From an uncultured Acidimicrobiales bacterium (GTDB lineage Bacteria; Actinomycetota; Acidimicrobiia; Acidimicrobiales; AC-14): 34,072 nt of DNA. The stretch covers positions 1 to 34,072 of the forward strand of contig CADCTB010000014.1 of the NCBI GenBank assembly GCA_902805665.1. The letters are read 5' to 3'. Under the pieces are notes generated by a model. The model worked only from the letters and a program-made list of their open reading frames with translations. It ran no database searches and was not told where the DNA came from. The translations under genes were made by a program, and so were the position numbers. How positions within the stretch are numbered: position 1 is the first letter of the stretch; every line of letters starts with the position of its first letter. Shown here piece by piece: positions 1 to 34,072 of the stretch.

Positions 1-69
1 GCCGAGGTCGAGGCGCAGCCGAACGAGGCGACCGACGACCCTGCCGGGACCGGCGAACGCGCCACGTGA
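1..69 (+). CDS. C-terminal end of a gene entering from the left (unknown)
   Basis: Frame 1 is open from the first base to a TGA at 67-69 and encodes an acidic, Glu/Ala/Asp-rich tail ending GTGERAT. Disordered acidic tails of this kind are common at the end of actinobacterial proteins. Only about 22 residues are visible, so no family can be named. It could also be chance open frame in GC-rich DNA. Confidence 0.35.
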   Translation, partial: AEVEAQPNEATDDPAGTGERAT

Positions 70-454
70 CGGCCGGCTCCCCTCACCGGCGCGGCACGAG
101 GGACTTAATCAGCCAACATGGCGCAGAGGGGGGCCACTCCCGGATTCATCACTGCCGTGAAGCAGAGCCGCAGCAGCCCCTCGCACGCGCGCGGCGTCCT
201 CCGGTAGAGGTCCGGCTTTCTCGACCCCGGCGAGGACCAGCCGGGCTTGCCGGACGAGCCGGTCGGTGCGATCGGGGTCTCGCCCGCTATCTCCGCCGGC
301 GGAAGGTCGCGGCGGAGAATCGCTGTGGCGGAGGGGACGGCGGGTGGCGACGTGGTGGGCGGCGCCGCCGACGACGGGCCCACGGCGCGAGCGCGCGCCT
401 ACCGTTCGCAGTCTCGGCATGCGACGATCTCCGGGCGCGCCGGGTGCAACGTCG
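70..454. other. 385-bp stretch without a convincing gene
   Basis: Several short open frames exist on both strands, but none has a recognisable domain and their composition (Arg/Gly/Pro/Ala-rich) is typical of shadow frames in GC-rich DNA. The longest minus frame (109-462) would overlap the end of zwf and has no clear ribosome binding site. A short GC palindrome occurs near 291-302. I see no RNA gene or promoter I would defend. Confidence 0.5.
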
Positions 455-1834
455 TCACGCAACGGTTCGGCCGGTGGGTCCGGCCGAACCGGCCGGGTAG
501 CTCAGGAGCGGCGGTGTCCCCTTCTCCCACTCCGCGACGATGGGCTCCACGATGCGCCAGCACTCCTCGGCCTCGTCCCCGCGGATGGCGAGAGCGGGAT
601 CGCCCTGGAGTGCTTCCACCAGCAGACGGGCGTAGGCAGAGAGATCCTGGGGGGCAAGGGTGAGCTCGAGCTCGGCGGGCTCGAGGCAGAACGGATCACC
701 GGCGCCGTTCAGAGCCAGGTCGAGCACCATGCGATCGGGGCTCATCTGGAACACCAGCTGGTTGACCGGCCGGTGCCCTTCGTATCCGAACAGCGGATCC
801 ACCGGCGTCCGGAACCGGACCGCGATCTCCCTGCGATTGGTCGCCAGCGCCTTGCCGGTCCGCAGCCGGAACGGAACGCCCTGCCATCGGTCGTTGTCGA
901 CGAACAACGTCACTTCGGCGAACGTCTCGGTTTCGAGGGCAGGATCGACGCCCTGCTCCTCGGCGTAGTCGGGGAGGCGCCGGTCACCGATCGCGCCGGC
1001 GGTATAGCGGGCCCTGGTCGACTGCGATGCCACCTCCGCCGGCGTCGGCCCGCGAACGCTGCGCAGCAGTTCGACCTTGCTGTCCCGTAGATCCTTCGCA
1101 TTGAGAGCGTCAGGCTTCTCCATCGCCACGAGACACAGCAGCTGCAGCAGGTGGTTCTGGATCACGTCCCGGAGCGCTCCCGTCCGGTCGTAGTACCCGG
1201 CCCGGCCTTCCAGTGCGACCGTCTCGTCCCACACGATGTCGACCCCCGCGACCTCCTCCCGGTTCCACGCCGGTTGGAACAGGGGGTTGGCGAATCGGAC
1301 CCCGAGGATGTTCTGGACGGTCTGCTTGCCCAGGAAGTGGTCCATGCGGAACACCGCCTCCTCGGCGAAGTGCCGGTGGAGGAGCTCGTTGAGCGCCTTC
1401 GCAGAGGCAAGGTCGGTGCCGAAAGGCTTCTCGATGACGATCGTGGCGCCGGTGGCGGCGCCGATGGCAGCGAGCGCTTCGATCGCCGGTGCGAAGACGT
1501 TCGGCGGGAGGGCCAGGTAGGCGAGAGATCGACTGGTGTCCGGTCCGAACGCGGCGGCGAGTACCGCGGGATCGGCAACGTCGCCGGCGACGTAGGAGAG
1601 CCGCTCCACCAGGCCGTCGCCCACGGCAACGGGTAGCCCGGGGGCGTGCCGGGCGAGCCGCTCCCGGGCATGCCGGCGGAAGTTGGCCTCACCCCACGGG
1701 TCCCGGGCCACGCCCACGACGGCCAGGTCGTCAGGGAGGAATCGTGCGGCCGCCAGCTCGGCCAGGGCGACCAGGAGGTAACGACCGGTGAGATCCCCGG
1801 TGGCGCCGAGGATCACCAGGCGGCGCGCGGTCAT
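455..1834 (-). CDS. zwf: Glucose-6-phosphate dehydrogenase
   Basis: Oxidises glucose-6-phosphate to 6-phosphogluconolactone with NAD(P)+, the entry step of the oxidative pentose phosphate pathway; cytoplasmic. The 459-residue protein starts with the nucleotide-binding motif GATGDLTGR (10-18), has EKPFGTD (135-141) and the substrate/active-site block RMDHFLGKQTVQN (163 onward), in the usual order and near the usual length of 450-510. The ATG overlaps the TGA of the upstream glycosidase gene (ATGA), so translation is probably coupled and this start is preferred over the long upstream extension of the frame. It is the last gene of nhaA - GH15 - zwf. The last dozen or so codons coincide with a perfect 11-bp inverted repeat (464-490) that probably ends the transcript. 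Family assignment is firm; cofactor preference cannot be read from the sequence. Confidence 0.96.
   Translation of the reverse strand: MTARRLVILGATGDLTGRYLLVALAELAAARFLPDDLAVVGVARDPWGEANFRRHARERLARHAPGLPVAVGDGLVERLSYVAGDVADPAVLAAAFGPDTSRSLAYLALPPNVFAPAIEALAAIGAATGATIVIEKPFGTDLASAKALNELLHRHFAEEAVFRMDHFLGKQTVQNILGVRFANPLFQPAWNREEVAGVDIVWDETVALEGRAGYYDRTGALRDVIQNHLLQLLCLVAMEKPDALNAKDLRDSKVELLRSVRGPTPAEVASQSTRARYTAGAIGDRRLPDYAEEQGVDPALETETFAEVTLFVDNDRWQGVPFRLRTGKALATNRREIAVRFRTPVDPLFGYEGHRPVNQLVFQMSPDRMVLDLALNGAGDPFCLEPAELELTLAPQDLSAYARLLVEALQGDPALAIRGDEAEECWRIVEPIVAEWEKGTPPLLSYPAGSAGPTGRTVA
464..490 (-). terminator. 11-bp GC hairpin within the 3' end of zwf
   Basis: The arms GGTTCGGCCGG and CCGGCCGAACC are perfect complements around a 5-nt loop. 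The hairpin lies inside the last codons of zwf, ending a few bases before its stop. No T-run follows on either strand, so it would be an actinobacterial-type (L-shaped) terminator or an mRNA 3'-end stabiliser. It is the only strong hairpin at the end of the nhaA - zwf operon. Confidence 0.5.
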
Positions 1835-3663
1835 CCCCGCTCCCTCAGTGCGCGGGCCAAGTTCATGCCGCTGGACACCACGCCGACGTGGCTGAACGCC
1901 TGGGGATGGTTGCCCAGGAACGCGCCGGTCGACGGGTCGATCTCCTCGGGCAGCAGACCGAGCGTCCCCGCACGCTCGCAGAGTGACTCGTAGAGGGCCA
2001 TCGCCTCCTCCAGGCGTCCCTGGGCGGCCAGGTTGTCCACGAGCCAGAAGCTGCACAGCAGGAAGGCGCCCTCGTGCCCGGGCAGGCCGTCGGCGGACTC
2101 TTCGGGAAGGTAGCGGTAGAGCAGCCCGTGGCCGGCGCCCAGGCGCCGGACGATGGCCTCGACGGTGGCGATCATCCGGGGATGGCGGGCGTCGACGACT
2201 CGCCGCAGGGGCAGGGCGAGAAGGCTGGCATCGAGGCCACCCGGCCCAAGGTGCTCGGTGAAGGACCCCTGTCCCGGGTCCCAGGCCAGGTCGAGGATGG
2301 CGGCCTGGATTCGCTGGGCATCCGTCCGCCACCCGGCGACGTCGCCGGGCAGACCGAGCCGCTCGGCGAGGCGGGCGCCCCTGTCCAGCGCGACCTGGCA
2401 CATCGCGGCCGAGTAGGTGAACGGCCGGGTGGCCGTGCGCACCTCCCAGATGCCGTGGTCGGGCTGGTCCCAGGCGACCCGCGCTTCCTCCACCAGCGCA
2501 CTCAGCCGGTGCCACACCGACGGGCCCAGCTCGCCGCCCGCAGCCACCCATTGGTAGGCACAGTCGAGGATCTCCCCATACGCGTCGTGCTGGCGCTGGT
2601 CGGCGGCGGCGTTCCCCCAGCGCACCGGGGAGGACCGCCGATAGCCCTCCAGTTGGGGATCCTCGCGCTCGGGGGGCGGGCGGAGACCATCGAGGGTGTA
2701 CAGAACGCGAGGACTGCCGTCCCGCTCGATAGCGTCGAGGACCCAGCTCAGGAACCCCCGGGCCTCGGCGTGAAGCCCCACCCGCCGGAAGGCATAGACG
2801 GAGAAGGCTGCATCCCGCACCCAGGCGTAGCGGTAGTCCCAGTTGCGAACGCCACCGATCGCCTCGGGGAGGGAGGAGGTGGGGGCGGCGACCAGCGCGC
2901 CGGTCTCGTTGTAGTCCAGCATCTTCAACGTGACGATCGACCGCCGCACCACCGGCTCCTGAGGACCGTCGTAGACAAGCGTCCTCATCCACCGTCGCCA
3001 TCCGTCCAGGGTGGCCTGGAGCAGGGCGGGCGGCCGGAAGTCGCGGCGGTGACCCCCTCCGGCCCAACGCAGGATGAAATGGGCCTGCTCTCCGTCCTCG
3101 AGATCCACAGTCGTTCGCAAGCCGTCCAATGCGACTGTGGCCACCAGGCGAAGGTCGAGGTCCGGGCGGAGCGCGGCGCGGATACGAAGTCCTTGCCCGT
3201 GCGGCTGGGCCGTCGCGCCGCCCCGAGGCTCGAGCGCGACCTGTAGCCGCACGCGGCCATGGAGGACCACCACGGACCGCAGCAGCTCACCGCGGCCGGC
3301 CGCCGTGTCCTCGCCGAGGTCGGCCCCGGAACGCAGTGTGAGGCAGTCGGTGACCCGAACCACTCCCGTCGGGCTCCGGAGCTCGGTGACGAGGACGCCA
3401 GTGTCCGGCTCGTACCGCTGCCGAGCCTCGGTGAGGCCTTCGGGCGCGATCCGGAAGGCGCCACCTGTCTTGACGTCGAGAAGCGAGCAGAACAGGGGTT
3501 CCGAGTCGAAACGGGGCACGCACAGCCACACGACGGCGCCGTCGCGGGCAACGAGTGCCGCCGTCGTGCCGTCACCGATGAGGCCGACGTCCTCCAGGGG
3601 CGGATAGCCGCCGTGGAAGCGCAGCGGGGTGAACGCCGCCTCGGACGAGGTCACCGTCGTCAC
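1831..3663 (-). CDS. Glycoside hydrolase family 15 protein (glucoamylase or trehalase-like)
   Basis: A 610-residue cytoplasmic GH15 enzyme. The N-terminal beta-domain begins with a typical block (GGYPPLEDVGLIGDG, residues 18-32). The (alpha/alpha)6 domain carries NWDYRYAWVRDAAF (274-287), the block EGYRRSSPVRWGNAAADQ (about 339-356) and LLPEEIDPSTG (570-580), where one of the catalytic glutamates of the family is expected. The family inverts alpha-glucosidic bonds. Bacterial members of this length include glucoamylases, glucodextranases and the mycobacterial trehalases, so the substrate is not settled. There is no signal peptide. The GTG start overlaps the nhaA stop (GTGA), and the gene overlaps zwf by 4 nt. 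Placement next to zwf suggests that the released glucose, once phosphorylated, feeds the pentose phosphate pathway; this is an inference. Confidence 0.9.
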   Translation of the reverse strand: MTTVTSSEAAFTPLRFHGGYPPLEDVGLIGDGTTAALVARDGAVVWLCVPRFDSEPLFCSLLDVKTGGAFRIAPEGLTEARQRYEPDTGVLVTELRSPTGVVRVTDCLTLRSGADLGEDTAAGRGELLRSVVVLHGRVRLQVALEPRGGATAQPHGQGLRIRAALRPDLDLRLVATVALDGLRTTVDLEDGEQAHFILRWAGGGHRRDFRPPALLQATLDGWRRWMRTLVYDGPQEPVVRRSIVTLKMLDYNETGALVAAPTSSLPEAIGGVRNWDYRYAWVRDAAFSVYAFRRVGLHAEARGFLSWVLDAIERDGSPRVLYTLDGLRPPPEREDPQLEGYRRSSPVRWGNAAADQRQHDAYGEILDCAYQWVAAGGELGPSVWHRLSALVEEARVAWDQPDHGIWEVRTATRPFTYSAAMCQVALDRGARLAERLGLPGDVAGWRTDAQRIQAAILDLAWDPGQGSFTEHLGPGGLDASLLALPLRRVVDARHPRMIATVEAIVRRLGAGHGLLYRYLPEESADGLPGHEGAFLLCSFWLVDNLAAQGRLEEAMALYESLCERAGTLGLLPEEIDPSTGAFLGNHPQAFSHVGVVSSGMNLARALRERG

Positions 3664-4874
3664 ACCGCCACCGTCTCCCCCGTCGACACGGCCTCGTCGT
3701 CCGCCGGCCGAGACTGACGGAGCAGGACGGCAACGCCGACGATGGCAGCGACGAGCGAGCCGGCCAGGATCCCGATCTTGGCCTGCATCTGCAACTCCTC
3801 CGAGCTGAAGGCGAGGCCGGTGATGAACAGCGACACGGTGAACCCGATCCCGGCCAGCGCGCTGGCGCCCAGGACATGGTTCATCCCCACGCCTGGCGGC
3901 AGGCGTCCCGCTCCGGCGCGGGTGGCGCCCCATGCCACCGCGGTGATTCCCAGGATCTTGCCGGCCACCAGTCCGAGAACCACCGCCCAGGTGAGTCGGC
4001 TGCCGGCGGCCGTTCCGAGCGCGCCCGACCCGAGCGAAACCCCGGCGTTGGCCAGGGCGAAGATCGGGACCACGAGATAGCTGCTCCATGGGTGAAGTCG
4101 GTGCTCGAGGTGCTCCAGCACGTTGCGACCCCGGACGGGGCGGGCCGGGGTGAGCAGGCCCAGCGCGACCCCGGCGATGGTGGGGTGGATGCCCGCCCGG
4201 TACGTGCAGTACCACGCGGCCAGGCCAATGGGAACGTAGGCGATCGGATGCACAAGCCCGAGTCTGCGGACGACGACGACTGCGGCGAGGGCGGCGATCC
4301 CCCCGGCCAGCCACAACCCGCTGAGACCGCTCGAGTAGAAGGCGGCGATCACCACGATGGCCCCGATGTCGTCCACGATGGCGAGCGTCAGCAGGAAGAC
4401 CTTGAGCCGCGGGGGAACACGGCTTCCGAGGAGAGCCAGTATCCCGACGACGAAGGCGATATCGGTGGCCATCGGGATGGCCCACCCCCGGCCCGCCTCA
4501 CCGCCGCCGGCCAGGGCGAGGAACAGCACTGCGGGGACGACCATGCCACCGAGAGCGGCGAGCGCGGGCAGCGAGGCGGCTTTCGGATCACGAAGCTCCC
4601 CCACGACCAGCTCGCGCTTGATCTCGAGGCCGATGAGGAAGAAGAACACGACCATGAGGGCGTCGTTGACCCAATGCTGGAGGTCCTCGCGTACGGCGAA
4701 CGTGCCCGGGCCGATGCTGAGGGTGGTGTGCCAGAAGTCCTGGTAGCTGTCGGCCCACGGGCTGTTGGCCCAGCCAATGGCGGCAATCGTGGCCGCCAGG
4801 AGAAGCACCCCTCCGCCCGCTTCGGTACGGAGGAAGTCGCGCAGCGGGCTGAGGACGGGCACGCGACGGGCCAT
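3660..4874 (-). CDS. nhaA: Na+/H+ antiporter NhaA
   Basis: An inner-membrane antiporter that expels Na+ (or Li+) in exchange for protons. The 404 residues form about 11-12 hydrophobic segments. Family hallmarks are visible: WANSPWADSY near the N-terminus, LIGLEIKRELVVGEL, ATDIAF with the first transport aspartate, and TLAIVDDIGAI with the paired aspartates that bind the cation, followed by GIHPTIAGVALGLLTPARP. The ATG at 4874 has an AGAAGGGA Shine-Dalgarno at proper spacing. That Shine-Dalgarno lies beside a small hairpin (4884-4901) in a structured leader that is annotated separately. The gene heads an operon with GH15 and zwf, an unusual partnership. The assignment is firm. Confidence 0.97.
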   Translation of the reverse strand: MARRVPVLSPLRDFLRTEAGGGVLLLAATIAAIGWANSPWADSYQDFWHTTLSIGPGTFAVREDLQHWVNDALMVVFFFLIGLEIKRELVVGELRDPKAASLPALAALGGMVVPAVLFLALAGGGEAGRGWAIPMATDIAFVVGILALLGSRVPPRLKVFLLTLAIVDDIGAIVVIAAFYSSGLSGLWLAGGIAALAAVVVVRRLGLVHPIAYVPIGLAAWYCTYRAGIHPTIAGVALGLLTPARPVRGRNVLEHLEHRLHPWSSYLVVPIFALANAGVSLGSGALGTAAGSRLTWAVVLGLVAGKILGITAVAWGATRAGAGRLPPGVGMNHVLGASALAGIGFTVSLFITGLAFSSEELQMQAKIGILAGSLVAAIVGVAVLLRQSRPADDEAVSTGETVAV

Positions 4875-4990
4875 CAGTCCCTTCTCTCTGCGGCTCGAGA
4901 GGAACCGACACCCTTCGAGGAAGGTTCGGCAGTTACCTGGATGGGCAATCGATCACCTCGCGCGGAAAGAGAGATTGCCGACCAGGCTTC
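4875..4990 (-). promoter_or_regulatory. Structured 5' leader of nhaA (riboswitch-like)
   Basis: On the nhaA mRNA strand, CCTGG (4986-4982) and GGCAATC (4979-4973) pair with GATTGCC (4950-4944) and CCAGG (4940-4936), giving a 12-bp stem interrupted by a small internal loop and closing a 22-nt apical loop. Just upstream, TGCCGG...TCGGCA can form a competing hairpin that uses the same CCTGGTCGGC bases. Just before the start codon, CTCTC (4901-4897) pairs with GAGAG (4888-4884), beside and partly over the AGAAGGGA ribosome binding site. Mutually exclusive stems plus a hairpin at the ribosome binding site are the architecture of translational riboswitches. Known Na+ and Li+ riboswitch classes sit before antiporter genes, but I cannot confirm a match to any Rfam family by eye. 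Confidence 0.45.
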
Positions 4991-5080
4991 CCGGCACGCC
5001 GAGCGGCTCCTACCCCGCCGGAGTCCGTGCCATGCGTCGAGGGACGCACTAGCCACCTGCCGGTTGGGTAAGGACCTGTT

Positions 5081-5860
5081 GTGTACGGCGTCATCCTGCT
5101 CCTCGTGGTGGCCATGCTCTCGCTGCTCCTCACCCGGATCGCCACCATCGCCCTCACGGCCACGGGCATGTCACGGCCGTCGGCCCGCTTCCAGGCCCGT
5201 TCCGCGCTGACCGGAGTGGGCTTCACCACCACGGAGTCGGAGGCCGTGGTCGCTCACCCCGCTCGGCGGCGCATCATCATGGCGCTGATGCTCCTGGGCA
5301 GCGTCGGGCTCGCCACCAGCATCGCCGGCATCCTGGCCGGGGTGGTCGGCAAAGCCAACGCAGGTGACCGCCTCACCCGCACCGTGGTGCTCCTCGGTGG
5401 CCTGGGTGTGATCTATTGGATCTCGACGTCCAAGCGGGTCGACCGTCGGCTCTCTTCGGTGATCGGTCGCGGCCTCGCCCGCTTCACGGACCTCGACGTC
5501 CGGGACTACGCCGCCCTGTTACACGTCTCAGGCGAGTACGAGGTCAAGGAGATGCTGGCTGTCCCCGGCGCGTGGATGACCGGCCGGACCCTGGGCGAGC
5601 TCCGACTCCGGGACGAAGGGATTCTGGTTCTCGGGATCGTTCGTGTCGACGGGTCGTACCTGGGCGTTCCGACCAAGCAGACCCGGATCGAGCCGGGGGA
5701 CACCCTGATCCTGTACGGCCGCGACGGGCGGTTCGCCGAACTGACGTCTCGCCTGGCCGGGGCCGACGGTGACGATGCCCATGCGCAAGCCGTCGCCAGG
5801 CAGCAACAGGTGGCCGACGAGGAACAAGACCAGACGCAGGGCCGCTTCGGCGAGCGCTAG
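5081..5860 (+). CDS. Membrane protein with TrkH/KtrB-like pore segment and C-terminal RCK_C (TrkA-C) domain
   Basis: A 259-residue protein with three hydrophobic segments (about 2-25, 66-90 and 102-117) and then a cytosolic RCK_C domain (about 150-225) recognisable by MTGRTLGEL, VLGIVRVDG and IEPGDTLILYG. Between the first two helices is ARFQARSALTGVGFTT (35-50), which resembles the pore loop and glycine filter of TrkH/KtrB K+ transporters, so the protein looks like a minimal pore unit fused to a ligand-binding RCK_C domain. Proteins of this type are usually annotated as TrkA-C or potassium transporter; RCK_C domains often bind c-di-AMP or nucleotides. The GTG start has AGGA 8 nt upstream. 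It diverges from nhaA, so both genes may serve ion homeostasis. Transport has not been shown for this architecture as far as I know. Confidence 0.75.
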   Translation: MYGVILLLVVAMLSLLLTRIATIALTATGMSRPSARFQARSALTGVGFTTTESEAVVAHPARRRIIMALMLLGSVGLATSIAGILAGVVGKANAGDRLTRTVVLLGGLGVIYWISTSKRVDRRLSSVIGRGLARFTDLDVRDYAALLHVSGEYEVKEMLAVPGAWMTGRTLGELRLRDEGILVLGIVRVDGSYLGVPTKQTRIEPGDTLILYGRDGRFAELTSRLAGADGDDAHAQAVARQQQVADEEQDQTQGRFGER

Positions 5861-5869
5861 ACCGTGACC

Positions 5870-5894
5870 GGAGGGGTGCCGGGCGCACCCCTCC
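5870..5894. terminator. Bidirectional hairpin terminator between the RCK_C gene and tRNA-Pro
   Basis: The arms GGAGGGGTGC and GCACCCCTCC pair perfectly (10 bp) around a 5-nt loop, 10 nt after the TAG of the RCK_C gene, and are followed by a pyrimidine-rich stretch (TTCCTGCTCCTT). It lies downstream of the converging tRNA-Pro gene too, so it can serve both. Confidence 0.75.
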
Positions 5895-5907
5895 TTCCTG
5901 CTCCTTG

Positions 5908-5985
5908 TGGTCGGGCTGGGGAGATTTGAACTCCCGACCTCTTGACCCCCAGTCAAGCGCGCTAACCAAGCTGCGCCACAGCCCG
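5908..5985 (-). tRNA. tRNA-Pro (anticodon GGG)
   Basis: On the minus strand the acceptor arms CGGGCTG and CAGCCCG pair in all 7 positions. The D-arm GGCGCAGCTTGGTTAGCGC is typical of tRNA-Pro. The anticodon stem CTTGA/TCAAG encloses a 7-nt loop CTGGGGG with anticodon GGG at 5950-5948. The T-arm reads GGGAGTTCAAATCTCCC. The discriminator A and a chromosomally encoded CCA end the gene at 5908. The GGG anticodon reads CCC and CCU proline codons, which suits a GC-rich genome. Confidence 0.97.
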
Positions 5986-5996
5986 TACCGACTCCG

Positions 5997-6025
5997 ACTG
6001 TAGCCGGGCCGGCGGGAGGGGTCAC
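5997..6025 (-). promoter_or_regulatory. Promoter of tRNA-Pro
   Basis: On the minus strand a -35-like GTGACC (6025-6020) and a -10 TACAGT (6002-5997) are separated by 17 bp, with the -10 ending 11 nt before the mature tRNA 5' end. Spacing and position fit a sigma-70 type promoter with a short 5' leader. Confidence 0.5.
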
Positions 6026-6054
6026 CCCGTGAAGGTATGGGAAGGTGTGCGCAC

Positions 6055-6777
6055 ATGAAGACGACGACCCGTCCCCGCAAGCTCGCCGCCCTGCTCCTCG
6101 CACTCTTCGGAAGCCAGTTGGCACTGGCGTCCACAGCCAGCGCCGCGGGCGGCGGCTTACTCGGGACCGGTCTCTTTGCCCCGCCCCCCGCCCCGCCGGC
6201 ACCGCCGCCTGCGGCGCCCGCCGCCAAGCCGCTGACCATGGCGGACGTCGAGCAGAAGCTTGCGTCGCTCCACTACGACGTCGGCGACGCCGATGGCATT
6301 GTCGACGACCAGACCCACAGCGCCATCATGGCGTACCAGAAGGTCCACGGCCTCGAGCGGACAGGAGTTCTCGACGACGCCCTCACCGCCCGGATCATGG
6401 CTGACCAGAGCACTCCTCCGCCGCTGGTGCCGAGCGGGGAGCCCAATCGAGTCGAGGTCAGCCTCTCGCGCCAGGTCCTCTTCCTGTACGAGGGCGGCAA
6501 CCTGAGCAAGATCCTCGCGGTGGCGACGGGGACGTCGGCCACACCCACCCCGACCGGCAGCTTCCGCTTCTTCCGGTCGGACGCGGGCTGGCACACCAGT
6601 CGCTATGGCCGTCTCTACAACGCCCAGTACTTCGTCGGCGGCTACGCCATCCACGGCTCGTTGTCGGTCCCGGCCACGCCTGCGTCGCACGGTTGCATCC
6701 GGATCTCGATGCACTCCGCCGAGTGGTTCCCGTCGCACGTGAGCAAGGGCATGCAGGTGATCGTCGTCAAGGACTGA
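6055..6777 (+). CDS. Secreted L,D-transpeptidase with peptidoglycan-binding domain
   Basis: Catalyses 3-3 peptidoglycan cross-linking or attaches proteins to the wall; acts outside the membrane. The 240-residue protein has a signal peptide (MKTTTRPRK, a hydrophobic core, cleavage near ASTASA-AG at 26-32), a Pro/Ala linker (43-59), a PG_binding_1 domain (about 61-117) and a YkuD catalytic domain (about 132-239) with His200 and the active-site motif SHGCIR (211-216, Cys214). The ATG at 6055 is chosen because GGAAGG lies 9 nt upstream; the in-frame ATG at 6037 would place a poor charged extension before the signal peptide and has a badly spaced ribosome binding site. It converges with the zinc-ribbon gene 6 nt downstream. 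The assignment to the YkuD family is firm; the natural substrate is not known. Confidence 0.93.
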   Translation: MKTTTRPRKLAALLLALFGSQLALASTASAAGGGLLGTGLFAPPPAPPAPPPAAPAAKPLTMADVEQKLASLHYDVGDADGIVDDQTHSAIMAYQKVHGLERTGVLDDALTARIMADQSTPPPLVPSGEPNRVEVSLSRQVLFLYEGGNLSKILAVATGTSATPTPTGSFRFFRSDAGWHTSRYGRLYNAQYFVGGYAIHGSLSVPATPASHGCIRISMHSAEWFPSHVSKGMQVIVVKD

Positions 6778-6783
6778 TGCCTC

Positions 6784-6984
6784 TCAGATCCTGTGGATCA
6801 CCCAGGCGATGCCCTGCACGGCCCGCCACCCCAGGTAGATGGTGGCCGAGAGGATCAGCAGCTTGAAGTGCCAAGGGGTCTTGGGCGGGGTGGTGTCGAG
6901 CGCCTGATCGCACGTCGGGCACGTGCCGCCCTCCCCCAGTTCACTGGGTCGCCAGTAGTGGTCGCAGTCCTCACACGTCGGCAT
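6784..6984 (-). CDS. Small zinc-ribbon membrane protein (unknown function)
   Basis: A 66-residue protein. The N-terminal half has two CxxC pairs, CEDC (4-7) and CPTC (22-25), forming a zinc ribbon that encloses HYWRPSEL. The C-terminal half has one membrane helix (about 42-60) and a short basic tail. It starts 8 nt after the stop of the SpoIIE phosphatase gene, so the two are co-transcribed. The two CxxC pairs and the membrane helix make a real gene likely despite the small size. Function unknown; a regulator or scaffold for the phosphatase is only a guess. Confidence 0.72.
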   Translation of the reverse strand: MPTCEDCDHYWRPSELGEGGTCPTCDQALDTTPPKTPWHFKLLILSATIYLGWRAVQGIAWVIHRI

Positions 6985-6992
6985 GGCCAGGA

Positions 6993-8075
6993 TCAGGTAC
7001 GGCGCACTGCGAGGATCGCCACGTCGTCACGGATGGGCCCGGTGGCGAAGTCCCGGGCCGCAGCGAGCAACGACTTGCACAGGACGTCGGCCGCCACTCC
7101 GGGGTCACGCCGGATGTGGGCGGCGATGCGCTCCTCACCGAAGAGCTGACCACCGGCCCGGGCCTCGGCCAGGCCGTCGGTGTAGAGCACGAGGAGGTCG
7201 CCGTGATCGAGGGCGACCTCGCGACTGGCGTAGGACGCCTTCGGGTTGAGCGTGAGCAGCGGTCCGGTCGAACGCAGAGGGCGGACCTCGCCGTCGTGCC
7301 ACAGCCAGGCGGGCGGGTGACCGGCGGAGGCGTAGCGCAGGGTGCCGGCGGCCTGGTCGAACACGACGAGGCAGAGAGAGACGAACTCCTCGTTGCGGGT
7401 CTGGGCGGAGATGACGGCGTTGAGCTCCTCGAGCGCCTGGGCCGGGTCTCGGTACTGGCGCAGGAACACCCGCAGGAGGTATTTGACCTGGAAGGCGGTG
7501 ATCGACGGCTCGATCCCGTGGCCGGAGACGTCGCCGATCACTGCGGCCACCCGCTGGGGGCCGGTGGGGGTTATGTCGTAGAAGTCGCCGGCCATGAGGC
7601 CGGTGCCCGGCTCGTAGGCCCGTCCGACCTCGAAGCCCTCGAACTCGGGCAGGTCCTGGGGCGCCAGCCGGGCGGCCCAGCGTCTGGGCGCCAGGTTCTC
7701 CTGGGAGAGGACCTCCTCGGCCCGGCGCTCGAGGCTGGCCCGCTCCTCGATGAGGTCGGCCTCGGCGAGGAAGCGCTGCCCCCAGACGAGCGTCATGGCG
7801 ATGGGAACGAGCAAGAGCACCATGGTCAGACGGGTCCAGGCGCCTACGAAGGCGGCTCCCACGCAGACGACCGCCACCACGGTGTAGAGCAGGGTGGTGT
7901 GGACCTCTTTGCGGTACGCCGAGCGGGCCAGGCCGGACGCCATGGTGCCGGACGAGCCGCTTCCCTCCAGCAGGCGTCGCCAGGAGCGTTGCAGTCGCAG
8001 CGCCGATCGGGCCCAGATGACCGCGGCCACCACGCATGCGAACGAAGCAACCAGCAGAAGTGGGTAACGGACCAT
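6993..8075 (-). CDS. Membrane-anchored PP2C/SpoIIE-type serine phosphatase
   Basis: A 360-residue protein with membrane helices at the N-terminus (about 4-22 and 61-98), a short coiled-coil linker (101-125) and a SpoIIE/PP2C phosphatase domain (about 145-358). Metal-binding and catalytic motifs are visible: AGDFYD (162-167), GDVSGHG (181-187), YASAGHPPA, LVLYTDGLAEAR and the final DDVAIL (350-355). Such enzymes usually dephosphorylate anti-anti-sigma (STAS) proteins in partner-switching stress circuits; no anti-sigma or STAS gene is in this window, so the target is elsewhere. A -10 box TAGGAT lies 11 nt before the ATG, and the der terminator separates it from the gene upstream. It has no recognisable extracellular sensor domain, only the short segments between helices. 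Confidence 0.92.
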   Translation of the reverse strand: MVRYPLLLVASFACVVAAVIWARSALRLQRSWRRLLEGSGSSGTMASGLARSAYRKEVHTTLLYTVVAVVCVGAAFVGAWTRLTMVLLLVPIAMTLVWGQRFLAEADLIEERASLERRAEEVLSQENLAPRRWAARLAPQDLPEFEGFEVGRAYEPGTGLMAGDFYDITPTGPQRVAAVIGDVSGHGIEPSITAFQVKYLLRVFLRQYRDPAQALEELNAVISAQTRNEEFVSLCLVVFDQAAGTLRYASAGHPPAWLWHDGEVRPLRSTGPLLTLNPKASYASREVALDHGDLLVLYTDGLAEARAGGQLFGEERIAAHIRRDPGVAADVLCKSLLAAARDFATGPIRDDVAILAVRRT

Positions 8076-8086
8076 GCCCGCTGAAG

Positions 8087-8092
8087 ATCCTA
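8087..8092 (-). promoter_or_regulatory. -10 box of the SpoIIE phosphatase gene
   Basis: TAGGAT on the minus strand ends 11 nt before the ATG at 8075, so the expected transcript would have a leader of only about 4-5 nt. It fits the TANNNT pattern seen before several genes here. No clear -35 is seen. Confidence 0.4.
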
Positions 8093-8112
8093 GACCTGTG
8101 GAAGGGCCGTAG

Positions 8113-8138
8113 CTGCCCCGACGCCCTCAGCGGGGCAG
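8113..8138 (-). terminator. Terminator after der
   Basis: CTGCCCCG and CGGGGCAG (8 bp, perfect) enclose a 10-nt loop just after the der stop codon. It separates der from the SpoIIE gene, which has its own -10 box. Confidence 0.65.
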
Positions 8139-8140
8139 GA

Positions 8141-9439
8141 TCAGCTTGTCCGGCTGCGGACCCGTAGCTTCAGCGGCGTCGGGCCGAAGCCGAAGTGCTC
8201 CCGGATCCGGCGCTCCAGGTAGCGGAGGTACGGAGCCGGCAGGGCCCGGTTGGTGAAGAGCGTGAAGGTGGGCGGATCGGTGGCGCCCTGGGTGGCGTAG
8301 AGCACCCGGGCGTTGGGCGCGGGCTGCTGGGCCTGGGCCGCCTGGACCACCTCGTTGAGCTCCCGCGTCGGTACCCGGCGGTGGTAGGCCTCGATGGCCT
8401 CCTGGATGGCGGGCAGCAGCCGCTGGACGCCCTTGCCGGTCAGGGCGCTGATCTTGAGCACCGGCGCGTAGCCGAGGAAGGCAAGCCGGTCGGCGACCTC
8501 CTCACTGATCTCCGCCCGGGCGTCGGCGCCGAGAAGGTCGTACTTGTTGAGGACGATGAGCACCGGGCTGCCGGCCACGTCGATCCGCTCGGCCAGGCGC
8601 TGGTCCTGGTGAGTCACGCCTTCGGAGGCGTCGATCACCAGCATGGCGGCGTCGGCCCGGTCGACGGTCTGCAGGGCACGCACGAGCGAGTAGTACTCGG
8701 TCCCCTCGACGATCTTGCTCTTGCGGCGCATGCCGGCGGTGTCGATGAAGCGGATGGGACCGTCCGGGGTCTCGACGACCGTGTCGATGGAGTCGCGGGT
8801 GGTGCCGGGCTGATCGTGGACGACGGAGCGGTCGTCGCCGATGAGCCGGTTGAACAGGGTCGACTTGCCCACGTTGGGCCGGCCCACGACTGCGATCGAC
8901 GGGACCTTGAGCGTGTCGTCGGCCGGCAGCTCCTCGGGCCCGGGCGGCGGGAGCCGCTCGAAGACCGCGTCGAGCAGGTCGCCCACCTGGCGGCCGTGCA
9001 GGGCGCTCACCGCCGTGGGCTCGCCCAGGCCGAGGCGGGCGAAGTCCCAGGCGTCGGTCTCCCGGTGCTCACTGTCGACCTTGTTGACGACCATCAGAAC
9101 CGGGCGCTTGGCCCGGCGCAGGACGGCTGCCACCTTGTCGTCGTCCTCGGTGACACCGACAGTCGCGTCGGTCACGAACAGGACGACGTCGGCGCCCTTG
9201 ATGGCTCGCTCGGCCTGTTCGCTGACCTTGGCGTCGAGGCCGTCGCCGGCGGCCATCCAGCCACCGGTGTCGACGATCAGGAAGCGCCGGCCCCGCCAGT
9301 CGGTCTCGAGCTCCTTGCGATCGCGGGTCACGCCCGGCTGCTCCTCGACGATGGCCTCCCGCCGGCCGACGATGCGGTTGACCAGGGTGGACTTGCCCAC
9401 GTTGGGCCGCCCCACGATGGCGATGACAGGGAGGCTCAT
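8141..9439 (-). CDS. der: Ribosome biogenesis GTPase Der (EngA)
   Basis: An essential double GTPase that helps mature the 50S ribosomal subunit. The 432-residue protein has two tandem G domains, each with a GRPNVGKST P-loop (first at 10-18), DTGG and DTAG switch motifs, and NKVD and NKYD guanine-specificity motifs, followed by the KH-like C-terminal domain (roughly 350-432) ending FGFGPTPLKLRVRSR, as in the family. Length is normal. The ATG has a GGAGG about 10 nt upstream and also overlaps the stop of a 26-codon small ORF that fills the gap from the DUF512 gene. A strong hairpin follows the stop. Confidence 0.98.
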   Translation of the reverse strand: MSLPVIAIVGRPNVGKSTLVNRIVGRREAIVEEQPGVTRDRKELETDWRGRRFLIVDTGGWMAAGDGLDAKVSEQAERAIKGADVVLFVTDATVGVTEDDDKVAAVLRRAKRPVLMVVNKVDSEHRETDAWDFARLGLGEPTAVSALHGRQVGDLLDAVFERLPPPGPEELPADDTLKVPSIAVVGRPNVGKSTLFNRLIGDDRSVVHDQPGTTRDSIDTVVETPDGPIRFIDTAGMRRKSKIVEGTEYYSLVRALQTVDRADAAMLVIDASEGVTHQDQRLAERIDVAGSPVLIVLNKYDLLGADARAEISEEVADRLAFLGYAPVLKISALTGKGVQRLLPAIQEAIEAYHRRVPTRELNEVVQAAQAQQPAPNARVLYATQGATDPPTFTLFTNRALPAPYLRYLERRIREHFGFGPTPLKLRVRSRTS

Positions 9440-9516
9440 CGGGTTGCCGCCTCCGGCGCCTGCGCCGCTGAGCGGGGCTCTCTGCTCGATGGTTCGTTCG
9501 CCTGCGGCTCTCTCAC
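9436..9516 (-). CDS. Candidate 26-aa linker ORF between the DUF512 gene and der
   Basis: The GTG (9516-9514) overlaps the TGA of the DUF512 gene (GTGA), and its own TGA overlaps the ATG of der (ATGA), so one reading frame bridges the 73-nt gap with 4-nt overlaps at both ends. The peptide is VREPQANEPSSREPRSAAQA followed by PEAATR, Arg/Glu/Pro/Ala-rich and without a known motif. It could be a real short peptide, a device for ribosome re-initiation, or a frame coincidence. A GGAGG within its 3' end can serve der. Confidence 0.25.
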   Translation of the reverse strand: MREPQANEPSSREPRSAAQAPEAATR

Positions 9517-10874
9517 AGTTGCAGGGCCTGACGTAGGGAGATGCCGTCGGAGCGGATGACTTCGACGGGGCGGGGCAGGTCCTCGGGCTTGGTGCCGTCC
9601 AGGAAGAGGCCGCCGGACAGGCAGACGTCGGGCAGGAGGTACCGGTGGCCCTCGGGTTGGGCGGCCAGCACGGGAGCGAGGTCCTCGCCGACCAGCAGGC
9701 CGGTGACGCCGATGTTGCCGCCGAAGAACCGGTTGGGGACGGGAAGGACGCGGACGTCGGGCCGGCCCAGCCCCGCCACCAGGGGCTCGATGACGGCGGC
9801 GCCGTACTCGCCGGTGAGGACCGCTACCGGTGCGTTGCGGCGGGGGGTCAGGCTGATCATGCCGTCCGTGCGAGGGGCGCGATAGCCCTCGGCCGGCGCT
9901 CCGTCGACCCAGGCGAAGAAGCCGGGCTGGACTCCGACGCCCGATTCGGCCTCGACCTCGCCGGCCAGCTCCATCTGGAAGGCCCGAGCCATGCCGATGC
10001 CGTTCTCGTGCTGCGGGAAGCCCTCGTACGCCTCGGCGGCAGGGAACGGCCGCCCGGCCAGCAGGTAGTACTCGTCGGCGGCGAACACCAGCCGGCGACC
10101 GAGCACCGACCGGAAGACGTCCTGCCAGTCCTCCACCACGTCGACGACCGCCCGGGCCTCGTCGACCGTGTGCGGGCGCATCGACGCCTCGGTGTTGTAG
10201 CGGCTGACCCCGAGGGGCACGACGCAGGCGGTGGCCAGCTCGGGGTACTGGTCGAGGATGCCGATGAGCGTGTCGTCGAGGACGGCGCCGTCGTTCACCC
10301 CCGGGCAGACCACGACCTGGCCGTGCACCTCGATGCCGTGGTCGAGCAGGGCCCGCAGCCAGCGCAGGCTGGTGGCCCCTCGCCGGTTCCGGAGCATGTG
10401 CGCCCGCAGCTCGGGGTCGGTGGCATGGATGCTCACGTTGAGGGGGCTGAGCCGCTCGGTGACCACCCGCTCCAGGTCCATCTCGGTGAACCGGGTGAGG
10501 GTGGTGAAGTTCCCGTACAGGAACGACAGCCGGTAGTCGTCGTCCTTCAGGTAGAGGCTCTGGCGCATCGACGGCGGAAGCTGGTGGATGAAGCAGAACT
10601 CGCAGTGGTTGTCGCAGGTGCGGACCTTGTCGAACAGGGCGGAGGACACCTCGGCCCCAAGGGCCTGGCCGTCGGCCTTCTCCACCGTCACCTCGAAGTC
10701 GAGACCGCCCCGGCGCACCTCCATCTCGACGTCGGCCTCGTCGGCCAGCAGGCGCCACTCGATGACGTCGCGGGGCCGCCGCCCGGCCAGGGAGACCACC
10801 TCGTCGCCCGGCTGGAGACCGGCTCGGGACGCCGGAGATCCGGGCGCGACAGCGACAACCCGGGGGAGGGACAC
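9513..10874 (-). CDS. DUF512-family radical SAM protein with N-terminal PDZ-like domain
   Basis: A 453-residue conserved protein. Residues 1-60 form a PDZ-like domain (SPASRAGLQPGDEVVSLAGR). The motif CDNHCEFC (87-94) is the Cx3Cx2C ligand set for a radical-SAM [4Fe-4S] cluster, followed by FIHQLP, the family blocks LYLKDDDYRLSFLYGN and TTLTRF, and the DUF512 C-terminal domain with PNRFFGGNIGVTGL. Its reaction is unknown; the family is widely conserved beside der. The GTG at 10874 is chosen because the preserved PDZ sequence starts there and a -10 TATCCT lies 7 nt upstream (leaderless). The longer upstream frame runs through a repeat and the divergent promoter and is rejected. Confidence 0.9.
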   Translation of the reverse strand: MSLPRVVAVAPGSPASRAGLQPGDEVVSLAGRRPRDVIEWRLLADEADVEMEVRRGGLDFEVTVEKADGQALGAEVSSALFDKVRTCDNHCEFCFIHQLPPSMRQSLYLKDDDYRLSFLYGNFTTLTRFTEMDLERVVTERLSPLNVSIHATDPELRAHMLRNRRGATSLRWLRALLDHGIEVHGQVVVCPGVNDGAVLDDTLIGILDQYPELATACVVPLGVSRYNTEASMRPHTVDEARAVVDVVEDWQDVFRSVLGRRLVFAADEYYLLAGRPFPAAEAYEGFPQHENGIGMARAFQMELAGEVEAESGVGVQPGFFAWVDGAPAEGYRAPRTDGMISLTPRRNAPVAVLTGEYGAAVIEPLVAGLGRPDVRVLPVPNRFFGGNIGVTGLLVGEDLAPVLAAQPEGHRYLLPDVCLSGGLFLDGTKPEDLPRPVEVIRSDGISLRQALQL

Positions 10875-10881
10875 GCCCAAC

Positions 10882-10887
10882 AGGATA
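10882..10887 (-). promoter_or_regulatory. -10 box, leaderless start of the DUF512 gene
   Basis: TATCCT on the minus strand is separated from the GTG start by 7 nt, so transcription should begin at or next to the start codon. No Shine-Dalgarno is present, which supports leaderless translation. Confidence 0.55.
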
Positions 10888-10909
10888 CGGGAGCGGGGCG
10901 CATACCCCA

Positions 10910-10973
10910 GCCGGCGGGGTTGGGCCCCCGCCGGCAGCCACGGGCGTGGTCGCAAGACCCGGGTGCCCGTGGC
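10910..10973 (+). repeat. Double-hairpin repeat, copy 1 (intergenic)
   Basis: Hairpin 1: GCCGGCGGGG (10910-10919) pairs with CCCCGCCGGC (10926-10935), 10 bp, loop of 6. After AG comes hairpin 2: GCCACGGGC (10937-10945) pairs with GCCCGTGGC (10965-10973), 9 bp, with an inner GGTC/GACC stem and a GCAA loop. The same two-hairpin layout occurs at 27065-27130 with paired base changes. It lies between the promoters of the DUF512 gene and ispH. Confidence 0.7.
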
Positions 10974-10994
10974 CAGAAAATGGAGACCGGCCGG

Positions 10995-11000
10995 TAGGCT
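10995..11000 (+). promoter_or_regulatory. -10 box, leaderless start of ispH
   Basis: TAGGCT is followed by 6 nt (GGTGGG) and the GTG start. The distance suits transcription starting at the start codon itself. The GGTGGG could also act as a weak ribosome binding site if a longer transcript exists. Confidence 0.5.
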
Positions 11001-11006
11001 GGTGGG

Positions 11007-12047
11007 GTGGACGTCGACCGGGTGCTGCTGGCCGCGCCGCGCGGGTTCTGCGCGGGCGTCGAGATGGCCATCAAGGCCCTGGGTTGGATGATCCGGGTCT
11101 TCGAGCCGCCCGTGTACTGCTACCACGAGATCGTCCACAACGGCGTGGTCGTCGACCGGTTCCGCCGGCTGGGCGTGGTCTTCGTCGACGACGTGTCCGA
11201 GGTGCCTCCGGGAGCGCCGCTCATGCTCAGCGCCCACGGCTCGGCGCCCGAGGTGGTCGAGGCGGCACGGGCGGGCGGTGGGTTCGTGGTCGATGCCGTC
11301 TGCCCGCTGGTGACCAAGGTCCACCACGAGGTCAAGGTCCGGGCCGGCAAGGGGTTCTCCATCCTCTATGTCGGCCACGAGGGCCACGACGAGGCGGTCG
11401 GCACCATGGCCGTGGCCCCGGAATCCATCCACCTGGTCGAGTCCGAGGAGCAGGTGGCGGCTCTGCCGGATCCCGAGGGTCCGGTGGCCCTGTTGGCCCA
11501 GACCACGCTCAGCCACCAGGACTGGGCCGGCGTGCTCGACGCCGCTCGCCGGCGCTTTCCCGACCTTTGGATGCCCGGCAAGAGCGACCTGTGCTTCGCC
11601 ACCACCAACCGCCAGTCGGCCCTCACCGAGATCGCCGGCAAGGCCGACGCCATCGTGGTGATCGGCTCGGCCAACTCCTCGAACACGGTGGCGCTGGAGA
11701 AGGAGGCCCGCAACGCCGGCTGCCCCCGAGTCTACCGGGTCAACGGGCCCGACGAGCTGCCCGACGATCTCTCCGGCGTGGTGGGCGTCACCGCCGGCGC
11801 ATCGGCGCCCGAGGAGCTGGTGCGGGAGGTCATCGCCCGCCTCGACCCGAAACTGGGGGTCGAGGAGGTCACCGTCACCACCGAGGACGAATACTTCCCC
11901 CCGCCCCGGGAGCTACGCGAGCTGCTCAGCGCCCTCGACGCGGTGGCCAGCGTCACCCTGGGGGCTGCGCCGCCCTCCCGGTCGGCGTTCTCCGACGACC
12001 GCCAGCGGGCGGCAAGTGACGTGCTCGACGCCCTCGCCCTGGGCTAG
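11007..12047 (+). CDS. ispH: 4-hydroxy-3-methylbut-2-enyl diphosphate reductase IspH
   Basis: Last step of the MEP isoprenoid pathway: HMBPP is reduced to IPP and DMAPP at a [4Fe-4S] cluster. The 346-residue protein has the three cluster cysteines in PRGFCAGV (Cys15), DAVCPLVTKVH (Cys99) and KSDLCFATTNRQ (Cys196), the substrate histidines in HEIVHN (40-45) and SAHGSAPE (77), and GHEGHDEAVGT. The C-terminal TTEDEYFPPP block is typical. Length is slightly above the usual 310-330. The GTG at 11007 follows a -10 box directly. Its TAG and the TAG of the converging neighbour share the same CTAG tetranucleotide. Assignment firm. Confidence 0.97.
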   Translation: MDVDRVLLAAPRGFCAGVEMAIKALGWMIRVFEPPVYCYHEIVHNGVVVDRFRRLGVVFVDDVSEVPPGAPLMLSAHGSAPEVVEAARAGGGFVVDAVCPLVTKVHHEVKVRAGKGFSILYVGHEGHDEAVGTMAVAPESIHLVESEEQVAALPDPEGPVALLAQTTLSHQDWAGVLDAARRRFPDLWMPGKSDLCFATTNRQSALTEIAGKADAIVVIGSANSSNTVALEKEARNAGCPRVYRVNGPDELPDDLSGVVGVTAGASAPEELVREVIARLDPKLGVEEVTVTTEDEYFPPPRELRELLSALDAVASVTLGAAPPSRSAFSDDRQRAASDVLDALALG

Positions 12048-12745
12048 ACGACGTTGAAGGTGGTCGTGAACTCGTAGGTGAAGGAGGCGAAGTTCCACCT
12101 CGCCACCGCCGTGTAGGGACCGAGAGGCGCCCGGCCGCAGCCCGGCTCATGGCACAGACGCTGGTCCCAGGACCCGGAGTGGGTGATCGTCTGCCCCGGG
12201 CGCAACGGGACATCGGCGAAGGAGTCGGCGATCACGCTCTGACTGATGATGGTTTTCCCCGCGTCCTTGAACGCGCTGGTGAACCCGTAGCCGTTGTAGA
12301 AGCACGTGTCCGCCGACTTGTTGCGAAGCGTGCTGGTGACCGTCACCTCCTGGTTGGGCCGGTAGCTGGGTTCGTTGGTGTCGATGGTGACTTCGATCTG
12401 GGCCGGTTTGCAGGAGGGCACTGCCCCGGTCGTGGTCGTCGGCGAGCCCGGCGGCCTGGTGGTGGTGACCCGCGGGACGGTGGTGGTGACTCGTCCACGG
12501 CGGGCAGTGGTCGGCGTCGACGTGACGCTGCTCGAGGGCGGTGTCGACGTGACGATGACCGGGACGGTGGTGGTGGTGTCGGGAACGGTGGACGAGGTGG
12601 TGTCCGCCGGTTGCTCGGTCGTCGTCGGCGGAGCCTGGGCGGCAGTCTCCTCGGAGTTGTCCCGGGTGGCGGCCACTGCGATGCCTGCTCCGGCCAGGAT
12701 CAGTGCCGCCAGTCCGAGTGCCAGGAGCCGCCTAGGTATCACCAC
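12044..12745 (-). CDS. Secreted/membrane-anchored protein with Thr/Pro linker and BsuPI-like C-terminal domain
   Basis: A 233-residue protein with an N-terminal signal or anchor helix (RRLLALGLAALILAGAGIAV), a Thr/Pro/Ser-rich linker (about 35-108) and a C-terminal beta domain of about 120 residues. The domain contains YRPNQEVTVTSTLRNKS, DTCFYNGYG, LRPGQTI, the block SWDQRLCHEPGC and PYTAVARWN. It aligns along its length with the C-terminal domain of the gene just upstream (12776-13687), so the two are tandem paralogues. The pattern of a polar strand, 'pG.t....Wdq' and 'pGtY.a.a.w' resembles the BsuPI (intracellular proteinase inhibitor) fold. The conserved Cys residues could form disulfides outside the cell. 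The GTG start lies 5 nt after a TAGGGT -10 box, so it has its own promoter. Function unknown. Confidence 0.75.
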   Translation of the reverse strand: MVIPRRLLALGLAALILAGAGIAVAATRDNSEETAAQAPPTTTEQPADTTSSTVPDTTTTVPVIVTSTPPSSSVTSTPTTARRGRVTTTVPRVTTTRPPGSPTTTTGAVPSCKPAQIEVTIDTNEPSYRPNQEVTVTSTLRNKSADTCFYNGYGFTSAFKDAGKTIISQSVIADSFADVPLRPGQTITHSGSWDQRLCHEPGCGRAPLGPYTAVARWNFASFTYEFTTTFNVV

Positions 12746-12750
12746 GCGTA

Positions 12751-12756
12751 ACCCTA
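12751..12756 (-). promoter_or_regulatory. -10 box before the BsuPI-like gene
   Basis: TAGGGT on the minus strand ends 5 nt before the GTG at 12745 (a second GTG follows directly). It indicates separate transcription of this paralogue from the sigma-factor operon, probably leaderless. Confidence 0.4.
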
Positions 12757-12775
12757 CGACCTCACACTGTGGTTG

Positions 12776-13687
12776 TCACGAAGTGATCCGGAACGACACC
12801 CGCCCGCTGTACGGCCCGCTTTCGTTCCAGTCCGCCACGGCCACGTAGGTGCCGGCGGGCACCTGGGCGCACGAGGATCCGGAGCAGTCCTGCTGGTCCC
12901 AGGTGAAGGCGCTGGTGAAGGTCTTCCCCGGCTCCGCCCTCACCGGCATCCGCAGCTCCAGGGTGTACGCGAACGAGCCGACGGTCTTGCCGGCGGCATC
13001 GACGATGCGGAAGAAGGCCCGGGTCGGGAGCAGGCAGGTGGTCGCCGACGCGTTCTCCAGGGTCGACGACCCCCGTACCGTTTCCCCTGGCGCATACGAG
13101 CCCTTCTCCGTCGTGACGGAGACGGCGACGTCTGCGGCGGGGCAGGCCGCCACCTGGGGATCGTTCGTCGGGGGCCCCGCCGGCGGGCCTGCGGCGGTAC
13201 CCGATCCACCGACTCCGCTGTTCCCGGATGGCGGGCTGGGCGCCGGCCGGACGACGGGATCGTCGGCCGGCAAGGCGGACGTGGGGGGGGCGCGCGGTGG
13301 CGGCGGCTCCGAACCGTTGACGGACGCGGCCCGGCTGTGCACCTCGGCGGTGGTGGTGGGTGACAGGCCGCCCGACGGTGGTATCGGTTCCACCGTCGTG
13401 GCTCCGTCGGATCCCGGGACGTCGCCGTTCGCCGCGGTGGTCGTCGTCGGGGGGCTCGAGACGTCACCCGTGACCGAAGGCGCCGAGCTCGGCGGGAGAC
13501 CGGTGGCGGTCAGCTCGACTCCGCGATCTGCTTCCCCCAGGAACGCCGCCATCGCGCTGACCGGCACCACCAGGGCGAGCGCGCCGACCAGCACGGTCGC
13601 CATCCGGCGACGTCGCCGGATGCGCTCGCCACGTCGCTGCACCTCGGCCAGCCACTCCTCACGCGAACGGGATTCGGTCCACGGCAA
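12776..13687 (-). CDS. Membrane protein downstream of an ECF sigma factor, BsuPI-like C-terminal domain (putative sensor or anti-sigma)
   Basis: A 303-residue protein: a charged cytoplasmic N-terminus (1-28, ending RIRRRRR), one membrane helix (about 29-48), a long Pro/Thr/Ser/Gly-rich outer linker (about 60-185), and a C-terminal beta domain with SYAPGETVRGSSTLENAS, AEPGKTFTSAFTWDQQDC and PAGTYVAVADWNE, paralogous to the next gene. The TTG start (13687) lies 7 nt after a near-perfect GGAGGAGGTGA ribosome binding site inside the end of the sigma-factor gene, so the two are co-translated. Position and topology suggest a partner of that sigma factor, but the cytoplasmic part is only 28 residues and has no HxxxCxxC zinc anti-sigma motif. 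It is therefore not a classical anti-sigma factor. Confidence 0.75.
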   Translation of the reverse strand: MPWTESRSREEWLAEVQRRGERIRRRRRMATVLVGALALVVPVSAMAAFLGEADRGVELTATGLPPSSAPSVTGDVSSPPTTTTAANGDVPGSDGATTVEPIPPSGGLSPTTTAEVHSRAASVNGSEPPPPRAPPTSALPADDPVVRPAPSPPSGNSGVGGSGTAAGPPAGPPTNDPQVAACPAADVAVSVTTEKGSYAPGETVRGSSTLENASATTCLLPTRAFFRIVDAAGKTVGSFAYTLELRMPVRAEPGKTFTSAFTWDQQDCSGSSCAQVPAGTYVAVADWNESGPYSGRVSFRITS

Positions 13688-14234
13688 TGGGAGTCACCTC
13701 CTCCAGGCCGGCGCCCATGCGGGCGCGCAGGCCGTTCAAGCCCCGGTGGATGTGCGTCTTGACGCTGCCGAGGGAGATCCCGAGGGCGAGGGCCACCTCT
13801 CGGTCTGACAACCCGCCGAGGTAACGCAGAGCCACCGCCTGCCGCTGCCGGGGCGCCAGGGTGAGCAGGGCGGCGTTGAGCGCGAGGCGCAGCTCCACCC
13901 CTTCCTCGAAGTGGCCCTCCGGTACCGGAATCACCTCGGGCGGTCGCCGTCGGAGGCGGTCGATGGCCAGGTTCGTAGCCACCTTGAGCACCCAGCCGTC
14001 GCGGTAGGGCAGTCCGGAGACCTTGGGCCAGCGGGCGTACGCCCGGGCCATGGCTTCGGCGGCCACGTCCTCGGCGGCGGTCCGATCTCCGAGCAGCCGG
14101 GTGGCCAGCCGCACCGCCCGGGGGAAGAGCTCGTCGAAGGCCTCCTCGAATCCGTCGTCCGGTTCGGTGCGGGCTACCCGCCGGCGGCTGCCGGCCCCGA
14201 ACCGTCCGCCCGAGGAGACCGCCCCGTCGCTCAC
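13659..14234 (-). CDS. ECF RNA polymerase sigma factor (SigE-like)
   Basis: A 191-residue sigma-70 family protein with region 2 (about 28-95: DELFPRAVRLATRLLGD, AEDVAAEAMARAYARW, WVLKVATNLAIDRLRRR) and region 4 (about 118-178: LTLAPRQRQAVALRYLGGLS, EVALALGISLGSVKTHIHRG). It directs RNA polymerase to a small stress or envelope regulon. An extra 28-residue Ser/Arg/Gly-rich N-terminus precedes region 2. The GTG start overlaps the plsC stop (GTGA), which suggests that basal expression is coupled to the housekeeping run; an internal start nearer region 2 is possible. The membrane protein immediately downstream, overlapping by 29 bp, is the likely signalling partner. Confidence 0.92.
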   Translation of the reverse strand: MSDGAVSSGGRFGAGSRRRVARTEPDDGFEEAFDELFPRAVRLATRLLGDRTAAEDVAAEAMARAYARWPKVSGLPYRDGWVLKVATNLAIDRLRRRPPEVIPVPEGHFEEGVELRLALNAALLTLAPRQRQAVALRYLGGLSDREVALALGISLGSVKTHIHRGLNGLRARMGAGLEEVTPIAVDRIPFA

Positions 14235-14914
14235 ACCGATGAAACGTCCGGGCCGGAGGTTTGGTTGACAGGGACCTCGACACCGGCGCGGCGCTGGGCC
14301 CGATCGAAGAGGTCCTGGAGGACGGCTTGGAGTTGCAGCGTCAGCTCCTTGACCGCCCGCCGGGACGGGTGACGGGCGCCCTCGGCGATCGGCGGCGGGA
14401 GGATCGGCTCACCGACGATCACGTGGATCTTGACCAGGCGTGGGAGCCGCTTGCCCTTGGGCAGCGCCCGCTCGGACCCGCCGATCCCGACCGGGACGAC
14501 CGGCACGCCGGCCCGGGACGCCACGAACGCCGCGCCCTCGTGGAGGTGCTCGATGACGGGCCCGGCGCGCCGGGTCCCTTCCGGGAAGAGGACGAGCGGC
14601 TCGCCCCTCTCCAGGATGGCGAGCGTGCGCCGGAGCGCTTCACGGTCCGGGGCTCCTCGGTTCACCGGATAGGCACCCAGCATGGTGATGAAGGCACCGA
14701 GCGGCTTGATCTTCCAGAGCGACTCCTTGCCCATGTAGCCCATGCGGCGCCGGGTGACGCCCGAGACCAGGCCGAAGTCCACGAAGGAGCGGTGGACCGG
14801 GGCGAGCACGAACGGCCCGGTCCGGGGGACGTTCTCGAGCCCCTCGAAGCTGATCCGCCACAGGATCTTCGCCACCAACCAGATCAGGAACCGGACGATC
14901 CCGTAGGCGATCAC
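14231..14914 (-). CDS. plsC: 1-acyl-sn-glycerol-3-phosphate acyltransferase (PlsC family)
   Basis: Adds the second acyl chain to lysophosphatidate in phospholipid synthesis, at the inner face of the membrane. The 227-residue protein has an N-terminal hydrophobic segment (5-19), the catalytic HRSFVD (His41, Asp46), an acceptor-binding block YPVNRGAPDREALRR (82-96) and FPEGTR (110-115), then a VPVVPVGIGG strand. The GTG start is 1 nt after the cmk stop. A cmk-plsC pair is common in actinobacteria. Acyl specificity is not visible. Confidence 0.93.
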   Translation of the reverse strand: MIAYGIVRFLIWLVAKILWRISFEGLENVPRTGPFVLAPVHRSFVDFGLVSGVTRRRMGYMGKESLWKIKPLGAFITMLGAYPVNRGAPDREALRRTLAILERGEPLVLFPEGTRRAGPVIEHLHEGAAFVASRAGVPVVPVGIGGSERALPKGKRLPRLVKIHVIVGEPILPPPIAEGARHPSRRAVKELTLQLQAVLQDLFDRAQRRAGVEVPVNQTSGPDVSSV

Positions 14915-14915
14915 G

Positions 14916-15533
14916 TCACTTCAACATGGCGACGATCTCGTCGACCACCTCGTCGATGGGGCGGGCCGTGGTGTCGACGACCACCGCCCCCTGGGGGACG
15001 ATCAGCGGCGACACCGCCCGGGTGGAGTCGAGCAGGTCACGCCGGGCCAGGTCGTCCGCCGTCTCGTCGAGCTCCCTGCGACGGGCCCTCTCCCCCGCGC
15101 TCGCGGTGAGGAAGACCTTCAGCTCGGCGTCGGGGAACACCACGCTGCCGATGTCGCGCCCCTCGATCACCCCTCCGCCGTGCTCCTCCGCCCACTCGCG
15201 CTGGCGGCGTACGAGCTCACTGCGCACGCCGGGCATGGCCGCGACCGCGCTGACCGCCCTGCCCACCTGCTTGCTGCGCAGGTCGGCGGTGACGTCGACT
15301 CCGTCGAGCAGCACACGGTCGCCGACCTCCATGTCGACCTCGGCCACCAGTTCGGTGAGAGCGTCGGCGGCGCCCTCGGCCTCAGGGTCGATGCCTCGAC
15401 GGAGGGCGGCAAGGGCGGCGACGCGGTACATCGCCCCCGACTCCATGTACGGGAGGTCGAGCCGCTCGGCCACCGCCTTGGCCACTGTCGACTTGCCCGA
15501 GCCCACCGGCCCGTCGATGGCTACGACGCGCAC
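14916..15533 (-). CDS. cmk: Cytidylate kinase
   Basis: Phosphorylates CMP and dCMP with ATP. The 205-residue protein starts VRVVAIDGPVGSGKSTVA with the P-loop at 8-16, then YMESGAMYR, the CMP-binding GRDIGSVVFPDAELKVFLTAS and a RR-rich LID. The GTG at 15533 is chosen because the family normally begins right before the P-loop strand and GGAG lies 5 nt upstream; the frame extends 18 codons further, inside aroA. It overlaps the aroA 3' end by 13 bp. Confidence 0.95.
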   Translation of the reverse strand: MRVVAIDGPVGSGKSTVAKAVAERLDLPYMESGAMYRVAALAALRRGIDPEAEGAADALTELVAEVDMEVGDRVLLDGVDVTADLRSKQVGRAVSAVAAMPGVRSELVRRQREWAEEHGGGVIEGRDIGSVVFPDAELKVFLTASAGERARRRELDETADDLARRDLLDSTRAVSPLIVPQGAVVVDTTARPIDEVVDEIVAMLK

Positions 15534-16777
15534 AGCGTCTCCATGTCGCGCTCGAAGCCGGGATAACTCGTGGCCACCGCGTCCCATCCGTCGACCACCG
15601 TCGTGCCCTCGGCCGCCAGGCCGGCCACGGCGAGGGCCATGGCGATGCGGTGGTCCTGGCGGGAGTGGACCTCGCCGCCGCAGAGGTTCGCTTCGCCCTG
15701 CACGGCCAGACCACCGTCGTCGTAGGTCACTGTCGCGCCCATGGCCGCCAAGCCTTCGATGATCGTGGCCACCCGGTCGCTCTCCTTGACCCGCAGCTCC
15801 TCGACGTCGCGGAACACCAGGCGTCCGGCGGCCACCGCGCCGGCCACCGCCAGCACGGGTATCTCGTCGATCAGGCCGACGATCTCACCGCCGGCAACCT
15901 GGGTGCCCTCCATGTGCGGCGAGTAACGGGCCCGGATGCTGCGCTCCCCCACCCGTTCGACGTCGGCACCCATGCGCCCGAGCACGTCGAGGAAGCCGGT
16001 GCGGGCCGGACCGATGTAGACGTCGTCGACGACGACCTCGCTGCCCGGGACGATGCACGCGGCGACGACCCAGAAGGCCGCCTGCGACGGGTCCCCTGGG
16101 ACGTCGAGCTGGAACGGCTGGAGCGCCGACGGGCGGACGCGCACGTCGAGACCGTCGTCACTGACCTCCAGATCGGCGCCGCACGCGGCAAGCATCTCCT
16201 CGGTGTGGGCCCGGGTCACGACCGGCTGGCGCACGACCGTCTCACCGACGGCGGACAGCCCGGCCAGCAGCACGGCGGACTTCACCTGGGCGCTGGGCAC
16301 GGGAAGGTTGTAGTCGATGCCCCGCAGGGACCCGCCCCGGACGACCAAGGGAGGCAGCCGGCCGCCGTCCCGACCGTCGACCTGGGCGCCCATGGCCCGC
16401 AAGGGATCGGCGACACGTGACATCGGACGGCGCCGGATCGACCCGTCACCCGTCAGCACCGTCAGCCAGGGGAAGCCGGCGCAGAGGCCGGCGAGCAGCC
16501 GGATCCCGGTGCCCGAGTTACCCATGTCGAGGACGTCGTCCGGCTCGTGGAGCCGGCTCCGGCCGCCGGTGATCTTCTCGCCGTCGCACGTGGCGCCCAT
16601 GGCCTCGACCGCGGCCCGGGTGCGGGCCACGTCGTCACCGTCCGACAGCCCCCCGACCACCGACGTCCCCTCGGCCAGGGCGGCGAGGATGAGGGCCCGG
16701 TGGGAGATGGACTTGTCGCCCGGGACCCTGATCGTGCCCTGCAGCGGCCGCCCTCCCGTGACGCTGAACGAGGTCAC
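15521..16777 (-). CDS. aroA: 3-phosphoshikimate 1-carboxyvinyltransferase (EPSP synthase)
   Basis: Sixth shikimate-pathway step: shikimate-3-phosphate plus PEP gives EPSP. The 418-residue protein has GDKSISHR (20-27), GNSGTGIRLL (86-95), GDGSIRRRPMSR (110-121), SAQVKSA (162-168), RAHTEE (189-194), RVKESDR and DHRIAMA. SAQVK and RAHTE resemble the signatures used to define class II (glyphosate-insensitive type) enzymes, while the glycine in NSGT is kept; sensitivity cannot be decided by eye. The GTG start overlaps the tyrA stop (GTGA). It stands in the run rluB - aroH - tyrA - aroA - cmk, which groups Phe/Tyr synthesis. Confidence 0.97.
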   Translation of the reverse strand: MTSFSVTGGRPLQGTIRVPGDKSISHRALILAALAEGTSVVGGLSDGDDVARTRAAVEAMGATCDGEKITGGRSRLHEPDDVLDMGNSGTGIRLLAGLCAGFPWLTVLTGDGSIRRRPMSRVADPLRAMGAQVDGRDGGRLPPLVVRGGSLRGIDYNLPVPSAQVKSAVLLAGLSAVGETVVRQPVVTRAHTEEMLAACGADLEVSDDGLDVRVRPSALQPFQLDVPGDPSQAAFWVVAACIVPGSEVVVDDVYIGPARTGFLDVLGRMGADVERVGERSIRARYSPHMEGTQVAGGEIVGLIDEIPVLAVAGAVAAGRLVFRDVEELRVKESDRVATIIEGLAAMGATVTYDDGGLAVQGEANLCGGEVHSRQDHRIAMALAVAGLAAEGTTVVDGWDAVATSYPGFERDMETLCAS

Positions 16778-17850
16778 GACAGCGGTCGCAGCGTGGGATG
16801 GAAGCCTCGGGAGATGAGGGCGGCACGGGTGTCGTCGCCGGCCGTCTCCTGGACCACGAGGACCAGGACACCCCGCTCCCCCTCCACCGAGTGGGCGATC
16901 TCCAGGTCTTCGATGTTGACGTCGAGCTCGCCCAGGAGGGTGGTGATCTCGGCCAGGACCCCGGGCCGGTCGGGGACCGGCACCCGGATCTCGACCAGTC
17001 GGGTGTCGTGGGCGACGCGCGCCGGGAGGCTCACCCGGGCGGCACGCGCCCGTTCGAGTGCCTCCAGCAGGCCCGGACGGTCACCCCGCGACACCAGGTC
17101 ACGCATGGTCGACAGGGCGGTCACGTAGCGATCGAGGGCCTCGACGATGGCCGCACAGTTCTCGGCGCAGATATCGGGCCAGATGCCGGGGTGGCCGGCG
17201 GCGATGCGGGTCATGTCCCGGAAGCCACCGGCGGCCAGGCGCAGCATCGGGCCCTGCTCCGTGGCACCGTCGGCCGCGAGGGCCATCAGTGTGGCCGCCG
17301 CCAGATGGGGGACGTGGGAGACAGTGGCCACCAGCTCGTCGTGGCGATCGGGCGCCAGGGCGACCACGTCGGCGCCGAGCGACGTCACCACCGAGCGGAC
17401 CAGCGTGTAGGCCTCGTCGTCGGTGGCCACCGTGGGGGTGAGCACCCATGTCGCCCCGTCGAACAAGGAGGGGTCGGCGCCGTCCATGCCCTCCTGCTCC
17501 GACCCGGCCATCGGATGGCCGCCCACGAACCTCGGATCGTCTACCGCGGCCACGATCGGCCCCTTCACCCCGCCCACGTCGGTGACCACGCCCCCCCTCG
17601 CCAGCGCGGCGCGTGCCTCGTCCGCGATCGAGGAGACGGGGGTGCACACGAAGGTGATAGCGGCTTCCGGGTCGTCGCCGACCGCGTCGAGGGCGCCCTG
17701 GTCGAGGGCCTGTGCGGCACGGGCGGCATCGAGGTCGCGACCCGTCACGTGCCACCCCTGCTTACGCAGGGCCAGGCCGATGGACCCGCCGATCAGGCCC
17801 GTGCCCACGATGACGGCGCGGCGGGGGGTGGGATCAGACGGGAAGGTCAT
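16774..17850 (-). CDS. tyrA: Prephenate dehydrogenase with C-terminal ACT domain
   Basis: Converts prephenate to 4-hydroxyphenylpyruvate with NAD+, the tyrosine branch. The 358-residue protein has a Rossmann motif VGTGLIGGSIG (15-25), the catalytic block GGHPMAGSEQEG (110-121, His112), HDELVATVSHVPH, and an ACT domain (about 286-350: VPVPDRPGVLAEITTLLGEL) that usually binds an aromatic amino acid for feedback control. The ATG lies within the last codons of aroH (17-bp overlap). Use of arogenate instead of prephenate cannot be excluded. Confidence 0.95.
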   Translation of the reverse strand: MTFPSDPTPRRAVIVGTGLIGGSIGLALRKQGWHVTGRDLDAARAAQALDQGALDAVGDDPEAAITFVCTPVSSIADEARAALARGGVVTDVGGVKGPIVAAVDDPRFVGGHPMAGSEQEGMDGADPSLFDGATWVLTPTVATDDEAYTLVRSVVTSLGADVVALAPDRHDELVATVSHVPHLAAATLMALAADGATEQGPMLRLAAGGFRDMTRIAAGHPGIWPDICAENCAAIVEALDRYVTALSTMRDLVSRGDRPGLLEALERARAARVSLPARVAHDTRLVEIRVPVPDRPGVLAEITTLLGELDVNIEDLEIAHSVEGERGVLVLVVQETAGDDTRAALISRGFHPTLRPLS

Positions 17851-18202
17851 CGCGCAGTCCCTCGGCGCCCGCCAGGTACACGTGGCGCAGCTCGGCCCGG
17901 GATCGCTCGGTGGTCAGGTGCATCAGCACCCGGATGCAGCGGGGGGTACCACCGTCGACCGCCAGCTCACGGGCGCAGAGGAGCGGCACGTCGCCGAGGC
18001 CGATGGCACGCGCCGCGGCGGCGGGGAACATGCTGGTGATGTCGTCGGTGGCGGTGAACACGATGCTGATCAAGGCATCCTTGTCGACCTCGTTGCGGTC
18101 GAGCATCTCGTTTACCAGTGCGCCCACCCGCTCGTGGACCTGCTCGGGCGTGTCGGCGTCGACGGTGGTCGCCCCTCGGAGGGCCCGGACGGCGGCGGTC
18201 AC
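17834..18202 (-). CDS. aroH: Chorismate mutase, AroH type
   Basis: Rearranges chorismate to prephenate. The 122-residue protein matches the monofunctional trimeric AroH family in length (about 127) and motifs: VRALRGATTVDADT (5-18), ISIVFTATDDITSMFPAAAAR, and PLLCARELAVDGG followed by CIRVLMH with the active-site Glu and Arg. The GTG at 18202 is chosen because it overlaps the rluB stop (GTGA) and places the first strand exactly as in the family; the upstream extension lies inside rluB. Its direct partner tyrA follows, giving two consecutive steps. Confidence 0.95.
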   Translation of the reverse strand: MTAAVRALRGATTVDADTPEQVHERVGALVNEMLDRNEVDKDALISIVFTATDDITSMFPAAAARAIGLGDVPLLCARELAVDGGTPRCIRVLMHLTTERSRAELRHVYLAGAEGLRDDLPV

Positions 18203-18948
18203 GAGTCGAATGTAGTTCGGGGCAGGGCGGCTGCCTCGAGGGAGCGGACCTCGTCGACCTCCAGCACCCGCCACTCCCCCGGCTTCAGTCGACGGTCGGC
18301 CAGCGGGCCGATCCGGGTGCGGACCAGCCGGCGTACCGGGTGGCCGATGGCCTCCAGCATGCGCCGCACCTGGCGGTTGCGGCCCTCGTGGATGACCAGG
18401 CGGACCGCTCCGGGCGCGGTGAGTGACGCCTTCGCCGGCGCGGTCCTCCCGTCGTCGAGGTCGATGCCCTCCCGCAGCCGGCGCAGCTCGGCCGGCGTCG
18501 GGCTCCCGTCCACCTCGGCCAGGTACTCCTTCTCGACGCCGAACGACGGATGGGTGAGGCGGTGGGCCAGGTCACCGTCGTTGGTGAGCAGGAGCAGGCC
18601 CTCGGTGTCGGTGTCGAGACGCCCGACCGGAAAGATCCGGGGCTCCGAGGGCACCAGCGCCACCACGGTCGGCCGGCCCTGGGGGTCGGATGCCGTGCTG
18701 ACCACTCCCCTGGGTTTGTTCAGCAGGTAGGTCACCAGCCCCGGCCGCACGGGCACCCGCAGCCCGTCGACCTCGATGCGGTCGTTGTCGGGATCGACCC
18801 GTCGCCCGAGGACGGCCACCTCCCCGTTCACCGTCACCCGCTCCTCGTCGATGAGGATCTCGCAGACCCGCCGGCTGCCCAAGCCGGCGGCCGCGAGGAC
18901 CTTCTGCAGCCGCTCGCCCTCGTGCATCGGGTCGCCCGCCGGCGTCAC
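18199..18948 (-). CDS. rluB: 23S rRNA pseudouridine synthase (RluB/RsuA family)
   Basis: Isomerises a uridine in large-subunit rRNA. The 249-residue protein has an S4 RNA-binding domain (about 11-60), LLNKPRGVVST (75-85), the catalytic block GRLDTDTEGLLLLTNDG (109-125, Asp112) and EGRNRQVRRML. The scpA - scpB - rluB order is a classic bacterial cluster. The GTG at 18948 is preferred because it overlaps the stop of a 17-codon linker ORF; an ATG at codon 8 is an alternative. Family firm; RluB versus RsuA subgroup inferred from context. Confidence 0.93.
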   Translation of the reverse strand: MTPAGDPMHEGERLQKVLAAAGLGSRRVCEILIDEERVTVNGEVAVLGRRVDPDNDRIEVDGLRVPVRPGLVTYLLNKPRGVVSTASDPQGRPTVVALVPSEPRIFPVGRLDTDTEGLLLLTNDGDLAHRLTHPSFGVEKEYLAEVDGSPTPAELRRLREGIDLDDGRTAPAKASLTAPGAVRLVIHEGRNRQVRRMLEAIGHPVRRLVRTRIGPLADRRLKPGEWRVLEVDEVRSLEAAALPRTTFDS

Positions 18949-18998
18949 GAGGCGTCAGCCCCGTGAACATCGATGGACCGGCCTCCCGGGCCGGTCAC
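18945..18998 (-). CDS. Candidate 17-aa linker ORF between scpB and rluB
   Basis: The GTG (18998-18996) overlaps the scpB TGA (GTGA), and its TGA overlaps the rluB GTG (GTGA). The peptide is VTGPGGRSIDVHGADAS. Its first eight codons are identical, apart from the start base, to those of the two tandem small ORFs at 23085-23206. It may be a translated linker that lets ribosomes step from scpB to rluB, or the trace of a palindromic repeat placed at the stop codon. Confidence 0.3.
   Translation of the reverse strand: MTGPGGRSIDVHGADAS
18976..18996. repeat. 21-bp palindrome GACCGGCC-n5-GGCCGGTC, copy 1
   Basis: Perfect 8-bp inverted repeat with a 5-nt spacer, overlapping the stop codon of scpB. 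The same palindrome is at 23125-23145 and 23184-23204, where the latter copy overlaps the stop codon of the first Glu permease. Confidence 0.7.
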
Positions 18999-19561
18999 GT
19001 CTCGTCGGCGCCCAGCCCCCGCTCCAGGGCCTCGACCACCTCGGGCCCGGGCACGAAGTCGCCAAGGGGCGGCAGGTCGGCCAAGGAGTCGACGCCCAGG
19101 CGCTCGAGGAACATTCTGCTGGTGCCGTAGAGCACCGCCTGACCCGGCCCGGGGTCACGCCCGACCTCCTCCACGTACCCCCGCTGGCAGAGCGTGCGCA
19201 TGACGGCGTCGGCGTTCACACCGCGAATCACCGCCACCTGCGCACGGGACACCGGCTGCTTGTACGCCACGATGGCCAGGGTCTCGAGGGCGGCGGGCGA
19301 CATCCGGGCCGGCTGGCCGTCGAGCACGAAGCGCTCCACGTACGGCGCCAGGTCGGGGTGGCTCTGGAACCGCCACCCGCCCGCCACCCGGACCAGCACG
19401 AACCCCCGGTCCTCGGCCTCGTAGGCGGCCGCCAGCTCCTCGCACAGCTCGTCGACCCGGACCGGGCTGACCTCCAGGAGCTGGGCCAGCAGCTGGGGCT
19501 CGACCGGCTCGTCGGCCACCATCAGGATCGCTTCGGCCGCCCGGGCGGCCTCAGATGCCAT
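18995..19561 (-). CDS. scpB: Segregation and condensation protein B
   Basis: Kleisin-associated winged-helix subunit of the SMC-ScpAB condensin. The 188-residue protein has two winged-helix domains, with the conserved blocks RVAGGWRFQSHPD, MSPAALETLAIVAYKQPVSRAQVAVIRGVNAD (quoted here as MSPAALETLAIVAYKQPVSR then AQVAVIRGVNAD, about 87-118) and YGTSRMFLERLG. The ATG at 19561 follows GGAG at about 6 nt and sits immediately after a TAG stop in its own frame. Its first nine codons are duplicated 66 nt upstream (19601-19627). It follows scpA with a 92-nt gap and is linked to rluB through a small ORF. Confidence 0.95.
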   Translation of the reverse strand: MASEAARAAEAILMVADEPVEPQLLAQLLEVSPVRVDELCEELAAAYEAEDRGFVLVRVAGGWRFQSHPDLAPYVERFVLDGQPARMSPAALETLAIVAYKQPVSRAQVAVIRGVNADAVMRTLCQRGYVEEVGRDPGPGQAVLYGTSRMFLERLGVDSLADLPPLGDFVPGPEVVEALERGLGADET

Positions 19562-19633
19562 CTAGGACTCCGTCCAGGACGTGGCCGTCGAGGACGTCGT
19601 GGCCGCCCGGGCCGCCTCGCTAGCCACGGGCAT
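19562..19633 (-). other. Partial duplication of the scpB 5' end in the scpA-scpB gap
   Basis: A short frame MPVASEAARAATTSSTATSW then TES and TAG ends directly before the scpB ATG. Its VASEAARAA (19627-19601) repeats the first residues of ScpB, MASEAARAA (19561-19535), with 21 of 27 bases or more identical. The offset is 66 nt, a multiple of 3, so the copy lies in the scpB frame and is separated from it only by the TAG. It looks like a decayed tandem duplication; it could also act as a leader ORF for scpB. Confidence 0.45.
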
Positions 19634-19653
19634 CGCGACCGGGAGACGACCGG

Positions 19654-20430
19654 TCAGCCATCGTAGGAGTCCACTCCGGCGAAGACGGAGTCAGGTTCGC
19701 CGACCCACGAGACCTCGAGGTCTCCGAACGTCATGGCTTGCCCGAGCTCTATCAGGCCCTGCTTGTAGAGCTCGAGGACGGCGAGGAACCGCACGATGAC
19801 CTCCATGCGGTCGACCATGCCCTCGGTCAGGAAGCGGAAGGTGACCAGTCCGGCGCCCGGAAGGCGGGCGACGAGATCCTCGACCGCCTCGCCCACGCTG
19901 ACCTTGACGGGGGCGACGTGGTCGAGCTGGACCCGAGGTGGCGGCGGGGCGGGCGAGGACACCCGCAGCCACGCGGCATGCAGGTCGGCGGGCGTGACAC
20001 CGGCGAGCAGGTCGGGCGCGAGGGCCAGGAACCGCTCCTCGAGCCCGGCGGTACGGGGCAGTGACCGGCTGGCCGCCTGGGCCAGCACCTCCAGCGCCCC
20101 GCCTGCGTCCCGGAACGTCTTGGCCTCGATGAGGCGGGCGAGGAGGAGGTCGCGCTGCTCGAAGAGGGCCAGCTCCTCGTCGACCTCCACGTCGACCGGC
20201 CCGGGCAGAAGGCGGCGGGCCTTGAGGTCGACAAGGGTGGCCGCGATCACCAGGAACTCGGTGGTGAGCTCGAGGTCGAGGGCGGCGACGGCGGCGTCGA
20301 GGTAGGCGAGGAAGCCGTCGACGATGCGGCTGAGGGAGATCTCGTAGAGATCCACCTCGTCCTTGAGGATCAGGTGGAGCAGAAGGTCGACCGGTCCCTC
20401 GTAGACGTCGGTCTGCACCGCATAGGACAC
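19654..20430 (-). CDS. scpA: Segregation and condensation protein A (kleisin)
   Basis: The kleisin subunit that bridges the SMC heads. The 258-residue protein has the N-terminal SMC-binding block VYEGPVDLLLHLILKDEVDL, followed by FLVIAATLVDLKARRLLPG, an acidic linker and the C-terminal winged helix (VIVRFLAVLELYKQGLIEL). The GTG at 20430 is chosen because the family starts there and a -10 TATTCT lies 7 nt upstream. It heads the long minus-strand operon that runs to the ECF sigma factor, divergent from trpS. Confidence 0.95.
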   Translation of the reverse strand: MSYAVQTDVYEGPVDLLLHLILKDEVDLYEISLSRIVDGFLAYLDAAVAALDLELTTEFLVIAATLVDLKARRLLPGPVDVEVDEELALFEQRDLLLARLIEAKTFRDAGGALEVLAQAASRSLPRTAGLEERFLALAPDLLAGVTPADLHAAWLRVSSPAPPPPRVQLDHVAPVKVSVGEAVEDLVARLPGAGLVTFRFLTEGMVDRMEVIVRFLAVLELYKQGLIELGQAMTFGDLEVSWVGEPDSVFAGVDSYDG

Positions 20431-20437
20431 GCCTCGG

Positions 20438-20443
20438 AGAATA
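20438..20443 (-). promoter_or_regulatory. -10 box, leaderless start of scpA
   Basis: TATTCT on the minus strand, 7 nt before the GTG start. It would be the main promoter of the scpA - ECF sigma operon. Confidence 0.5.
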
Positions 20444-20542
20444 CCGGCCGGGCTTCCGCCGTCCCCGCATACCGAGTTTCCGGGCGCGACCCGCACCGAG
20501 CCCTGATGGGGAAAGGCCGGCAGCCCGGCTCGGTGCTCTCGC

Positions 20543-20548
20543 TACCAT
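20543..20548 (+). promoter_or_regulatory. -10 box, leaderless start of trpS
   Basis: TACCAT followed by 6 nt (CCCCCA) and the ATG of trpS. The six spacer bases contain no Shine-Dalgarno, which supports leaderless translation. Confidence 0.55.
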
Positions 20549-20554
20549 CCCCCA

Positions 20555-21541
20555 ATGGCCAGAGTCCTGTCCGGCATCCAGCCCACCGGTGACATCCACC
20601 TCGGCAACTACCTGGGTGCGGTGCGCGGGTGGGTCGAGGACCAGCACACCCAGGACTCGTACTTCTGCGTGGTCGACCTCCACGCCATCACCGTGCCCCG
20701 CGACCCGGCCGAGCTTCGGGCCAAGACGCTGGAGCTGACCCTCCTTCTGGTCGCCGCCGGCCTCGATCCGGAGGTGTGCACCCTTTTCGTCCAGAGCCAC
20801 GTGCACCAGCACGCCGAGCTGTCCTGGATCCTCGAGTGTGTGGCCAGCATGGGCGAGCTCCGCCGCATGACCCAGTTCAAGGAGAAGTCGAGCGACGCCG
20901 AGGAGTCGGCCCGGGTCGGCCTCTTCACCTATCCGGTGCTCCAGGCGGCCGACATCCTCCTGTACGACGCCGAGCGGGTGCCGGTGGGCGAGGACCAGCG
21001 CCAGCACCTGGAGCTCTGCCGTGACATCGCCCTGCGCTTCAACCACCGCTACGGCGACACGTTCGTGGTCCCCGATGCCACCCTCCCGAAGGTCGGCGCC
21101 CGAATCATGGATCTCCAGCGCCCCACGGCCAAGATGTCGAAGTCGGCCGACTCCCCTCAGGGGACGGTGCTGGTCCTCGACGAGCCGGCGGTGATCGAGC
21201 GCAAGCTCAAGCGAGCGGTCACCGACACCGCCACCGAGGTCACGTTCGACCCTGACAAGAAGCCCGGCGTCGCCAACCTCCTGCAGATCCTTGCCGCCGC
21301 CACCGGCCGCCAGCCGGCCGACGTCGCCGAGGGCTACTCGCAGTACGGACCGCTGAAAGCCGACACGGCGGCGGCGGTCGTCGAGCTGCTCCGCCCGGTC
21401 CGTGAGCGCTACGCCGAGCTGGCCTCTGACCCCGAGGCGGTGCGGTCCACGCTGCGACAGGGAGCCGAGAAGGCGGAAGCGGTCGCCTCGGGCACGCTGG
21501 CCCGCGCCCGGACCGCCATCGGGCTGCTTTCCCGGAGCTGA
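20555..21541 (+). CDS. trpS: Tryptophan-tRNA ligase
   Basis: Charges tRNA-Trp. The 328-residue class I synthetase has the HIGH-type motif PTGDIHLGN (10-18), the Trp-pocket block TYPVLQAADILLYDAERVPV (125-144), GEDQRQHLEL and KMSKS (193-197). Length is normal for the bacterial enzyme. It diverges from scpA; a -10 box 6 nt before the ATG and the absence of a ribosome binding site suggest a leaderless mRNA. Confidence 0.98.
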   Translation: MARVLSGIQPTGDIHLGNYLGAVRGWVEDQHTQDSYFCVVDLHAITVPRDPAELRAKTLELTLLLVAAGLDPEVCTLFVQSHVHQHAELSWILECVASMGELRRMTQFKEKSSDAEESARVGLFTYPVLQAADILLYDAERVPVGEDQRQHLELCRDIALRFNHRYGDTFVVPDATLPKVGARIMDLQRPTAKMSKSADSPQGTVLVLDEPAVIERKLKRAVTDTATEVTFDPDKKPGVANLLQILAAATGRQPADVAEGYSQYGPLKADTAAAVVELLRPVRERYAELASDPEAVRSTLRQGAEKAEAVASGTLARARTAIGLLSRS

Positions 21542-21551
21542 CGGGCACACG

Positions 21552-21557
21552 TATCCT
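21552..21557 (+). promoter_or_regulatory. -10 box, leaderless start of the lipoprotein gene
   Basis: TATCCT followed by 6 nt (GTCCCC) and the GTG start at 21564, directly after the trpS stop. Same hexamer as before the DUF512 gene. Confidence 0.55.
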
Positions 21558-21563
21558 GTCCCC

Positions 21564-22202
21564 GTGACTCAGCCGTACAGGCCGCGAACCCCACGAGCGG
21601 CTACGGCCCTCGCCTTCTGCCTCATGACTCTGGCCTTGGTGGCCTGCGGGGGCGACAAGGCAGCGCCCACCACCACGGCCCCCGAGGGCTTCACGGTGAT
21701 GAGCGACGCCAAGGAGGGCTTTGCCGTCGCCGTCCCCTCGGACTGGGTTCGGATACCGCTCAAGCCCAATCCGGCCGACTTCGACACGGACGCCAACGAG
21801 CTCCGCCGGCAGAACCCCAAGCTGGCGTCGATCCTCAACCAGGCCCGTGTCCTGGGCCAGTCCGGCGGCAAGTTCATGGCCGTGGCCCCGGACGGTGTCG
21901 CCAACGTGAACCTTACGGCCGACAAACCGAAGGAGAAGACGGTCGACGAGATCGTCACCAACTCGATCGAGGGGCTCAAGAGCTTCGAGGCGTCGAACTT
22001 CGCCCAGGAGCAGGCCACCCTCTCGGGTAAGCCGGCCGTCCGGCTCAGCTTCCGGCTCCCGGTCGACACCGATGCCGGCCGTATTCCGACCGATGAGATC
22101 CAGCACTACCTGCTCGAGGACGAGAAGGCCTACATCCTCACCGTGGCCGCCGCCGCCCCGCCCGTGGCGTCGGCCATCGCGGGCAGCCTGAAACTCAGGT
22201 AG
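21564..22202 (+). CDS. Putative lipoprotein of unknown function
   Basis: A 212-residue protein with a lipoprotein signal peptide and lipobox LVAC (Cys28), a short Thr/Ala/Pro linker, then about 170 residues of mixed alpha/beta sequence: GFAVAVPSDWVRIPL, KFMAVAPDG, TVDEIVTNSIEGLKSFEASN, a late HYLLEDEKAYILTVAA and a final SLKLR. The pattern 'f.v.vP.gW' with a C-terminal 'r..yvlt' strand resembles PsbP/LpqN-like lipoproteins of actinobacteria, which would fit surface binding or transport roles, but I cannot confirm the family by eye. Its 3' end overlaps that of the converging permease gene by 8 bp. Confidence 0.8.
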   Translation: MTQPYRPRTPRAATALAFCLMTLALVACGGDKAAPTTTAPEGFTVMSDAKEGFAVAVPSDWVRIPLKPNPADFDTDANELRRQNPKLASILNQARVLGQSGGKFMAVAPDGVANVNLTADKPKEKTVDEIVTNSIEGLKSFEASNFAQEQATLSGKPAVRLSFRLPVDTDAGRIPTDEIQHYLLEDEKAYILTVAAAAPPVASAIAGSLKLR

Positions 22203-23088
22203 CGCCCTCCGACGCCTCGGCGGCGTCGCCCTGGATCCCCATCAGGGCCAGGTCCATGCCGGCGCCCGGCACCACGATGGCCCCGGCCCGGTAGCGCCGG
22301 CGCTGCCGTACTTCGAGGCGGCGGGCCACCATGCTCAGGGCGAAACACACGACGATGTACAACACCGCCACCACGAAGAGCGACTGGAGCGGGTTCTGGA
22401 AGAACTCGCCGTTGATCCGGCCCCGGCGCAGCAGCTCCTCGAAGGCCACGGCGGCGCCCAGCGAGGAGTCCTTGAGCAGTGTCACCAGCTGGCTCACGAT
22501 GGCGGGAATCATGCGGCGGGCCGCCTGCGGGATGACTACCAGCAGCATGGCCTGCCAATAACCCATGCCGAGGGAGTAGGCGGCCTCGGTCTGACCCCGG
22601 TCGAGGGAGAGGATCCCGGCCCGGAAGATCTCGCCCAGGACGGCGCCGTTGTAGATGATCAGGCCGATGGCCACGTACCAGAAGACCGAGAGGCGCACGC
22701 CGTAGGTGGGCAGACCGAGGGCGGAGAAGAAGATCAGCAGGACCAGCGGCAACCCTCGGAAGAACTCCACGAAACCTGTCGTGCCCCAGCGGACCGGTCC
22801 GGTGCGGGAGAGCCGGGCCAGGGCCAGCACGGCTCCGATGACCATGGCGCCGACCATGGAGACCAACGCCACCTCCATCGTGGTCCTCAGCCCCTCGAGG
22901 AAGAACCTCTGGACCGGCCCCTGGGTGAAGGGCTCCCACTTGGCCTGGGCGAGCTGGCCGTTGTCACCCAGCCGCTTGATGGCCACGACGATGAACCCGA
23001 TCACGGCGAACGCGCTGACCACCGACACGATCCGGGTGATCCGGCGCCCGCGGGGGCCGAGCGCGTCGCCGATGAACGGTGCCGTCAT
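22195..23088 (-). CDS. gluD: Glutamate-type ABC transporter, permease 2 (GluD-like)
   Basis: A 297-residue inner-membrane permease of the HisMQ family for polar amino acids. An N-terminal helix (about 20-40) precedes the transport core, which has FRGLPLVLLIFFSALGL, the ATPase-coupling loop EAAYSLGMGYWQAMLLVVIP and LLKDSSLGAAVAFEELL. The longer N-terminus and C-terminal tail match GluD rather than GluC. The ATG at 23088 has GGGAGG 7 nt upstream; that ribosome binding site and start lie in the second unit of a 59-bp tandem repeat. Fourth gene of the gluABCD-type set. Confidence 0.92.
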   Translation of the reverse strand: MTAPFIGDALGPRGRRITRIVSVVSAFAVIGFIVVAIKRLGDNGQLAQAKWEPFTQGPVQRFFLEGLRTTMEVALVSMVGAMVIGAVLALARLSRTGPVRWGTTGFVEFFRGLPLVLLIFFSALGLPTYGVRLSVFWYVAIGLIIYNGAVLGEIFRAGILSLDRGQTEAAYSLGMGYWQAMLLVVIPQAARRMIPAIVSQLVTLLKDSSLGAAVAFEELLRRGRINGEFFQNPLQSLFVVAVLYIVVCFALSMVARRLEVRQRRRYRAGAIVVPGAGMDLALMGIQGDAAEASEGAT

Positions 23089-23147
23089 CGCCCGCCCTCC
23101 CGGTCGGGCGCTGCTTGCCGGACGGACCGGCCTCCCGGGCCGGTCAT
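23085..23147 (-). CDS. Candidate 20-aa linker ORF 2 (MTGPGGRS family)
   Basis: The ATG overlaps the TGA of linker ORF 1 and its TGA overlaps the ATG of gluD (ATGA at both ends). The peptide is MTGPGGRSVRQAAPDREGGR, identical to linker ORF 1. A GGGAGG lies 7 nt before the start. It may be a translated re-initiation relay or simply the product of the tandem duplication. Confidence 0.35.
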   Translation of the reverse strand: MTGPGGRSVRQAAPDREGGR

Positions 23148-23206
23148 CGCCCGCCCTCCCGGTCGGGCGCTGCTTGCCGGACGGACCGGCCTCCCGGGCC
23201 GGTCAT
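23144..23206 (-). CDS. Candidate 20-aa linker ORF 1 (MTGPGGRS family)
   Basis: The ATG overlaps the gluC stop (AAACGATGA) and its TGA overlaps the ATG of linker ORF 2. Peptide identical to ORF 2. Unlike ORF 2 it has no obvious upstream ribosome binding site, so it would rely on ribosomes terminating at gluC. Confidence 0.35.
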   Translation of the reverse strand: MTGPGGRSVRQAAPDREGGR

Positions 23207-23847
23207 CGTTTGATTGCCACCCGTCGCTCGAGCCAGTTGGTGGCGAAGCCGGACGGGATCGTCAACAGGAGGTAGGCGGCGGCGGCGCCCAGGAAGGCGG
23301 GTATGAACTGGGCGGTGTCGGTGCCCAGCTGGGTGGCCGCGCTGGTGAGCTCGGGGACGTTGATGGCCACCGCCACCCCGGAGTTCTTGAGCAGGGCGAT
23401 GAAGATGCCGCCGAGGGGACCGACCACCGTGCGGAGGGCTTGGGGCATCACGACGAGCCGCAGTGACTGCGGGAACGTCAGCCCGATGGCCCGCGCCGCC
23501 TCGGCCTGGCCGGTGGAGACCGCGTTGATGCCGGACCGTACGGTCTCCCCCACGAACGTGGCCGTGTAGGCGGTGAGCACGATCACGGCCGAGGCGAAGT
23601 AGGAGTAGGTGAAGCCGATGCTCGGGAAGGCGAAGACCACCACGAACATCAGGACCAGCAAGGGCGTGTTGCGGACCATCTCCACGTAGGTGGCACTGGC
23701 CCACCGCAGGGGCGGCACGGGGCTGACCCGGAGGGCGGCGACGACGATGCCCAGGATGAAGGCCAGGATGAAGGAGAGGACGCTCAGCTCCAGCGTCCTG
23801 CGCATGCCCTCGAGGAAGATGTCGAGGTTGTCGAACACCACGCTCAC
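23203..23847 (-). CDS. gluC: Glutamate-type ABC transporter, permease 1 (GluC-like)
   Basis: A 214-residue HisMQ-family permease with five predicted membrane helices, the block MVRNTPLLVLMFVVVFAFP, the coupling loop EAARAIGLTFPQSLRLVVMP and LLKNSGVAVAINVPEL. Length matches GluC (about 220-228). The GTG at 23847 follows a GAGGTGG ribosome binding site that lies in the loop of a strong hairpin (23848-23874), so translation may be limited by RNA folding. Third gene of the gluABCD-type set. Confidence 0.92.
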   Translation of the reverse strand: MSVVFDNLDIFLEGMRRTLELSVLSFILAFILGIVVAALRVSPVPPLRWASATYVEMVRNTPLLVLMFVVVFAFPSIGFTYSYFASAVIVLTAYTATFVGETVRSGINAVSTGQAEAARAIGLTFPQSLRLVVMPQALRTVVGPLGGIFIALLKNSGVAVAINVPELTSAATQLGTDTAQFIPAFLGAAAAYLLLTIPSGFATNWLERRVAIKR

Positions 23848-23874
23848 GGGGTCACCACCTCAGGCGGTGACCCC
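23848..23874 (-). promoter_or_regulatory. Hairpin carrying the gluC ribosome binding site in its loop
   Basis: On the mRNA, GGGGTCACC (23874-23866) pairs perfectly with GGTGACCCC (23856-23848); the 9-nt loop GCCTGAGGT holds most of the Shine-Dalgarno and the GTG start follows the stem directly. In this position, between the binding-protein gene and the permeases, such hairpins usually lower permease yield or protect the upstream mRNA. It could also work as a partial terminator. Confidence 0.65.
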
Positions 23875-23902
23875 GCGTTGCGTGGCGCGGTGCTGCAAGT
23901 CG

Positions 23903-25000
23903 TCAGGAGGCGCGGGTTGTAGAGGTTGTCGACGCCACAGTGGTGGAGGGCGCCGTGGTGGTGCTGCCGGTGCCACCGGCGGAGGTGGTGGCGGTTCCAC
24001 CTGTGACGGTGGTGGTGGCGGTTCCACTACCAGCACCGGGGATGGTGGTGGCGGTTCCCCCGCCGGAGGTGGTCGCCGGGGCGGCTCCGGCGGAGGTGTA
24101 GCGGTTCACCGGCGGCGGCGTAGGCGTGGGAATGCCGAGCTTGCCCAGGGTGGCGGCGAACAGCTTGGCCCACTCCCCGTTGGCGTAGATGGCTTCCAAC
24201 CGGTCGTTGATGTAGTTCCGGAAGGCGTCGTCACCGCGCTTCACACCGATCCCGTAGGGCTCGTCGGTGAACTTGTTGCCGACGATCTTGAACTCCGTCG
24301 GGGCGCCGGCGACGAAGCCCAGGAGGATCGAGTTGTCGGTGGTCACCGACTGCACCCGACCGTCACGCAGCGCCTGGACACAGTCGGAGTACTGGTCGAA
24401 CTCCGTCAGGTCGGCCGTCGGGACCACCCGCTTGACGTTGGCCGCAGGCGTGGAGTTGCGGACGCTACAGGTCTTCTTCCCGGCCAGGTCGTTCACGCCC
24501 CTGATGCTGTTGTCGTTCGCCTTGACCATGATGTCCTGGCCGGCGATGTAGTACGGCCCGGCGAAGTCGATGCGCTGCTTGCGGGCGTCGTTGATGGTGT
24601 AGGTGGCCACCACCATGTCGACAGTGTTGTTCTCGAGGAACACCTCCCGGTTGGGGGTGGTGGCCTCGCGGAACTCGATCTTGCTCTCGATGTCCTCGAT
24701 CTTCCCGCCGTAGATGCCCAGCGCGATCTGCTTGGCGATCTCGACGTCGAAGCCCTCGATCTTGTTGGTGACCGGGTTCTTCTGGCCCAGGCCGGGCTGG
24801 TCGAACTTCACGCCGACGATCATCTTGCCCTTGCTCTGGAGGTTGGCCATCGTCGTGCCGGCCGCGAACGTGGGCCTGGCCGCGGTGGTGTCGCTCGACT
24901 GCCCGCCGCCCACCGTGTTGTCGTCGTCGCCGCCTCCACAGGCAGAGGCGGTGAGCGCCACCGCGACGAGGGTCGCCCCTATGAATCGGATTCTTCGCAT
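23903..25000 (-). CDS. gluB: Glutamate-type ABC transporter, solute-binding lipoprotein (GluB-like)
   Basis: A 365-residue lipoprotein that captures the amino acid outside the membrane. It has a signal peptide with lipobox TASAC (Cys21), then the SBP_bac_3 fold (about 50-300): GVKFDQPGLGQKNP, IEGFDVEIAKQIA, FREATTPNREVFLENNTVDMV (cut here to NREVFLENNTVDMV), YTINDARKQRIDFAGPYY, KTCSVRNSTPA and YGIGVKRGDDAFR. These agree with the Glu/Asp-binding GluB group. The last 65 residues form a Thr/Ser/Gly/Ala-rich low-complexity tail, unusual at the C-terminus of this family. The ATG has a strong TGAGGAG ribosome binding site. A 15-codon frame (25011-25058, MRSTDPMFSTNEATT) in the 61-nt gap after gluA ends on that ribosome binding site. 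Confidence 0.93.
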   Translation of the reverse strand: MRRIRFIGATLVAVALTASACGGGDDDNTVGGGQSSDTTAARPTFAAGTTMANLQSKGKMIVGVKFDQPGLGQKNPVTNKIEGFDVEIAKQIALGIYGGKIEDIESKIEFREATTPNREVFLENNTVDMVVATYTINDARKQRIDFAGPYYIAGQDIMVKANDNSIRGVNDLAGKKTCSVRNSTPAANVKRVVPTADLTEFDQYSDCVQALRDGRVQSVTTDNSILLGFVAGAPTEFKIVGNKFTDEPYGIGVKRGDDAFRNYINDRLEAIYANGEWAKLFAATLGKLGIPTPTPPPVNRYTSAGAAPATTSGGGTATTIPGAGSGTATTTVTGGTATTSAGGTGSTTTAPSTTVASTTSTTRAS

Positions 25001-25061
25001 TGCTGTCTCCTCAGGTTGTTGCTTCGTTGGTACTGAACATCGGGTCGGTGGAACGCATGAA

Positions 25062-25832
25062 CTAGTGCGCCAGGATCTTCGACAGGAAGTCCTTGGCCCG
25101 GTCGGTCTCCGGATGGTCGAAAAAGCGTTGTGGCGTGGCGATCTCCACGATGCGGCCCCCGTCCATGAAGGCCACCCGCTGGGCGGCCGACCGGGCGAAG
25201 CCCATCTCGTGGGTGACGACCACCATGGTGGTGCCCTCGGTGGCCAGCTCGACCATCACGTCGAGCACCTCCTTGATCATCTCCGGGTCGAGCGCCGAGG
25301 TGGGCTCGTCGAAGAGCATGAGCTTGGGCTCCATGGCCAGGGCCCGGGCGATGGCCGCCCGCTGCTGCTGGCCCCCGGACAGCTCGGCCGGGTAGCGATC
25401 GGCCTTCTCGGCGATCCCCACCCGCTGCAGGAGCTTCATGCCCCGCTCCCGGGCCTCGTCCTTGGACAGCTTGCGCACCTTGATCGGGCCCAGCGTGACG
25501 TTCTGGAGGACGGTCTTGTGGGCGAAGAGGTTGAAGGACTGGAAGACCATCCCGACGTCGGCCCGTAGCTTGGCCAGGCCCTTTCCCTCCTCGGGCAGCG
25601 CCACCCCGTCGATGGTGATCCGGCCCGAGCCGATCGGCTCCAGCCGGTTGATGCAGCGGCAGAGGGTGGACTTTCCCGACCCGGACGGCCCGATGACCAC
25701 CACCACCTCGCCCCGGCCGACGGTGAGGTCGATGTCGCGGAGGACGTGAAGCTCGCCGAAGTGCTTGTTGACTCCCTCCATCACCACCAGCGGGTCGTGG
25801 GAGTCGGAGTCGGGTCGTGCGTCGGCAACCAT
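25062..25832 (-). CDS. gluA: Glutamate-type ABC transporter, ATP-binding protein (GluA-like)
   Basis: A 256-residue ABC ATPase of the polar amino acid family: Walker [10 protein letters not shown] (48-56), Q-loop [11 protein letters not shown] (95-105), signature LSGGQQQR (151-158), Walker B LMLFDEP (171-177) and H-loop [10 protein letters not shown] (His208). The ATG at 25832 overlaps the TGA of the small membrane-protein gene by 1 nt (TGATG) and sits about 15 residues before the domain begins. The order ATPase, binding protein, permease, permease is that of gluABCD of corynebacteria. Substrate inferred as glutamate or a related amino acid. Confidence 0.94.
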
Positions 25833-26206
25833 CAGGCAGCAGCCACCTTTCGGTCCGGGGAGCCGGTCAGGCCGATGAGGACCAGCAGGCCGATGACGCT
25901 CGCGGCGGCCACCGCCGTCGCCGCCCGGCGGCCGGCGGCGTCCCGGCAGGCGTTGGCCAGGGCCAGGTCGGAGAGGTTCAGCCCTTCGGATCTCCGCCCG
26001 AAGTTGCTGACCGGGACGCCGCAGTCCACGTCGGTCACCGCCGACGCCAGACCGGGGGAGAACGGTTCGAGACGCAGCAGCGGGTCGTCGTCGAAGGTCG
26101 CCTCGACAGGGACCAGGAGGATGGCCACGGCGGCCACCAACCCCAGGACAGCCAGGGCGGCGCTGAGCCGGCGAGGTGAGGGGCGAGGCAGCCGCCGGCG
26201 GCTCAC
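25832..26206 (-). CDS. Small two-helix membrane protein with paired cysteines (unknown)
   Basis: A 124-residue protein with a basic N-terminus, one membrane helix (about 15-33), an outside loop of about 60 residues and a second helix (about 95-113). The loop holds two cysteines in [10 protein letters not shown] and [11 protein letters not shown], well placed for a disulfide. Proteins of this layout with a 'CG' and 'C....RR' pair recur in actinobacteria as hypothetical proteins. GTG start overlapping the previous stop (GTGA) and TGATG overlap with gluA show tight co-translation with the transporter ATPase. Function unknown. Confidence 0.7.
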
Positions 26207-26535
26207 CGGGCTCCCCCGTCGCGCTGAGCCGCGCCACCGCTGAGCCGGGCGATGACGTCGGAGCGGTTGCGGATGCCCAAGGCCTCCTGGAGCTCCTCGG
26301 CTAGGTCCTCGGCGGCCAGGCCGAAGGCCCCCGAGGGCAGGACGATGGCCTCGTCGCCCCCCCGGACCACCACTGACCCGCGGTCAATTTCGATGGCTTC
26401 CACCCACTCCCAGCGCAGGAGGGTGTGCTCCTCACCGCCCCCGAACTCTGACACACCGTGAAGGTCGACGCGCAGAAGCCGCTTGGGTCCGAACAGCCGT
26501 CCTCGCACGACGTGCTCGGCGACTCGTTGGGCCAC
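26203..26535 (-). CDS. Small protein, possibly PH-like (unknown)
   Basis: A 110-residue soluble protein. The middle part has alternating strands ([47 protein letters not shown]) followed by a helix ([14 protein letters not shown]), a pattern seen in bacterial PH-like domains. No catalytic motif. The GTG start is 4 nt after the nitrate reductase stop. It links the nitrate genes to gluABCD through overlapping starts, so the whole block may be one transcript. Function unknown. Confidence 0.65.
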
Positions 26536-26539
26536 GAAC

Positions 26540-28741
26540 TCAACTGTACCGGCGACTCTCCGCTACTCGTCGGACACCCACCGCGGCCGACTTGTAGGAC
26601 GGCTGGCGCGAGTAAGGATCAATGCTGGACTTGGTCAGCTGGTTGGTCCTGGCGTAGTGCATGGGCACGAAGACCTGGCCGGGGGCCACCGTCGGCGTGA
26701 CGTAGGCCCGGGCCTCCATCTCGCCTCGAGCCGAACTGAGGACCACCCACTCATCGGCGACGACGCCGAGGGCCGAGGCGTCGGCCGGGGATATCTCCAC
26801 GTACGGCTTCTCCGGGTAGAGGGTTCGGAGGATCGCCGACTTCGACGTCCGGGTCTGGGTGTGCCACTGGCTGGAGCTCCCCCGTCCGGTGAGGAGGATG
26901 AACGGGAACTCCTCGCTCGTCGGCTCGGCCACCGGCCGGGGCTCCTCCCACACGAACCGGGCCCGCCCGTCGGGATGAAAGAACCGGCCGTCCTCGAACA
27001 GCCGGCGCTCGCGGTCCGGTGCGCTGCCAACCGAGTCAGTCGGCGGGTCGCCGGGTTCCGGCTCGCCGGCGGGGCAGGGGCCCCCGCCGGCAGCGACGGG
27101 CGCGGTGCGAAGCACCCGGGTGCCCGGAGCCGGCAAACAAGGCCATTGGATGCCGCCTGCGGCGTCCAAATGGCCGTACCCCTCGATCCCCGTGATGTCG
27201 CAGGGGCGGCCGGCGGACAGCCGCTGGAGGATGCCGAACACGGCCTCGGGCGACGACCACTCCTCGAACATGTCCCCGCAGCCCCAGGCGTCGGCCACCA
27301 GCTTGAAGATGGAGAAGTCGGCGAGGGCCTGGCCCGGCGCCCGCACCACCCGCCGGATGCGGCCGTACCGGCGCTCGGAGTTGATGAACGTGCCCTCCTT
27401 CTCCCCCCAACCGGCGGCCGGGAGCACGATGTCGGCCAGCTGGGCCGTCTCCGTCGTGGGATAGAGGTCCTGGACCACGAGCACGTCGAGGCGGCCGAGG
27501 AGGTCCACGAGGTCGCGCTGGTCGATCCACGAGTGGGCGGTGTTGGTGGCGATCACCCACAGGGCCTTGATCTTCCCGTCGCGGATGCCCTCCACGATCT
27601 GGTCGTAGGCCAGGCTCATCCGGTCGGGGATGCAGGATTCCTCAATCCCGAGGATTTCCGAGACCTCGGCCCTCGCGTCGCGGTCGGTGAAGGCCCGGCC
27701 CCCGAACAGGTTGGTGGTGTTCGACCACAGCCGTGAGCCCATGGCGTTGCACTGGCCGGTGATGGAGTTGGCCCCGGTGCCCGGGCGGCCGACGTTGCCG
27801 GTCAGCAGGGCCAGGCCGATGATGGCCTGGGCCACCCGGACGCCCTCGTGGCTCTGGTTCACGCCCATCGTCCACCAGAACGACACCCGCTTGCCCGAGG
27901 CGATGGTGTCGGCCATCAGCTCGAGGGCGTCGACGGGCAGCCCGGTGGCCGCGCTGACCCGCTCGGGCGTGAACGCCTCCACGTGGGCGGCGAAGCCCTC
28001 GAACCCGTCGGTGGACCGGGCGACGAACTCCTTGTCGACGGCGCCCCATGCGATGAGCAGGTGGGCCAGGCCGTAGAGCAGGGTCAGATCGGACTTCGGC
28101 AGCAGGGGGTAGTGCTGGGTGGCGGCGGCGGCGGTCTCGGTGACCCGGGGGTCGACGACGATGACCTCGGGATGGTGCGGGTTCCGGCAGATCCGCTCCC
28201 ACAGGATGGGATGGGCGATGCAGGGGTTGGCCCCCCACAGGACGATGACGTCGGACTCCTCCAGGTCGCCGTAGGTGTACGGGGGAGCGTCGAAGCCGAA
28301 GGACTCCTTGTAGGCCACGACTGCGGTGGCCATGCACTGGCGGGTGTTCCCGTCGCCGTGGACCATGCCCATCCCGAACTTGGCAACCGCGCCGAGCAGC
28401 GCCATCTCCTCCGAGGCGATCTGCCCGGTGGAGATGAAGGCGGCCGCCTCGGGTCCGTGCTCGGCCTGGACGGCCTTGAACCGGCTCACCATGGCGTCGA
28501 GGGCGGTGGGCCAGTCGACCGGCTCCAGCGGTCCGCCGCGGTTGACCCGCACGAGTGGAGTCGTGGCCCGGTCAGGGGCCCGGAGCGGGGTGAGCGCCTC
28601 CCATCCCTTGGGACAGGCCATGCCGAGGTTGACCGGGTAGTCCTTGGTGGGCTTGAGAGAGACGGCGACGCCGTCCTTCACGTTGACGTCGAGCGAGCAG
28701 CCCACCGAGCAGAACCCGCACACCATCGCGTTCCCGGCCAT
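26540..28741 (-). CDS. nasC: Assimilatory nitrate reductase catalytic subunit (Mo-bisMGD)
   Basis: Reduces nitrate to nitrite in the cytoplasm. The 733-residue protein begins with a [4Fe-4S] site (CGFCSVGC at 8-15 and Cys43 in ACPKGW), then the Mo-ligand cysteine in [10 protein letters not shown] (Cys136), and the MGD-binding domains ([55 protein letters not shown]). There is no Tat signal and no C-terminal BFD [2Fe-2S] domain, as in NarB-type enzymes. The ATG at 28741 overlaps the stop of the FeS/anchor gene (TGATG). Residues about 536-577 ([18 protein letters not shown] and following) are encoded largely by a double-hairpin repeat and look like an insertion before [18 protein letters not shown]. 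Formate dehydrogenase-like enzymes share the fold, but the nirBD context favours nitrate. Confidence 0.9.
27065..27130 (-). repeat. Double-hairpin repeat, copy 2 (inside nasC, in frame)
   Basis: Hairpin 1: GCCGGCGGGG (27065-27074) pairs with CCCCGCCGGC (27082-27091). Hairpin 2: GCGACGGGC (27093-27101) with GCCCGGAGC (27122-27130), inner stem GGTGC/GCACC around GAA. Layout and sequence match 10910-10973. It adds about 22 codons to nasC without shifting the frame. Confidence 0.7.
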
Positions 28742-30219
28742 CAGCTTTTCGGGCCTGGCATCCCCGTCCAGCTGGCGGCGGTGAAGAACCGCGACCGCTC
28801 GATCACCTCGCCGGCCAGGACGGCGACCAGGGCCAGGCCCGCGCCCGGCCCGCCCGTGGAGTCGAGGGCCAGCGCCACGGCCGAAACGCCGAGGATGAAG
28901 CGGGCAAAACCGTGGGCCGGCACCGGCCCCGTGCCCCGCGGCGGGGGACGCTCGGGCATGAACCGCCACACGACGCACCCTTCCCACACCAGCTTGACGG
29001 CCAATGAGGCGGCCAGGACCAGGGCCGCGGCGCGGCCGCCGCCTGTGGCCGCCGCCACCGCTGCGCCTCCCACGAGCGCGCCCAGAGCGAACCTGGGAAG
29101 GGTGACGGTCGCCCGCCATGACGGACGCCGGGTCACCACATAGAGCATCCCTGAACAGGTGACTCCGGCCAGACCGGCCAGGGCGGCGACCCCCTGGACG
29201 AACGCCGAGTCGGTCACCACCGCGAGGGCGGCGAGGCCCCCGAACAGTCCCAGGGCGCCGACCTCTCTGCTGAGCCAGGAGTGCCGCCAGCCGGCCATGG
29301 CCCGCCAGGCCCGCTCGGGCCGGCCCAGGTGCAGGATGCTGATGGTCAGCCCGATCAAGGCCAGCGCCAGGGCGGTGACCGCCGTGGCCCGCTGGTGGCC
29401 GACGGCCAGGTCGACGGCCAGCGCGCCGGCCGAGGCCTGGGTCAGCACCAGCATGGCCACCAGAGGGTTGTGGGAGTGGGAGTGGCCGCCCAGCGTGTCA
29501 CCGGCGGCCCGCAGTCCGTCGGGCAGGCCCCAGTCGCTGTGGTAGCTGGTGGTCGGCAGGGTGATGGCCGACGGCGGGGCGGTGGGCACGAGCGTCTCGC
29601 CCCTGACCGCCTCGCTCAAGGCGGCGGTGTCCACCAGGGTGATCCGGATGGCGCCGTTGGGGCAGGCCGACACGCAGGCCGGCGCCTCGCCGACGGCCAG
29701 GCGGTCGTGGCACATGTCGCACTTGCGGACGACCCCGCGGGCGCTGTTGAACCGAGGCACCTCGTAGGGGCAGGTCCACGTGCAGTACCCGCAGCCCAGG
29801 CACCGCCCCTCGATGTGGGCGACGATCCCGTTGAAGACGTCCTTCTCGTAGGCATTGGTCGGGCAGCCGTTCAGACACGCGGGGTCGACGCAGTGGTGGC
29901 AGGCGGTGGTGACCGTCTGCTGGAAGGGTTGGGCCGGCGTACCGCCGGTCAGCAGCCCCACCGTGCGGTACGACTCGCCCTCGTCCAGGCCGTTCAGGTT
30001 GTGACAGGCGGTGACGCACGCCTTGCAGCCGGTGCAGGTGTCGAGGTCGACGTCGAACGCGTACTGCTCGCCGGGCGACGGCTGGGTCAGGGGGATCCGG
30101 TCCTGCCACTTCCCGGTGCCTGCGACGGCGCAGGCGTCGTGGACGACAGAGAACCGCTCGACGGGGGTGAGGTCGGCCTGCTCGGCCAGGTACCGCTCGA
30201 GCGGTGTGGCACTACTCAA
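28741..30219 (-). CDS. Fused four-[4Fe-4S] ferredoxin subunit and DmsC-like membrane anchor
   Basis: A 492-residue protein. Residues 55-195 are a DmsB-type electron-transfer domain with all 16 cysteines: [11 protein letters not shown] (62-72), [13 protein letters not shown] (107-119), [11 protein letters not shown] (140-150) and CDMC with ACVSAC (167-186), enough for four [4Fe-4S] clusters. After a linker with GGHSHSHNP (244-252) comes a DmsC/NrfD-like anchor of about 8 membrane helices (about 253-475). In DMSO reductase these are two separate subunits that pass electrons from menaquinol. Here they are one chain between nirD and the nitrate reductase gene, so it is the likely electron donor of NasC at the membrane. 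The TTG start overlaps the nirD stop (TTGA); a stronger ribosome binding site is not seen, so the start is less certain. Confidence 0.85.
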
Positions 30220-30557
30220 GGAGAGGCGACCTGCACGATGCCGCCCTCCACCCGCACCTCGAACGTGCGGACCGACACGGTGGCGTCGTCGAGGCACACG
30301 CCGGTGTCGAGGTCGAAGCTCTGTTTGTAGATCGGTGAGGCCACTTTGAGCCGCTCGGCCTTGGAGCCCACGATGCCCCGGGACAGGACGAAGGCCCGGC
30401 TGAAGGGGTCGAAGTTGGAGATGGCGTAGATCTCCTCGCCGACGATCCGGAAGACGGCGACCTGCAGCCCACCGACCAGCGCGCACACGCCCCGTCCGGG
30501 GATGAGCTTCTCCAGGGGGCAGACGTCGACCCAAACCTTGGACATGATCACGGTCAT
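30216..30557 (-). CDS. nirD: Nitrite reductase small subunit NirD
   Basis: A 113-residue Rieske-fold subunit of NADH nitrite reductase. It shows the family blocks VCPLEKLIPGRGVCAL, FRIVGEEIYAISNFDPFSRA, VLSRGIVGS, VASPIYKQSFDL and GVCLDD. The Cys/His ligands of true Rieske proteins are absent, which is normal for NirD. The ATG overlaps the nirB stop (ATGA). Confidence 0.96.
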   Translation of the reverse strand: MTVIMSKVWVDVCPLEKLIPGRGVCALVGGLQVAVFRIVGEEIYAISNFDPFSRAFVLSRGIVGSKAERLKVASPIYKQSFDLDTGVCLDDATVSVRTFEVRVEGGIVQVASP

Positions 30558-33127
30558 GGCTTGGCTCCGATCGTGAGCAGCGCAGGATCTGCCTTCTCGT
30601 GGTCGAACGCCGGCCGGATCTGGCCCCGCTCCGTCACGAAGACCACGTTCGGGTCCTGCTCGTCGGAGTTGACGAAGGTGCGGAAGCGCTCCATCCGCTC
30701 GGGGTCGTCGACCACGGCCTTCCACTCGCACTCATAGGTGTCGACGTGGCGGGCCATGTCGGCCTCGAGCTCGGCGCAGATGCCCAGGACGTCGTCGATC
30801 ACGACCCGGCGGAGGTACTCGATGCCGCCCTCGAGCTTGTCGAGCCAGACCGCCGTGCGTTCGAGCCGGTCGGCGGTCCGCACGTAGAACATGAGGAACC
30901 GGTCGATGTACCTGAGGACGGTGTCCCGGTCGAGGTTGGCCGCCAGCAGCTCGGCGTGCTTGGGGCGGACCCCGCCGTTGCCACCGACGTAGACGTTCCA
31001 GCCCTTCTCGGTGGCGATGACGCCGAAGTCCTTGCCCTGGGCCTCGGCGCACTCCCTGGTGCAGCCGGAGACGGCGCCCTTGATCTTGTGAGGGGCCCGC
31101 AGGCCCCGGTACCGCAGCTCGAGATCGATGGCGAGGGTGGTCGAGTCCTGGACGCCGAACCGGCACCACGTCTGGCCCACGCACGACTTCACCGTGCGCA
31201 GGGCCTTGCCGTAGGCGTGACCCGACTCCATTCCGGCATCGATCAGCCGGCGCCAGATGTGCGGGAGCTGGTCGACCCGGGCGCCGAACAGGTCGATGCG
31301 CTGGCCGCCGGTGATCTTGGTGTAGAGGTTGAACTCCTTGGCCACCTCGCCGAGGGCGATGAGCTGGTCGGGCGTGATCTCTCCGCCCGGCACCCGGGGC
31401 ACCACCGAATAGGTGCCGTCGCGCTGGAGATTGGCCAGGAAGTGGTCGTTGGTGTCCTGCAGGGCGGCCCGCTCGCCGTCGAGGATGTGGCCGTTGGCCA
31501 GTGACGCCAGCATCGACGCCACCGCCGGCTTGCAGATCTCGCAGCCCTCGCCCGTGCCGTGGGCGGCCAGAACCTCGGAGAACGACGTGATCCGGTGGAC
31601 CCGGACGATGTCGAAGAGCTCCTGGCGGGAGTACGCGAAGTGCTCGCACAGGGTGTTGGCGACGACCACCCCGGCCTTGCCCTGCTCGTCCTTGAGGATG
31701 TCGGTGACCAGCGGGACGCACCCGCCGCACCCCGTGCCCGCCTTGGTGATGCCCTTGATGGTGCCGACGCTGTCGCAGCCGGCGGCGACCGCCGCGCAGA
31801 TCGTGCCCTTGTCCACGTTGTTGCACGAGCAGACCATCGCCGTCCCGGGCAGGGCGCCGACGCCGACGGCCGGCACCGCGGCGCCCGAGCCGGCCGGGAA
31901 GATGAGCTCCTCGGGGTGTTTGGGGCTCGGCATGTCGCCCCGGCACATCTGCAGGAGGGTCTGGTACACGGCGGCGTCGCCCACCAGGATGCCGCCGGCC
32001 ACCTTGCGGTCGCCTCTGCGGTCGGGCGGGCCGAGGACCAGCCGCTTGTAGACGTTGGCCACGGGGTCGCGGTAGGTGATGGCCTCGTTGCCCGGCTCGG
32101 TGGCGAACGCGTCGCCGAAGCTGGCGACGTCGATGCCCATCAGCTTGAGCTTGGTGGACATGTCGGCGCCGGTGAACGCCGCCTCGCCCCCCAGGATGCG
32201 GTCGGCGGCGACCCGGGCCATCTGGTAGCCCGGTGACACCAGGCCGAAGATGCGCCCGCCGTAGAGGGCGCACTCCCCGATGGCGAAGATCTTCGGGTCG
32301 GACGTGCGGCAGGCGTCGTCGACCACCACGCCACCCCGCTCGCCGACGGCCAGGCCGGCGTCGCGGGCCAGCTGGTCACGGGGGCGGATGCCGGCGGAGA
32401 AGACGACCAGGTCGACGGGGAGATCGTCGCCCTCCTTGAACCGCATGGCCCCGACTCCGCCACTCTTCGCGGTGACGATCTCGGTGGTGGCCATGCCGGT
32501 GTGCACGTGGACCCCGAGGTCCTCGATGCGCCGCCGCAGCACCGATCCTCCGCCCTCGTCGACCTGGACGGGCATCAGCCGCTCGGCGAACTCGACCACG
32601 TGGGTGTCGAGACCGAGACTGCGGAGGGCGTTGGCGGCTTCCAGCCCCAGCAGGCCGCCACCCACGACCGCGCCGACCCGGCAGCCGGCGGCGTACTCGC
32701 GGATGGCCTCGAGGTCGTCGAGGGTGCGGTAGACGAAGCACCCGGGCGTGTCCTTGCCGGGCACGGGCGGAACGAACGGGAACGACCCGGTCGCCAGGAC
32801 CACTGCCTCATACGGGATGCGCAGGCCCTTGTCCGATACGACCTCGCCGGACTGGCGGTCGATCGAGGCGACGGCGTCGCCCATGTGGATGGTCAGACCC
32901 AGCTGGTCGAAGAAGCCGGGGCTGACCAGTGACAGCTCATCGGCGCTCGTCCCGTTGAAGAACGAGCTCAGGCCCACCCGGTCGTAGGCGGGCCGGCCCT
33001 CCTCGCAGAAGGTGACGATGTCCCATTCGGCGGTGGCCCCGCGCTCGACCAGGATCTCGAGCAGTTTGTGGCCGACCATGCCGTTTCCGGCGACCACGAG
33101 TGTCCGCCTGTGCTCGTGCAGCTCCAT
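30554..33127 (-). CDS. nirB: NAD(P)H nitrite reductase large subunit NirB
   Basis: Six-electron reduction of nitrite to ammonium in the cytoplasm. The 857-residue protein has an FAD/NAD-binding oxidoreductase part (VVAGNGMVGHK 11-21, VLATGSFPF 110-118, AVVGGGLLGLEAA 153-165), a BFD-like [2Fe-2S] domain (CSC at 433-435 with CGGC at 467-470), a further Cys-containing segment (Cys494, Cys529, Cys532), a ferredoxin-like half domain and the siroheme/[4Fe-4S] domain with CVGQTWC (649-655) and CTREC (689-693). Length is normal. It is the first gene of the nitrogen block. A promoter-like TTCACG-17-TAACAC and GTTCAC repeats lie upstream. Confidence 0.97.
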   Translation of the reverse strand: MELHEHRRTLVVAGNGMVGHKLLEILVERGATAEWDIVTFCEEGRPAYDRVGLSSFFNGTSADELSLVSPGFFDQLGLTIHMGDAVASIDRQSGEVVSDKGLRIPYEAVVLATGSFPFVPPVPGKDTPGCFVYRTLDDLEAIREYAAGCRVGAVVGGGLLGLEAANALRSLGLDTHVVEFAERLMPVQVDEGGGSVLRRRIEDLGVHVHTGMATTEIVTAKSGGVGAMRFKEGDDLPVDLVVFSAGIRPRDQLARDAGLAVGERGGVVVDDACRTSDPKIFAIGECALYGGRIFGLVSPGYQMARVAADRILGGEAAFTGADMSTKLKLMGIDVASFGDAFATEPGNEAITYRDPVANVYKRLVLGPPDRRGDRKVAGGILVGDAAVYQTLLQMCRGDMPSPKHPEELIFPAGSGAAVPAVGVGALPGTAMVCSCNNVDKGTICAAVAAGCDSVGTIKGITKAGTGCGGCVPLVTDILKDEQGKAGVVVANTLCEHFAYSRQELFDIVRVHRITSFSEVLAAHGTGEGCEICKPAVASMLASLANGHILDGERAALQDTNDHFLANLQRDGTYSVVPRVPGGEITPDQLIALGEVAKEFNLYTKITGGQRIDLFGARVDQLPHIWRRLIDAGMESGHAYGKALRTVKSCVGQTWCRFGVQDSTTLAIDLELRYRGLRAPHKIKGAVSGCTRECAEAQGKDFGVIATEKGWNVYVGGNGGVRPKHAELLAANLDRDTVLRYIDRFLMFYVRTADRLERTAVWLDKLEGGIEYLRRVVIDDVLGICAELEADMARHVDTYECEWKAVVDDPERMERFRTFVNSDEQDPNVVFVTERGQIRPAFDHEKADPALLTIGAKP

Positions 33128-33150
33128 GTGGGTTCCAGTGAAGCAATCAC

Positions 33151-33190
33151 GTGTTAGCCGGCGGTTGCCGCTCCGTGAACTGGTGTGAAC
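33151..33190 (-). promoter_or_regulatory. nirB promoter region with GTTCAC direct repeat
   Basis: On the minus strand TTCACG (33179-33174) and TAACAC (33156-33151) are 17 bp apart, a plausible -35/-10. Two GTTCAC hexamers (33190-33185 and 33180-33175) are spaced 10 bp, one helical turn, and overlap the -35. They could be an operator for a nitrogen regulator; they do not match the GlnR consensus well by eye. Confidence 0.35.
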
Positions 33191-33292
33191 AGCGACTGGC
33201 GGGTACCGCAGGAAAGGGGCAAGACTCCGTTCAGCCCGGGCGACGGGTCATCTTCGACCGAGATCGGCTCGGAGCGCCTCGACGTAGTGACG

Positions 33293-33304
33293 GACAGTAC
33301 TGTC
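33293..33304. promoter_or_regulatory. 12-bp perfect palindrome before the serine hydrolase gene
   Basis: GACAGTACTGTC is a perfect inverted repeat containing a TACTGT -10-like hexamer (33298-33303) 23 nt before the ATG at 33327. An operator overlapping the promoter is possible; nothing else supports it. Confidence 0.3.
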
Positions 33305-33326
33305 GACATCACTGGTGGCGACGTAG

Positions 33327-34072
33327 ATGAAGTCCAGCGACAAGAACGTCGACTCGATGGCCGGCCCGGCACCGCGCCCGCATCGCCGTGACCCCCGGCG
33401 CTCGCCCGGGCTCTTCTTCCTGCACGTCCTCCTGATCGTCCTGCTCCTGGCCGTGGGGTGCGCCACGGTGGCGGTGCGCACGCTCGGAGAGGAGGCGGCC
33501 GGACCAGCCGACCCGCGTGCCGTGCTGCTCACCGGGGGCATCCGAGGCGCGTCCGCGTCGACAGCCGAGGGCCCGGGAAGCCTCGGGCCGCTGTCGGGCC
33601 CGCCATCGGTGCCGGTGTCGCTCGACTCGGCCTTGCGGGCGAGCGGCTACGACATCCCCGACGACGCGAGCGCCTACGCCGTCCGGGTCGTGGAAAGCCC
33701 CGAGAGCCGGATCTACGAGCAGTACCAGGCCGGAGGCGGGGCGCTCGCCGACGACTTCTGGCCCGCCTCCTCGATCAAGGTCCTGGCCGCCCTGGGCGCT
33801 CTCGACTTCGTCCGGTCGCTCGGGTACTCGGGCGCGGCCATGGTGACCTTCGACGACGGGGGGCCGTCCCGGACGCTGCGCTCGATCTACGAGCCGGCCA
33901 TCCGTGACAGCTCGAACTACCACTACGACCTGCTGGTCCAGATCGCAGGCCTCGACCGGCTCAACGGCGAGTTCCTCACCGCCCGGAACGGCTTCGCGGT
34001 GACGGCCATCTCCCGCTCCTACTCAGGCCTCGAGTTCCAGGAGTCGCCGGCGATGATCATCGAGGAGGGCGA
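33327..34072 (+). CDS. Membrane-anchored SxxK serine hydrolase (beta-lactamase/PBP-like), truncated by the window end
   Basis: The frame stays open from an ATG at 33327 (directly after an in-frame TAG) to the last base; 248 codons are visible. A cytoplasmic Arg/Pro-rich start is followed by a membrane helix (about 29-50), a Gly/Ser/Pro-rich stalk, and from about 95 a domain with WPASSIKVLAAL, where Ser148-x-x-Lys151 is the SxxK acylation motif, and DSSNYHYD, where Ser195-x-Asn197 is the SxN motif. These place it in the class A beta-lactamase / PBP-like serine hydrolases; the KTG motif would lie beyond the window. The second ATG at 33357 is an alternative start. A role in wall metabolism or beta-lactam hydrolysis cannot be chosen from this part. 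Confidence 0.8.
   Translation, partial: MKSSDKNVDSMAGPAPRPHRRDPRRSPGLFFLHVLLIVLLLAVGCATVAVRTLGEEAAGPADPRAVLLTGGIRGASASTAEGPGSLGPLSGPPSVPVSLDSALRASGYDIPDDASAYAVRVVESPESRIYEQYQAGGGALADDFWPASSIKVLAALGALDFVRSLGYSGAAMVTFDDGGPSRTLRSIYEPAIRDSSNYHYDLLVQIAGLDRLNGEFLTARNGFAVTAISRSYSGLEFQESPAMIIEEG

Follow-up and report, generated by a model that had tools for sequence, protein, structure and literature searches.

The two identical 20-codon open reading frames (ORFs) that lie between gluC and gluD in the window (the whole 34,072-nt stretch of DNA analyzed here) are, on the evidence of their sequence, members of an interspersed repeat family and not a one-off product of slippage. The array quite probably represents two tandem copies of a small interspersed repeat that is tolerated because it recreates a coupled junction between the two genes. 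The same type of unit recurs across the genome and in relatives, so a chance origin of the gluC-gluD units is excluded.

The array is located on the minus strand. As the earlier note had described exactly, the two ORFs occupy a 59-bp tandem repeat and three ATGA overlaps link gluC to gluD; Tandem Repeats Finder reports a period of 59 bp and 2.1 copies at 100%, and the period-59 self-match spans 23084-23208. The gluC-like amino-acid ABC transporter permease (23203-23847; PF00528, E-value 3.9e-20) ends on this strand in CGATGA. Its terminal stretch reads AAACGATGA, and its TGA (23203-23205) overlaps the ATG at 23206 that begins, as ATGACC, the mini-ORF of unit 1 (23144-23206), a family member encoding MTGPGGRSVRQAAPDREGGR followed by a stop. 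The TGA of unit 1 is shared with the ATG of the identical 20-codon mini-ORF of unit 2 (23085-23147), 59 bp further downstream, and the TGA of unit 2 is shared with the ATG of the gluD-like permease (22195-23088, minus strand; PF00528, E-value 2.2e-18). The 4-nt stop/start overlap between co-directional ORFs that characterizes termination-reinitiation is thus found three times in succession, each time as ATGA. The surrounding genes make up an amino-acid ABC importer, in which an SBP_bac_3 binding protein and an ABC ATPase accompany the two permeases (both BPD_transp_1). Toward its 3' end, at 23957-24073 of the window, the binding-protein gene contains imperfect 24-27-bp repeats that encode a Thr/Gly-rich C-terminal tail.

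A search of the window's own genome with one unit recovers both copies together with 28 partial matches, many of them arranged in tandem at intervals of 50, 65 and 68. A pattern search for hairpin 1 in the same genome yields 34 matches versus 2 for the reversed control, and two genomes of the same genus contain 22 and 50 core matches. Census loci were picked by hairpin 1 alone, blind to reading frame, and number 22 in the window's own genome (G000, where pattern searches, model searches and fetched stretches were combined), 37 in G002, 20 in G001 and 85 over all genomes censused. The members share a plan in which a DTGA is followed by hairpin 1 (TGANCGGCCCGGGAGGCCGN'TC), a linker often near AAGCATTCA and a variable hairpin 2 ending in the next DTGA; each unit carries an ORF of 17-23 codons whose frame matches both DTGAs. 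The family core is DTGANCGGCCCGGGAGGCCGNTC, after which comes a second covarying hairpin enclosing the next start codon, often with a Shine-Dalgarno (SD)-like motif. Units are mostly 50-68 bp in length and form arrays of two or three at periods of 50, 59, 65 and 68 bp, although the commonest state is a single copy. A second family member in the window is a 17-codon unit (18945-18998, minus strand) encoding VTGPGGRSIDVHGADAS and a stop, which chains scpB (18995-19561) to a pseudouridine-synthase-like ORF with a GTG start at 18948. Low-mismatch cores in three other genomes (G037, G057 and G004) do not follow the TGA-chained plan and were taken as unrelated GC-rich palindromes.

These data bear directly on the plainer reading offered in the earlier note, that of a replication-slippage minisatellite whose junction carries ATGA by chance. 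Slippage accounts well for the second copy, which most likely arose by local tandem duplication because the two copies are 100% identical. It is contradicted for the first copy, which came in as part of an interspersed family whose units begin, end and fold alike at scores of loci. Single copies are chained as well, and relatives carry no precursor at gluC-gluD, all of which makes slippage a very improbable explanation of the array as a whole.

The chain of upstream ORF, one or more mini-ORFs and downstream ORF is complete in 59 of the 85 census loci. This test required that the upstream ORF, 60 codons or longer, end at the first DTGA, that mini-ORFs of up to 31 codons each end in a DTGA, and that the downstream ORF either reach 100 codons or still be open where the stretch ends. 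Among 1677 other DTGA sites in this DNA, 62 (3.7%) pass a closely similar chain test. The mini-ORFs are mainly 23, 17, 22 and 20 codons in size. With only hairpin 2 used to set the unit end, a length of 2 modulo 3 is found in 60 of 69 distinct units, spread over 50, 59, 62, 65 and 68 bp. This statistic overstates independence in that family members share ancestry; the relevant feature is that lengths differ by multiples of three. These counts, together with the arrays at periods of 50, 59, 65 and 68 bp, bear out the proposal that unit length keeps the ATGA chain intact and that copies can be gained without breaking it. Chain-breaking lengths, the evidence sought against that proposal, weaken it only marginally: the nine units outside the 2-modulo-3 class include two that are partial (L005 and L091), one with an ambiguous end (L060) and rare true chain-breakers at L083 (49 bp), L062 (66), L098 (66), L135 (64) and L130 (49), and at L102 one of three units (69 bp) breaks the chain through an extra G in a G run. 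At another locus (L301, 1255-1350), the hairpin-1 loop is larger by 24 nt, a multiple of three, and the chain is still intact.

Among the non-chained copies, 4 have no TGA, 10 have a core start codon that runs into the downstream ORF and 2 look convergent. The last are at L035 (C221) and L029 (C116), where the copies appear to be placed between convergent genes at TGA or TAG stops; coupling does not explain their retention, because the flanking genes appear convergent. Codon position 3 is no more variable than positions 1 and 2, so it is the frame that is kept and not a peptide, and a conserved peptide function was ruled out on this basis. A one-base target match, in which the base after the left TGA is compared with the base after the right TGA, is at best suggestive (Fisher p 0.03 for G).

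Both hairpins show strong evidence of covariation. In unit 1, hairpin 1 (GACCGGCC CGGGA GGCCGGTC), the hallmark of the family, is located at 23184-23204 on the minus strand, and its counterpart in unit 2 is at 23125-23145; both are predicted by folding and carry compensatory changes family-wide. Hairpin 2, as predicted from minimum free energy (MFE) folds of the isolated units, encloses the T and G of the next start codon in unit 1 (23145-23172, minus strand) and the gluD start codon in unit 2 (23086-23113, minus strand). Across 28 distinct 72-nt units, pairing is preserved at 98% in hairpin 1 and 86% in hairpin 2, and 11 of 25 pairs exhibit changes on both sides. The number of double-change cells is 41, compared with 13.9 in shuffles and 5-12 in slid controls, and the 17-codon class agrees (14 versus 5.6). 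In the MFE folds of 85 of 86 isolated family units, the next start codon has its T or G base-paired.

An SD-like GGGAGGG lies within hairpin 2 of unit 2 (23095-23101, minus strand), 7 nt 5' of the gluD ATG when counted from GGAGG, with a unit-1 counterpart at 23154-23160 on the same strand; the anti-SD energy at the gluC-gluD locus is -10.8 kcal/mol. Anti-SD binding before the next start is -7.2 kcal/mol at element ends versus -4.5 kcal/mol at host overlaps, and shuffles of the element ends themselves bind more weakly than the real ends, at -5.6 (sd 0.26). An SD-like 5-mer occurs at 35 of 65 element ends and at 12 of 65 host ends, figures that likewise overstate independence given the shared ancestry of family members; some classes have no strong motif. 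In the full tandem RNA of the array, unit 1 and unit 2 are also predicted to pair with one another, and the array as a whole has a stable predicted fold of -80 kcal/mol, which could slow ribosomes and to that extent counts against the tolerated-repeat reading. A search against Rfam gave no match above the gathering score of any family, with the best sub-threshold hits far below.

The covariation of both hairpins, the few copies at non-chained or convergent gene ends and the lack of constraint on the peptide sequence would suit an RNA or DNA structural element, such as an mRNA stabilizer, an attenuator, a protein-binding palindrome or a REP/BIME-like repeat, for which the chain is a tolerated by-product of insertion at stop codons. 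A purely structural role needs neither frame preservation across length classes nor exact DTGA ends nor enrichment of SD-like motifs, and we therefore regard such a role as improbable. REP and BIME elements resemble the family in being short, palindromic and interspersed, and in lying near stop codons singly or in arrays, but the units described here carry ORFs, preserve the frame and have a DTGA at both ends. The Y1 transposase domain of the REP/RAYT kind (PF01797; Y1_Tnp, TnpA_REP) was detected in none of the six genomes examined, with positive controls detected, and a REP mobilized by RAYT/Y1 is excluded as far as this absence in six genomes goes.

Orthologous junctions were found in both filled and empty states. 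In five relatives, gluC and gluD have no element between them and are joined by a direct 4-nt ATGA or GTGA overlap in each: AAGCGATGACGGC in G005 (L141), AAGCGGTGAACG in G001, AAGCGGTGACGG in G010, AAGAGGTGACGG in G002 and AAACGATGAGCGGC in G006. The scpB junction, filled in the window, is empty in G002 (L155). The junction on C57 has three units and is empty in G001, and both the phoU-regX3-like junction and L040 are filled in the census and empty in G001 and G002. L004 is filled in G000 and G001 and empty in G002, and L026 is filled in G000 and G002 and empty in G001. Different unit classes can occupy one junction, which carries a 68-bp unit in G002 (L097, 1474) and a 50-bp unit in G001 (L137, 1503), which points either to more than one insertion event or to a switch of class through an 18-nt in-frame change. 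From the comparison of filled with empty sites it follows that the element came to junctions that were already coupled and left them coupled. A 4-nt overlap was not the prior state everywhere: relatives of L030 have a short gap, and the pyrH-frr-like site (L022) before the element was apparently a spacer with its own SD. At L022, two 65-bp units (1437-1570) precede frr with AAGGAGGT about 6 nt 5' of each ATG, and hairpin 1 there is TGATCGG..CCGATC, matching the ATGATCG start of frr. At the phoU-regX3-like locus (L006, near 1380), one element separates the phoU-like gene from a regX3-like response regulator.

The earlier note had put forward a tunable re-initiation relay that sets the GluC:GluD ratio. 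On this reading, selection would act on the number of units, each of which would lose some ribosomes. Arrays of one to three chained units do occur at many junctions, orthologous junctions differ in unit number and class, and the copies within one array are often identical, which indicates that the number can change. Against selection on that number stand the absence of any unit at gluC-gluD in all five relatives examined, the presence of elements at dozens of junctions unrelated in function, a peptide free of constraint and the fact that no array was seen whose unit number is conserved across species. The two permease subunits of an importer of this type are also expected in equal amounts. 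The comparison of copy number in relatives thus lends the ratio device no support, and we consider it distinctly unlikely. A near-neutral, self-preserving element that persists without tuning the GluC:GluD ratio is the simpler account, because its sites are functionally unrelated and empty in relatives, and we infer that this is its role.

The mechanism we propose for a tolerated interspersed repeat begins with insertion of the element at a pre-existing 4-nt gluC/gluD overlap, followed by local duplication. A ribosome finishing gluC would re-initiate at the unit-1 ATG, read 20 codons and unfold the hairpins, and on terminating at the unit-2 ATG it would re-initiate there, and then likewise at gluD. 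Re-initiation along the chain is possible because the element brings its own overlapping start and stop; by virtue of the same overlaps, the inserted DNA would be translated, leaving the operon uninterrupted and without an untranslated gap. The next start codon, often with its SD-like motif, would be held within hairpin 2 and would therefore be accessible mainly to ribosomes coming from upstream. Such re-initiation at the units in vivo, like the mobility of the element, is what the arrangement of sequences suggests, and the element is probably non-autonomous. Native gene pairs that overlap in this way as a rule show strict coupling, an SD ahead of the second start contributes to a variable degree, and local structure has been proposed to block independent or de novo initiation (Huber et al., 2019; PMC6728339). 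The anatomy of the family fits coupled re-initiation of this kind. It shares the ATGA/GTGA overlaps of termination-reinitiation pairs, and differs from them in that the overlap is multiplied by an inserted repeat with its own mini-ORF, hairpin and often SD-like motif.

The closest known counterparts are the mycobacterial interspersed repetitive units (MIRUs), which were reportedly first described by Supply et al. in 1997 in a mycobacterial two-component operon. MIRUs are repeats of 46-101 bp present at 41 loci in Mycobacterium tuberculosis (PMC3914561), are apparently mobile and insert at start codons with an ORF that keeps translation coupled at a -4 nt spacing (2025 review; PMC12548453), and the rnc-fpg1 junction has only a few bases in most mycobacteria without repeats (PMC2734929). 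Both families have interspersed and tandem intergenic units at dozens of loci with variable copy number and are presumably mobile; the units here fall within the corresponding 40-101-bp range, at 22, 37 and 20 loci in G000, G002 and G001. Other likenesses are an ORF that overlaps its flanking genes by 4 nt (DTGA), found at the 59 chained loci, and insertion at coupled junctions that are empty in relatives, both at gluC-gluD and elsewhere. The hosts here are metagenome-assembled genomes (MAGs) of Acidimicrobiia and not mycobacteria, and the core DTGANCGGCCCGGGAGGCCGNTC and the covarying second hairpin around the next start, in many cases with an SD-like motif, are specific to this family. The working plan is the same, a likeness in anatomy. 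More tentatively, and with somewhat less than even confidence, we suggest that Acidimicrobiia have independently evolved a MIRU-like class of mobile repeat that targets stop/start overlaps with a self-contained coupling cassette. In such a cassette, SD and start would be hidden in a covarying hairpin that only a ribosome translating the unit could open; insertion would then have almost no effect, and the ribosome loss per junction would be set by array length. A search of the available literature found no chained repeats of this kind outside mycobacteria.

The family has a narrow distribution. Among 84,980 named species genomes, a search that may omit the window's own record, the exact core occurs only in the MAGs nzgw82, 83, 84, 85 and BP_101 and in one Actinomadura contig. 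Scanning 198 genomes of the order with a covariance model reveals the family in 8. These include a second taxonomic family, with at least 25 copies in G074 and six in G111, which provides a replicate: the full chain is present in 13 of 23 fetched G074 copies and in 5 of 6 G111 copies. Under strict filters, the model found nothing beyond the window's own genus in class and phylum samples, and among 396 genomes sampled from the phylum it matched only the window's own genome. Viral contigs gave 0 exact core matches, and a search of plasmid DNA with the junction returned just generic permease matches.

The repeats described here constitute a second family of the MIRU kind, in a bacterial class other than that of the mycobacteria. 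They combine strong covariation with orthologous sites in both filled and empty states and with arrays of zero to three units. They offer a natural experiment on the number of re-initiation steps that an operon can bear and on what allows repeat DNA to persist within operons. For annotation, chained 17-23-codon ORFs beginning MTGPGGRS should be read as repeat units and not as conserved peptides. Some genes also seem to have captured the start codon of an element: in the last partial unit of L005 and at L053, L054, L089, L091, L095, L107, L110, L111 and L115, the core start codon is continuous with the downstream ORF, and the gene at such loci has an MTGPGGRS-like N-terminal extension.
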